Assembly: GCA_002946415.1 (NCBI GenBank)
Contig: NJPS01000041.1
Location: 248,001 to 312,000 of the forward strand
Direction: 5' to 3'
Source of the DNA: Rutstroemia sp. NJR-2017a BVV2
Lineage: Eukaryota; Ascomycota; Leotiomycetes; Helotiales; Rutstroemiaceae
DNA length: 64,000 nt
Shown here piece by piece: positions 1 to 64,000 of the stretch. Every line of letters begins with the position of its first letter. Within the stretch, counting starts at the first letter, position 1. The notes beneath the pieces were generated by a model that was not told the DNA's origin, ran no database searches, and worked only from the letters and a program-made list of their open reading frames with translations. Both the position numbers and the translations under genes were made by a program.

Positions 1-799
1 GATTGGATCGTGTCTCCGACGGTCTTTTGCAAGAGAGGTTTCGTCTCCTCTCGTAAGATCTGTAGATACTTCCCACAAAGAGCCGTTTTTGTTGTGTTCA
101 CTTCCTTCTGCCAAGTTGAAGTTTTCAGTATCATCGTCCACAAAACCTCCCTCAGTGTTGAACCCTGTTGCTTCTATAACCCAAGCCCACATTCGAGTCG
201 CGCACACTGAGTGTTCGAAGTCAATCACCCGTAACTCCTCCTTGACTAGATGCCGCAAAAGGTTTCTGAATGCAAAGTCTCCATGAAAAAATACAAGACT
301 ACTCATACCCTCGATGGCATCTTTACAGCTCTCGAAATGAAACTATTCTTCACATCGGTCTCGGCATTCAATGGATGGAATCCCTCTGGAAATTCGATAG
401 CAATACCTTGATGCACTACTCCTGGTTCATCGACCCACTGAATATATCCCAAACACCGTGGAATATGAACTGAACGCCTTGCAAAGACACAAGATGCTCA
501 TAACTGTCGAGTTCTTCCTGAATCTCCCCAAGCTGCTCCGCAATAAATGGTTTCGGAACTTTTGGTCGATGATAGGTGAAATCGATACGGTGTCGAGAAT
601 GGAGATATTTTTGTTTCCTCTGGGATTTGTCCTTCGAGCTTCTACCAGAATCAAAGTCTGGCATTCGGCTTGACTTTCGAGGCCTTGCGTAGGGATAAAC
701 CTTTCGAGCCTTTGCTGCTTCACGATCTCGAAATTTGATTCTGGTTTTATCCCTCGCATTTCCTTTACTGTCGACAAATCCCATAGACCACGTCCTCAT
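1..799 (-). pseudogene. Kinase-like (phosphotransferase fold) gene, frameshifted, runs off left edge
   Basis: Read on the minus strand, three frames must be joined to give one kinase-like protein. The first frame ends near 'YEHLVSLQG'. The second carries 'IPRCLGYIQW' and 'GIAIEFPEG', which looks like the hinge region. The third carries the catalytic-loop motif 'FHGDFAFRNLL' (H-G-D....N, about 245-275) and the metal-binding 'VIDFEH' (about 215-235). These motifs belong to the fungal aminoglycoside-phosphotransferase/protein-kinase-like group. The first break coincides with a tandem repeat of GTTCA near 470-482; losing one copy would restore the frame. The second break is a small indel near 300-325. 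Neither gap is long enough to be an intron. The third frame is open to base 1, so the 3' end lies outside. No ATG was confirmed beyond the one near 799. A sequencing error could explain one break, but two suggest real decay. Confidence 0.7.
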
Positions 800-1748
800 A
801 TTGCGACCAAGGCCAGTCCAAAGTAGACTGCACCGTCGCCTGTGCTATGGTGGTATAGATGAAGGATCGTGCGATAAAACAGGGAACCCGAAGATTTGTA
901 GGCACGTTCCTAGTTCTAGGTCTTGGCTAGTGGAGGAAGTTCTAACCTTCCGTTGGCTCAGGTTGTTTACCCTAAGGGCTTGGCAGCGTTCCTACAACCA
1001 GCATCGCAAGATTCTGCGCGAGATCCTCATAGAAGATCCAAGAGAGTCTTTTCCTCCACAGTCTCACAACAAATCATGACTATCGGAGGATGGGAAGATA
1101 CCGAGATACCTTCTCTCCGACCCGAAGATATACCGGTACCTCCTTACTCCCGCATTTCTTCTCCTCATAGAATGGGCCGAGCAGATTATATCTCCACTAC
1201 GGAGTCCCGCAGGGGGAGTCGAAAGTTTTGTCTCCATATTATTACCCCGCATTTGGGCGTTGGAGGTGTGCAGTTTGTGATTGGGACGTTGTGGGCGCCA
1301 CTCGCCGCCACATCTTGTCATTGTAACCGGAGTTTTCTGGCGACGTGTAATGCTGGCTTAGTATATGCGTTGCTTCTTTTCCTTCTTCTTGTTGCTGCTT
1401 CAGAAAGACCAAATGGTCAATTGTTTAATATTTCGTGTTTCCTGGGAGCTTGTTGCAAGTAACAACGACTTCCATGCGGATCAATACTTCTATTCACTGT
1501 TCTTCCTAGTTTCCTGCATCCTTTAGTTCACATGAAAGTCTTGCATCTTCTTCTATTCACCGAGACTGTCCTCGGCGATGGGAGTCTCATTTCAAAGTTC
1601 GGACGCAGAAGAGAGAATTATCGGATCATGGCGCGTAGGCCATTCATATCACAACAGTGTTGTGATTGAAGCCATCTCTTATTAAACCTCATCAATCAAT
1701 TTCAAACCACCGAATGTGTATTAACATTAACTTGATCACAATTTTGGT
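800..1748. other. Intergenic, no supported gene
   Basis: A plus-strand open frame at about 923-1462 lacks an ATG start, recognisable motifs and splice partners, so I do not call it. The last 250 bases before 1749 are AT-rich and are the likely promoter of the aspartic protease gene. Confidence 0.5.
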
Positions 1749-3363
1749 ATGATGCTCCTAATGTGGTCCATGATTGTCGCGTTCGCATTCGCAGCGATAC
1801 GTTTGGATATTGTAAGAAAAGCTGGAGTTACCAAGCCCAATCCCCGGCGAATACCACCTCGTGCTATAATCTACGAGTCGTTGCTGAACAATATCACCGC
1901 TGGCGGATACGTAGTCAGTGTTACAGTTGGCACACCCCCTCAGAATATAGATCTCATTATCGAAACTGCTAGCAGTGATACATGGCTTCTCGATTCTACT
2001 GCTGATTTATGTACGCAATCATCATTGCAGAGCTATTATGGCGATGGTTGTAAAACCCCATGTAAATGTTCTCGTACTCCGAGGGCCTCAAATGTATGCT
2101 GATACGATAGTAGTTGCATCTAAAGATTCATCCACTATCTCCACCAGTTTATACGCTGGCCCGGCGGACTTCTCGATAACTTGTGCAGATGGGTCCGAGG
2201 CTTCAGGAGCCTTTATCACAGATCTTTTCACGATCGGCAACATTACCCTTCGTACACAAATGGGACTAGCATATAATACATCTACCACAACAGGCATTCT
2301 AGGCCTGGGATACACCTCATTTGAAGCCAGTGGACCATACCTTATTTATCCTACAATTCTTGATCTTCTTGTCAGCTCAAATTCCATACCTACCTCGGCC
2401 TATAGTCTTTATCTGGACGAATTATCTTCATCAACGGGCAGCATCCTCCTCGGCGGGATCGATACAGCTAAGTTCTACGGAAATCTAACCATCATTCCTA
2501 CAGTTTTTAAATCTTACCCCAACGGCACAACATTGTTCACTCAATTCGCTGTTCCTCTGATGGAACGAAGCATTACGGCTCAGAGCGGTTCCACCACACA
2601 TCTCCCCATGCCCGCCGAGCCCGTAACTCTCGACGCTGGCACAACAATAAGCTATTTGCCCGCCTCCCTCACTACCCCTCTTTTCGCCTTCCTCGGCGCC
2701 ATCGACGATACCCCCTCCTCCGGCGACGTATTCATCGACTGTCAACTCCTCCACACCGCCCCCAACATCACCATCAACTTCCACTTCACAACCTCATCCA
2801 CCCCAACCATCAAGGTCCTCCTGCGAGAACTAATCTTCGATTTCGGCAAACCGGGGTTTAAGCCCCCAGAAAACTATCAGCTACCCCAAGATCTACCCTT
2901 CTCGAATCCATGCGAATTCGGTATCCAGACAGGTGTGGAGGGCGGTTATTTGCTCGGCAATACGTTTCTGAGGAGCGCGTATGCGGTTTTCTATTTAGAT
3001 GCTAATGAGGTGGGGTTGGCGCAGGCGAGGTTTGGGCAGGGGGAACAGGGGAGATTGACGGAGTTTGAGAGCGGAGAGGCGGGGATTGCGAGCGTGACTG
3101 GGGTTCCAGTCACGAGTACGAGTGAGGCGAGTACGGTGTCAAGTAGTGATGTTGAGAGTGTGACGGGGTGCGTAACGAGCTTTGGCGGGGCGAGCGCGAG
3201 CGCGAGCGGGAGTGGATGCGCTACTGGCGCACTTCCTCCTGCGACAAGAAAAGGGAAAAGTGGAGCTGTACTGATGTCAAGGAGATCGCGTTGGGAATAC
3301 GTCTGCACTTCTATAGTGATTATAGCAGGAACGATGCTTGGTGGAGGCTTGATAATGGTGTAG
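1749..3363 (+). CDS. GPI/yapsin-type aspartic protease (A1 family) with altered first active site
   Basis: Two exons, 1749-2061 and 2114-3363, joined across a 52-nt GT-AG intron with a CTGAT branch site, give about 520 residues. A hydrophobic N-terminus (MMLLMWSMIVAFAFAA) is a signal peptide. The A1 family opening 'GYVVSVTVGTPPQNIDL' is clear, followed by a cysteine pair and the flap-side lobe. The C-terminal lobe has a normal second active site, 'LDAGTTISYLP'. A Ser/Thr-rich stretch and a hydrophobic tail ending at the stop fit a GPI-anchor signal, so the protein probably sits at the cell surface. The oddity is the first active site. Where the family has D-T-G-S, this gene reads E-T-A-S (about 1969-1980): catalytic Asp to Glu and Gly to Ala. 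The fold is otherwise complete, so it is either a protease with changed or weak activity or a pseudo-enzyme. The call of family is firm; the activity is open. Confidence 0.88.
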
Positions 3364-4442
3364 TGATATGAGTTGTGAGTTAGTACGTCTTTGTTGGCTG
3401 GGGTTTTGGATAAATATATTGCTGTAGTTTTCATCCACAGTCTGAAAGTAATGAAGTCAATTTTCTGAGTTAGACTAAGGCTTTCTTTGGTATGAGTGGT
3501 TCAGAAGATTTGGAATTATTGCGTAGGGGAGATAACTTCCTCAGCTCATAGTAGCTCGTGTAGCTGATTTCTCCTCCAAGAAAAGGAGACAGGAGCAATG
3601 CTTCGAAACTCTCTCTATATTTGGGAGTTACCTTGTCATGATTTAACTCGATTGAACGTGATTCGTTTACTTGAACACAGCATCAGGCTGTGCGAGGATC
3701 CTTGAGGGTAGTTTTTGGGTAGGCTCCACGAGTCAGGAAAGAGGCTGATTTGTAGCAACTGTTGGCAGCAACTGGTAGGTTACCTCCACCGAAAAGATAC
3801 ATTCCTTATCTTTGACAACAGAAGTAATACTTGGTAATTTGTCCCACGGCTCTCCTACAACTGTATACTCTAATTTCAAGAGACTGATATAGAAATATAA
3901 TATTGGAGGAGATTTTAAAGGTTCTTGTGAACAAAACAGTGCTTTTGAGGGGTCTAATCGTCGTCCTAGCCCACCGTAATGGTAGCTATTAAGGTTAGAG
4001 CTCGTGCCACTAATTGCCCTACTTCTGACCCGCACGCCCCGCCCCCGCGTACTTCGGGTAGAGCACAGGCCTCTCACATCATTATCCGTCCTTTCGAAGT
4101 CATCCTCTTAGAGTTCCCGAATGCAAATCTTCTACGAACACCTCAGTTTACGAACACCTCAGTTTACGAACACCTCAATACAAGAACGCCTAAATGGTAA
4201 GCACCGAGGCGGTGTCTGTCGATCTCTAGAATTGGTGTGCACCGTTATCTATTGGGCTACCATGGCTCAAAGCCGCATGACACATTGTATTGTGGCTGAG
4301 CATGTCCAGAAGAAGCTCTTCTGCGGCCCAGCAGCCCATGCATAAGTGTCCGTCGTCGCCCAGTCTTCCAGGTGATCTTCAGTACTTTCATTCTCCCGAA
4401 TTCCAAGGGCTTTCTTTCCTTGCGCGGTTTTTTACGATTAGC
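3364..4442. other. Intergenic, no supported gene
   Basis: A minus-strand open frame at 3733-4077 shows no motif and no splice partners. The stretch contains the short tandem repeat listed separately. It also holds the presumed promoter of the DnaJ-fusion gene. Confidence 0.5.
4135..4180 (+). repeat. 16-nt tandem repeat, about 3 copies
   Basis: The unit CGAACACCTCAGTTTA occurs at 4135-4150 and 4151-4166, followed by a partial copy to 4180. It lies upstream of the DnaJ-fusion gene. No coding role is seen. Confidence 0.85.
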
Positions 4443-6932
4443 ATGAGTTTCGGGTTCTCTATTGGCGACATCTTCGCAGTTGGGCAACTCGCATGGAATG
4501 TTTATAAATCTTGTGCGGGGGACTATTGCAATCGCAAATTCAAGATGAGGTTGGCTAATAGATGAGTGCAGGTAAAGGAGCAGGTGGTGCATTCGAGCAA
4601 CTGTGTAATGAAGGCAAGTTTCATTTACATACTTCGCCAACCCCTCTTTCCTTACTGGGAAACCATTTGGATTAATTTTCGCCCCACCATATAGTGATTT
4701 CGCTCCACACGGTGCTAAAAGAGCTAGAGGATGAAACCAATAACCCGGATTCGATCCTAAACCGTACCGGAGCGGGGAAGAAAAAAGAGCTCGGCATCTT
4801 GATCAAGAATTGCACTGGCGTGCTTCAACAACTTAACCAGCTTCTCATCAAATACAACTCACTCGGAACATCAACAAAACGAACTTGGGACGCCTGAGAT
4901 GGGGGAAGGAGAATCTGCAGGAGATACGAGAGAATGTATTAACCCATACGTCATCTCTGGCTTTGTTCTTGACGACCCTTGGAACAGGGTCGCTAGGGCG
5001 TATAGAGAAGAAGTTGGATCAATTAATTGAAGATGTTAGAGCGGGCAGAAAGCAGGATACGGTTGTTACTCTTGCACTGGAAGGTGACGATGCTGACGAG
5101 GCGGACGAGCACTGGTCTGCGCTGAAAAATGAACTTGCTGACGATGGATTTTCGAAGTTGGAGGTTGAGAGCCATAAGCATTGGATCAAGGCAAAGTTGT
5201 CTGAATTGTTGGAAAGTGGGGTCCTTGAAGAGCAGCCCGCCGTCGACGAAGATCGGATTCAAAATGGATTGAATGTTCCCGCGCAAAAGTTATGCAATTC
5301 GCCCGTGTCCGCCGGACCCTCCAAGCAAACTGCTACATCTTCTGGCAGCCCTAAAGCGACACGGTTTCAAGCTACCGTAGAAGATGATGACGAGGAAGTC
5401 GAAAAGGAAGGAAGAGAAAGCAACAGAGCTACCCACCAGACAGAGCTTTACCAAATTTCCAAGAATGAGGATTTTGAAATAACTCCCAAAGGTGCGGAGG
5501 ATGATGTTGACGAGAATGACTATCACTCCGAAGCTTCGGATGGTACGGACAATACAGTCGGACCTAGTATTACGGCTCAAGATTCGATTTCTCAAATCGA
5601 CATCGAGGAATCATTGACCGAGACACGTGCGAAAAACGTAAGCTTAGAAAAGCTATCTATGATTGAAAAATGGTCCTCGACCCTCCCAAGATTCGTACCA
5701 GAGTCAGTTCCATCTACGCCGAGACCTTCAATGCAAAAGCATTCTCGATCAGAAGCCAAATATCTAAAAACCTTGGAGCATTCCGAGACACAGAATCGCC
5801 GCTCGAAAGGCATACATCGGGTACGGGATGAGCCTACACCACGTGTTCATACCCGTGTCGGGAATTCGGTACATTGCACAGTTCCTCACGCAGATGAAGA
5901 TGGCGGAACCATAAACGAGGATCCAAGGGATGGTTTCACAGACGAAGAAGATTCGCCGCGGTCACCTTCCACAATAAAGAAAAGATATCCAATTCTGAGG
6001 CAGCGAAGAAACAAGAGTCCAAGCGAAAGCGATCCAGAGGAAGAAGATTTGTCGCGGTCACCCCCGGGAAGATCTAGAATATATGAGAGGCCGAGGCAAC
6101 CAGGACAAAACATTGACCGTAATGCGCGGATTGAAATCAGAGATCAAAATCGTCGCGTTGAATTTGATGATCATCTACCGAGTCAAGCCCCCTTTCGTGG
6201 AAGAGGTGATCCTATGGAGAACTCACGCAGATCGACACCCCAGAAGGTCGAGAAAAATATTCCACAGAAGAAATTGGAAGAGAAGGCAGAAATCGTGGAA
6301 AAGCCACTCCCGCTTACGCTTGAGGAGCTATTTCATGGGTGCACTAAACGGATGAAAATAACTGCGCTGCCGGGTGGATGGGTAGTAACGAAGGAGGAAA
6401 AAGTTCTAGATTTTTCAATCAAACCTGGGCTGAATAAAGGCAAAAGGTTTAAATTTCCCAGTATTTGGGGTTCAAATGCGCTTGTTCCGGTGGATGTGCA
6501 TTTCATTCTTGAAGAGGTAAGTAAAGACACATACAGGCTGCTTTCCCCAATCTCCCCAAAGAAGAGAGTCAGGTTTATGCTGTGTTTGCTTGGTAATAAT
6601 AACAAGAACAATAGGAACCGCATCCATCTTTCCGAAGAGAAGAGAAAGATCTTCACACAACGATACATCTTACACTCGTAGAGTCTCTCTGCGGGTTTAG
6701 TCGATTGATCCCCACCATTGAGGGGAAAATGATACCTTTCACGAGATACGGTCCTCTTAAACCAGAAAGCGAAGAGAAGTTTCCCGGACTGGGCATGCCA
6801 GACTCCAGGAATCCAAGTGATAGGGGCGATATGATTGTTCACTTCAAAGTGGATTATCCAGAGACTTTGACCGAGACGCAGAGAACTAGCCTGCGTGAAA
6901 TTTTCAGTGAAAACGCTGTGCCGAAGGAATAA
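4443..6932 (+). CDS. STAND-type N-terminal domain fused to DnaJ C-terminal chaperone domain; one-base frameshift
   Basis: Exons are 4443-4512, 4572-4613, 4695-6516 and 6615-6932. The N-terminus (MSFGFSIGDIFAVGQLAW, then YKSCKGAGG, ISLHTVLKE, TKRTWD, LRWG) is the helical domain common at the start of fungal STAND/ankyrin proteins of unknown function. A charged, disordered middle (about residues 170-480) has several SPR-type serine motifs. The end is a Hsp40 (DNAJB/Sis1-type) C-terminal substrate-binding domain: 'EELFHGCTKRMKI', then 'VESLCGFSRLIPTIEG' and 'FPGLGMP'. No J domain (HPD) is seen. Exon 2 is followed by a GC-AG intron (4614-4694). In exon 3, 'RTWD' and 'LRWG' are in different frames around 4890; the spliced length is one base short of a multiple of three. 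The rest is intact, so this is either a very recent null allele or an assembly error. Without the break it would be about 750 residues. Confidence 0.75.
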
Positions 6933-9252
6933 ATAGGAGGCACATATGTATTGTAATTATTGTTGGATTGGACCTCAAAGGAGGAAAGCAAGCATGAAGG
7001 GAGTCGGGGTATCACTGAGCCCAGACGTTCAGCTCAACACTTTGACCTCTAATAGCAGGGCATTTGTTTTAGAACGAGGACATCCTCGAATCGTAGCTAG
7101 TAATCATGTCACAAGCTAATCACCTGATGCGCCTACCCGTTTGTTCAATCACTTTGTCCCACGTCGTGGGGTGGATCTTGGCTTGAAGTTTATTTTGTGC
7201 ACCTGAGGTTAGTATCCGGACGAGTCTCGAGTCTCGCGTCTCGCCAGTACTTGGATTGTCTCCTTAATTTCGTATATGTACGAAATAGAAGTACTCCGTA
7301 GACAAGGACTGGAAAGCGGTGGCTTCTCGCATCATTCGGTGCAGTACGTAGGTACCAGGTTGAGAACCGTGATGATTCGGTACCTACATGATGTCTTGCC
7401 TTCCAGTAAGGTGACTGTGATAACACGCAGCGCACGCTCAAACCAATCATGTCCTCACCGCGTCCATAAAAATAGCTTCAACCTACCAAACTCTCCTATT
7501 GCTCTTCGCAGCACTTACCGAATCCTCGATCCTAGATACTTGATCCGCGCCCGCGCCGCCACAATCTTTTGCCAACAAAGCACTAGATACGCCTCGTCTC
7601 GTCCCGAACCAAAGTGAAGCTGGTATTCTGCAAAGGCTGCGTTTCCATTCCATTTCTATTCCATTTTCATCTTCCTTTCGTTTCCACTTCTATCTTTCTA
7701 TTTTCCTTCTTTTTTCGACATCCCCGACATCCCCAACCTCCCTCATATATTGATGGAACCCGCGTCATCTTTCTTTCCTTTACTCGAAGCACAACCAGCT
7801 GTTTTATTGTATCACGACTCATGATTCACGATTCCATTTTCTTGTCTTGTACGATAGAGAGTAGAAACGAGCGGACGGATCGAAACGAGATCCCGACCTG
7901 ACCTGGCCAGGCTGACTTGACCGAGTACTGGCAACGAAAGAACGAAAGAACAAAAGAAGCGAGAGAAATCGACTGGAGCTCGAGGTCGAGGGTACATGCT
8001 TCGTGCGACTTACCTCGAACATCATACTGGTCCAATTTCCGGAGCCCAAGGGAAAACTGGAACGGGTTCTGAGGTCATCGTGTCATCTTATATCATAACG
8101 TTAATCATAATCTGAAGAATTCTGCTGGTCCATTTACTATTCCCTTCTCTTCCTATTGAACAGACGGCGATCCAAACTAGAGTACACTGCCTGCCTGCCT
8201 ATCTACCACCTGCCAGCTACCTACCTATCAACAGTTTACTCGCCACTGAACATTTCCGTCTGATCTTCAAGTTGTGTCGTGTCCTGTCGTGCCGCGTGGT
8301 GGATACCTCTCCCTCTACCTCATCACGCCCAACGACCTACCAGCTCACCACCCACACCCAAGGACTGACCTCGCCTCGCCTCGCCTCATACAACCAAGAA
8401 AAACAGCAAACCAAACAATGCGACATAGCCAAATCAGCAATTGAATCGCCTCCCTTGCTGACATGCACTCGAAACTCCCATCAATCTATTCTTCCAAATC
8501 TCTTCTTCCATCCCACCCATTTCCAGCGCTTTCTCCGGCTCCTGCGTCTCACAATTCAGTTTGCGACTCGGTGCTCGGTCGTCATACCACGGTTACCACG
8601 ACACCAAAGCGATTGTCTCGACAGCATCATCTCTGGTGAACCAGCGCGCATTACTTCTCGCGTTAATTTGTTCTCTTCTTGTCTTTTCTTTTGGCCAAAC
8701 TAAAACATCGAACTCGAGCTCGAAGACGCATTTACTCTTTTACTTCTTTAAGCGCGAACATCCGAGGGTTATTGGAGGTTGATGTGGTTTTACTTGCTTG
8801 CCCAGCCTTCTTTTTTTTCTACGTAACCTTACCCTTCCAAAATCTTGGTGCTGACCTCGAAACCCATCCCACCTAAGGTTATTTGTCCAACCTCTTAATT
8901 ATTTCCAAGAACACGAAGGGAAAGACAATTCCACCTGCACACATAGGTTCTTCCTAATAATCTTAACTGTGTGTGTATGTTTTACCCTCTCTCTTCTCTC
9001 AAGAAAATCCACATTCTCCAATTTTCAGCTACTGCTTCCTGGGACCTTGAACATAGAGCAAGATCCTAGACCCCAAGCAAATATCTAGCTTCGAGACCAC
9101 CGTAGATCTCGAAACAATACTCGACCGGCTTCAAGTCGCATACTACCTACTCCTCTGATCACAACTCCTTCTTTTTGCTGCTACAAAAAAAGGAACAAAC
9201 AGTACTTTCGGGCTAACCCTTTCGTCGGGGTATCTTCTACAACGCATTCGCC
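6933..9252. other. Long intergenic region and 5' leader of the next gene
   Basis: No open frame here has recognisable motifs or splice partners. From about 7600 the plus strand is pyrimidine-rich with many short open frames, as in long fungal 5' leaders. It probably contains the promoter, transcription start and perhaps a leader intron of the coiled-coil gene that follows. Confidence 0.5.
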
Positions 9253-11517
9253 TTGTCTTCCATTCACCGAATACCAATACCCACAGCAGCGGTGACGAAC
9301 CCAACCAATCCCCAATTTAACGACCGTTACGAATTACACGACCCAGTTACGCCCACACCCGAGCAGCAGCGCCAGCAGCGAAGATTACACCGCCGCACAC
9401 ATATCGAGGCAGCTTCTGCTGGCATATCTCCACCACGAGTTAGATTTACCGCCCAACAGCCACAAAGTCAAGACCGGACTACACCCCATGATTTTGACGA
9501 CGAGTCTGATTCTACTTCATCTCATATAACCACAAACGAGCACTCACCTTCGCATACCCATTACCGCGTACCATCACGAATTAGCAGACACACCGCGAGT
9601 GCTATCCTCTTTACACTCGAAGAAGCTTTACGACATCCGCATCCTTTTACACCAGACGAAGACGAAGAGAACGCTTCAATGGCGGATTTGGTTACAGGTG
9701 GCATGTCTGGCCATGCTAGAGGTGAAAACAATGGACACCCTCGGCCAGGTACAACTGGATCTCCACAAATTCGAGGTCCTCGGGATATAATGAGAGAACG
9801 CAATGCTCGAGAGGCGCGCAGAAGAGCTGAACAAGAAGCTCTAGAAAAAAGCAGGGCTGAAGAAGATGCACGATTGTTGGAGGAAGATCGCAGAAGACAA
9901 GCGGAGAGGAGGGCAGCTGCTGGCGCTGTAGCTAATAGATTGGATGGCGGAGGAACGGGCAATGAACCCCAACAACGAATCGATAGAAGGCAGGGAGACA
10001 GGGCGGCTAGTAGTGGTGAAATTACCAAGCCAATCGATCAACCGCAAAGGCGTAACACCACAGCGCGCACACAAGTTCCCGAGGTAGCTCCACTGCGAGT
10101 ACCAACTCAACAACCTGCAAAACCCGAAGCAGAACCAGACCGGAGCGGACAAGCTCAGACCGGCGCTTCCGCAAATCGCGCCAATCCTAGTCAGCCTGCA
10201 CCTCTCAGTATTCCGGCGCGCGAAACCACACGGTCTTCATTTCCGCACGCTTTTGAACGTTGGGAAACCCTTTCAGCGCATTGGGAGGGATTAACCAATT
10301 TCTGGATTCGCAGATTGGAAGAAAACTCGGTAGAAATCAGCCGCGATCCTGTATCTGTACAGCTTGCTAGACAAAACACGGATCTTTCGGCTGCGGGTGC
10401 CAATCTGTTCCATGCGGTGGTTGAACTTCAGCGTCTGAGAGCTTCTTCCGAGCGCAAATTCCAACGTTGGTTCTTCGATACTAGAGCTGAGACGGAGCGT
10501 CTTAGTGAGACTAATGGACAGCTTGAACAACAGCTGAAAGATGAGCGTGCGAGCAGACAAATCGCTATCGATGAAGCTATTTTAGCTGAGCAGGCTAAGG
10601 TGTCAAATGACAAAGTTAATGCGGAGTTGAAGCGTGAGTTGCAGATCGCTAGGGATGAGGCTCGACGTGCATGGGAGGAGCTAGGTCGTCGCGAGCAGGA
10701 GGAACGCGAAAGGACTGCTGCACTTCGTGAGGGGCAAGCAATCTTTGTTGGTGGTGTTCAGGTTGTCCCAATGGTTCAGGGAGTTCCTACTCGACATGGA
10801 AGTAGTGCTGTTCGGGATGTCCCTCCAACGCGTCAAGGACCTACTGATGGACGTTCTCAACACGTTCAAGAACCCGATAGCCCATCTCAAGATAGTGATG
10901 CTACATATCAAGAATTCTCGCGAAACCAACGGGCAGAACCTTCGGATCCTTTTGTTGAGAACTCCCGCGACCGTCGAGGTGCCGGTGGTGCAGCCTATAC
11001 CCAAGCACCAGCGGTTCAGCCCGCATCACCACCCAGAACGTCCCACCAAGCACAAGGCCGCCCGCTTCATCCCAGCACGCAAGCCGGCCAAGCTGAAGGT
11101 CCGGAGTATGGTGGAGGCATGAGCGAGGAGGAATATGAAATCGACTCTCAAGGTCAATACGTCCGAGATGCGGCGGGCAATAGAGTCCCTTATGCAACTG
11201 TGGATTCTGACAATGAAACAGAAGAGTATGAAATCAGCCCTCGCCGATATCGCGAAACGGGCCGTAGAGGAGCCCAACCCACTCAACCTCCAATGTCAGG
11301 TGTAGAATATGGACAGGGTCCTACAATGACAGCTCCGCCGACCCAATCAACTTCGCCGTCTCCTGCTCCGGGGGATTATACGGGGACGGGGTATGGTGGT
11401 GCGGTTCCGGGTTGGGAGGCTTTCCCTCGTCATCATCATCCCACACGTCTGAGTGATGTTTTGGAGGAGGATGAGAGGAGTCGAACGAGTGCTAGTTTGG
11501 TGAGCGGGAGGCAGTAA
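9253..11517 (+). CDS. Large hydrophilic coiled-coil protein, unknown function; start unresolved
   Basis: A 750-codon open frame with protein-like composition but no ATG near its beginning. The frame opens after a stop at 9214; 9253 is a TTG, and the first in-frame ATG is at 9679 ('MADLVTGG'). The residues upstream of that ATG still look coding (for example 'ASAILFTLEEALRHPHPF'). The true start therefore probably lies in an upstream exon, perhaps spliced at the CAG acceptors near 9286-9289. Two coiled coils are visible: one rich in R/E/A (codons 9790-9930) and one longer (about 10480-10730), with low-complexity Q/P/S-rich flanks. The C-terminal third has acidic 'EEYEID' and 'TEEYEI' repeats. 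No enzyme domain, membrane segment or zinc motif is seen. I do not recognise the family; a cytoskeletal or scaffold role would be a guess. Confidence 0.75.
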   Translation: MSSIHRIPIPTAAVTNPTNPQFNDRYELHDPVTPTPEQQRQQRRLHRRTHIEAASAGISPPRVRFTAQQPQSQDRTTPHDFDDESDSTSSHITTNEHSPSHTHYRVPSRISRHTASAILFTLEEALRHPHPFTPDEDEENASMADLVTGGMSGHARGENNGHPRPGTTGSPQIRGPRDIMRERNAREARRRAEQEALEKSRAEEDARLLEEDRRRQAERRAAAGAVANRLDGGGTGNEPQQRIDRRQGDRAASSGEITKPIDQPQRRNTTARTQVPEVAPLRVPTQQPAKPEAEPDRSGQAQTGASANRANPSQPAPLSIPARETTRSSFPHAFERWETLSAHWEGLTNFWIRRLEENSVEISRDPVSVQLARQNTDLSAAGANLFHAVVELQRLRASSERKFQRWFFDTRAETERLSETNGQLEQQLKDERASRQIAIDEAILAEQAKVSNDKVNAELKRELQIARDEARRAWEELGRREQEERERTAALREGQAIFVGGVQVVPMVQGVPTRHGSSAVRDVPPTRQGPTDGRSQHVQEPDSPSQDSDATYQEFSRNQRAEPSDPFVENSRDRRGAGGAAYTQAPAVQPASPPRTSHQAQGRPLHPSTQAGQAEGPEYGGGMSEEEYEIDSQGQYVRDAAGNRVPYATVDSDNETEEYEISPRRYRETGRRGAQPTQPPMSGVEYGQGPTMTAPPTQSTSPSPAPGDYTGTGYGGAVPGWEAFPRHHHPTRLSDVLEEDERSRTSASLVSGRQ

Positions 11518-12539
11518 TTGTTCACCCCCGAGTTGCATATCCTGATTCGTTACAACATTACTCCGGATTTCTGGACCCTCGTCGCTAATATCTCCACGCT
11601 TAAGTGGATGTTTGACTATATCTCCAAGATATCATCTATCTATGCCTAAACTTCAATCTGTTAGCCAGAAGAAGAATTCTTTTACTCACATGAAGGAGAT
11701 TTGTTTGAACTAGCATGCCGGAGATTTCCTGCGAGGGATCTGCCAAAATGGTCGATCAAATGTTTCGTTTTAATTTTCTTACAGTTTCGCGTCTTAATAC
11801 CTTCTTGTCTCATAGACGTTTGTTTGTTTGCTCGTTTCCTACGCTGAAACGACAGGATGGATGGCTGGGGGGTTGATGATTTGAAATTTTTTGTTTCTGT
11901 TGCATGGTATTATGCATAGTTTGGCGTTTGATAGGTGTTTAGGGACGATTGGGCTCTCTGTGGTGGAGAGACGTGGAGTGAGGAGGACTGGCAATTTTGT
12001 TTGATTTTGTTTTCTTTTTTGGAATGGAGAGCTCGATGAATGGAGCTGAAACTTATGATGAGGATTATGAGATACCTTTTTTTGTAAGAATATAATATGA
12101 GAAGAAAATGTAGGAGAGATGTTGGGCGGGTCGCTTGCTGGTGGATGGTTTGTAAATAGCTTTGTAGAATGAAAAAAGGGAATGTTTAATGTTCATTTCT
12201 GGTGTTTTGATTTCAATTGATTTGGGACATTGCTGGAGATAGGAAGAAGGAGAAGGAGATGGTGTAATGAGCAAAGTGAGGGGTTGAGGATTGGAATGCG
12301 ATGTGATGTACCTATGAATATATTCTTGCCGCTTTAACCTGATGCGCCTCTTTTGCGCAGTATACTGTAAGTAAAAATACGCACATCTATATGTGTGATA
12401 AATGAAGCGGCAAGTAGAAGTGGTTAAAAACACGCTAAGCTGAATAAGGAAAGTATCTTCAAAGTTATTTGTGAGCTCTAAACATCATCAATCCAGGTCA
12501 CCTTTTTCACCCTGCGTATATAAACAACCCAGCAGCAAG
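11518..12539. other. 3' region and promoter of SCO1, no supported gene
   Basis: T-rich on the plus strand just after the coiled-coil gene, consistent with a 3' UTR. Open frames on either strand have no recognisable content. Confidence 0.5.
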
Positions 12540-13665
12540 ATGTCGAAAGTATTACTACCCAAACGGCATTTTCTGTCTTCCCTTTCGCGCTCGGTAACTG
12601 CGGATACAAAGCACTTGTTTGCAGGGGCGCAATGTGCGAGATTGTGTACGAATGCGCAGAGGGGTTGTGGGAAGCCGGATGGGAGGGCGGGGGTAGGGAT
12701 GGGTATGCGATTGGGATTGGGGAAGACGGCGGGATCGGAACGGAGGATGTTCAGTACGACGGGTGGGAAACAGTATAAAACGGTGCAGGAACAGAGGTCG
12801 AGGTATAGATCTGGTGTATGTGTTTTTCATCTTTCTCAAGTTTTCCCTTCTACGCTCCCAATACAGCCTCACTTATGTCACTTATACTCTTTGTATTTCT
12901 GCTTCTTGAAATAGAAACTCGAGTACTGATGAATCAAACAGCCCTTCTCTTGGACCGCAGGCGTACTATTCCTCGCATCGGGCGCGGGGTTGATCTTTTA
13001 TTTCAGATACGAAAAGGCGAGGATGGAGAGGAAGAGAGTGGCTGAGGCGGCGAAAGGTGTAGGAAGACCGAAGGTCGGGGGGCCGTTTGAATTGGTTGAT
13101 CATGAGGGGAGGCGGTTCACTGATGCGGATATGAAGGGCCGGTATTCTCTGGTATGGTGGATTTTTATCATTTTATGCGAATTGAACGAGATGAAATAGA
13201 ATACTAATCATGCCAAAACAGGTCTACTTCGGCTTCACCCATTGCCCCGACATCTGTCCCGAAGAACTCGACAAAATGGCCCAAATGATCGACCTAGTCA
13301 ACTCCCCGCAAACCGGCGCATCGCCCTCTTCTCCATCCAACCCGCCTCTCCTCCCCGTCTTCATCACCTGCGACCCAGCGCGCGACACCCCCGCGGTGCT
13401 GAAAACATACCTCGCGGAGTTTCATCCGGATATCATTGGGCTGACTGGCACGTGGGAGCAGATCAAGGATGTGTGTAAGAAATATCGGGTTTACTTCAGC
13501 ACGCCCGAGGGGGTCCAGAAGGGGCAGGATTATTTGGTCGATCATAGTATTTACTTCTATTTAATGGATCCGGAGGGGGACTTTGTGGAGGCCATTGGGA
13601 GACAGCATAGTCCGCAGCAGGCGGCGAGGATTATTGGGGAGCATGTGGGGGATTGGAAGAGGTGA
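12540..13665 (+). CDS. SCO1: SCO1-type mitochondrial copper chaperone for cytochrome c oxidase
   Basis: Exons 12540-12815, 12942-13151 and 13222-13665 (introns of 126 and 70 nt) give 309 residues, the usual size. SCO proteins deliver copper to the CuA site of cytochrome oxidase subunit 2 from the inner mitochondrial membrane. The N-terminus is basic and serine-rich, as expected for a mitochondrial presequence. One membrane segment follows (FSWTAGVLFLASGAGLIFYF). The thioredoxin-like domain facing the intermembrane space starts at 'GGPFELVDHEG'. The copper ligands are visible: the CPDIC motif (CxxxC) after 'YFGFTH' and the conserved histidine in 'DYLVDHSIYFY'. The ATG at 12540 starts the basic presequence, and an in-frame stop ends at 13665. 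The first exon includes a Gly-rich run before the membrane segment. All key residues are present. Confidence 0.95.
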
Positions 13666-14480
13666 TAGGGGTGGGGAATGAATGAATGAATGAGGTGGGG
13701 GGTTCCTGGGATTGGATGTAGAATATTAACAAAAGCTGTTGGAGGGGTGATGTCTCTGGGAGAGTGATGAAAGAACAGAGCTTGTGTATGTATGATATGA
13801 GTGGTTGTAGGCTTCACGGTGAGTGTGTACAGTGTACGAATAACTTCACCAGCGAGGGAGAGGAGATACCACCCAGCTCCGAACTATGAGAACAAAGATA
13901 TCAATCGATCAATCATATCCCAAGCCCCCATTAGCAAGTTGCTATTTTTTGTATATATTATCCTTTCAATATCCGCATCCTCTGGGTCTAGGTCTAGGTG
14001 TATCTGAAATATTGAAACGCTTCATAAAGCCCCCTACAGGAGTTTTGTGCTGGTGTGCCGTGCAACAAATTGGTGGGTGACACGAATACTGCCAAGCTTA
14101 CAGTCAGACTGCTGGGTATGGAAGACAGAATACATTGTGCGGCATACGGCCGCCATGCGGGGTTCCCCGCTAGATTCGGCCGCATCTTACCGCCCACCAT
14201 CCGCAATTGCGAGACTTGGAGACCAGATGTTGCTTGTGTCTGTGATGTTGCTTATGTCTGTGGAACCACACAAGAGAATGATTCGGAACTTACTGTGCAG
14301 CTTGCATTTCAACATGCATATAAACTACCACCTTCCAGCTAGGTGTCTGTCAAATCAGCTATCCAGTTCTTTATACCTTCTTGATCACATACTTAAACCG
14401 GTGACTCCTCGATAAACTGCTCGGGCAGCTCTTCAAAAACTGCATTCAACAACGAATTATCCGTTTTACTGGAAAATAAG
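13666..14480. other. Intergenic, no supported gene
   Basis: A short GAAT run lies just after SCO1 (about 13676-13692). The remainder contains only short, motif-free open frames and the presumed promoter of the SDR gene. Confidence 0.5.
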
Positions 14481-15488
14481 ATGACACCTCAAGCGGAAAT
14501 AACTTCCCGTTACGTCGCTGCCCACGCATCTCTTCAAGGTCCAGGAGACGCTCGGCCAACAGCCCAACAGATAATTCAAGATGAAGGACTGGAGAACGCA
14601 CTGGCTGGTAAAGTAATCCTCATCACCGGATGCTCCTCCGGGATTGGTATCGAAACCGCTCGTTCTCTAGCCACCACAGGAGCCACTCTCTATCTCACCG
14701 CACGCAACATCGACAAAGCGAAATCCGCATTAGGAGAACTAGCCCAGCAAAGCAACATCCATTTACTTGAGCTCGATCTCGGCTCTCTCTCCAGTGTACG
14801 AGCATGCGCCGCCGAGTTCCGCAAAAAGTCCAACACGCTAAATATCCTGATCGCCAACGCCGGCGTCATGATCCCACCCGAAGGACGTACCGTTGACGGA
14901 TTTGAGATCCAATTCGGCACGAACCATCTCGGTCATTTCCTGCTCTTCGAGCTCTTGAAAGACACTCTCCTCAAATCCTCTACCCCCGAGTTCTCTTCCC
15001 GCGTCATCATGGTTGCCTCAAGCGGGCACCGCGCAGCCGAAGTCCGCTTTGATGACTACAACTTCGAGAAAGGCTATAGCCCCTGGGAAGGCTATGGACA
15101 AAGCAAAACGGCGATGATCTGGACGGCGAACGAGATCGAGAGACGTTTTGGTGCAAACGGGCTGCATGCGTGGAGTTTGCATCCGGGAGCGATCTTGACT
15201 GGGCTTGGGCGGCACGTGGATGAAGAGGGGCAGAAGCAGTGGGCGAGTATGGAGGGGATGGCGGAGTCGTTGAAGTCGGCGGAACAGGGCGCTGCGACGA
15301 CTGTGTGGGCGGCGGTTGCGCGGGGGCTGGAAGGTAGAGGTGGGAAGTATTTGGAGGATTGTCAGGTTATTGGGCCGTTGCCTAAGGAGGCGGGATTACT
15401 GTTGCCGGGGTATGCACCGTGGGTGTATGATGAGGAAAAGGCGAGGAGGCTTTATGAGTTGTCGTTGGGGCTGGTTGGATTGAAATAG
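14481..15488 (+). CDS. Short-chain dehydrogenase/reductase (retinol-dehydrogenase/WWOX-like class)
   Basis: A single-exon gene of 335 residues. The classical SDR landmarks appear in order: the dinucleotide-binding TGCSSGIG (about residues 49-56), 'LDLGSL' at the adenine-ribose side, 'NAGV' after strand 4, the catalytic serine in 'VASSGH', and the YGQSK catalytic Tyr/Lys pair. 'HPGAI' lies after strand 6. The 'TARN' after strand 2 favours NADP(H). It lacks a signal peptide or membrane helix, so it is probably cytosolic. Substrates of this class are carbonyls, retinoids, steroids and polyketide intermediates; the sequence does not tell which. No biosynthetic core gene lies nearby. The nearest oxidoreductase is the PRISE-type gene about 0.9 kb downstream on the same strand, but shared function is only a possibility. 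Confidence 0.93.
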   Translation: MTPQAEITSRYVAAHASLQGPGDARPTAQQIIQDEGLENALAGKVILITGCSSGIGIETARSLATTGATLYLTARNIDKAKSALGELAQQSNIHLLELDLGSLSSVRACAAEFRKKSNTLNILIANAGVMIPPEGRTVDGFEIQFGTNHLGHFLLFELLKDTLLKSSTPEFSSRVIMVASSGHRAAEVRFDDYNFEKGYSPWEGYGQSKTAMIWTANEIERRFGANGLHAWSLHPGAILTGLGRHVDEEGQKQWASMEGMAESLKSAEQGAATTVWAAVARGLEGRGGKYLEDCQVIGPLPKEAGLLLPGYAPWVYDEEKARRLYELSLGLVGLK

Positions 15489-16360
15489 AATTGACTGAGT
15501 ATGATCGAAGGGGTTTACTTGCTCAACTATATTACCGGATTGCATGGTATAGAAGAAACATGTGGACAACCTAGAGCGTTCGAGATAAACTTGCAAGGTC
15601 TCGCGAGCATCATCTGTTGGCTGGCTGTGGCAGAAAGGTACAGGTGATGAGTTCTGAGCTTCAACTCTCAACACTCCCAAATCATTCCACAAAGTACCTT
15701 GGTTCGCTATATGTATCGGAGTAGTCCACATATCTGAAATCAATTTAAACACTGTGATTCGGCAAGTCCCAAGCTTCAGCCGTTGCAGCAACGGCACATC
15801 AAGACCGGACACCAACGATAAGCCCACCTCATCCAAGTGGGAATTCACGGAGAAATGTATGCATAGTTGGCTACACAAAATTTTCATCATCTCATAAACC
15901 GTTTCTACTATACGTCGCAGATCATGCTTCACATTGCTCCAGATATCTCGTCAGTGTGACTTTTCCCCTCAAGAAGCAAGTTCCTCCGATCACTCACATA
16001 TACATACAGTACGCATTCCCAAATTTTCCTATGGTTTATAATCTACCCGCATAATAACGCCCGTTTGCATATAATCATTTCGAAGACCACAAATGTGGTG
16101 TTACGTGACACAAAGAAAAGTGCGGGGTTTGCGTTTTCCTAATTCGGCAATAAGTTGTGTTCTCAGAATTGTGAGATTTTGAAAATGTAGTTTGTCGGCT
16201 TGGTGGAATTTATCAGCGGATTTGCAATTTATAAGCTGAGATGAATGGAAATCGAGTATGTGTCTTGAGGTGTATAAAAGATTGTGTTTGGTCGTTGTTG
16301 GATCGTTTTCAATTCCAATTATTTTCCCCCCGCCAAATACTGTTGAGTTGAAGAAATATC
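15489..16360. other. Intergenic with a possible minus-strand F-box/LRR-like remnant
   Basis: A minus-strand open frame (15396-15932, overlapping the SDR 3' end) contains leucine-rich spacing such as 'LLQRLKLGTCRITVF' that recalls fungal F-box/LRR proteins. It has no F-box and no supported partner exon. I treat it as a possible relic. The right end is the AT-rich promoter of the PRISE gene. Confidence 0.3.
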
Positions 16361-17738
16361 ATGGCTAGCAATGAGAATCCAAGGGTCGCACTCGTTACGG
16401 GTGCGAATGGAATTTCGGGGGCGGCGGTGTTGAAACAGCTTTCTTCTAATCCTATCTGGTAGGTCGAGCTCGTCACTGCTGTTTTATCATTGCATCTTTT
16501 CCTATACTCACCCCTGCTCCTTTTCTTCTCCTCGTTTACCTTTCCCGTCCTACCCCCAAGCCCTCCTTACTCAAACCTCACTAACACCCCTCCCCAGGTC
16601 CCAAATCCACGCTCTCTCCCGCTCGCCCCCCACCACCCTCCCCTCTGACCCGCGCATCCACTTCCACACCCTCGACCTCACCGCCCCTCAATCTACCATC
16701 GCCTCCGCTCTCCGCTCCCAGCACATCACCAACATCACCCACTTCTTCTACTACGCCTACATCCACTCCCTCTCCCTCCCCCAACAAGCCCAAGATAACA
16801 TCCCCCTATTCCGAAACACCCTGTACGCAGTCGACGAAGTCTGCGGCGGAACGCTCGAACGCGTTATCCTGCAGACCGGAGGCAAAGACTACGGTATCCA
16901 TGTCCAAGCTCCGCCTACTGTTCGTCTGGTGGAGTCCCAGCCTCGAACAAAGAATCCGGAGGCGCTTCCGATGTTTTATTATACCCAGGAAGACGATCTC
17001 TGGGCGTTGAAGGAGAAGAGGAGCTGGAATTGGAATGTCACGTTGCCGTTTTGGATTAATGGGTATGTACCCAGGTCAGGGATGAGCTGGACGACGACTG
17101 CGGCGGTTTATTTTTCGCTTTGTAGAGCGCTTGGGTGGGATTTCCTCTTCTCTTTTTATGGTCTTGTGCTTGGGGGATTGGTTGTGTGTTTTTCAAGGAC
17201 GGGCTGGTAACGGAATGGGAAAATAGAGAAAAAGCTGACCGTGATCCTCATAAACAGCAAACCCGCCATCTTCCCCGGCGACCCAGAAACGAGTTCGTAC
17301 CGCCGCTCCCAGCACTTCAGCACCGCGCGCATCATCGCATCATTCACTGAATGGCTGGCGCTGAACCCGTCCCCAGAAGTGCAAAACCAGCGGTTCAACA
17401 TCGTCGACGACACGGTGACGACATTTGAAGATATCTGGGTTGGGGTGGGTAAGTATTTTGGTGTAGAGACGAAAGCGCTTGCGGGACATGATCTAATGGG
17501 GGAGATTGAGGAGTTGCTGGGGGAGTGGGAAAGTGTGGGGGGAAGTAAGGAAGCGCTGAAGTTGTGCACGTGGGAGATCTTTGTGGGGAGTATGGCGGAG
17601 GGGGACTGGGGGAGTGATGTGAGTATGGAGAAGGCGAGGGGGGTGGGCTGGAAGGAGAGGGTGGATACGGTGGAGGAGATGGGGAAGGTTTTTGAGGAGA
17701 TGAGGAGGGATGGGTTGATTCCTGTTTTTGGAAAGTGA
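16361..17738 (+). CDS. PRISE-type SDR (progesterone 5-beta-reductase/iridoid synthase-like)
   Basis: Exons 16361-16458, 16598-17134 and 17258-17738 give 371 residues. The family reduces activated C=C bonds of enones and related substrates with NADPH. The glycine-rich loop VTGANGISG follows the start, then 'IHALSRSPP' where the cofactor phosphate is read. The family's active-site pair is visible as the lysine in 'LQTGGKDYG' and the tyrosine in 'MFYYTQED'. 'WNVTLPF' and 'SYRRSQHFSTARI' are further family marks. Introns are phase 2 and end in clear CAGs; the second has a GTGGGA donor, weaker than usual. No signal peptide is present. The second exon is strikingly C-rich on the plus strand. Plant members make cardenolide or iridoid precursors. 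The role of the fungal copies is not known to me, so only the reaction class can be stated. Confidence 0.9.
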
Positions 17739-18655
17739 GTGGAGGAGTAGGCGGGAAGGCGGGAAGGCTTTTGATACAGTTGTAGCTGCTAGCTTGTCAA
17801 CTTACTCTAGATAAAGCAGAATACTTGCTCCTCGAATAGCCTTGAGCTTGTCAACATACTAAAGCTTTCTCGTCTATCTTCAGCTCATAGGAATCCTCTG
17901 GTTTCTTGGCCGGACGGATATCATGTGCTGCTTTTGCTCGGAGATGACGTCGCCAAGGTGCTGGCTGACGCAATATATGTCGAATAATGAATAGGATACT
18001 TACGCGATTTCAATATCAAGAATGCTTTCTTGAAGTCTAGCGCAACCCCAGGTGTGCGACATGAATGTGGAGTATAGAGAATTGAGTTTTGTTGCATATC
18101 TTATGAGTTGCTTGGCTCCTCGGTTCATTGCTCCTTGGTTCCTTGCTCCTTGGTTCCTTGCTCCTTGGTTCCTTGCTCCTTGGTTCCTTGCTCCTTGGTT
18201 CCTTGCTCCTTTACTTCCACTTGGTGGAAGTGTTCTATGTTCTAATAGTTCTACGTTCTAACAAGTTTTTCCAAGTGCACCGAGGAAATGGAGTTGACAA
18301 GTCTGATAATGACAGCGATAAAAACTAGTCTGACATAAGATGAGGAAGGGCAATAAGGCAATGGTGGTATAGAACAGCAGTGGACATACACGTTGAATGC
18401 CCTCAGAAAATTGTCACTCGCTGCACCACTTGTTGCATTTCGAGTTTTGGAAGTCACCGGAACCATATTTGTCGATAAAATTGGGCAACTTCCTTGGATG
18501 CATATCAAGAGAGAATGGATGTGGTGGAAAAGAACAATTATATGTTTTTCTGGCTAATAGATCCACCTTGAGTCCACAAATCCACAAATCCATAAATCCT
18601 GTGTACCATATTATATCCGCATTATTCTCACATTCGCTTTTCAGGTATGATTCGC
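17739..18655. other. Intergenic with minisatellite
   Basis: Convergent spacer between the PRISE-type gene and the sedolisin. Apart from the 15-nt tandem repeat listed next, nothing is recognised. Open frames across the repeat are just its translation. Confidence 0.5.
18116..18205 (+). repeat. 15-nt minisatellite, five perfect copies plus one degenerate
   Basis: CTCCTTGGTTCCTTG repeats exactly five times from 18131 to 18205, preceded by a diverged copy at 18116-18130. The unit contains two CCTTG pentamers. It lies in the spacer between two gene 3' ends, and its length may vary between strains. Confidence 0.95.
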
Positions 18656-20987
18656 CTATGGCAAAGACAAATAATACTCCAACATCTTAGGATAGTTAGG
18701 TGTTCCCAATCCCGTCACAGGATCCCATCTGTAGTATCAATCAGCACAATTGCTCTCACCCAGAAAGAAGGAAACTTACCCAGGAACCGCCGAAAACCCG
18801 ACCGTGCTACATCCCGGATTTGTACCGTTCGTGATGTCGTTAAGCATAGATGGATTAGCATATAGTGATGGATTCAAGAAACCGATTGGGCCTTTGCCGA
18901 CGTTGAGACGTTCCTCGTTGATACGGTTGATGACGGCGGAGAAGATGGGTGTACTGGCTGATGTACCACCGCTAAGTTCGAATTTGTTGCCGTTGTAGAT
19001 CTTCGTTATTGTTAGTACCATTTTACTCGTGGAAGATAAGTGAATTGAGAAGTTAAGAAACTTACAGCAATGTTGTCTCCATTAGCAGCAACATCAGGGA
19101 TACCTCTTCCAATCCTGTTGTAGATCCCGCTAGTATTCCCCGCCAACGCACCGATATCTGGCAGAGTCTGGATATTCCCAGTATCGTTACTCAACGCGCT
19201 GTAATATGGGTAAGGAGGGTTATGTTCTTCGAAAAACTTGGCAACGAATGCTTTCTGGTAATCTGGGATAGGATATATGTTGCTGAAACCACCGCCAGAT
19301 GAGTAGTTCACGGAGTAAGGATGGCCGGCAGGATCGTAGACGGCAGATTCTGGATCGTATACGCTGTAGCCTGGGTATACTTTGGTTGCTCCGACGGAGG
19401 TGACATAGGGACATGTTCCAGGCCATGTTGGGTTGAAAATATTGAGATTAGGACCAATACAACCAGTTGGACCGTCTATGTCGCCGGGATAGTCTGTGAT
19501 TTTATTAGATTATTGCGAAAGGGAAGTTGGTCCTGGTACTTACTTGAGACACCTGAATCACCTGATGCGAAAAGGAAAGAAACACCTTGCAGGCCTAGCT
19601 TCATATACTCAAGACATTGTCGCTTTTGATAAGAGATAGGAAGGTCGAATTCTTGTCCACCGTATGATAGAGATATAACATTGGTTGGCACGAAGGTGCC
19701 GCACATGAGATCGCCTTGCCAGCCACCGGTGAGAGGGTCTGGGTATTCTTGGTCGAGGTAAGGATCATTGCCAGTTTCGTTGTAGGCTGTGAAGTTGCAA
19801 TATGACTAGAAGCTGTTAGGACCGGAAGGTAGAATTGTTTACACTGGGAACTTACTCCATCCAATGCATCCAAGAAGGTGTTGAAACCGAAGGTATAGGT
19901 ATCATTTTGGTTCGCTTGAACAATGTAATCGTCGACTTGGTACAGAGTAATTGTTTGTGGATATAAAATTGGATACGCAAGCTGGATATCCAAGTTTGCT
20001 TCTCCACCAGCGTAGTTAGGGTCAGTCGTCGATTGCATTCCTCCGTCAATGTTTGCTGCAACAGGGTGTGTACCGTTGGGAATGTAGCTTGTAAAGTTGG
20101 TGAAGAAAAGATCCAAATCCATTTGTGTATAGAATTGAAGCTCACTCTCGAAAATTCCCATTGAATTGTTTGGGTGAGAGGAATTTGCAGGAGGAATTTG
20201 GTAGAGTGCAGCTACGCAGGCAGGCGTGATAGCGATATCACAGGTGCTCAAGTCCGTGGCATTAGTGTAGTTGAGCTGAGATGATGTCCGGTGCAAGCTG
20301 TGAGTATTTCTTTTAGAGAGTTGATGTTCAATTGCTTCAGCGTCTCGTTTCAGTCTGCGGCTTTGGTGGTCCACCGGCGCAAGGAGTTTGATTCCAGGTG
20401 TAATGTAGTCAATGTGCTTTCGGACGTGTTTTGGAACGTGGTATCTGTCACAACCTGGGATGATGCCACCAGTCACCGAGTCTTCGTACTCGTGGTACTC
20501 AGTATACAGAAGTCGCTCAGCTTCTTCTGCGGTAGCATAGAATGCAAACCAGCCTTTGTTGTCGGAGTGGGTGATGCGTCTTGCTGGAATTCCCGATTCA
20601 ATGAGCCATTTTCGGACTTCCTCCTCTGTCTGCTGAGAGGGACGGAATGCTTCAATGACTTGTGCTTGAGTCCAATGTTGTCCAAAGTGCGGAGAAGCAG
20701 GGTCGGATCTACAAATGTCAATAGCAACTCCAAAGGGGTCTTGGATATCCTCACATCCTCATCAAATGATCGTGCCCGTCGTCAAGGTTCGATTGAGTCA
20801 GGCCAATTCGCATAGGCAGCAGTTTGTGCGACTCGACACGATCTTTTTTCGTCCATCTCGGGTGTAAAGTCTCCCGTTTCTCATGAACTTCGTGATGGCG
20901 GGGTACGAGCAACGCGCTCACTCGAGCAACTAAGACCACGAAGGCCAGCAATGATAAAAACCTCACACTCGCCATGATTGCGAACAC
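18656..20987 (-). CDS. Sedolisin (S53) serine-carboxyl peptidase, tripeptidyl-peptidase type
   Basis: Six exons on the minus strand (20987-20755, 20708-19856, 19805-19544, 19493-19066, 19000-18780, 18728-18656) give about 689 residues. These enzymes are secreted, work at acid pH and release tripeptides from proteins. The N-terminus MASVRFLSLLAFVVLVARVSA is a signal peptide; an earlier in-frame ATG at 20987 adds four residues. The pro-kumamolisin domain follows ('ISDPASPHFGQHWTQ', 'AEEAERLLYTEYH'). The catalytic Glu and Asp are in 'GGEANLDIQLAYP', the oxyanion Asp in 'FASGDSGV' and the nucleophilic Ser in 'SGGTSASTP'. The C-terminal calcium-site region 'WDPVTGLGTPNYP' ends the protein three residues after 'LSL'. 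Introns are 46-65 nt. The active site is complete, so I expect a working extracellular protease. Confidence 0.94.
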
Positions 20988-23577
20988 AATAAATCAATTG
21001 ACGCAGCAGAAAACATTTTGGAAAGGCTGGGAGCTTTCATCAAGCTTTATACTTGGCAGGGACAGCTGCAGCTACCCCTCCGAAGATCTGCAGGCCCCAG
21101 TCGTCAAGCTCATCAGCCATACTCAATGGGGCAGGTCGACATGACCAAGATTGCATACACGGATTGATTGACAATAATATTGCTCATTCAGACGATAAGC
21201 AGCAGGTGGAGCTGTACACTGACGTATAATATATTACTCTCGACCGACAAAGGAAAGCGATAACTGAATATACTTCACTTAGGCGACTGTTCTTGCATCG
21301 AGTATATTCACAACGAGTACGGACATGTGCTCGTCCAGCGAAGGAAAAGCCGATCATTGTCGGCGCCGATGTTTTCCGTGTGGTCCAAGTGCCCATCTGA
21401 CTGTGTTGCGGGCGCAACGGCATTCATCGGAAAAGACAAAAACCGCGCAGCATGTCTCTCATCCACGTCAACATCACCAAAATATCCTAAATCACCTATG
21501 GAAGTGATCTCAGTCGTTCACAAATTTGGATTGACTGGAATACGCCTGTTAGCAAAGCCGCCATCTTAACCTCAACTCGGAGCCCTTCGGGTTTTCCATT
21601 CCATGGTTCCCTTGTCGTCGCAGGGAAGCCCTCATACCAAGCCACCATATCACAGCAGTACCATCGACAGTAGTACATACACTGCGACTAAGAAGCCCGT
21701 TTAAAGGGCTGTGGTGGATGTGGTCTGGCTCGAGCCGAATTCGGCGGGAGTGTTGCAGCTTGCGGTCTCGAATGGAAGTTGAGTAATAGATGAGGGGCTT
21801 AGAGAGTCGACCTCAGTCTCTGATTTGCTCATGATGGGACTGCGGGACCGCTCTGTTGCTTGACGCAACATTGGAGAGCTTGGGAGCTCCGCGTGGATGA
21901 CGCGATCAATAGGCAGGATCGGTTGAAGAATGCGAGGACTTGAAAAAGTCCTGTAAAATGTCCATCATATTGAATTTCAGTACATTCATGGACGTTTTTC
22001 TGTTTTCATTTTGATAAGGCCAAATCACCTTGAGCAAGAGTTTGCTCGTAGGATTGAAACAACTTTGTTGTTTTGGAATAACGTTGCATTGAAATGGTGG
22101 CTGATACAGAGGGTAGTAGGGAAACAGGTAAGGTTGGCAATATAACATTTGGTCAGCCTCCCTCGGACAAGTGCAGTTAAATCCTGTTCCTCAATCTGAA
22201 CGAGATATTTATCCTAATTGGTTTCAAATTTACGATTTATGGCGATCTTTCTGCAAAACGCTCTCCCTGCATAATCCAACGACAGGTGCTGCAGAAAGCC
22301 ATCGTCTTCATGTGCATGGAAGTACATTACCAATGGCACATTAGATACCCACAGCCATCCATAAATATCACCTATAACTGCAAACAACATGTTGGTTCAT
22401 GCGTACAATGCTGTGCATGACCAGAATTGCACTGCAGCCGAAGAGGAGTCCGATAATATCACACCTGGCCCTCAGTCTCATCCAACGAAATTAGGCATTT
22501 GAAACACACCGGCACATTTTCCGCAGCCCTATCCCAATTAAGGAAGAAAGCTTAATTCGATGAACATCAATCAAGATCACCTACTGACTGATCCAGCTAG
22601 TTGCGTTGACTCCATCATCCGTGGGATCATCTTCCAACGTTTTTTGCGTTTCAATCAGTAGGAAGAGAGGTCCGTGGAAATGGCCACGACCTCCTTGTGA
22701 GATTACATTGAAGACTGGGTGGTCAGAAGGACTGTAATCATCTATTATTCTATGTTTATTTGTTTATGCCTGTGGTGCGGGTGGGGAAGAATAGACTTGT
22801 GTATTAGATTTGTGGTTAGACTTAGAGAATGATATCCTGACGTGCGTTGTGTTTGCGAAATTGTTTTCGAATATTGTGGCATGCTGTTTCGCCGTTGGTG
22901 CGAAGTTGCAGAGTCATGGAGATGCTCGGTGAATCATTTTTCGCCAGTCTTTAGGGAGGAGGGAGGCATCTTTCATTTATATCGACCTAGAAAAGGTCGA
23001 ACTAACCCCCAGAAACGATTAGGTTGTACCTATGAGTAGGTATTCCAGTCTTCAACCCACCCAATAACCCAAACAGGGTGGTATGACCCATTTATAGGTG
23101 CCCCAACCTGGTGAGTAAGTTCGCAGCCTAGACGCGATATGACTACACAAGCAATCATTTCAATAACTCGCTGAGAACCAAGCTCAGTCACCGGGCTTGC
23201 ACGAAGTATGTGAAGACTTTACAAGTGAGATCTAGGAGACTAGACTGATCGAAGCCAGGTCCAAATCATGTTTTCTCAACCAAAAAAGTGAGTAAATAGA
23301 CTACACTTCACAACTCTAGGACCAATACGAAGTCACATGAGGCAAGGAGGTGTTTGAGACCCGAATTAATTGAAAAGCAAATAGTCTTTGCTATTTGAAT
23401 TCTGAATCTGCAGTTGGTTAGCGATGTAGTTTCCAGCTCTTTCTCTGGTTGGTGCCAACATTCTCCATCCTGTAAAATCCAGCACAACAATGATTTTATC
23501 CTCCCGAGTTCCCATCTTCCTTAGTCTTCTCCCTCCCAAGTCGCTTCCTTCGTAAAACCCCCGTGTCTCATTTGGTT
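20988..23577. other. Gene-poor region, no supported gene
   Basis: About 2.6 kb upstream of the sedolisin. Both strands carry only short open frames without recognisable motifs or plausible exon chains. The first 100 bases or so left of 21100 probably hold the sedolisin promoter. No repeat family, transposon end or RNA gene was recognised. Degenerate transposon DNA cannot be excluded by eye. Confidence 0.45.
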
Positions 23578-24625
23578 CTAGGTAAAGTCATGGTACCTGA
23601 CCATATGATCGACGAACATAGCAGCACAGCGAAAACTGGTCCTGATTGTTCCCCCAGCTCGCTCGGTTCCACCTACACACAACATGCATTGAATAGGTGC
23701 ACCATTTCCGTGCTCATCTAAGTAGGCAAGCTCTCGCTCTGCATCTCTTAGCAAGATCATAAGTCGGCTATGGTAGTTGCTAGTAAGATGTCGGTCAAGA
23801 TCCGTCACCTTGTATAACTTCCTTCGTTTCTCGTCCGGTACCGAATCGTCAAGTTGGCACAAGTGGCACGTGTATGTAACTTCAGCAGTAGTTGTAGTCT
23901 GCTGTTCTATCGGTGGCGCAACCATGGTTTCTTTGCCCTTCGGCCCCTTCTCAAAAAACTCTCGCATTCTTTTGGACCGGTGCTCCAACCCCTCAGCTTC
24001 CTCTTCTGGCTGTGGTTTTTTGTTCTTGAACTCAGTGTTTCCTGGCAAGTCCTTCCATGCTGCTGACTGCCGGCTTGATTCACCCTTTTGTCCTGCCTCA
24101 AGTCGTTGGTCATCGGATCGATTCTTGGTTGTGAGTTTTGTTTGCTGGTCGTGCGAATGCTCATCTTCTTGATTCCAAACACGGTTCAATTCCTCGTTCT
24201 TCAACTCTTCCTTTGCCGCATTCTCTCTGAGCCGTCGGAAGTCCTCCGTATACTGCTTCTTCAACTTTCTTCGTATAGCCTTGTTCCTTTTCACAATGTC
24301 CTCAAACTTAGTATTCAACATGAACTTCTGCTCGGTAGACAATGTGGAGCTGGCGATTTCCTTTCTGGCTGTGAATCGAGAAACACTGCCGATACACAGT
24401 CTATCTTTCAAGCTTTGTAAACTATATCATGCACCGCGGTCAGCTTGCCGCATGGTCTGAAAAAATGCCTAGCTTGACTCACAACTCCGCATATTCCTGT
24501 TCGATAGCTTGATAAGTGAGATCGCTGTCCAGCTTCGCCTCAATCCAATCTTTCATTTCCTGCTCATGAGCTATATCTTGGTTGCTCGACACATATTGTT
24601 CGGATGGGTTGCCGGCATGTGCCAT
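23578..24625 (-). CDS. Uncharacterised protein with two C2H2-like zinc-finger motifs
   Basis: Exons 24625-24483 and 24421-23578 are joined across a 61-nt GT-AG intron and give 328 residues. The start MAHAGNPSEQYVSSNQ gives an in-frame first exon. The N-terminal 200 residues are highly charged and probably helical or coiled ('IVKRNKAIRRKLKKQY', 'RRLRENAAKEELKNEE'). Near the C-terminus two finger-like units occur. The first is 'YTCHLCQLDD...' with histidines in 'LDRHLTSNYH'. The second is 'IQCMLC...' with histidines in 'FVDHMVRYH'. The spacing between the cysteines and histidines is longer than in classical fingers. A nucleic-acid or protein-binding role is likely by family, but no target can be named. 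No signal or membrane segment is present. Confidence 0.8.
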
Positions 24626-26448
24626 GCTGGGTACTTTGCTTGGTTGAGTTTGCTGGATGTTGACAATGATTTTAAAATGTGTAAAGAAGCCACTGATAAA
24701 CCAGAATTGTCACTCTCCCAGGAGTGGCGTTACTTTTGAGTTCAATGAATGTGATTCGGGTAGGAGATAGATTGGGGTATTTCATACTTTTTCTCTCTTG
24801 ACAAATGAAAGAATCTGGGAAACGTTGAAATATGAGGAGAAGATGTAGTAAGAGGTTTGTGGTGCAGTGGTCCTGCCATTGTAAAGGTGAAATGAAGCTA
24901 AGGAAACACGCCAGAGCATTATGGTCAACAACGTCAAAAACTTTCATCTGCAGATATTCTTGCGCTAGAATTAGAATGAGTGTAAAGTAAGTATTACCGA
25001 CCTACAAAGAAATCCTGTAACTGGTAAGTAGTTTATGTAGTTACTGACATTTCCCCTCGAAATGGCCCAACTACAGGTCATTGAAGCTCCTAGACCCCCA
25101 AATGCTCATCAAGGAACAGCGCATGAAAGGGACTAGAAGCTGCAACACTGGCGAGATTGTCAAGATACTTGAGATGTACGACCAAGATGCTACGTCGCAC
25201 GAGGGAAATAGTTCACTGAACAAGCAGTCTCTGTTGTCCATCTCTTCTCCTAGGGCTTCTCCTCCAACCAGGATATGGCGAACCCTTACAATTCTCGGTA
25301 AACTTGCGACCTCACTCGCCATCAAATCGAGATCGGCGACATCAATATCGCCACCAAAATGATGGGAATTCAGACCCTCGGTGTAATTACTAACCTGTTC
25401 TGCAAGTTGAAGATTGTTACCACATAAAAATATTCTTGACGCCTCGCCAGCGAGCGCTCCACAGCGATGAGAGGCAGATCATCCGTACTTACAGCAGCCA
25501 ACAAAGACGCGCTCTTATGAGATATCTTGGCGACCAAGCACCGCGGAAATCAGTGCTGCCAGAAGTGCACTATTTGCACTGCACAAGAGACCATATGAAT
25601 CACGTAGACCATCTACGCAATCTACATAAATCACGTAGGCCGTCTGCAGAGTTCACCTAGATCAGGCTCTATCCATTTGCTGACGTTCAAATCGCACTGC
25701 CAGCATACGGCCGTTCGCACGCGCTACGGCCCGTACATTCCCTAGCTCTTGCATGCACTAATAGTGTAATCCGATGCTCTCCCAAACGGCCGCTGGTTCC
25801 ACTATTCCACTCCGGACAGAACTCCACGGACATCCTCGAAATTCGAAAGTACCGCCCCGCCACGAAGCTTACCATGCGACGCCAAGCGCAGTGGTTCTCT
25901 GGCCTCAAAGGTTGAAACAATGGAGGAGCTGCATTTTTCGCGTCTAGAAACAGGCTCGGCGGCAAAGAGGCCTTGAAGCGATATCTGTTCTAGTATTTCA
26001 GGTAGACAACATTTGAGTAAATGAAGGGGGTCGACGGGTTCTTCGATTTGCGAGGCGAACTGCACTACGAAGCTTTGAGAGCCGGAAGAACTTTCTCATG
26101 GCCGGGGAAGACGAAGACAGCAGAGACAGCGAAGACACAAGAACGAAGCAGTAAAGAATTTTGGCAGCAGAGAAAAGGTAATGACTCGGAGATAGATAGA
26201 TTGACTAGGCAGGGAAATGAAGTTCAATTGAGGAGAAGTGAAAGGAAAAAGCGAAAAAAATAAGCAGTGAAGTGAAATAATAAATTAGGATCACTAGGAT
26301 CACTAGGATCACCAGGATCACCAAAAGATGTGAATATCGTAATGAGTGCTTAGATACTTATTCTCACTTACATTCGCAAAAAAGTCTGTATCGTTGAAGT
26401 GTGGCCTAAGAATGGAAAGTTGCAAAAAGTGGAGAAAAAAAGTAGAGA
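24626..26448. other. Accessory intergenic region with coding-like remnants
   Basis: On the minus strand about 25440-25070 reads as a coding-like stretch ('IFLCGNNLQLAEQ', 'LPRIVRVRHILVGGEAL') resembling the middle of fungal F-box-type or similar proteins. No start, end or splice partners were found. A further open frame at 25802-26065 on the minus strand is unrecognised. Both look like fragments rather than genes. The right part is A-rich and includes a short repeat. Confidence 0.35.
26287..26322 (+). repeat. 9-nt tandem repeat, four copies
   Basis: AGGATCACT occurs twice, then AGGATCACC twice, head to tail. It lies about 130 bp beyond the 3' end of the tRNA gene. Confidence 0.9.
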
Positions 26449-26568
26449 CACTCCGCGTGGGACTCGAACTGTATGGGGTTAGCGTGAATTAATAAGTGGA
26501 GCCATGTATTACATACCCCACAACCTCAAGATTAGAAGTCTTGCGCGCTACCATTGCGCCAGCGGAGC
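26449..26568 (-). tRNA. trnR-UCU: tRNA-Arg(UCU) interrupted in the T arm
   Basis: Read on the minus strand, every tRNA element is present. The acceptor stem is GCTCCGC/GCGGAGT with one G-T pair, followed by TG at positions 8-9. The D stem is GCGC/GCGC around loop AATGGTA. The anticodon stem is CAAGA/TCTTG around loop CTTCTAA, so the anticodon is TCT (Arg). The variable loop is AGGTT, the T stem GTGGG/CCCAC and the T loop TTCGAGT, with discriminator G. All stems pair fully. The anticodon loop is uninterrupted, so the usual 37/38 intron is absent. Instead, 48 nt (26469-26516) lie between the 5' strand of the T stem and the T loop. Removing them gives a normal 72-nt tRNA. The A box (TGGCGCAATGG) is intact. 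The B box keeps TTCGAGTCC, but its first G is replaced by the A that ends the insert. A run of seven T follows within about 12 nt of the 3' end, a good Pol III terminator. Confidence 0.92.
26469..26516 (-). other. 48-nt GT-AG insertion in tRNA-Arg(UCU) with spliceosomal intron signals
   Basis: On the transcribed strand the insert begins GTATGT, contains GCTAAC about 10 nt from its end, and ends ATACAG. These are the standard fungal mRNA 5' site, branch site and 3' site, and 48 nt is a normal mRNA intron length in this window (46-65 nt are common). Eukaryotic nuclear tRNA introns are normally removed by the tRNA endonuclease from position 37/38. An intron between positions 53 and 54 does not fit that pathway. 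The signals are seen; removal by the spliceosome is inferred. Confidence 0.65.
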
Positions 26569-27574
26569 TGGATGACTTTGGATGGGCAAATGTCGCTTAA
26601 TTGATCTTATATATAACGAATGATGTGCCCCACCCGATTTGGCGCCCACGCTTATTTGGCTTCCTCACGCAACGAAACACACCTTAGAAAGCAGGGCATT
26701 AAAAATACCATTACCACAAGTTAGAAAACATTTACAGCTCCGCCACCACAAGTCAGAAGCAAGGGCGAATCGTCGGCTCGCTTAAAATTTCCCCAGTTCA
26801 CTCTTGCTCCAGCCCCTCGATCAGTTGCGAACAAGTGCTTGGCACCTACGCAGTTCTTCACATCATCTGGAGAGACATATCAAATAGTTGCAATTATGAT
26901 TTACATGGTCGTCATTTCTCATCCTATGATGCCATCAAACGCGTGAGTCTTCCTGAATATGATCATGCCGGTGGCCTACGACACTTGGCAGCCGACTAGG
27001 AATTTCGACCTCCGAGGACTGAGAAGGAGAGCACCGATACCTTGGGATTATCTTTCTGTCAGAATGAATTATTATTACGTTCACATACTGTCTTGATTTA
27101 CATCTACAGGTGTGCTAAGACCACATGGCACACTCAATTGTAGGCTTCTCAACTACCGCGAAACTGCAATCTATTATTATATGCGACTACGAAGCAGAAT
27201 ATGGAGTTTCTCGCTCGAATCTGAACTGCCTTCCGCCAAATCGTTCTCGTGCGCCTGTAGTTTTGTGTTTTTTTGGTTCATGTAGGACGAGTGCCACATT
27301 GCCGACGATATTGCTGACACTATGTTCAACGACATACAGATGTTTTTTGGGTAGTATTCAAAGCTATGAGTACCCGTCCTATAACATGGTGTTGGAAGAT
27401 GGAAGAGGTGTTCGTATTTGTCGATCGCTGAGGTGGAAGTATACAGCACCACGCTTCGAGGCCATTCTCAGTAGAATCTTTGTTAGCGATATGGTAGATC
27501 TCGTGGTACTCAAGGAGGGACTATCCCTAGGTTCGGAGTTGCGTCCCATGTACAGCGCACGAGGATATACGACA
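26569..27574. other. Intergenic, possible extra 3' coding of the glycosyltransferase
   Basis: The minus strand at 27379-27606 is open in another frame and could be a spliced C-terminal extension of the glycosyltransferase, using a GTGAGA donor near 27591. No convincing acceptor was found. The plus-strand frame at 27125-27628 is its antisense. The rest shows nothing. Confidence 0.35.
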
Positions 27575-29063
27575 TCACCCAGTAAGATTCCTCTTCTCAC
27601 CATCAAACGCCGGGCACCTATTCGATAGACTTATTGCCCGTGGACTATTAACCCCAGAAAATCTACCATTTTCCGGATATCCGACAGTCATCCATGGGGC
27701 AATATGGCAGACCAAGCTCTCCACTTCCCAAGTCCACGCCAAGCAAGCAGAGCTATGAGCATGACAAAGTCGAAGGCAATCTTCCTTCGTTCTTATATTC
27801 TTCACCGTCATAGTAACTTCATCCAGTCTACCGACATGATCCCAATCAAGCCGAAAAGGGTCGGCAATGAAAGTGTCAAGAGTTGGTGCATTGTATATCT
27901 TCCACAGATCCATCCACAACACCGTCTTCGCATTCTTGAAAATCCTCTTGAAGTCTGATATTTGCGATAGTGTCATCTTGTGAAATGAAATGATAGGTAC
28001 ACAGAATCGATCCTCTTGTATACGTATAGCTCGAGGAGCGTCTCCGTTGAAATGCCGATTGTAATCTTCGTCCAGATATATGCCACTTTCCACCACTGTA
28101 GTCGCTATAAGTTTATTACCCCAACGAGCATCGAGGGATTCCAAGTGAGCTTTTGCAACTACTTGAGGGTTATCGATGAAGATACGATGCATGGCTGCTT
28201 GTGATAAGACTACAGCTGAATCTCCGTGTGCGAACCGCGGTTTGTAATCACCGACTGCGTTTCCAATATAGTGAGGGAGTAATGGATTGAGATGTCCGAG
28301 GATAACTTCAAGAGAGGCATCCAATATGTATGTTTCATCGTCCAACATGACATACCATTTCTTGGATGGCATCAGTGTGTATCCGAGTTCGAGGCCTGAG
28401 ATGTGCTATATGATAGTAAGAGAGGTGTATGACTTATGCAGAACAGCAGTAAATGCGAGCAAGTAACCGACAAAGAAAGATCACGATCACCAAGCCTAGA
28501 GGAAGAATATGCAGATCATAGAACTAAAGTGCACTGGACATATAGCTCACCTTCATTATATCTAACTGCAACTGATGGATCTTACCGATCTCCCGCGCCA
28601 ATCTTAAGTTTCCACCGGAAAGGGCGGCTGTAAGGTTATGGTAATGTTGCAATCTCGCGGCATCTAGTCGTGATGATAGAGATCCATCCTCAATCATGAT
28701 AGCCAGCACATCATAGACAGGTGCTTGCAGATCATCGTAGCTAGGATGCCCTCCTGGTACTGAAGAGTAGTCGCCGATGATGACAATGTTGCCACGACTG
28801 TGTCCTATTCTCAAGATATCTGATTGTGCAAGGAGACGCTCTCGAGTTGAAAAGCCAGTCTTGACGATGATACCAACATTGTCCATTTCAATCGGAAATG
28901 TGGGCGGTTGAGACATCCATCTGTCATTTTTGGTCGTCAGATAGCGTCGGACAAGCAGAAGAAGAGCATTATAGTGAGGCTGAATTGTAATCAGCAGGAT
29001 GCAAGACACAAGGAGTAAAATTAGACATAATCGCAGACGCGGTCGGGGAAGATGCATCAACAT
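27575..29063 (-). CDS. Type II membrane glycosyltransferase (Fringe/GT31-like, DUF604-type) with PAN-like C-terminus
   Basis: Exons 29063-28551 and 28405-27575, with a 145-nt phase-0 intron, give 447 residues. A basic stretch then a long hydrophobic segment (LCLILLLVSCILLITI) near the N-terminus is a signal anchor, placing the catalytic part in the Golgi/ER lumen. 'NVGIIVKTGFSTRERLL' opens the transferase domain. The exon junction joins to 'GLELGYTLMPSKKWYVMLDDETY', where DDE is the DxD-type metal site that binds the nucleotide sugar. 'FAHGDSAVVLSQAA' and 'EDRFCVPIISFHKM' follow as in this fungal group. The C-terminal part has a four-cysteine PAN/Apple-like pattern ('DCLRLCHAHSSACLAW...C'), a probable sugar or protein-binding module. 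The donor sugar is unknown. The extreme C-terminus may be spliced differently. Confidence 0.82.
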
Positions 29064-30354
29064 TTGTGTGGATAGTTCAGGCCAGGCTCTTGATGTGTCG
29101 AGGAAGTCCCAAGCTTGATTTGTCCAGCTTGTGGAACAGTTAGAATGTTCACTTGGCTTTCAGCTCTCATGAAAGCCAGCACCGGGTGTGCCCCCTAGCC
29201 CGGGTATCTCGCATTCCATTATCATTATCCCTTGCGTTCCTCTATGTATTCCTTTCCAGATACTTTCCTTCATTCCTCTATCACCTCAAAATCCCAAGAA
29301 CCTCAACCTTGACCTTGATCTAGTTCAGTCCTGAAGGGGAAAAGCGACGGAGAAGTCATAAGGCCGTCTGAAAGACCAGAACAAAGCCTCCTCAGCGGGA
29401 CATGGCCAAGTCAATTCAGTCACCGCTTCTATTCTACCGCCAACGAAATCATTGTGTGCGTATATCCTAGGAGCAGTAAGGAATCTCCACAAGTTTGCAC
29501 CACCACTTGATGAAGTCGACCACAAATCTAGATGCTATTTTAGAATATGCTTTTGAAAAAGCCCAAAGCGAAAATCCTGCATATTCAGAGGGGCTCAAGA
29601 TCCGATTGGTCGATATAAACCGGTTTAGCGTACGGATGGGGGTGCTCGGGAGACTCGGGCCAGGGATACCCTTCTCCGGCTCATTTGAAATAGCCTAACC
29701 CGATACAATCTCCACAAATATTGACATATGTACGAACGACATCCAACTGCTTCATGATAGGCAAATTCTCCAGCCACTACAAATGAGGGGATGCGTCATA
29801 TCTGCACGCCATCTATTTGAATCTTACCGTTTTATGACGGTCATATTCGTGAGTAGCTGCGGCGTTGAATGTTTCACTGAACCGTGTGTGTTAGTCCACA
29901 ATTCGTTATATAGGTTGATAGTGCCCGGATGTGTCCAAGTCCGACCCAACAGTCTGGTAACGACGACTAGATTGGGTAACTTTAAGCGAGGCTGAACTGC
30001 ACCCAACGTGGTACAGAAGATAGCCTGCTGATCAGCAAACGTGTCGACCGCTAGATCAGCCACGAGGATGCGAAAAAGAAAATATAAGATGGTGTAACTA
30101 ACGGTCATGCCATGCCGCAGCCTCATGGTTCGATGTAGATCTTGCTTCTGAAAATCTGAGATAGCCAAACATGGGGATCCATGAGCAGGAGAAAGCGGTT
30201 CAGCGAACCCCGCACAGCAGCAGCAAAGGGAGACATATAAGTCTCACCTCTGTAGGACAACTGTAAACTCGTCCTACCACATTGCTACTTGTCTCCACTC
30301 ATAAGTCCCCCTCTACGACTTCACTCTCCGCAGACGATCGAGATCATCATCACC
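29064..30354. other. Intergenic with unassigned coding-like pieces on the minus strand
   Basis: Minus-strand pieces near 30100-29825 ('TINLYNELWTNTHGSVKH') and 29525-29325 ('VTELTWPCPAEEALFWSF') look protein-like and have nearby GT donors. I could not build a continuous gene or name a family. They may be a decayed gene. Near 30180-30354 lies the likely promoter of the next gene. Confidence 0.3.
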
Positions 30355-31155
30355 ATGGCCAGTCTCACCAACGTAATCGGCATCATTTGCTCTGTCCAAG
30401 GTATGCCGCACTATATCCTTACCCAAGCCCAAATCTCCGACATCCTTGACACTACCTTCTGCAACCCGGAATTTCTAGATTGGCATCTCCGAAGGCAACA
30501 CTGGATCCGCACCCAAGTGCGCTGCTCTCCTGTCTGGTTTTCTCGCTTGAGAACCCTCACCTCAAAAGTTGGGAACCATCTGTTAACCGCGACATCCAAG
30601 GGCGACCTCCTTGCCTCCTGGACCGACGGAGATCTCGACTTCCCAACTAAGCATTATGATACACCACGCTCTCTCATCAACTCCGCGCTTGAATCGGTAC
30701 GTCATGCGTTCTTGGAATTCGGCGAAATATCAGCAAACCTTGCTTCCTTCAATCAGCAGTTCGATTGTATCCGTAACGTAGTTTTCGATTATCTGAAGCA
30801 AGTACTCGAATACTCCATCATTCTGAGGAGCTGCTGTTTTCCAGCTCTCGCCAACGACGAAGATTCATGGTTTTTCTACGAATGGCAAATCCTGGACCAT
30901 CTGCCGACGCTTTTCGAATTCGATTCAGATGAGATGTATTGGCGGACCATTGAGAAGCAGGGAGATCGCTCTCTGAACGGCGTTATTCCGCCGCCTGATA
31001 AGATGCTGAAGGAACATTTTGCAGCCAAGGCAACATGTCCTACCTTCGTGAAGCAGGAGGGAGTATATGGGAAGCCATTGGTGAAGATCGAGGAGGTGCC
31101 GGAGGACTGGGTTATCGATAGGAAGAAAGTGAAAGGAGAATTGTATAAGGTCTGA
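30355..31155 (+). CDS. Hypothetical protein, 266 residues
   Basis: A single-exon gene from the ATG at 30355 (MASLTNVIGII) to TGA at 31155. The open frame extends upstream to 30289, but without an ATG. The protein is soluble-looking, with no signal peptide, membrane segment or repeated motif. Aromatic residues are plentiful in the middle ('DSWFFYEWQILDHLP', 'DEMYWRTIEKQ') and the C-terminus is Lys/Glu-rich. I do not recognise a family. Coding likelihood rests on length, composition and clean start and stop. Confidence 0.65.
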   Translation: MASLTNVIGIICSVQGMPHYILTQAQISDILDTTFCNPEFLDWHLRRQHWIRTQVRCSPVWFSRLRTLTSKVGNHLLTATSKGDLLASWTDGDLDFPTKHYDTPRSLINSALESVRHAFLEFGEISANLASFNQQFDCIRNVVFDYLKQVLEYSIILRSCCFPALANDEDSWFFYEWQILDHLPTLFEFDSDEMYWRTIEKQGDRSLNGVIPPPDKMLKEHFAAKATCPTFVKQEGVYGKPLVKIEEVPEDWVIDRKKVKGELYKV

Positions 31156-31470
31156 GCAGGAGGATAAAAGCTTCTTATATATTGTTAGACTTGGCACTGG
31201 CGTCGGGTGTTGTGGAACATATCTTACGACTGAAATGGGTAGGCGAGTTGAGGGTCAGCGAGATCTATCAATCACGATATATGACAAACATCATGATAAA
31301 ACTAATATTAATATCAACTAAATTTTCACTTACATCATCTCGTAAAGAAACCATGCTAGAGTGTTACCATAACATCTCGCAATTGTCAACAATAAATCCT
31401 TTGAAAGAGCGACAACCAGACCAACCACGCTACTACCCAAGAACTACTCCACCCTCTACCCCCATCACCT
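31156..31470. other. Convergent 3' spacer
   Basis: Separates two converging genes. AT-rich, probably holding both polyadenylation regions; nothing else is seen. Confidence 0.5.
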
Positions 31471-33249
31471 CTACGCCCCACTCCCTAAACACTTCCTTAC
31501 CATCTCCGCCGCCTCTCCTGCCAACGTCTCATCCTCACGGATGTCATTCAAAAAACCCAACCCACACCCATTCATCAGCGCCGTCGCATCCAACTTCGGT
31601 GGATTCATCGCCACCAGGACCTGAAACTCCTTCGTCATATCGAACAACTTCCCCTTCTCCGCCTGCTGCTTCGCATCCGAGTACTCGAATCCCGGGAGAT
31701 CAGGCATCGCAGCACGATCCGCATCGTTCCAAATACAACAAAAATGATCATTTTCGTATAAGAGACAACCATTTTTGCGACCTGGAAAAGATGCGAGTAA
31801 GGATATGCAATGCTCGTGCTTGGCGTCGAAGTTGTTTTGGCATTTAGTTGGATCGAAATGGTGGTGGCTTTGTGTCCATCGGTATACGAATTTGCAGTCC
31901 TCGAGCTTCTGATTGCAACGACTAGCCGTCCATTTCTTTTCGGCATTGATGGCTCGCAGATTCTGTTTCGCCTTGTTGGCAAAATATAGTTCTGCTATGA
32001 GAGTAGGGTCGTGTACAATGGCAGGATCAGAAGCGGAGAATGCTAATTCGTTGTCATCCGGCCTTTGAACCAACTTCCCCTTCGCGGAACGGGTTTGCTT
32101 CCGTCCAAAGATTCTATCCAGCACTGACGTTCTGTCGAACTCGAGCTCGATCGTCGGGGGTGGAGATATTGACTTTTCCAGAGGGCCAAACTGGGATTGA
32201 TAAGCGTCATAAAATGTGCAGTTGTCATCTTGATCATCATTATCATCATCATCATCAGATAATATTCGACGTCGCTTCTCATGAGCTCGGGATGCTGTAA
32301 CTGGAGAAGCTTTACGTTTGCGATTCTGCAGTCTCTTAGACCTTCTAGAGCCCGCGGATTTAGATCCTTGCATATCCTCCGCTTCAGAAATTGAAGGACC
32401 GGCCGGACTCTCAATAGAGTCGGGGAACTCTACTGCGTCGACCTGGGAAAGTGATGGTGACCAGCATGGAGATATTTCGTCACCACTAGTAGTACTATGC
32501 ATCTGTCGTTCACATAGAGCATTATCGGCTTCAGTCTTTCTCTTCAGAATTCGAGAGAAAAAGCCCTGGCTTTCCGACAAGGTCAACCAATGGTGATCCG
32601 CAGTTTCCACAGCCTTTGGTGGGATCGATACCAGTTTGGTTGTTGTTCGTTTTCCATCAAAGTCTTGACATATCGTCCAGCTCATCCTTTTAACGTTTTT
32701 AGGACCAGCTTGTCTGATCTCCATAGCACCACCACCGAACGTCCAGAATTCGTTTCCAGGACCCCTCATTTTCGGAAACCAGCAAGCGTGAGAAATGGGA
32801 ATAGTCCCAGTCTTGTAATTCTCAAGATTGACGACTTGTACTTCACCCTCACCTTCTTTTGGATTGCCGCTGCTAATAATCCAGAAATGATTTCCACGTT
32901 TATACTGGAAGTCATTTTCACTATCGCAAATGGCAGTCCCATGAGCGTTAACACGCCTAGGCACCGTGCTGACAAAGGCCTTCTCGTAAGCAATGCTGCT
33001 ATCTTTTTCGAAATCCCTTTTGGGCAGATAGCAAACGATATTCTCTTCTTTGCCATTGAAACATCTTACAGGAACAGAAACAGTAGACGCATTGGTGATA
33101 TCGAGCATTGGCGATTGCACGACTTGTCGAACACCGTTCCGGGCCAACTTCGACGGGTTTGAAACGAGCACATAGAAACGCACTTTGACTTTACAATCCA
33201 AACCCGAAGCCAGATCCAGAGCCAAATCCGGATCCGAATCTGAATCCAT
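31471..33249 (-). CDS. Uncharacterised 592-residue protein with acidic and nuclear-signal-like segments
   Basis: A single-exon gene from the ATG at 33249. The first residues are an Asp/Ser/Leu-rich repeat (DSDSDPDLALDLASGLD) made of similar hexanucleotides. The N-terminal half has a beta-rich look with aromatic and glycine positions ('GNHFWIISSGNPKEG', 'GNEFWTFGGGAMEIRQ'), suggesting a globular domain. The middle carries basic stretches (RRSKRLQNRKRKAS, HEKRRRIL) followed by an Asp run, typical of a nuclear protein. The C-terminal quarter has paired cysteines and histidines ('QSHHHFDPTKCQNNF', 'HCISLLASFPG', 'FCCIWND') that could bind metal or form disulfides. I recognise no named family. The segments are seen; nuclear location is inferred. 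Confidence 0.75.
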   Translation of the reverse strand: MDSDSDPDLALDLASGLDCKVKVRFYVLVSNPSKLARNGVRQVVQSPMLDITNASTVSVPVRCFNGKEENIVCYLPKRDFEKDSSIAYEKAFVSTVPRRVNAHGTAICDSENDFQYKRGNHFWIISSGNPKEGEGEVQVVNLENYKTGTIPISHACWFPKMRGPGNEFWTFGGGAMEIRQAGPKNVKRMSWTICQDFDGKRTTTKLVSIPPKAVETADHHWLTLSESQGFFSRILKRKTEADNALCERQMHSTTSGDEISPCWSPSLSQVDAVEFPDSIESPAGPSISEAEDMQGSKSAGSRRSKRLQNRKRKASPVTASRAHEKRRRILSDDDDDNDDQDDNCTFYDAYQSQFGPLEKSISPPPTIELEFDRTSVLDRIFGRKQTRSAKGKLVQRPDDNELAFSASDPAIVHDPTLIAELYFANKAKQNLRAINAEKKWTASRCNQKLEDCKFVYRWTQSHHHFDPTKCQNNFDAKHEHCISLLASFPGRKNGCLLYENDHFCCIWNDADRAAMPDLPGFEYSDAKQQAEKGKLFDMTKEFQVLVAMNPPKLDATALMNGCGLGFLNDIREDETLAGEAAEMVRKCLGSGA

Positions 33250-33889
33250 AAGAATAAAAAGGAGCTAACGAAGTTATCGAAGGGCACATAGAACAACAGT
33301 GAAATGATGGTAGCCTTACTTTCATAGTTGAAATTTCATAATTGAAATTTAAGTCCAGATCTTGATCTTCATCTCTCTCTCCGTCCCACTGCCGGCCCTT
33401 GCAGGATGGCTGAGAGGCTGGAGATATGTTTGCTTCACGACCAATAATACTAGCAGCTCGGGTGAGGGGTAATTACACCGCCAGAGGCGCCATAAAAGAA
33501 ATTTTGAAGGAAATGCACGCCGATTGAGCTCTGGAAAAAGCAAGTTCTTCCAAATTGTATATCCGGGGTATAGATCCGTGATGTCACAGAGAAGTTCAGC
33601 CTCAGTTGCACAAATCTGCAGCGGGAAGAAGCCATGTGCGCAAGATTTAGGCACGAGGCACTCGCTGTTTCTCCCTTGATCTGGAACCTCCCATATGTCT
33701 ACTGATACTCCGATAGGTATATGGGAGGTGTAGATATATGGGATATCCCAAATGCCTACACCCCTTCCCATATGCCTAGATGGGGTCCCATAGGCATATG
33801 GGAGGCTTCCGATAGGCCTATAGGAAGGCCGGTTTCCTAACCTCCTAAGCACGTACCACATCATTGTTTCCTAATTAGGCAATAGTGAG

Positions 33890-34117
33890 GAAAGCCATAC
33901 CGGCGTCACCCAACCTCATTAGCCTCGCTGTCTCTTACCAATTATCTCTTATTTCATCGATTATATAAAAAGAAAGGAATTGTCGAGATAGTGCCAGAGA
34001 AGTTAGGTAGCAACAGTAAGGTTGGGTGGCGCCAGTGAGGTTAGCGCCGACAAGGTTGGGTGGCGTCAACGAGGTTGGGTGGCGCCGACGAGGTTAGGTG
34101 GCGCCGGCATGGCTTTC
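33890..34117. repeat. Inverted repeat, 28-bp arms 172 bp apart
   Basis: The left arm begins GAAAGCCATACCGGCG; its reverse complement matches the right arm at 34090-34117 with three differences. All three differences are transitions. The right arm is also the last unit of the 19-nt tandem repeat, so the left arm may be an inverted copy of that unit plus its flank. Confidence 0.85.
34018..34108 (+). repeat. 19-nt minisatellite, five units
   Basis: Units of the form GAGGTTGGGTGGCGCCGAC start at 34018, 34037 (4-nt deletion), 34052, 34071 and 34090, with a more diverged unit to the left. GGCGCC lies in most units. Confidence 0.9.
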
Positions 34118-34312
34118 AGCTCAGCTGTACGCTTCCCGTAGACATATCGTAAAATCAAAATTAAGGAGCTCTCCCAAATGCCTATGGCTTCCCATATGCA
34201 TATATGCGTCATATGGTGAACGTAGACATATGGGAGGTGCGCCTGAAATCCCATTTCTTTTTGCGGGGCTGAAACGCCCGAATATGTTACAACCCGGTCG
34301 GCTCGGATTTCA

Positions 34313-34870
34313 TCATTTCTTCTCCCCATCCCGAGTATTGTTTCCTTTCTCGCCGTGAACTTCTTCCTCCTTCTCAGCCTTACTCTTGGGATCCATTCTA
34401 CTTAGCACAGTAGCAAGCCATTCCTCAATCTGCTTCTCTGCCTCTGCATCTTGCTGCCCACCCTCCAACCCCATATTTTTCCGTACTTTCCGCCTCATAT
34501 CATCCACATTGGAAATATCAAATGCCCATAGTAATCCGCCCGTAGCCATCATACTGAGACTGAACACGTTGATCGTCGCTATGCTCAATGCCTCTAGTGC
34601 TTCCATGCCCCCATCAACTTCGCGAACCTGCGTGTTCGGACTGTAGAATCGCGGCACCGTCATTCGATATTTTCGCACAAGCGACCGTCGAGTAATTGCT
34701 GTTGACAGTGCAAAGAAGCACGCGCCTGCCGCGAAGAGACCGAATTGACGTTGCGACCGTGGGGAGAAGATGGAGGACTTTGAGGGTTGTGCATCGGTCG
34801 CTGGTGGAGCTTGCGGGGGTGGTGTGCTTTGCGAATCTGCCATTGTTGCTGACGGTTGAGAAAATGCCAT
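34313..34870 (-). CDS. AIM11: AIM11-like mitochondrial inner-membrane protein
   Basis: 185 residues from the ATG at 34870 (MAFSQPSATMADS). The open frame runs further upstream but without an ATG; a second ATG nine codons on is also possible. Two hydrophobic segments are visible: 'FGLFAAGACFFALSTAITRRSL' and 'ALSIATINVFSLSMMATGGLLWAF'. The linker 'VPRFYSPN' and 'FDISNVDDMRRKVR' after the second segment are hallmarks of fungal AIM11 (altered inheritance of mitochondria 11). The N-terminus is Pro/Ser-rich and the C-terminus is charged with acidic and Lys residues. Yeast loss affects mitochondrial genome inheritance; the biochemical role is not known. Single exon. Confidence 0.88.
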   Translation of the reverse strand: MAFSQPSATMADSQSTPPPQAPPATDAQPSKSSIFSPRSQRQFGLFAAGACFFALSTAITRRSLVRKYRMTVPRFYSPNTQVREVDGGMEALEALSIATINVFSLSMMATGGLLWAFDISNVDDMRRKVRKNMGLEGGQQDAEAEKQIEEWLATVLSRMDPKSKAEKEEEVHGEKGNNTRDGEKK

Positions 34871-35311
34871 CGAACTGTTTCCAGGTTGACCAGCTCTTCC
34901 CAGTGTACGTAAAGAATATTTTCGAGCTCCTTCAAGTCGACGACACAATGTGAACCTGTCCTGTGTGTTCTGGAGGGGTAGAAACCGATTCTGTACCTAA
35001 AAAATCTGTAGCTACACAAATCAAGCTAGCCTATCGTGCCTATCACCAATTTCAGGGTCTTTCAGCACCTACCACTCACTGGCAGTTGGTGACAGAATCG
35101 GATCAGCGACGTCGACTCAACATTGATTATTTTACTCAATAGAAGACAGATTGTGTGACTGGTGTCGGTTTTTTAATATAGATATTTCATTTGTTAGTCA
35201 TCCATCTTGTAAAATTCTTCAAAAAACACCACTGTTCTCCAAACGCCTCTCAAGCCCCTCTCCCATGTCCAAGCTTCCGTCTTTCGGAACGAACTGTTAC
35301 AGATCCCCAAA
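34871..35311. other. Intergenic
   Basis: Upstream region of AIM11 and 3' region of the DUF5672 gene. Short open frames have no recognisable content. Confidence 0.5.
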
Positions 35312-36587
35312 TCAATCCTTCTTGTCCTTTTCCTTCAACTTTTTAAGCTCTTCTTCTAATTTCTTCACCTGCCATAGAAGTTCCATGTCCAAAACAATCT
35401 TGACTTCTGGACAATATTCCATGATATGCTTCCTCCGTTCCTCATTTCCCCAAATATCCTCAATCATAACTTTGCCACTTCCCATCAAGTGATAACCAAA
35501 CGGCTTCTCTGTCCATTGACTCTCAACACTGAACCGGACTTCGACATCCGGGCCCGGCATGTTCGCTTCCTCCATAGTCATAAGACGATCACATATCCAA
35601 CGGTCTTCCCACACGGAACCAGGCTCTCGAGTTTCCTTCTCCAGGATTTTGAGAATGGTTGGCACATGTCGAAGGCTCAACCCACCATTTCCCCCCTTCA
35701 CTTGCATATTCCATGGTGCGCCCACCCAGGAGTAATTTGCGGATACATAGTCTTCGATGCTCTGCTCAGAAGCTGCACATATAATGGAGTCGCTTTGGAA
35801 CATCAGAAGCCATTCTGCTGGCGCGAGGAAGTCTTTGTAGAAGGCGAGGTCGGTAAGTGTCATGCTTATCGATTCTTGAGTTTTGATGTCATATTTGGAG
35901 GGTAGTTCATCAACCACTAGTTTCCCAGTTTTGATATGAGACGACAGAGATGAGGATGTTATCAGCACGTTAGCTTCCTGTGAACCTACGAAACGGAAAA
36001 CCCATGGCTGTGGTAGTACAGAGATGAAATGTGCAAGCAGGGCTGGTAAATGCGGTAATGGTCGTGTTTCGAGAAGCAACGCAACTCTCGAAGGATCTAA
36101 TGACATAGATGTGGCCTCAATAGGCTTTCCTGGTTTCTCTGTATTCGATGTTTCTTTGGGTTTTGGGGCTTCTCCCTTGGTTCCCGTGCCCCCATTCTGA
36201 CCATTGAAACCCTCGACCTTGCCACTACCCGATTGTATAACTGGCTTCGAGCTCTCTTGCGCCGAGGAAATGGGTGAGGTTGTAGATCCTCCTGAAGTTA
36301 TCTCACTTGATTGATAATCGGATTGTGGAGGCCATTGGTAACGTAGAGTTGTCCCTATCCAAATCAAAGCCCTATGAAATCAGTTAGAATTGCAACTCTG
36401 AGCAGAGAATTCAAAGAGTCTCATTTGCCCCAGCCTGAAGAAGACCGAATTATTTTGAGCAAATGAACGATTGGGCACACGACTTCTGCCCACTACTTGA
36501 ACGGCGCAAGCTTGCGAAAGAATGGTAGACGTACAAAAGAGCAATAGCGCATGTAACACTCTTGTTCAATTTCGCAATACTCATCAT
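35312..36587 (-). CDS. DUF5672-type glycosyltransferase-like membrane protein
   Basis: The main exon (36371-35312) has the DUF5672 signature: 'RVALLLETRPLPHLPALLAHF', 'WLLMFQSDSIICAAS' with a DSD metal-type motif, 'YSWVGAPWNMQVKGGNGGLSLRH', and the conserved 'WEDRWICDRL' region. It has no ATG at its start. A short upstream exon from the ATG at 36587 (MMSIAKLNKSVTCAIALLYVYHS) supplies a signal anchor and joins in frame if the intron runs about 36480-36372 (GTGTGC donor, CATAG acceptor, CTGAT branch). That gives about 388 residues. A Ser/Gly/Pro-rich linker separates the membrane segment from the domain, and the C-terminus is a Lys/Glu coiled coil. Topology suggests a Golgi type II protein. The exact donor site is less certain than the rest. 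Confidence 0.82.
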
Positions 36588-37949
36588 GGCCTAACTTATT
36601 AGATGGTCGGCGGCAGAGTCTCTCTACAAAACAAATTAAATAAATACAATGCTCAAGAAGTATGCGCTGGAAGACTGACACCAGCTCGCTGTGCTATTGA
36701 CCACAGAGAGACAGAAAAAGAGACAAAGGGAAACAAAATTCATGTACGAAGGGAGTGAATGGGAAGGTGGCATAAATAACGTCTTATTATATTTCCAAGC
36801 CAACTGCTGTAGCGGGAATGAAATGGGATTTATTCCTGGCCAGTGGCCATAAATTATCTGCCCATCTAAAAGAACATGCAAAGAACAGGCTGATAAGGCT
36901 TGGATTTTCAGGTGGCTTGCTCGTGTTTGGGGGGCTAGTCTTTAAAATTGCTGCCAACGTTTGCTTATTCAGATCTATTTGGATATATTTCCGTGCTTCG
37001 ACTAGAAATACGAAATATGAGGTCCACCATGCTGACTTCTGACTTCTGACTTCTGACTTCTGACTTCTGACTTCTGACTTCTGACTTCTGACTTCTGACT
37101 TCTGACTACATCCTCCTTTTCTGCTACGCCAAGGCAGTTCCAGAATGCAGTAGCGAGCTGACGACTTTGTGTAGTAATACATAGAACACACTCCCCGTCG
37201 GAAAGCTCAGGATCTGATCAGGAATTAAACAGTAACTTAGTAACCAAACCCGTTCTTGCGTTGGAGGGTAACATCGACGCATTGCTAATCTTGCGTACGG
37301 GCATTAGACACTTGGCGGGGTTTCTGGCAATGGATCCATGCTACGGTGCTACCGCTGCTGTAACCTTGCAGACCGATGGAGAAGATGCAGGGCAGGTATA
37401 TTTCAGGAACCTGAGGTGGCCCGATGCTTTCATGCTTACTTGCCGTGCTTGCCTTGCCTCACGCATCTTGGCTCTTTGCTTGATGGCACAAGGTAATTCA
37501 AGCATTACTACTTCTGGACTTGGCCACACGCAAACCACACAAGCCACGCCAGATATCGACCCATTCAAGCACGCAGACCAACCGGTAGATCCTCAATAAA
37601 GCAGTCAACCGATGTGTGCAAGAGCTGTTGATTTGTGAACCCCGAACCGGGGCAACAGCAAGCCTCAACCTCGGATAAAAGGCAAATCTACAGCTTATCG
37701 ATAAGCTTACGACCGGCCCCCTGAACGCAACCGCAGTTCCGCAGCAAGCACAATCAGCTCGGCAATGGCAGTAAGATTACAAAAAGTTCAACAAACACAT
37801 CCAGGGCAAACCCACCAGACTCAACAAACAACCATCGATCGATCCAATGCTCCTCCTCCTCATCGTTCTTCGTCGCTCATATATGTCTTCATAAGCTCCA
37901 GCATCATCCTGGCATTCTAGCCAGCAATCCCCTTTCGATCCCGCCCGCC
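36588..37949. other. Intergenic with 7-nt repeat
   Basis: Divergent spacer between the DUF5672 gene and pantothenate kinase. Open frames over 36787-37191 and 37261-37599 have no ATG-started, motif-bearing protein. The pantothenate kinase promoter should lie within 37600-37949. Confidence 0.5.
37032..37107 (+). repeat. 7-nt tandem repeat, about 11 copies
   Basis: CTGACTT repeats almost perfectly head to tail for 76 nt. Because 7 is not a multiple of 3, the minus-strand frame cycles as a 7-residue repeat (KSEVRSQ) that is not a real protein. Confidence 0.95.
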
Positions 37950-39467
37950 ATGTCTGTGGAAAATCCGCAACTCCAGAACCCTTCTTCTCCCCACAGTACC
38001 GAAAACCCCGCCAACCCCTCCGTCACAGGCGCAAACTCCAATGGACATTTGCGCACACGAACAAATACTGCGGAAATCGATAGCACCATCATCCACCCAG
38101 GAAGCGTGAAAATCAATGTGACGGGCGCGTTTATTGTCGATCAGGATTCGTCGTCTCCAAGGGAAATCGAATTGAATGTTAATGCGAATCATTATGATAC
38201 AAAGGACATCCGATTGCCGAACCATACCGCGGTTGTTAGTCACATTGCTGTGGATGTATGTTTTCCTTTCCCTGATCAGTCACAACTTGGAAGAATGCGA
38301 TCAAATAGCTAATTCCTAATAACTAGATTGGAGGCTCCTTAGCCAAGCTCGTATACTTCTCACGAGAACCGCATTCGCGCGAGCCTGGCGGAAGACTTAA
38401 TTTCATGAACTTTGAAACCGACCGCATAGATGACTGTGTGGAGTTCATGAAACATCTGCAGGCCAAGCAGCAGAAACTCAATGGCTCAAGACCTGGGGAT
38501 TTGTGTGTCATGGCTACGGGAGGCGGTGCGTATAAGTATTATGACAAGATTAAGGAGGCTCTAGGAGTGGATGTGATTCGGGAAGATGAGATGGAATGTT
38601 TGATTATTGGTATGCGGTCTTCCTCTCTTCTACTCGTTGCCCTTGATCTGCGGACCAAGTAGCTAACCAGTTTCTGATACAGGTCTCGATTTCTTCATAA
38701 CCGAAATTCCTCGCGAAGTATTCACATACAGCGAAACCGACCCCATGCAATTCACCCTACCCCGCTCCGACATCTACCCCTACCTCCTTGTGAACATCGG
38801 TTCCGGCGTCTCCATGATCAAAGTCTCCGGCCCTCGCGCCTACCAACGAGTCGGCGGAACCTCTCTCGGCGGGGGCACCCTCTGGGGTCTTCTCTCCCTC
38901 CTCACCGGCGCGCGCACCTTCGACGACATGCTCGGCATGGCCGAGCGCGGCGACAACTCCAAAGTCGACATGCTAGTTGGCGACATCTACGGCACCGACT
39001 ACGGCAAAATCGGGCTCAAATCCAGCACCATCGCATCCTCGTTCGGCAAGGTTTTCCGCATGAAGCGCGAAGCCGAGCGCGCAGCCGAAGACTCGCCTTC
39101 CTCGCCGCACGACTCCGAGTCGCAGTTCTCGCACGAAGACGTCTCCCGCTCGCTCCTGTATGCGATTTCGAATAATATCGGCCAGATTGCGTATCTGCAG
39201 AGCGAGAAGCATAGGCTGAGTACGATTTATTTTGGGGGGAGCTTTATCAGGGGACATAGACAGACGATTAATACACTAAGTTATGCGATTCGGTTTTGGA
39301 GTGGGGGTGAGAAGAAGGCGTATTTTTTGAGGCATGAGGGGTATTTGGGGAGTGTGGGGGCGTTTTTGAAGAGGAAGCCCGAGGGCTGGGGGAGGAGAAT
39401 GAGTTTTGATGAGGGGGTTGCGGCGACGGCGACAGCGGCGGCTGCTACTGGGAGAGGGGTGGTGTAG
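37950..39467 (+). CDS. CAB1: Pantothenate kinase (eukaryotic type II)
   Basis: Exons 37950-38255, 38327-38609 and 38683-39467 (introns of 71 and 73 nt) give 457 residues. The enzyme phosphorylates pantothenate, the first step of coenzyme A synthesis, in the cytosol. The acetate/sugar-kinase fold is clear: 'VDIGGSLAKLVYFSR' is the phosphate-1 ATP loop, created across the first intron. 'DLCVMATGGGAYKYYDKIK' and 'DEMECLIIGLDFFI' follow. 'YPYLLVNIGSGVSMIKV', 'RVGGTSLGGGTLWGL' and 'DLMVGDIYG'-like 'VDMLVGDIYGTDY' are the family core. 'ISNNIGQIAYLQS' and 'IYFGGSFIRGH' end the domain. The N-terminal 85 residues and the Ala-rich tail are variable. An internal Ser/Asp-rich insertion follows 'SFGKVFRMK'. 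All active-site segments are present. Confidence 0.95.
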
Positions 39468-40051
39468 GGGAGGGGAGGTGGAACAGGTAATGAATGCTCA
39501 GGGGTGGAAAACCGAACCGTTTAGAAAGGAGGCGAGGCGTTTTGAAAGAACTAAAGAAAGCAACTTTAAAAATTCCGTCATGTTAACTTATAGCGAGAGA
39601 GATAAAACTTCATATAGCGATAGCGACAGCAAAAAATGGATACCAGGACATTATCTCAACTAGTATCGGTGTTGCTGTGAAAGCTAAGTTGGGTTGAGGA
39701 AACTGTGATTGCGTAGGATTGCAATGAAAGAGGGGGGAAAGGAAGGAGTACAGGGTTGGCTTGATCTTGATTGCATATCTGATAGTATGAATATAAGCTG
39801 GTGTGAAGTGAGGGATAGTAAGTCTGAGATAATGTCGGGACACGATATGTAGTTTGAAAACAACAATATGCAGACTTGCTGATACATTCTTGCTACATCA
39901 TCACTATGCTGAATAGTAAGAATACCTTCATATTTTCGGTTCGAGATCCAAGCAAGCTAGGTAACTCGAACAGCGCAGCTATTTATATATATCTCATTTC
40001 ATTTCCTGACAACAAGATATACGACAGATACAAGAAAGTTACTCTGCACTT
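39468..40051. other. Convergent 3' spacer
   Basis: Between pantothenate kinase and the MIT-domain gene. AT-rich with short open frames only; nothing recognised. Confidence 0.5.
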
Positions 40052-41817
40052 CTACCCAGCGAGAAATCTCCCCCCATCCCTCCCCTCCTTTCCATTTGCT
40101 GCTCCAGCACTATTATCCCCCGCCCCACCATTAACACTGCCCTCTTTACTCGCCGCCCCCGCTACACTCCCATCTTTACTCGTACTCGAGCCTCCCTCCC
40201 GTCTGCTCTTCGCCCCCGCTTTCAGCACATCCCAGCGAGTCCTGTAGCGTCCGACCGTCTCGCGTAGTTTTTCGTTTTCCCGGAGTAGTCTTTCTATGTC
40301 TCGATTCCGGCCTTTCATTTGGTCTTCTAGGTCTTTGATTCTTAGTTTCCATTCTTCGTTTTCTCTTTCTCTTTCTCTTTCTCTCTCCCTCTCCTTCTCC
40401 CTCCCCCTATCCCCCCCCTCCCTCTCCTCTGGCCTCATCATCCTCATACTCTCCCTCAGTGCCAAACTGCTATTCTGCGCCGCCATCTCAAACGCATGCA
40501 GCCGTCTACTCATCTTATCAATCACGCCCTTCAGCTCCGCATTCTCTAGTTCCAGCTCCTCGTTGCGGGTGCCCGGGTTGCGCCCCGCGGACCGACGATT
40601 GCTGTTGAGATTTGCGGGTTTGTTCTTGTGGCCTTTGCTGGGGGAGATGGGCGGGAGCGATTCTTTCGCGTCGACGAAATCGTCGTCCTCGGGATCGGCG
40701 CTGTACATGGAGGCGGCCAGACGCCGCTTTTCTTTCTCGTCGAAGGAGAGAATGTGTGCGTAGGAGGCGGTATGCCCGGTGCTGGGGACAACGTAGAAGG
40801 AGTCGTTGATGATGTGGTTGTTGCGCGTGGAGGCGCGGACCGCGGCTTTGGAGATGAGTTTTGTGAGGTCGGGTGCGGAGTCTTCAACGGGAGGGTGTTC
40901 TTTGGTTTGGGGCTTGCTGTTTGGTTGCGAGTGTGTGATGGTGGGGGAGGGGGCTTTGGGCGTGTTGGAGTCGTCGGTGGAGAATAGAGGAATAGGGATG
41001 GCGGCGAAGGCTAGGGGGGCGGAGAAGCGCGAGACTGCTGAGTTGAGCGCATTGTAGAACCGGGAGAATCCTTCATCAGTAGGGGTTGGTGGAGGGGAAC
41101 TTGGCTCGGCGATGGCAGATGCGCGGGATGTGGATGTTTGTGGTTCGGCTTTCTTTTGGGTGGGTTGCGGTGGTACCCAGCTTGGCCTTGGGGCGCTGTG
41201 CTCGGGAATGCTGGGGACTTGGGATCGTACTGTAGAATCTCTACGTCCATCTACATTGCTGGATGTTTGTGAAAGGGATATACTCGGAGAGAGAGGCTGG
41301 CGGGTATGGTTCGATCGTATGCCTCTTGCAGACGCTAGGTTACTTGCTATAGAAGAAGATAAATCGCGAGGAGGGAGACGACGCGGGGTTGAGAGACTCG
41401 GGGGATTTCGCAAAGGAGTGTAAGCGCGAGGACCCAGATCCGATTTCGAAGCGCGCAGTTCTGCGACAGCAGCAGATGTAGAAAGGGGCTTTTCTGCGAT
41501 GGATTTGACCTCTGGTTCGTTGGAGTTTGCTGTAACTGGATGTTCAGCGGGGTATCGAAGGAGTTCCGAAATGCGGAGGTGATGCGCTTCGAGGAGTCGC
41601 AATGTTCGCAACGCTTCTGCACTTCCGGTCCCTTTTGCCGCTTTCGCAAATTCTCCTGCTGCCAGAGCGTGTTCGTTTATTGCGACGGTGGTGTCTGCGC
41701 TCTGTGTTGCAACGACTGCTGCGCGAGCATGATCGTGGGCCTGTGGATTCGTTATCAGTAAAGGGATGGGAGGCGGTTTCTCCGTGAACATACCAGTACT
41801 AGTGGTGAAGATTCCAT
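40052..41817 (-). CDS. MIT-domain coiled-coil protein, Atg38-like
   Basis: A tiny first exon (41817-41794, MESSPLVL) is joined by a 53-nt intron (GTATGT donor, CTGATAAC branch, ACAG) to the main exon 41740-40052, giving 570 residues. The intron keeps an open frame with its own ATG, so a naive ORF call starts too late at 41791. The N-terminal 80 residues ('AHDHARAAVVATQSADT', 'AAGEFAKAAKGTGSAEALRTLRLLEAHHLRISELL') form a three-helix MIT-type domain. The middle is disordered, Ser/Pro-rich. A coiled coil follows ('ELELENAELKGVIDKMSRRLHAFEMAA'), then an Arg/Glu repeat run and 'RDIERLLRENEKLRETVGRYR'. MIT plus coiled coil is the layout of Atg38/NRBF2, a subunit of the autophagy PI3-kinase complex I; that identity is inferred from layout. 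A different MIT protein remains possible. Confidence 0.8.
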
Positions 41818-42603
41818 GTTGGATGGTATTATTGCATTTGATTGACCATAGAGTAAAGACAGAAAACTCTCATAAGAAGGTCCAAAAGTTTGCGAAATAA
41901 AAGATAACTCTCCGTAAGTTTCGTAAAGAGAACGTAAATGGATGGAAAAGGGTAGATGTAAGTTACTCCTGTCTGGTTAAGGATAAGTCGCTTATCTTTC
42001 AGGCTACAAAGAGATAAGTTCACTGCTTTTGGGCTCTGGCATATGCTGCTAAAACAGCTAAGCTGCTAATGACGTGAGGGGTGAATAATGAGGATAATGG
42101 GGAAATGGGCTGGCTGGAAGTGCGCAGAACGAGATAACCTTGGAAGCTTGGAAGGAGAAGGAACAAGGTTGGTAAAAGACAGCCCTTTATAATAAAACAA
42201 CTTCTACATTTATTATCACCTATCACCATATACATTGCGTGCAGAGGTCAATAAATTCAATTCAATTCAATCTAATCCACGCTATTACCGTTCGTCAAGA
42301 AGCAATTATCTCACATGCTGCCGCCAAAGTAGGCACGTTCTTAAAGATTACTAGCTGCGAGGTCCTCCAACTTTCCAATTCAGCCGGCTGTCTTCACAGC
42401 ACAATCATTCATACAAAACCACTCATACCTTACGACCGAAGCGCTTTCAACGATAGAGTAACTACACGCGCCAATTGATCCAGTCCGTCTTCCTCTTTCG
42501 CCGTCTCGAGTATCCATTACGACCTGCGGACTGCTTGACTTTCTATGGTTGCATTCACTTCTATCTTATCTTCGAGGAACGTGGAATCTGGCGATACCCC
42601 GCC
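41818..42603. other. Shared divergent promoter region
   Basis: Separates the minus-strand MIT gene from the plus-strand Lam gene; both start codons face it. An upstream in-frame extension of the Lam frame exists from 42475 but lacks an ATG. No specific operator was recognised. Confidence 0.5.
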
Positions 42604-45600
42604 ATGGATGATACTCCAGACTCACCTACCACTTCGCACTCTTCTAGATCAGGCTTAACCGCCATGTTTTCAAAGACGCGCGCAGTACGAAAACCTGCCA
42701 GAGACTCTGCGACAGCTTCATTGAAAAGCACCGAGAGCGATACTGCTACCCATGGAGTTCGCGCATCTCTGGACGGCGCGCTAGAGAAGCTTAAGAGTGG
42801 ATTGACGGAGGATGATTCCACTGATTCTAGTGGAGCAAATGGGCTGAAGAAATTGGTGTCGAAGCCATTCGAGTCGAAACGCAGGCGAAAACAGCGCGAA
42901 GACGAGGAGCGCGAATTGGAAGAGGTCGCTCGTGGTAGGAGTGTCGCGGAGAGGGGCACTTTGAAAGAAGAGAGCAGGAATTCGAGCTTTATCAGACAAA
43001 ACTCTGGCGATGGAGATGGTAGCAGTTTGCTAACCTACGATTCGGAGACTGAGTCGTGAGTTATCCACTTTCAACTTTCTGCAATTCACCTTCTAAATTT
43101 AACCGTATTACTTTTGTACGTACGCATCGTACGGTTTATTGTTCTCCTTTTTTGTTTCCCTTTTTCCTCGTCCTCACCGACTTCTGAATCCAGCGCGGTT
43201 ATTTATGGGGTTCCGTTCATTACCATGAGACATGGTTCAGAGTGCGAGCTCGGAACGTTCCATTTGAGGAGAACCCTCAGTCTTGGCCTTCACAAACCAC
43301 AAACCTCAAACTCCAAACCTGCACAGGCTCATCCCATCAACAAAATAAACAAGAACGTCAGTCAGTCAATCTTGCATTGCAGTCAAGTTGTACCCCGAAG
43401 ATCACTACCTTCCCGTCCGATCAAGGTGCATACTTGTACTATTTCTCCATCTCATTTCGTCATATCTCCTCCTTTTGCCTCCTCACCTCACCTCGCATAT
43501 TTTTAGATTTACAGCCTGCATTAACTTGTGGAGTGAATTGACTTTCGTTTGGATCTTTTTTGTTCTAACTCAAATTGCCACGGTAATAGGCCACTCGACA
43601 CACCTCCACCGCTATCGACGCATCCTTCGCACATTGGATATCTTACAACATCTTCCCCACTTATAAACTCATCGACGGTTCCTGACACTGGGCCATTGCA
43701 TGCACACTTAGACGGCGTTGCTAAGTCTTCAACATTTCCGAACAGCACAGACAGTCTGGCTGCCTCCGAATCTTCCAACGGTACCCCCTCGCAGAAGCTT
43801 CGAGCTCCCACCGACGGACCTCTGAGACGTTCACCCTCTCCAGTTGGTCGATTAAAGGAGGTCTTCAAACCTAAACGCGGAACAAGTCCCAATACAAGTC
43901 CAGACCGCAAGGCTGGAGGGGGAGGGGCAGACTCATCGTTGAGTACTAAGGACGGTGGGGCTGATTCCAGGAGGGGGAGTGTGAGTGCGAAATTTGGTTC
44001 ATTAATTTCTGATATACCATTGCCACAGGCCAAGCCCAGATCCACAGCATCGTCTCCCGAAAGGCCGCGATCTGGTAAGGTCAAACCGATAGACACCACC
44101 GCACGGCCTCAAACTCCACCATCCACAGACAAGCCAGCTCCTATCATTGTTAATACCCCCCCGACACCCACTGATCCAGCTTCTCCTCGATTTCCAATTT
44201 CAAATCCCAACTCCCCGACTGCCGCGGGCTCAAATGTCGTTACATCTCCTTCGGGAAACATGATCTCACATCGACGAATTCGATCAGGTTCTGCTACTTT
44301 GGGACCTAGTAAGCTTTCGAACATCACTTCTGCACCATTAACACCTACTCCTGAGAACGGCGCGACTACTCCCGGTCAGGGTGGTTTCTTTTCGTCGGTC
44401 TTTTCTGCGGCGCAGAACGCGGCGAATACCTTGAGCAACAGTATTACGAACACGTCGAGCCCATCTGGTGGAACAAGAAGTAGAAGCGGAGCGCAGGAAG
44501 CACAGCAGATACAGACACCGCAGGTTGAAAGTCCGGAGGTGGAGGCGATAGGAGAACAACCGGATTCTGGAAATTTTATGGAAGAGAAAGAACTTGCGGT
44601 AAAGACTCTAGGCCAAGGAGATTTAAGTTTAAGCCATTTAGGAATCACAGAAGACACGAATACCACCATGCCGAAATCTACCACGGACGACTCCCGAGGG
44701 CGATCGGACTCCGCAAGAGAGGAAGACACATTTGCTGGCCGCGCTGTAACCGCACCCAATATTCTGACCGGAGAAAACCTGGAAGCCGTTTCCACGCCGC
44801 AAGTAGAGGACTTACAATCAATCGCGCGTCCGCGATCGAACTATGAACCAAGCACAGCTGGAGACCAGACACCGCCCAATGGAAGCGTTTTTGAAGGTAA
44901 GACCGGGATCCATAGGAGTGGAAGCATCCGAAGTGCCATAAATCATAGGAAGAGAGGTAGCTCCGCGGCGACTGGAACAACGATCGGGACCGCAATAGCC
45001 GCAGCTAATTCATCAATAGCAAATCCAAGCCAGGGGACTCCAAAAATTACAGGTTTCGCCGTCGCAAGTAAGAAGAGGAATCGTGATTTCCATGCGCTGT
45101 TTCGAAGTGTCCCGGAGGACGATTACCTGATCGAGGATTATAGCTGTGCCCTACAACGAGAAATTTTAGCGCATGGAAGACTTTATGTTTCTGAGGGCCA
45201 TCTGTGTTTTAGCAGTAACATCTTTGGTTGGGTTACAACATTAGTTATGAGCTTCGACGAGATTGTATCCGTGGAAAAAAGGAGCACGGCTATGATCTTC
45301 AAGAATGGTTTGATGATATCGACATTACACTCGAAAAATATCTTTGCCAGTTTTACAAGTCGTGACTCTACATATGACCTTATTGTAGGTATATGGAAGA
45401 TTGGACATCCAAGTCTGCGAAGCTCACTGAACGGTGTTACTCTTGAAGAAACGGGTGGTGGTGATAAAACCGAAAAGGATGATGGAATTGTTCCATCACG
45501 TCCTGGCAGTGCATCTCAATCGTCGGATGATAGCGAAGGTGCTGATGGAGACATCTATGACGAAGATGAAGACGATGAGGATGGCATGAGCTTCACTCAA

Positions 45601-46946
45601 GCTGATGGCAGCGTTGCTGGAAGTGAACCTGGTGAAAAGGTTGTCAGCCGCAAAGCATCTGCTGCTGCTGTAACTAATGGAGTAGGCTCGGAAGGCACCA
45701 AGGAGGATAGTCCAACTACAAGTGGAGATTTCCCAGGTCCAGCTACCCATGCGCCAACTGGGTGTACCGATGGCGACACCCATTATGCGAAAATCCTTAC
45801 GGACGAAGTTATTCCTGCCCCGTTGGGTAAAGTCTATAATCTGATGTTTGGGCCTGCCTCGTTAACCTGGATGCGGAATTGGCTCACCAATGAGCAAAAG
45901 TGTCTCGAATTCACAATGGAGGAGAAAGTGCCTCTGAGCTTGGATAATAAAGTTCGAAACTATTCATACATCAAGCCACTGAGCGGTGCCATTGGACCTA
46001 AGCAAACTAAGTGTGTTTGCACCGAGACACTGGATTTCATGGATCTTGAAAAGTCTATTTCGGTTACGATCTCTACTGCAACTCCGGATGTTCCTAGCGG
46101 TAACGTCTTCAGTACGAAAACGAAATATTGCCTTTCTTGGGGTGAAAATAATGGTACTCGTTTGCAAATGAGTTGTGCAATCGAGTGGACGGGAAAGAGT
46201 TGGCTGAAAGGTATTTCGAATCTCCACTCATCTTTATGGTTGGTATGCTAACGCGAATAGGCCCCATTGAAAAGGGTGCAAATGACGGACAGGTGCAATA
46301 CACCAAAGATGTTGTCGCCGCTCTCAAATCAGCCGTTTCATCTCGGCGTTCAACCGCCACAGGTGCAACTGGTGGGAAGGGTAAAAAGAAAGGCAGAAAG
46401 GGGCAAAAAGTCAACAATCTCAGTAAATCTACGGATGGATCGTCCGAATCGAAACCTGCAGAGGCTAATTGGGGTCTTTTTGAACCTGTTCGCCCAATCC
46501 TTAGTCCTGTGGTTGATATCCTAAAGCCGCTCATGACAAGCAATATCATGTATGGATTGTTAGTCGGCTTATTAGTGGCGAGTTGGTTCCGATTCGGAAC
46601 AATAGGTGGTGGAAGTAGAGACGCTGTGGGGATGGGATATATAGGCACTCCAGAAAGAATAGCAGCATATGAGGAGATCTGGAGGAAAGAAGAGAGCGAG
46701 TTGTGGCTGTGGTTGGAGGATAGAGCGGGAATGGATAGGCTGAGAGAGGTGGGAAGAATGCCGATTGAGAGGCAGGATATTCATGATCGGTATATGGATG
46801 AAAGGGATGCGGGATTCCTCCAGGAGAAGGAGGTGGAGAGGGCGATTAGAGTCACGGAGGAGAAGCTGAGAGTTTTGAAAGATGTGGTGCAGAAGGAGAA
46901 GAATAAGAAGAAGGGGAAAGTGAGTGCGGAAAATGGTTCTAGCTAG
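42604..46946 (+). CDS. GRAM/VASt-domain sterol transfer protein (Lam/Ysp type)
   Basis: Exons 42604-43055, 43590-46210 and 46261-46946 give 1252 residues. Lam proteins are anchored in the ER and move sterols at contact sites with the plasma membrane or mitochondria. The N-terminal 600 residues are disordered and Ser/Thr/Pro-rich, with many possible phosphosites. The GRAM domain spans about residues 640-755 ('NRDFHALFRSVPEDDYLIEDYSCALQ', 'GRLYVSEGHLCFSSNIFGW'). The VASt (StART-like) domain covers about 880-1065 ('KVYNLMFGPASLTWMRNWL', 'YSYIKPLSGAIGPKQTKC', 'WTGKSWLKGPIEKGANDGQ', the last across intron 2). One membrane helix follows at about 1118-1138 ('NIMYGLLVGLLVASWF'), then a charged coiled coil. 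Intron 1 is 534 nt, by far the longest here, and might hide a further small exon. Confidence 0.92.
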
Positions 46947-48519
46947 GCTAGACTGTCTGAAAGATGGCGAGATGAGATGTGACGGGAAAAGAGGTTATTT
47001 ACCAAGCATAAGAAACCTACTAGTCGAGTCGAACTAGTTTGGTCTTACACATACAACACAGAATCTGTTCCTTTGTTATTTTAGGTTTCTGGGTTTTTGT
47101 TTATTGTAGTTGCATACGCTGGAGGCTGCGAGCAGATGGGATTGCATGTACATCATTGTAGCAGGGTGTTTTGGAGTGAGGGTTGCTTTTGTTTTCGTTT
47201 TAGCACACACATTGCAACTCAGTTCTTGTTCCGTTTGTTGGGAGGGTTTTTCCTTTGTCTCCTTTTTGTTGATTAACTAACGGGAAAGAGAAGATGGCTG
47301 AGCGGATTGCATACATAGCGCTGGAGGTCCGAAATTTGTTGTTTGCTTGGCGGTGGGAGATGGCGACGGTGATAGTAGAGCAGTGATAGTTGAATACATA
47401 CCATATATCATGTCTTTGAAGGGCTTCTGTTCGCGCGAGTAAATCTACTTTTCGTTGTTTTGTGTATGATAGCGGGATATAAGTTCGTATGGGATGAGAT
47501 GAGGAGAGGAGAGAGGTCGTGGAACGAGGACTTGGTTTTTCCGTCATCACATGTCGGTCAATTTCTGGTTAATATTCGGGCCTTTAAGGAGCTTTTCGTA
47601 CACCAATATTAGCAGCTTGGACGTGTGAATACGCTTTGATTTTCTGTACATTTTGGGAAGGTCATACACCTAGTGGTGCACCAATCAATCTTCTATTTCC
47701 CCGTTACCCCATACCCCACTACCCCAGTATTCCATTTCCCAGTTCATTTGCTCAAAATCTCGTCACTACCTTCCTTTATGGCCTTCCTACAGTGTTTTTC
47801 CATCGTAAGGGTGTCCTTGGTTTCTCGTTTCTCGGCAGCTTTAGTCAATAAAATCGTCTCCTTTATCGCCGATTGGAGCGCATACCAGCAGAGCAGTACG
47901 TACCTCTCTCCTCAGCGCATGGGGCTCCGGTATTTGGGGTAAATAATGACCTAATCTGCGGCTATTAGCACTGTGCCGATTCAGGTACTAACTCCTAGCT
48001 TACTTCTTGCTCATTGGCACGCATAGTTACATATCCACTTGTGCGGCAAACGTATCTTGCATGGTAAAAGTCTATACCCCGTTAGTCCAATACCGGACCC
48101 GGAGCAGGAATAACATTTTTTTATTCCACCTCTGATGCGCCCACGATCTGTGTCATAAGACCTGCTGGGTACAACGCTAGGAGGTTTTGGTGGGGAACGT
48201 GCGGGCGCTGCCGAATGCACCCCGCATATGGGGAAAAGCATGGGGTGGACACGAGGTTTTTGGTGATGGTCATTGGAGGAAAAGCCTCGCAACGTGTTGG
48301 GTATTTCCGAAGTTTTAGCTTTAATCTAGAGAGCGGATATGAATACGGGTAACATGTCATGGCAAGTTCGAGGGATATAAAAGATGGACAGGATACTCAG
48401 TTGACGATGTAGTTGTTGATCGTTGGGTGTCACTTTCTTGAGCTTCTCCTTGGGTATTGCAACACGCTCTTCACTGTGCTTGCCTCTCCTACTGTTTCGT
48501 CGACCAAACGGGATTGAAA
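46947..48519. other. Intergenic, promoter of arabinofuranosidase
   Basis: Left part is T-rich 3' sequence of the Lam gene. Open frames on either strand lack motifs. The last 300 bases are the likely promoter and leader of abfB; a TATA-like 'GATATAAAAG' lies near 48372. Confidence 0.5.
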
Positions 48520-50037
48520 ATGATTTCACCAAGTCTCGAACGCGCTCGCGCTGTCGCTCTGGGCCTTGTTGCCACGGCCTCTGTTGTCGCTGCCGGACCC
48601 TGTGATCTGTACGCTTCTGGTGGAACTCCTTGTGTTGCTGCGCACAGCACTACTCGTGCTCTCTACAGTGCATTCAGCGGCGCACTTTACCAAGTCATCC
48701 GTGGCTCTGATGGAAGCACAACCAACATCTCTCCTCTATCTGCAGGCGGAGTTGCAAATGCCGCTGCCCAAGATTCGTTCTGCGCTGGCACAACCTGTCT
48801 CATCTCAATCATCTACGATCAATCTGGCCGAGGCAACCATCTCACCCAAGCACCAGGCGGTGCATTTAGCGGCCCAGATGTGAACGGGAAAGACAATCTT
48901 GCCAGTGCCACTGGCGCCCCTGTGACGTTGAACGGACAAAAGGCATATGGTGTATTCATCTCGCCCGGCACAGGCTACCGCAACAATGCTGCTAGCGGAA
49001 TAGCCACCGGCGATGCAGCGGAAGGGATGTATGCTGTCCTCGACGGAACCCACTACAATGGCGGTTGCTGTTTCGACTACGGAAACGCCGAAACGAGCAG
49101 TACTGATACAGGAAACGGTCATATGGAAGCTATTTACTTCGGTGACAGCACCGCCTGGGGCAGTGGATCTGGCAGTGGTCCTTGGCTCATGGCCGACTTG
49201 GAGAATGGCTTATTCTCTGGTCAAAGCACCAAGAACAATGCCGCCGACCCCTCGATCTCATACCGGTTCTTCACTGCCCTTGTCAAGGGCGGCGCAAACA
49301 AATGGGCGCTGCGCGGTGGTAACGCTGCATCGGGTTCATTGTCTACATACTACAGTGGCGCACGCCCCAGCGCTTCGGGTTATAACCCCATGAGCAAAGA
49401 AGGTGCCATCATCCTCGGCATCGGCGGCGACAACAGTGTCAGCGCACAAGGCACCTTCTACGAAGGTGTAATGACCTCCGGCTATCCCAGCGACGCCACA
49501 GAAAACGCCGTGCAAGCCAACATCGTCGCCGCCAAATACGCCACGACCTCTCTCACCAGCGGCAGCGCCCTCACCGTCGGCTCCTCCATCTCCCTCCGCG
49601 CCACCACCACCGGCTACACCACCCGCTACATCGCGCACACCGGCTCCACCGTCAACACACAAGTCGTGACCGGTTCCAGCGCCACCGCACTCAAGCAGCA
49701 AGCCAGCTGGACCGTCCGCACCGGACTTGGCAACAGCGCGTGTTTCTCGTTCGAGTCCGTCGATACCCCGGGGAGCTATATCCGCCACTACAACTTCGCG
49801 CTTGCGCTCAACGCGACCGATGGCACGAAACAGTTTAATGAGGATGCGACGTTCTGTCCTCAAGCGGGGATTAGTGGGACGGGGAGCTCGATCCGTGCGT
49901 GGAGTTACCCGACTAGGTATTGGAGACATTATAATAATGTGGTTTATGTGGCGGATAATGGGGGCGTGCATACGTTTGATGCGGCGGCGTCGTTTAATGC
50001 GGATGTTAGTTTTGTGATTAGTGCTGGGTTTGCTTGA
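48520..50037 (+). CDS. abfB: Alpha-L-arabinofuranosidase B (GH54 with CBM42)
   Basis: A single exon of 505 residues starting at the ATG at 48520; the open frame continues upstream without an ATG. A signal peptide (RARAVALGLVATASVVAAG) precedes the mature start 'GPCDLYASGGTPCVAAHSTTRAL'. The enzyme is secreted and removes arabinofuranose side chains from arabinan and arabinoxylan. The GH54 core shows 'LISIIYDQSGRGNHLTQAP', a 'GGCCFDYGN' vicinal disulfide region, the nucleophile glutamate in 'GHMEAIYFG' and the acid/base aspartate in 'LGIGGDNSVSAQGTFYEG'. The CBM42 beta-trefoil begins near residue 345 ('ISLRATTTGYTTRYIAH') and has the three repeated units ('SYIRHYNFALALN', 'RYWRHYNNVVYVA'). Length and residues match the family well, so it is likely functional. 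Codon use is strongly C-rich at third positions, as in many secreted fungal hydrolases. Confidence 0.96.
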   Translation: MISPSLERARAVALGLVATASVVAAGPCDLYASGGTPCVAAHSTTRALYSAFSGALYQVIRGSDGSTTNISPLSAGGVANAAAQDSFCAGTTCLISIIYDQSGRGNHLTQAPGGAFSGPDVNGKDNLASATGAPVTLNGQKAYGVFISPGTGYRNNAASGIATGDAAEGMYAVLDGTHYNGGCCFDYGNAETSSTDTGNGHMEAIYFGDSTAWGSGSGSGPWLMADLENGLFSGQSTKNNAADPSISYRFFTALVKGGANKWALRGGNAASGSLSTYYSGARPSASGYNPMSKEGAIILGIGGDNSVSAQGTFYEGVMTSGYPSDATENAVQANIVAAKYATTSLTSGSALTVGSSISLRATTTGYTTRYIAHTGSTVNTQVVTGSSATALKQQASWTVRTGLGNSACFSFESVDTPGSYIRHYNFALALNATDGTKQFNEDATFCPQAGISGTGSSIRAWSYPTRYWRHYNNVVYVADNGGVHTFDAAASFNADVSFVISAGFA

Positions 50038-51453
50038 GGAGGAGGTGGGGAGTTTGAGGTGATGTGATGCTGGATTGATCGAGTGAGTGAAAAAGCAGTT
50101 GATTGTTCTATTAGGACGAGTGTGTATATAGTAAATTAAAGTAATGAATTACGTGCATATACGACGAAAAGTTCGAACGGCTTCTAAAATCTTAATGTAT
50201 CTATCACCATGTACTAGAAATCATGTCTGTCCGAAATTGACTAGCTTCCAAGTACCCCTTTAACGTTCAGTCCCTGCTATTTTGTCGACTAGCAACTATT
50301 ATCTCCTTGCTTTACTTGGCCTTTTCTTCCTTGATTCCATATTCTATTGTTTTATCTTCATAATCTCTCCTCATCCTTGATTCTTTCATCTTAGTTTCTG
50401 CTGTAAATTTGGTCTGCTGCTCATTTGTCTTATCTTATGCTTCTTTATCTTGTTCTTCATACACTTATCCATCCCAGAGCTCCTCTCAACTATCATATGC
50501 TTATATCATCGCCCGCTCTTCTGTCTCTTCTTTTCTTCTCCATCTCATATCTTGTTCTTGCTATCTCCTTGACTCCTTGTACATTCTTCATTCCGCCTAT
50601 ACAATCCGCACTTCTGCATTAGTGTCTACGGTTTCTTCTATTCCCTAATTCTTGCACTACTTTAATATCTCGCCCAGATTGCTGCATTTCGATTCAAACT
50701 TCCTGAACTGATGCGCAAGGCAAATGTATAATTGAGCCATCACGAGACTGTGTCTGACTGTCAGAAATTCGATGTAAACCAGCATCTCAAGAGACGAATA
50801 TGTTGAGACAGGTCCATAATCTATTGCGAGGCAAATGGCTACACTGTCGCAGTAGGACCATGCTGCCTTGATCATCTATACACCAGGCTCCACGAGAAGG
50901 TATTCAAGCCTTTTGCATGCATTTGCAATAGCAAGCGCCTATTGCTCCAAATCTCCCTCAGGTGTGCGAGACTGGCCAAATGGTGATAGCTTGCTGTCTC
51001 TACTAGTAGCCAGCGCTTTGGTATACTGAGCTATCTGCCTCGAGTTGGACGCGGAAATTGCTTATTGCTTCATATCATCATATGTTGTGTTTCGTCGAGC
51101 ACCTAGCAGAACGCCAAGTCTAAGACGTGGAATGCTATCAGTCGAGAGCAAGAGTCATTTATACGGGTAGATGCTTACCTTGCGTTACACACCAGCCGTG
51201 TCATGGACAAGATAAAGGCGTTCTGCTTCCCCGCTTCTTTAGGCTAAATCTCTCTACTTCCCCGCATTCTGACCCCGAGATCCGCTTTCTATTCTTTCCC
51301 TCCTGACAATCGAGATAACCAAGTACTACCAATCTCAAAATGCAGAAAGTATAGTCTGGAAAGAAACTATAATCAGTAGAATTACCAAGAGTGCTTTTGC
51401 TGGTAGACTCAATCGGCCTCATTTGTTATCTTTGATAGCTAATTTCTGTCGAT
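50038..51453. other. Intergenic, pyrimidine-rich
   Basis: Holds a long T/C-rich stretch (about 50270-50640) that yields low-complexity open frames. No gene, RNA or repeat family recognised. The last 200 bases should include the methyltransferase promoter. Confidence 0.5.
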
Positions 51454-53020
51454 ATGACTGAGAACATCATCTCCACAAGTTCAACAGCTGCTGAAAGCTT
51501 ATTCGATGAAATTAACATTTCGTATGAAGATGCATACGGCAAAAATCTTGTGCTTGAGAAGCAGGTTCAGGATGCCATCTCTATGCTCGGAGAAAAGGCT
51601 ATAGTTTTGGATGTCGGCTGTGGAACAGGATTCCCTGTCTCATCAACTCTTGCCAAAGTCGGTTATGATGTTACTGGTATCGATATTTCACAAAAGATGG
51701 TTGACCTCTGCCAAAAGCGCGCCAAAGGAACTTTTATCAAGGCTGATATGACTTCATTCCAGCCACAAAATCAATTCGATGCCATCTTTGCCTTTTTCCC
51801 TTTGTTCCAATTGTCATACCGCTCAACACATTCCATGATCTTCAAATTTGCTTCATGGCTCAAACCTGGAGGCCTTCTTCTCATCGGAACTATACCCGCC
51901 GAGGCCTTAGTCACCGACGAGTCTCTCTATGATTCATCTAAGGAGTACGTAGAAGGGTGCGAAGCGCCTTTCATGGGTAACTTGGTCAAATCTACACTCT
52001 TGACGACGCAAGGGTGGCATCACCTCTTCCAACAAGCCGGTTTTGAAATCGTCACCACTATCTATCACCCCTTTCAACCCAACTATGCTTCGGCGGATTT
52101 AGAACCCCAGATGTTTCTCACCGGACGACGATATCAGCAACCTTTACTAGGCCCTTATCCGCTACCAGCTGTCCGTCGTCCTCCGTCTCAACTCAGCGAG
52201 AAGGCCTGGGAACCCTTTGCAAAACGACTCACCCGACATGAGTTCGATGCCGTTCTAGAGATTACCAAGCTTAATAAAGAAGTCCTAGATGTAGGGAGCG
52301 GACATGGAGGTTTGTCGAGCGCACCCGAAATTCTAACCGAAATACCGATACTAATACGCATTTGACACAGAACTGCCAATTGCGGTAGCCAAAAAAGTGG
52401 GCAAGGTTTATGCTCTAGAGCCCAATACCGGCCGCAATGACTTGATTGTTAGTCACGGAGACAGTGCAAACGTACATGTAGCAAAGGGAACTGCAGAAGC
52501 TATGCCATACGGCGACAGAAAATTCGACGCAGTAGTTGCAATGTGGATTCTGCACTACGTTGATGATCTCGAGAAGTCTCTGACTGAGATGGTTCGGGTT
52601 GTAGACCCTGCAGCACCTAATGCACGTATTGTCATCGTACAGGGCGCACCTGATAACGACGTCATTAACTTGATCAATGAAACCTGTGGCCCTATCGTAG
52701 CACGCGATACCGACGCGCCTACGATTGATCATCAGGGATTTCTCCTCGCTAAAGCGTGCGATGTCTTTACCGCTCATGGATTTGGTGACATCTCCCTCGA
52801 ACGTGTAAACGCATATTGCAACTTTCCCGAGGAAGATATTCCTATCCGCGTCTCGTGCGCAGCTAGCATTCTGGCGAATTTGTGGTATCGATCCCATCCA
52901 AGACTGGAGGAGATGAAGAAGGCGTTCATTCCGGTGTTGGAGAAGTTTTTTGCGGATAAACCATTTCAAGTAGGAGATGATGGAGTTATTCTGGTGGCTA
53001 AACCTACTGTTAAGCAATGA
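51454..53020 (+). CDS. Double-domain class I SAM-dependent methyltransferase
   Basis: Exons 51454-52309 and 52371-53020 (61-nt intron) give 501 residues. Two Rossmann methyltransferase domains lie in tandem. The first (residues about 20-230) has motif I 'VLDVGCGTGFPVS', 'VTGIDISQKMVDLC' and 'FDAIFAFFPLFQL'. The second (about 250-495) has motif I 'VLDVGSGHGE', broken by the intron, then 'KVYALEPN', 'GTAEAMPYGDRKFDAVVAMWILHYVDD' and 'ARIVIVQGAPDNDV'. Both glycine-rich loops look able to bind SAM. Proteins with this tandem layout are known from fungi, some near secondary-metabolite genes, but the substrate cannot be read here. No signal peptide. The neighbour downstream is a GFA-type enzyme on the opposite strand with 280 bp between them. 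Confidence 0.9.
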
Positions 53021-53300
53021 GCATGGTAATTCTTCTGAGGACAGAAGCGCCGCGCATCACTTTGTTACGAAGTGCTTCGTAGGGAAGGACTTGGTAGAGG
53101 AAATGAAAATGCATGAACGGACACAGGGTACAACACAGGATTAACGGCGAGTCATCTCGCCCCTGCAATTGGTCTAAATCTCAGCCAGGTACAATTATAA
53201 TATTATAGAACGTATTTAACATCACGCGATTGAGGAATAGTCACTGTTTTACACCTTGAAAGCCGGTCCTCGAACAAGATATATTCACAGGACTTTCTAC

Positions 53301-53824
53301 CTAATTTCCAAACAAAGGCTCCTGCTTCGCACCATCAATAGCCATACAAAAGCTGAGTCTTGCATCCGTGTAGAACTCCGTCATCACTGTACGATAATCT
53401 GCCGCCCCATTGTCAAGGCTTCTGCTGCATTGTTACTTCCACAATCTCGCTCGAGCACAGCAATGTAACTTACCCAGCTTTGATACCCACAAATTCGGGC
53501 ATGAGTTCGAGTTCACCGAAGAGGCTGCTCCCACAGTTCCCGCAGAATGACCGTTTGTTGATTTTTCCGGAGTCTCCGGGAATCTCAAAGGTGGTTGGAG
53601 TTCCTTTCAGAAGCTTGAACTGCTCTCGAGGTACGATCAGATTGGAGGAGGAGGTTGCGCCGCACCACTTTTGACAGGCGTGGCAGTGGCAGAGAGCGGT
53701 GATAGCAGGCTCGCCTGGCAGGTGGTTAGTGATGTATGCTCAACAGGAAGACAAGAAGGGCCCGCAAAGACGGACCTGTGTACTCAAACTCAATCTGGCC
53801 ACATAAGCAAGATCCTTGAGGCAT
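53301..53824 (-). CDS. GFA/CENP-V-type zinc enzyme (glutathione-dependent formaldehyde-activating family)
   Basis: Three exons (53824-53776, 53714-53474, 53421-53301; introns of 61 and 52 nt) give 136 residues, the usual GFA size. The zinc-binding cysteines occur in order: 'GSCLCGQIEF' at the N-terminus, 'CHCHACQKWCG' in the middle and 'FCGNCGSSLF' later. 'AITALCHCH' and 'FEIPGDSGKINKRSFC' are typical. Family members bind glutathione adducts; some are proposed to speed S-hydroxymethyl-glutathione formation, but for most fungal copies the substrate is unknown. The C-terminus 'FYTDARLSFCMAIDGAKQ' matches the family end. No single long open frame covers the gene, so it is easily missed. It lies between a methyltransferase and an MDR oxidoreductase. 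Confidence 0.9.
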
Positions 53825-54886
53825 GTTGAAAGATGCGGACTTCTGGACTGCAAATTCGAGATAAGGAAGATATGAGAATTTGTCTTGATTGAACGACTTG
53901 GGCTGTTGATTCCGGATGATAAGATCTGAATGGATGGGCAAGAGGCTACCCTTTTATGTTGTTACAAGCAATGTTCGAGATTGCAGTTTGCATGACACAA
54001 CAACGCGCATTCGGAATTCCTGAGCCCACACCTGAAAGACAGCAAAGCTTGAGCGGTTCCTCTCTTACTCCGATGATGACCAAAGTGTCTTCCTCACCCG
54101 CGCGGTATACTTCTGAGCGCGAAGCGGACAAAGCAAAACCATCGCGCTCTAACGCGAAACGTGGTTTGGAATACATATAATGTCTTGATGGTAACTAGAG
54201 GGATGCGCTGCAGGAAATCCTGACACGCTAGCCGAAAATATCACCAAACCTAGACGACTTCGTATTTTAGTAATTAAATATTCCTTGAAACTTACTTCAT
54301 AGGCAGTGAGTGATTTCTGGTGATGTTTCGCTTAGCCACATCGCGAATTCCTGCACCCCCTAGTGCGCCGATTTGACTTGGTCGAACGCGGAAGGCAAGG
54401 CGAAACGAGAAAGTGGATTCCCCAGAGATATCCCGAGTACAGTAATGAACAACTAAACAAAGGATAACGGCTCATCGTTCCCTCTGCCCCCGGCATAACT
54501 CGCGCGCGGCCAGGGATGGATTGTGAGCCATGACGATATTCTGTGGACGCTGTCGAAAACTCTACTCCTCGCTCGTAGTTGTCGAGTTAGCCCTATGATC
54601 AAGTATATCGATGAAGCTTAATTAGTGGGGGCCGCCAAATAACAGGAACCCGCGCGGAAGAAGCGCAGTTCACCTACCTCAGTGCGCCAATCCCATAATA
54701 GCTAATATCTTTCTTTACAGGATTGGGTAAGCAATTCCCGAAATGCGAAGACTGATCATTACTTGCGTGAGATAGCCTCAGAAGATTCCAAAATTTTGCA
54801 GAGCATATAAACTCATGCTACCCATTCTCACATTCTCACAAGTATCCTTTCGTTTCCATTTTCCCCTTAAACAACACTGAGCCGCC
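53825..54886. other. Divergent promoter region of the GFA and MDR genes
   Basis: Both flanking genes are transcribed away from this spacer, so they may share control. Open frames at 53946-54180 on each strand are motif-free. A TATA-like 'GCATATAAAC' occurs at about 54803-54812 before the MDR gene. Confidence 0.5.
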
Positions 54887-56089
54887 ATGTCCTTACCGAC
54901 CACAACCAAAGTCTGGAGAGTCCAAGGAGCGAATGGATTCGACAGCCTCGAATACAACCCGAATGAGGAGATCCCGGAATTAACAGATTATGATGTTCTC
55001 GTGAAGTTTCACGCCGCCGCTCTGAACTATAGAGATGTCTCAATACCTTATGTTTGCTCACTTCATCCTTTTCACCTGAGGTTGCTAATACAGGCCAGGG
55101 AACATTTCCATTTGGTTTCACCAGTGGTGTCGTACCCGGATCCGACGGTGCGGGAGAAGTGCTGGCCGTCGGCGCCAGAGTAACCCGATTTCAGAAGGGC
55201 TCGAAGGTCGTTACGCAATTCAACCAGAAACACATCTACGGATCTCTCACCTCCAAGAGTATAAGCACCGCACTTGGTGGGGACCTTGATGGTGTTCTTC
55301 GTCAATATGGAACTTTCAATGAGCAGGGTCTTGTGTCGATGCCGGAATCGCTGGATTATGTACAAGCCTCGACCTTAACGGGCGCTGGCTTGACAGCCTG
55401 GAATGCTTTATATGGACTCAAACCAATTAAGGCAGGAGATTTCGTGTTGACGCAAGGCACGGGCGGAGTCTCCTTGTTTGCCATCCAACTTGCGAAAGCT
55501 GCTGGTGCCACAGTCATTGCGACGACCTCGTCTCCTGCAAAGTTCCAACAGCTGAAGGTGTTGGGCGCAGATCATGTCATAAATTATAAAGAGGTACCAG
55601 AATGGGGAGCCGAAGCAAAGAGATTGACTGGTCTCAGGGAGGGTGTGGATTATGTTATCGAAATTGGCGGAGGTGGAACAATGGCGCAATCCATCGAGTC
55701 GATCAGGATTGATGGCATTATCAGTGTTATCGGGTGGATGAGCAAAGCAGGCGAGAAAGAGCCGAGTTTCTTAGAGACCGTTAGCAAGGTCTTCACCGTC
55801 CGAGGACTGTTTGTTGGGAGTAGAGTAATGTTTGAAGAGATGGTGAGCTAAACTCTTACCTTCTTGATTTCTGCGATGGTGTCTGCTGACTAGGCGAAGA
55901 ATGCTGCCATTGATTCCATCCAACTCAAGCCGGTCATCGATAGTCATTTGTTCAAGCTAGAGGATCTCAAAGAGTACGTTCAAATCCAGCATCCAAAATA
56001 CTTTGTAGTCAGTGCTAATATAAGATAGGGCGTACGCATACATGAAGGCTCAGAAGCACGTCGGCAAAGTCTGTATCACAATTGAGTAG
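54887..56089 (+). CDS. MDR-family NAD(P)-dependent oxidoreductase (zinc-type alcohol dehydrogenase-like)
   Basis: Proposed exons are 54887-55036, 55081-55842, 55894-55973 and 56029-56089, giving about 350 residues. The GroES-like part has 'DYDVLVKFHAAALNYRD' then 'GTFPFGFTSGVVPGSDGAGEVLAVG'. The cofactor domain has 'VLTQGTGGVSLFAIQLAKAAGATVIATTSS' and 'LGADHVINYKE', followed by 'VDYVIEIGGGGTM'. The catalytic zinc cysteine of true alcohol dehydrogenases is not evident, so it fits the quinone-oxidoreductase-like branch. The last two introns (51 and 55 nt) are clear. The first is the weak point: the only in-frame choice I found (55037-55080, 44 nt) uses a GTCTCA donor. A frame error there is possible. 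The protein is probably cytosolic. It is next to a Zn2Cys6 regulator on the other strand. Confidence 0.82.
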
Positions 56090-56434
56090 TCTTAGATTTA
56101 TGTAAGAGTGAATATGTGATTAGTGTGCAACCGCAACACCAGCGATGCATCTTGTTGAAACCTGAAAGTACTCATCTCCCGTGATCAATTGTGAACTCCT
56201 TTCGTTTAAATGTACAAGCTCAACCCATTAATTGCTGATGTCTTGCTGTACAAGGCTCGCCCCGTGGACCCAATGCCAGCTTGAACTTCACACACCAGCT
56301 CTTTTTGATTATCTGTGCTCTTCTTCTGCGTTCTTCGTGATGTGTGTATATATCGAGGCAGAATCTCGCGAGCAGAATATGCATCCACAGAATTGTGGAT
56401 CTTATCTCTGTGGGAAAATTGCAAGCAATAATCG
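56090..56434. other. Convergent 3' spacer
   Basis: Between the MDR gene and the Zn2Cys6 gene; nothing recognised. Confidence 0.5.
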
Positions 56435-58169
56435 TTAGACAAGAAGGATCCTAACTCCAAGACTAGACATAGCTGTTGTCCAGCTCCATGGAATGGAAGG
56501 CTGAGTTTTGCGCCCTCTCCAACACTCTTCCATAATAGAAGCTGCATTCTGAAAGTTGCAGAAAATGTCCTTGTCCATGCTAGCTATCTCAACTATTTGA
56601 CGAAATTCGTCTTGATACTCGTCGTCCGCCATGCAACTAATAACGCAGAATGGCCATACAAGGTAACGTATCCATCGACTATCGGGAACATTGCGGAGTA
56701 ATACGAGAGCTTCTAAGACACTGGCTTTGATCTCGGGAACTCGAGGATATGCACCTGACTGAATAACATACAAATAAACTTTTGTAGCCCATGCGAAAAA
56801 CTGAGTGACGAATTGGCTTTCCCGTGTTCGAGCGCCACATGGATCAAATTTGTTACTAAATTGACGTGCCCGATTCTCTCGCATGCCATTTTCGAGTCGT
56901 TGTTCGATAGTAGCTACAGACTTGGCTAGCTGGGATTGACTCAAATCGCCGTTGTCTTCTCTGACAGCCTTCCACTCGGCCAAGCGAGAAATCTCCATGA
57001 TGATAGTCATCACCCAATTTTGACTCCCCATCAACTTGCACAGTTGAATTCTGCCACTTTCAATTTGTAGAATGTAGGAATAGATGTTGAAATATTCCGA
57101 GTTTGTTCCTACAGTCACTGAAGAAATAACGTCAAACCAGATCAGTGATGTGGCAAAGAAATCCAGAGCTAAAGTTTCATACACGGAGAGTGAGGCAGAA
57201 TCAGATGGTTGAGGTTCTCCCGTATCATTCTTTGAATTTATGTCATTCACGGGCAAGAGTAAATCGTCCTTGAGATCCATGAAAATAGTTCTCGCGGCCT
57301 GCAAATGGGTAGGCCAATCGTTACCCTCTCCTCTGAAAACCTAAAAGAGTCCCACTTAGTAGTTGTCCGGCTCGTTAGGCTAAGTGACTCACCTCAAATG
57401 AGATCAGGCAAATCATACAGGCAAGGATCTCAACTCGGGTCTTTATTCGACTCGAACCGGTCTCTAAACTCAGCCGGCCAATGTGTTTTCTGAGCTCAGC
57501 CAGCGCTAGACAATGGTGTTTTTGCAGATCCTCAAGGTTGTGATCGTTGGTTTCAACAACGGTCCCAGAGTGTGAAGCACTCTGATGATATGCGCTTAAG
57601 CTCAACGCCGCATGATATAGCGGCCTTGTACGTAGCAATATACTGAGAAGCCAGCCACGACCACCTTCCGAGACCAAGGGTTGATAGAATCTAAATTGAA
57701 GAGGAAAGACGACGTCAAGATAATGCATCAAGAGAGTGGCCTCACGTCCATTGTAGTCGTTCGAAAATGACTTCAAGGAGCAGCCTAGACATAACGGAGT
57801 TCGTTCTTTCGATTTGGGCTCTGGATCTTTCATGGAGGCGGAGGTGAAAGATGCCGATCCTGCATTGCTAAATCGCGGGCTTGCAGCTTCGTTCCGGGAG
57901 GATCTCGTGATATCTCGATCGCCAGAGGAAAGAGGCTTACTAGCTGTCTTTCTCTTCAGCCTGTTGTTGAGTTTGATGGTTCTTTTAATACGCTCCGCCT
58001 CTGCCTTCTCTGATGGTCCCCCGTCCATCCACGCCGGCTTCTTCTCACTGTAGCCATGACATGTGATGTGAAGCGCATCGCATGTCGAACAGTTCGGTCG
58101 TTCTTCCTGACATTTCTTCTTTCTCAGTCGACAAGTCCAGCAGCCGGTGCTACTTCTTTCTGAAACCAT
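56435..58169 (-). CDS. Zn2Cys6 fungal transcription factor
   Basis: Exons 58169-57393 and 57340-56435 (52-nt intron) give 560 residues. The ATG at 58169 puts the zinc cluster near the N-terminus; an in-frame ATG at 58259 would add 30 residues without family character. The binuclear cluster reads STGCWTCRLRKKKCQE, then 'RPNCSTCDALHITCHGY', with all six cysteines present. A basic linker follows (IKRTIKLNNRLKRKT). The second part resembles the Fungal_trans_2 type region: 'LLMHYLDVVFPLQFRFYQP', 'GWLLSILLRTRPLYHAALSLSAYHQ', 'FEVFRGEGNDWPTHLQAARTIF' across the intron, and 'LWPFCVISCMA'-like 'LVWPFCVISCMADDEY'. It should act in the nucleus. Its targets are unknown; the adjacent MDR gene is a natural candidate but that is inference. 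Confidence 0.93.
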
Positions 58170-59080
58170 GATATGGTTGTGATTTTTCAGGCATGGGCAT
58201 GATGTGAGGTGCCAGACCCTAAATAAATAGGACGACGCCAGTCGCGGAACCAAGGACATTCGTTTTTACCGTCTGGGTCTAAGCTAAAGCTTTGACCATA
58301 TACCTACCAACCAGCCACAGTACAGTACTACAAGGTTGCTATTTCTTCTACGCCACTCAACCTCAGCGCAACAACTTGCTCAGTGGACAATTTATCATCT
58401 GAAGGGCGTCCGGATTAGTGTCCCGCTTGGAATAGGAGCTCGGGGCAAGCTATAGAATACGGAAGACCTAACCAATGCCATTAGTGGGGTCATGTAGGCA
58501 TCAACTACCTCTGGGCTGCCAACCTCTGTACTATTGAGTGGTATAAGTACAGAGACTGTAGATCTCCAGAGTATAGATTCCATGATTGGCGTTTCTCTCC
58601 TAGCTTCTACTGAACAATTGTATACATATTTCTATTCCACTCCAACCTGTTTTCCTCGTTTCTCGTTCTCGCCTCTCCACACTGGACTACCTGTTCCGGG
58701 ACGATTTTGTCTGATATATACAGTTGATGAATTTACACTTAGAGAGAGTATTAGAAGGTTAGTAGTCTCTGCTTTCCCCCCTTTAGCCATCATATTCTCG
58801 AACTTTAATTCAGTGAACTTAGAATGAATACGATTCTATCGCCAACGAGATTGTCAGGAGCACTAAAAGCGTAATAGAAGGATATTTGATGGATAGAAAT
58901 GTACTACAAATGCAAATATAGAAAGTATACAACACAATTGAGTCCATAACTGGTGATTAGAGTTAGTCCAACTTCATCAGTAGCTTTTAAAACATAGCAT
59001 TCAAGGTACCAATACTTCCAAATCCAAACAAACCCAGACCAAACCCAAGCCAAAGAACCGTTTTCCTTTCCGTAACCGCT
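58170..59080. other. Intergenic, promoter of the Zn2Cys6 gene
   Basis: Upstream of one gene and downstream of another. Open frames lack motifs. AT-rich toward 59000; no repeat or RNA recognised. Confidence 0.5.
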
Positions 59081-60328
59081 TCAACTCACAACCCTTTGCA
59101 CCTCAAACCTAAAAAAGTCTTTCACAAACTGACCGCCTTCCGCAAGTAACTCCATGAACCCCTCATCCAGTACCATTACCAGCGCATGCACTGCCAAATA
59201 TCTGCAGACCAAAGCCCTCAATTCCCCTATTGTTCCATCTTCCTTCCCGGACCCTTCACTCCCTCCTTCTTCCGCATACACATATCTTGCCAAGTTAACC
59301 ACATCTTCCGCATTGCTTGCACTCAACTGAAAGGTACAAAGAGTTTTGTGAAGTTTGTATAAAGCTAGTGTTTTAAGTGAGTCGACGAGCCGATAATCAG
59401 CGAGGATGTAGAGAGTAGCGTGAGCGATGAAAATGCTGCTGTAATTGAGGTTACGGTCGAAAATTTCAGAGGGCTCGCACGTACTGCCATAGTTGTTGCG
59501 GGGAGCGAGGTCAGAGAAGGAAAGTGTGTGGAAGTCGGCGGAGAGCTTGAAGGGGTGGCGTTCTGGGTATTTGTCTCGAGGCAGCAGTCTTGGACTTGGT
59601 GGTAGCGACGGAGATAATAATGCGTTTGGGATCTCTTCCGGAGATGGTTCTGGTACTTTTTCCCGCCTCCCGGTGGTCCTGTATTTCCTATGCTTTCCAG
59701 AGCGAACACCCCAACCACCCAAACTCCAGTCGTCAGATTCTATCACCCCAGGTATATCTTCAGCAGGTGCTGCTCCAAAGTCTATCGGAATCTCAGTCGT
59801 AAGGGAAACATTCACACTATTCTTCTCCTTCTCCTTCCCCTCCACTTTCCCTTTCGCTCGTAGCTTCCGTTTCTTACCCACCGGCACCGAATAATCACCT
59901 GTATATGCAAACTGCGCAAATCGCTCAAACGTTTCCTTACTCACATCATCCCACTTCGTGCAGCCTGCTTGCGATTCTGTCATACCACCCCTCATCAAGC
60001 TATGGAGCGGCGCCGAGAGCTGCGCAATTGCTTCTTCGTGCACGAAGAATTCAGTTGCCGTGCCATCAACTGTTTCGCCAACAATGAATTTGAAAATTCG
60101 GGAATTGAGAAGCCTGTGGGGAAAGTTAGTTATAAATTCATGATCTGTTTGTTTGTTCTTGCTGGGACGGAAATTCGGAATGTTGATTATTGGTGGGAGT
60201 GAGGGGAAACTACTCTGGAAATGAGGCTGGCATTTTGCTCTGAGTTGTTTTGTCTCGAATGTTTGAAGCTCCTCAATTGCGACGATGTATACGACCAGAT
60301 TAGTGGAGTACTTTGTTCTCACAACCAA
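59081..60328 (-). CDS. BTB/POZ-domain protein; start unresolved
   Basis: The open frame runs from a TTG at 60328 and has no early ATG. The BTB domain begins at 'SRIFKFIVGETVDGTATEFFVHEEAIAQLSAPL', followed by 'FERFAQFAYTGDY', which are its first strands and helices. A CCACAG acceptor at 60114 just before this suggests that the residues upstream are intronic and that the true start is in an unseen short exon. After the BTB core comes a long charged insertion (Lys/Glu/Pro-rich, about 59890-59540). Then comes 'IFIAHATLYILADYRLVDSLKTLALYKLH', which is the second half of the BTB/BACK-like region. Fungal proteins of this layout are common and uncharacterised; BTB domains mediate dimerisation and can recruit cullin-3 ligases. 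Stop at 59081. Confidence 0.8.
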   Translation of the reverse strand: MVVRTKYSTNLVVYIVAIEELQTFETKQLRAKCQPHFQSSFPSLPPIINIPNFRPSKNKQTDHEFITNFPHRLLNSRIFKFIVGETVDGTATEFFVHEEAIAQLSAPLHSLMRGGMTESQAGCTKWDDVSKETFERFAQFAYTGDYSVPVGKKRKLRAKGKVEGKEKEKNSVNVSLTTEIPIDFGAAPAEDIPGVIESDDWSLGGWGVRSGKHRKYRTTGRREKVPEPSPEEIPNALLSPSLPPSPRLLPRDKYPERHPFKLSADFHTLSFSDLAPRNNYGSTCEPSEIFDRNLNYSSIFIAHATLYILADYRLVDSLKTLALYKLHKTLCTFQLSASNAEDVVNLARYVYAEEGGSEGSGKEDGTIGELRALVCRYLAVHALVMVLDEGFMELLAEGGQFVKDFFRFEVQRVVS

Positions 60329-60608
60329 AGGGGCCCACGAGTTTGTGTATGTGTGGGTGAAAGCTTGCTTGCTTGATGTTAAATACAGATTCTGAGCAAC
60401 TTATCAGGTGATCAGCACACCATACAACCCCGGCATCCTCAAAGTTACACAGCGGCACAGTACTTCCGTATTGACTTTGTCTATCTACTACTCGTTACTG
60501 TGACTGAGTTCTATGTGCCTATATAACAGGTTCCTCCTGTGATTCCTTTGCCAATCTGTGAGCCTGAGTTCTTATCGTTATATGTTGGGTTACCGTCCAA
60601 ATCCTTCT

Positions 60609-61412
60609 TTAGATGTCCTGAGTGACAAATGCTACCGTTTCCCCGCTAAATGGGTCTTCAAAAGAAATTTTGGTATTCTCAGAAGCCACAGTCTTCAGGG
60701 TCTCCTTTACTTCTAGAAGAAGATCAACTGCAAAGTCGGGAGATACGCATATTTCTTTCAAGAATTTGTGCTTGTTACGTCGAATATATCCCTCGACTGC
60801 TGCAATAACTAGGATTTTGCGAACTGGATGGCCTCTAGGCAGAAGATTTGCTGAAGTAATGTGCTGACCTACAATACAAAAAGTATTGGTGTCCGGATGT
60901 CGGCCTTTGCTGATACTCTTGTCTTCTGGTGGTGGGTTGGCTAAGATGATATTCTTGATATGCTCGGCCATCTGAGTTTCCATTCCAGTAACTTCGCACA
61001 TATCTGCAAGTCTCACGAATTCCATAATTGCGGTAATGCATTCCGTCGGTGTTGGCTCGCCGAAGCGGATTCGGCCGATATAGAGCCACTGGACTAGCAT
61101 TTCGAAGCTTCGCTGCGAAACGACGCCCTCTTCCTCAACCAGAGTCGTTGATTGATCTTGTCCTTCTCGGAATGCGCCTTCAAATGTTGCTGCAAAATAT
61201 GGGGATTGTTTGCAGAGTATAGCCCTCGAGAGTTCATATTCATGACCTGCAGATCCAGATCCAATTCGAACTTTGACGCATGGGCCCGAGTAGAGAGGAA
61301 GGAAACTGATATGATTAGAAGGAGATATTACGAGGCTTGGGACAACATACGAAGTTATGAAGTTTTGATATGGCACCTCAACTATTTGTTTCACCGTGTA
61401 TTCTTTAGCCAT
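60609..61412 (-). CDS. BTB/POZ-domain protein
   Basis: The open frame from the ATG at 61412 is 267 codons, but an in-frame 45-nt intron (61350-61306, GTATGT donor, CTAATC branch, ATCAG acceptor) probably leaves 252 residues. Skipping it joins 'NFITS' to 'FLPLYSGPCVKVRIGSG' and removes a stretch unlike the family. The BTB domain reads 'VKVRIGSGSAGHEYELSRAILCKQSPYFAATFEGAFREGQ', 'FEMLVQWLYIGRIRF' and 'MEFVRLADMCEVTGME'. The C-terminal half is helical with no further motif. This is the common fungal short BTB type. It is co-oriented with the BTB gene downstream, but the two differ enough not to be a fresh duplication. Confidence 0.87.
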   Translation of the reverse strand: MAKEYTVKQIVEVPYQNFITSYVVPSLVISPSNHISFLPLYSGPCVKVRIGSGSAGHEYELSRAILCKQSPYFAATFEGAFREGQDQSTTLVEEEGVVSQRSFEMLVQWLYIGRIRFGEPTPTECITAIMEFVRLADMCEVTGMETQMAEHIKNIILANPPPEDKSISKGRHPDTNTFCIVGQHITSANLLPRGHPVRKILVIAAVEGYIRRNKHKFLKEICVSPDFAVDLLLEVKETLKTVASENTKISFEDPFSGETVAFVTQDI

Positions 61413-61895
61413 ATTGGATGTCGTGTCGATTTATGGGGCTGCCGATGGGCCGGAAAAGTAGGCAAAAGTTACTTGACTAATGAGAGCCAAACCGTTAAAG
61501 AAAGAACCCCCCGCATTTAAGCGCTATCGTGCACGAAAAATAGGATCAGAATGGATGCAGAATTAATTAATTAATTGAGGGAGAGGTTGCGAATCCCAAA
61601 AACAGTGGCCACATAGGAGGGAAGTGCATTATTTTGAATTTATAAGATCCCCTTAGCTAGTTAGAAAAACCCAAGTATATTGCACTTCACAATTGTCGTA
61701 CAAGCCTATCTTAGTTAAATTAGAAGTAACTTAATATATCCAAACATAAAAAGACTTTTATTAACTCACTTTTATAGCTTTCAATAACGACTCTCAATCT
61801 GTACAAAAATATCAAATTGTCAAGAACGATAGGTGGATAATGGAGCAGCATCTATCACAACCCTACAGATTTCCCCTCCCACCAACACTCACAAG
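61413..61895. other. Intergenic with TTAA microsatellite
   Basis: A short run of TTAA units lies at about 61562-61577. AT-rich; this should hold the promoter of the BTB gene and the 3' end of the oxygenase gene. Confidence 0.6.
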
Positions 61896-62831
61896 TCACA
61901 ACCCGTCAAACATGCCCCTCTCCATCCTCGGCAGTACTCTTTTCACGCATATATCTGTCCTAATAATCCATTTTTCACCACCAAGCACCTCTCTTCCTTC
62001 ATGCAACATGCAATCATTTCCATGTTTATGCAGGAGAACCATGCCTGTTTCAAGCCCGATAACTACTTCTTTATCAATGGGTGATTTCTTTCCAGGTAGG
62101 TCTTCCGGGTAGAAAACTGTTTCCCCCCCAATGCACCCAGTCGCCGGCGAGGTGAGATAGAGGAGAAGTGTCCAGGTTGTTTTGGCCTGTGCGGGTGGTG
62201 TTGTGGGGAGAGTGATGAGGTTGGATTCATCGTCTAGGAGCAACGTCAATTGGAGAGGGAGAATGGAAGTGGAGGGGATCTTACAGTGGCAGTCGAAGAA
62301 CTGTCCTTTTGTGTACCTGTATATTCGTATGGCAGGATTCAATCCGATTGTCTCTCCACCCCTAAACGTAGACCTCAATTAGAACCTGCCCTGAAAGTCT
62401 TCAAATCACATGACATCTCCCTCCTCGTCCAATCTCACGTACCATAATTCTCTCCTCTCCTCCTCACTCATCTTCTCATCCTCATCCTCCCACTCCCTGA
62501 TAATCTCTCCCATGATCAGTTCCCGTAGTCCAGTCTCCCTCCATAACCGTTCAGCAAAATTCCAATCGTCAACCTTAAATCGATCATTCACACGGAGCGC
62601 ATCCCCTTTCTTAGGTTTCCCGGGTGTGGTGGTGAGAGGAAGGCTTTTAAGGAAGGAGACGTAGTCTTTGCAGAGCTTGGCTGGCCAGAAATTCGGGATG
62701 GTGATTATTTGAGAGGGCACGATCGTGTTCAGGGTTAAGGAGGAGGGAGGAGGAAGGGGAGAGAATTTAGGCCAGTCGGGGGGTGGGGACGTGGGTGTTG
62801 CGGTGGAGGTTTTGGGTTTCTTGGGGGGCAT
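61896..62831 (-). CDS. 2-oxoglutarate-Fe(II) oxygenase (prolyl 4-hydroxylase-like)
   Basis: Three exons (62831-62443, 62373-62285, 62233-61896; introns of 69 and 51 nt) give 271 residues. The second intron is a multiple of three and stays open, so a naive reading hides the iron site. Spliced, it creates 'FDCHYDES', the HxD iron ligands. The third iron ligand is a histidine in 'LLHKHGNDCMLHEG', and the 2-oxoglutarate-binding arginine is in 'KWIIRTD'. 'TTWTLLLYLTS' and 'GGETVFYPE' are family core strands. The N-terminus is Lys/Pro-rich without a signal peptide. The domain extends over residues about 40-265. Fungal relatives are poorly studied; prolyl hydroxylation is the family reaction, but the substrate is unknown. 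Confidence 0.9.
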
Positions 62832-63824
62832 AGTGAGGTGTTTTGTTTGTTAGGAAGAAAGATATGGAGTGGAATGAGGCATGAGTATGGAAGAATGAAT
62901 ATTGATCCAAGCGCTTTATTTATGTCGATTTTTTGTTGTTGCCTGTTGTTGATGGAGATCTTGCTCGTATGGACATGCAGCTGGTTGTGGTGTAGGGTAC
63001 GGTGACCGGAACTTTTATGACAGCTCGCTCGGGCGATTGCCCCACTAAGGGGTGCACTAAAACCCACTTGCCATGTAGAACCCGGACATAGATTTCTCTG
63101 ATCAAGTCAGTCGTGGTAAATACGATTGTTTATAATTTAAAGGCAGAGAATCCAGCGATGCAGATCTCAAGTCGAAACCCCAGAACTGCATTGTCAATGG
63201 AGTACGGAAAATCGAAAGCTTAAAGCTGGTTTGTGCGGTCTCCATCCTTTGACGTCAACTGGGCACCCTCCTCTGCGGATTTTCAACATGCCATTATTCG
63301 AATGTTATATTCGGATCATTCCCATTATGTCATATATTTAACTGAGTATTGCTGCCAAGTCTGAGAATTTCCTGTCAATTCCAAGTGGAAGAAATTCAAT
63401 AGTGTCGGTGATCAGCACTGTTATATTCTCGTCAAGTGACGCCAGAACAGGAATGACAGACGCGCATACACAGAAGACGCGCGGAGTAACTATGTCTAAA
63501 ATATTGAGGCTCAGCTAATCATATCAAGGTCTGGACTCTGCCGTGGAATGTTGGAGTACTTGGTATCGTGCTGAAACGCAGCTATCACATTCACATTCCA
63601 CGGCTACACCTCGCTGCCGAGAAAGTTCAAATAGCAGCCAAGTACGCGTGCGCGTCGTCATGAAATGTTCCAGTTAACACTCTTATATGCCAATCGTTGA
63701 ACGATTTCTCATTCTGTCCAGCCTTCTTATTTTCTCCCTTTCGCGCCCTTACAGACTTGGATAGTCGGATCTCAGTTACTCTTTTTCTTTACTGTTTCAA
63801 TATACTCAAGTATCACCGGCAACC
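62832..63824. other. Divergent promoter region
   Basis: Between the oxygenase gene and the partial secreted-protein gene. Several TATA-like stretches, no supported open frame or repeat. Confidence 0.5.
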
Positions 63825-64000
63825 ATGTTGCCTCTTTTGCTTACTTGGATGCTGTGCATCCCAACCATCAACGCTTCGCGGCATCCTGTTCGGTTGACCA
63901 CTGTCGCGAAGGGCAAACTGGTTGACACTTCTTCCACCTCGACTGGGATCAACTCGACGTTTCCATGGCCGACAACAAAATGCATCACGCCGACGATCAC
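63825..64000 (+). CDS. Secreted protein, N-terminal fragment, runs off right edge
   Basis: The ATG at 63825 opens a frame that stays open to the end of the window. It begins with a signal peptide (MLPLLLTWMLCIPTINAS) and continues with a Ser/Thr-rich region. Only 58 residues are visible, too few for a family. An extracellular or cell-wall protein is likely; the minus-strand open frame over the same bases is taken as a shadow. Confidence 0.6.
   Translation, partial: MLPLLLTWMLCIPTINASRHPVRLTTVAKGKLVDTSSTSTGINSTFPWPTTKCITPTI

Follow-up and report, generated by a model that had tools for sequence, protein, structure and literature searches.

The tRNA-Arg(UCU) gene in the stretch of Rutstroemia sp. 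NJR-2017a BVV2 DNA that we analysed (64,000 nucleotides, hereafter the window) carries an insert that is very probably a U2-type spliceosomal intron. At least 14 nuclear tRNA genes of this genome are interrupted in this way, and their exons would be joined by the spliceosome, probably in RNA polymerase III (Pol III) transcripts. The splicing of tRNAs, by a protein endonuclease and a ligase, and that of mRNAs, by the spliceosome, are taught as separate processes. If our reading is true, the mRNA machine processes short tRNA transcripts of about 120-140 nt and is needed for decoding. We consider it likely that tRNA maturation in this fungal lineage cannot do without the spliceosome, that this machine acts on Pol III pre-tRNAs even where no more than four tRNA bases precede the first intron (Arg-CCU), that Arg-UCU, Ser-AGA, Thr-AGU and Pro-UGG would leave their codons unread without it, that some pre-tRNAs would need two unrelated splicing machines, and that intron gain or loss would be ongoing.

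The anatomy of the window gene is read directly from the DNA:

26568..26449, minus strand: the whole tRNA-Arg(UCU) gene, by match to the Rfam tRNA model
26517..26568, minus strand: exon 1 (nt 1-53, acceptor 5' strand to T stem 5' strand), 52 nt, by the Rfam match and by ARAGORN on the joined product
26534..26536, minus strand: anticodon UCU, read in the sequence and given as tct by ARAGORN on the joined product
26469..26516, minus strand: spliceosome-type intron, 48 nt, between nt 53 and 54, by sequence and deletion scoring
26511..26516, minus strand: 5' splice site GTATGT, by sequence
26478..26483, minus strand: branch site GCTAAC, its branch A 10 nt ahead of the last intron base, by sequence
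26469..26471, minus strand: 3' splice site CAG, by sequence
26449..26468, minus strand: exon 2 (T loop to discriminator base), 20 nt, by the Rfam match and by ARAGORN on the joined product
26435..26441, minus strand: T7 run, Pol III terminator, 8 nt past the discriminator base, by sequence
26608..26615, minus strand: TATA element TATATATA, 47 nt upstream of exon 1, by TATA score

The gene (26449-26568, minus strand) matches the Rfam tRNA model over positions 1-71 of 71 with 48.5 bits (gathering score 29), and ARAGORN run on the window calls no tRNA. When the exons are joined, they give a 72-nt product in which every stem is paired and which ARAGORN calls tRNA-Arg(tct). An earlier note on this DNA had described a tRNA-Arg(UCU) cut between T stem and T loop rather than at 37/38, a 48-nt insert with GTATGT, GCTAAC and CAG, a perfect 72-nt tRNA upon its excision and a T7 Pol III terminator 3' of the gene, and each of these points holds: the insert lies at 53/54, its three signals fall within 26516-26469 (minus strand) and the terminator is at 26441-26435. 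Out of 1638 deletions of 30-89 nt, judged by cloverleaf score only, two share the top score of 33/33; they leave an identical product and one of them is the GT...AG deletion. The note had also recognised the mRNA intron pattern of this fungus in the insert, and the same signals are indeed present in two mRNA introns of the GRAM/VASt gene of the window, the protein of which is 98% identical to one of Rutstroemia sp. NJR-2017a BBW and 93% to one of Clarireedia jacksonii, whose genus is assigned to Rutstroemiaceae, Leotiomycetes:

43056..43589, plus strand: comparison mRNA intron, GTGAGT...TTCTAAC...TAG, 534 nt, by tblastn with P0001
46211..46260, plus strand: comparison mRNA intron, GTATTT...GCTAAC...TAG, 50 nt, by tblastn with P0001

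The window gene does not stand alone. Over the assembly (43.4 Mb, 79 contigs), the Rfam tRNA search gave 62 matches, the best 63 of 1404 candidates having been scored; T-loop pattern searches (rows picked by eye for their likeness to a tRNA 3' end, plus a few others) and sequence inspection added 29 tRNA places, and a gene on contig C43 one more. Some contig stretches are exact duplicates (C25 and C74 agree base for base over the 9.9 kb compared, and the compared tRNA regions of C8/C37 and of C56/C71 are identical), so gene counts need de-duplication: the 92 rows, less seven on duplicated contigs (identity checked for five, matching coordinates for two), make 85 places, including two doubtful ones, L051 and L060. 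An insert of the form GT...YTAAY...YAG is carried by 14 of these 85 places, a lower bound, as the patterns can detect a gene only if its T loop is standard and lies close to a T run. The 14 split genes belong to seven families and use seven positions, none of them 37/38:

Arg-UCU, two genes (the window gene and L003): insert at 53/54
Ser-AGA, three genes (L031, L032, L040): insert between variable arm and T stem
Trp, one gene of two (L052): insert at 6/7
Arg-CCU, one gene (L061): insert at 4/5, and an anticodon-loop intron too
Pro-UGG, three genes (L094, L095, L112): insert at 10/11, and an anticodon-loop intron too
Thr-AGU, three genes (L106, L110, L111): insert at 23/24, and an anticodon-loop intron too
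Ile-UAU, one gene (L116): insert at 13/14, and an anticodon-loop intron too

Two of the Ser introns are identical, which leaves 13 distinct introns. Two Ser-AGA genes (L133, C43:1254700-1256500) stand in opposite orientation about 1.5 kb apart, with identical introns and different trailers, a layout that suggests duplication or gene conversion on C43. No Asp, Phe, Tyr, Ile-AAU, Leu-UAA or Gly-UCC gene is among the tRNA places seen, whose anticodon loops were read by eye; such genes may be split (for instance in the T loop or the 3' part, where the patterns would be blind to them) or simply have been missed.

What do these introns look like? They are 48-65 nt long and begin with GTAAGN (eight), GTCAGT (two, both Thr), GTATGT, GTGAGT or GTAATT (one each), and they end with CAG (ten) or TAG (three). 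A U2-type 5' splice site (GT...AG, U1-like) is found in all 13, and so is YTAAY at fungal spacing, its branch A lying 10-18 nt before the last base. The fungal norm for the branch site, as given in passages of PMC5832005, is RCTRAY at 6-36 nt from the 3' end; this strict form is present in nine of the 13 introns and missing from four. When the inner bases are shuffled, the chance of a YTAAY at 6-36 nt from the 3' end is 0.06-0.54 per intron, with a product of 3.5e-8, a figure that flatters, just as the motif counts are biased, because some of the genes were recognised by their motifs.

A test free of motifs points to the same junctions. In 13 genes, all deletions of 30-89 nt that leave a product of 70-90 nt were scored by stem pairs and invariant bases, the anticodon-loop introns having been removed beforehand at hand-chosen boundaries. 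In none of the 13 distinct genes does any deletion outscore the GT...AG one. Joined products reach 33/33 cloverleaf points in ten of the 13 and 32 in both Ser genes and in Ile-UAU, which keeps four of five anticodon pairs, and ARAGORN assigns the expected isotype to every one. Ties involve one to six of the 1638 deletions, giving one to five products, in 11 genes; the two Ser genes have 109 and 106 tied deletions and no unique junction, because the score ignores the variable arm. ARAGORN, run on the Ser genes, places an anticodon-loop intron instead, and the Ser assignment rests on the motifs together with an anticodon arm that is complete without any anticodon-loop intron. The split Trp gene reads GGACTG/GTAAGA...TTCTAAC...CAACAG/CTGGCGC (slashes at the exon ends), and its joined product equals the uninterrupted Trp paralogue L030 at 72 of 72 bases. 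The exon ends are therefore fixed, and one intron was gained or lost between the paralogues; it is because the two Trp genes found differ by this one intron that gain or loss would be ongoing. If its paralogue works, the split Trp gene is dispensable.

The surroundings of the genes bear on which polymerase transcribes them. At -55..-25 of exon 1, at least 7/8 on a simple TATA score is reached in 11 of the 14 split genes, those without a strong TATA being one Ser, one Thr and the Ile gene; a score of 7/8 in the same interval is found in 7 of 22 ordinary tRNA genes of the genome versus 1 of 110 stretches further upstream. Measured from the would-be gene start if only exon 2 were real, the count falls to 0 of 14. 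Where the intron lies at nt 4-13, it is five of six genes from exon 1 versus none of six from exon 2, and the contrast is informative for these six only, because elsewhere the second region falls inside the tRNA. Past the tRNA 3' end, a run of at least five T that would serve as terminator starts within 5-24 nt in all 14 split genes. Judged by the TATA and terminator positions, the start expected for Pol III would coincide with the short first exons. The internal promoter is another matter: an intron at nt 4-13 either leaves 52-59 nt from the start to the A box or falls within that box, and in Arg-UCU it is the B box that is interrupted. Split A or B boxes, or a displaced A box, could make for weaker Pol III promoters. 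In Arg-UCU the final AG of the intron leaves AGTTCGAGTCC, which resembles a B box, and in two of the three Pro-UGG genes the intron end leaves TAGTTCAGTGG, an A-box-like string; both may act as replacement promoter boxes.

Could the introns be spliceosomal and the transcripts come from Pol II, or the tRNA be cut from a longer spliced RNA? Such an origin would supply the spliceosome with its usual substrate, and it would suit introns at nt 4-13 that split the A box or part it from the start. Nevertheless, we hold it to be unlikely: the TATA element sits at ordinary tRNA-gene distance, terminators of at least five T follow 14 of 14 genes, and no stop-to-stop ORF of at least 70 aa overlaps the window tRNA gene. 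We infer instead that Pol III transcribes the split genes and that the spliceosome joins their exons. It counts against this reading that short uncapped transcripts are not usually spliced. The steps would run as follows. Pol III would start upstream of exon 1, positioned by the TATA element, and stop at the run of at least five T. The major spliceosome would then recognise GT, YTAAY and YAG in the pre-tRNA as it does in a short mRNA intron, and the exons would be joined. For Pro-UGG, Thr-AGU, Ile-UAU and Arg-CCU, tRNA endonuclease and ligase would also remove the anticodon-loop intron; because these four families carry this second intron, one transcript would need both machines.

Are the split genes alive? 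In a DNA search of the genome with the window stretch, a second Arg-UCU gene, L003 on contig C43, was the only other place. It has the same tRNA body and, at the same nucleotide as in the window gene, a 65-nt insert GTAAGT...GCTAAC...CAG. The two introns are 52% identical, shuffled pairs being 47 +- 3% identical. Between the two acceptor stems, four pairs are changed on both strands and a fifth on a single strand, and each gene keeps seven of seven pairs. The strands of this stem sit in different exons and yet covary; selection therefore acted on the joined molecule. A genome search with the joined Arg-UCU 72-mer found two places, both split, and no uninterrupted copy; likewise, searches with joined queries, in which the best candidates were scored, gave no uninterrupted Ser-AGA, Thr-AGU or Pro-UGG gene. 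Provided that neither the assembly nor the search has missed an intact gene, splicing is required, and we take it to be probably essential for Arg-UCU, Ser-AGA, Thr-AGU and Pro-UGG alike. In eight of the eleven long ORFs listed, AGA, the codon of tRNA-Arg(UCU), is the commonest Arg codon (67/317).

These results speak to the two comparisons that the earlier note had proposed, an alignment of the Arg-UCU copies and a check for intact intronless ones: this genome has one further Arg-UCU gene, cut at the identical site by an insert that shares the type but differs in sequence, and no intact UCU gene was found, both places being split. They also go against the alternative that the note had named, a dead tRNA with an insertion, as do the covariation across the intron and the exact match of the Trp paralogue. 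In its general form, the idea that all split genes are dead and that intact genes lie elsewhere draws on an imperfect assembly with exact duplicate contigs, on searches that score best candidates only, on the intact Trp copy L030, and on joined-query searches that covered four families; for Arg-CCU and Ile-UAU, the T-loop patterns showed one place each for the 3' ends. The idea is very unlikely all the same: the exons keep full pairing with covariation and stay nearly identical while the introns diverge (48-77% identity), promoter and terminator are kept, and for four families no intact copy was found.

Introns outside the anticodon loop have precedents. According to parts of PMC9602550 and PMC3978253, other lineages have them in D, T and acceptor arms; in the red alga Cyanidioschyzon merolae, in archaea and in the Guillardia nucleomorph such ectopic introns interrupt D and T arms, even of tRNA-Ile(UAU), and occur alongside an anticodon-loop intron, and those of C. 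merolae and archaea use a bulge-helix-bulge and the tRNA endonuclease. One could therefore suppose, since several split genes here also bear ordinary anticodon-loop introns, that the tRNA splicing endonuclease cuts the new ones at a bulge-helix-bulge as well. This is extremely unlikely. By a simple fixed-register test, a four-pair central helix with flanking helices is present at the junction in 0 of 13 genes (at best three of four pairs form, mostly two), and cleavage by this enzyme would leave GT...YTAAY...YAG, the mRNA splice signals, unexplained. Nor do the inserts use the eukaryotic (non-algal) endonuclease site, 37/38, as they lie at 4/5, 6/7, 10/11, 13/14, 23/24, between variable arm and T stem, and at 53/54. 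Canonical 37/38 introns likewise interrupt nuclear tRNA genes, those of four split families among them, but they differ in position and in signals: GT-AG occurs, within a shift of two, in 1 of 38 distinct anticodon-loop introns placed by ARAGORN, that one in the doubtful L051 (the 38 include L040, by ARAGORN's Ser placement, and exclude genes with an ARAGORN position outside 36-41). Self-splicing introns are rejected, 48-65 nt being too short for them. A common mobile intron sequence is rejected too: blastn among the 13 introns gave one 11-base match only, between two Thr introns, and the one other place matched by the window stretch in the genome was the exon of the paralogue.

Introns of fungal small RNAs are among the closest parallels to our spliceosomal reading. 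U6 is itself a Pol III transcript, and S. pombe splices the intron of its own U6. In this genome, the U6 gene aligns with the full length of its model in 106 nt, is thus without an intron, and was dropped as a further carrier. In fungi, according to passages of PMC5832005, U3 snoRNA and U6 snRNA have spliceosomal introns that resemble those described here: they sit in short structured RNAs, were gained at several positions, and have GT-AG ends and RCTRAY about 15 nt from the 3' end. According to the same passages, no small structured RNAs other than U3 and U6 were known at the time to be frequently interrupted; here, unlike there, the hosts are tRNAs of seven families. A full-text search of the literature, with most subscription papers and all preprints outside it, brought up no paper in which a nuclear tRNA gene carries a spliceosomal intron; the phrase matched in PMC13247085 was 'non-spliceosomal splicing of tRNAs'. 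The Arg-UCU pattern had 0 matches in a collection of genome contigs and 0 in one of viral contigs, neither of them fungal. The novelty would thus be a known type of intron in a class of host genes where it was not known before, its absence from print being not proven.

Several questions become testable with such genes: whether splicing depends on Pol II and a cap, by which route introns enter genes whose structure is so extremely constrained, and whether the capacity of the spliceosome sets a limit to translation. The noncanonical-intron search of tRNAscan-SE 2.0 is described, in the relevant part of PMC8450103, for archaeal tRNAs and with bulge-helix-bulge models, which suggests that tRNAs of this kind are being missed in annotation.

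Two further observations concern tRNA-like sequences of this genome. The doubtful L051 and L060 (C34:1185243-1185693) are tandem tRNA-like genes with long anticodon-region inserts and a common GATCTACCGTGAGTA string; there is one acceptor-stem mismatch, and ARAGORN calls one of them tRNA-Met and the other nothing. Finally, a repeated element occurs at C22:51946, C29:50423, C46:1704, C73:1363 and 3532, and C41:2470300, often close to the end of a contig. It carries GGTTCGACCCCGAAA, which resembles a B box and reads AGTTCGA in C41, and after it a T7 run, and is perhaps a Pol III-type repeat.
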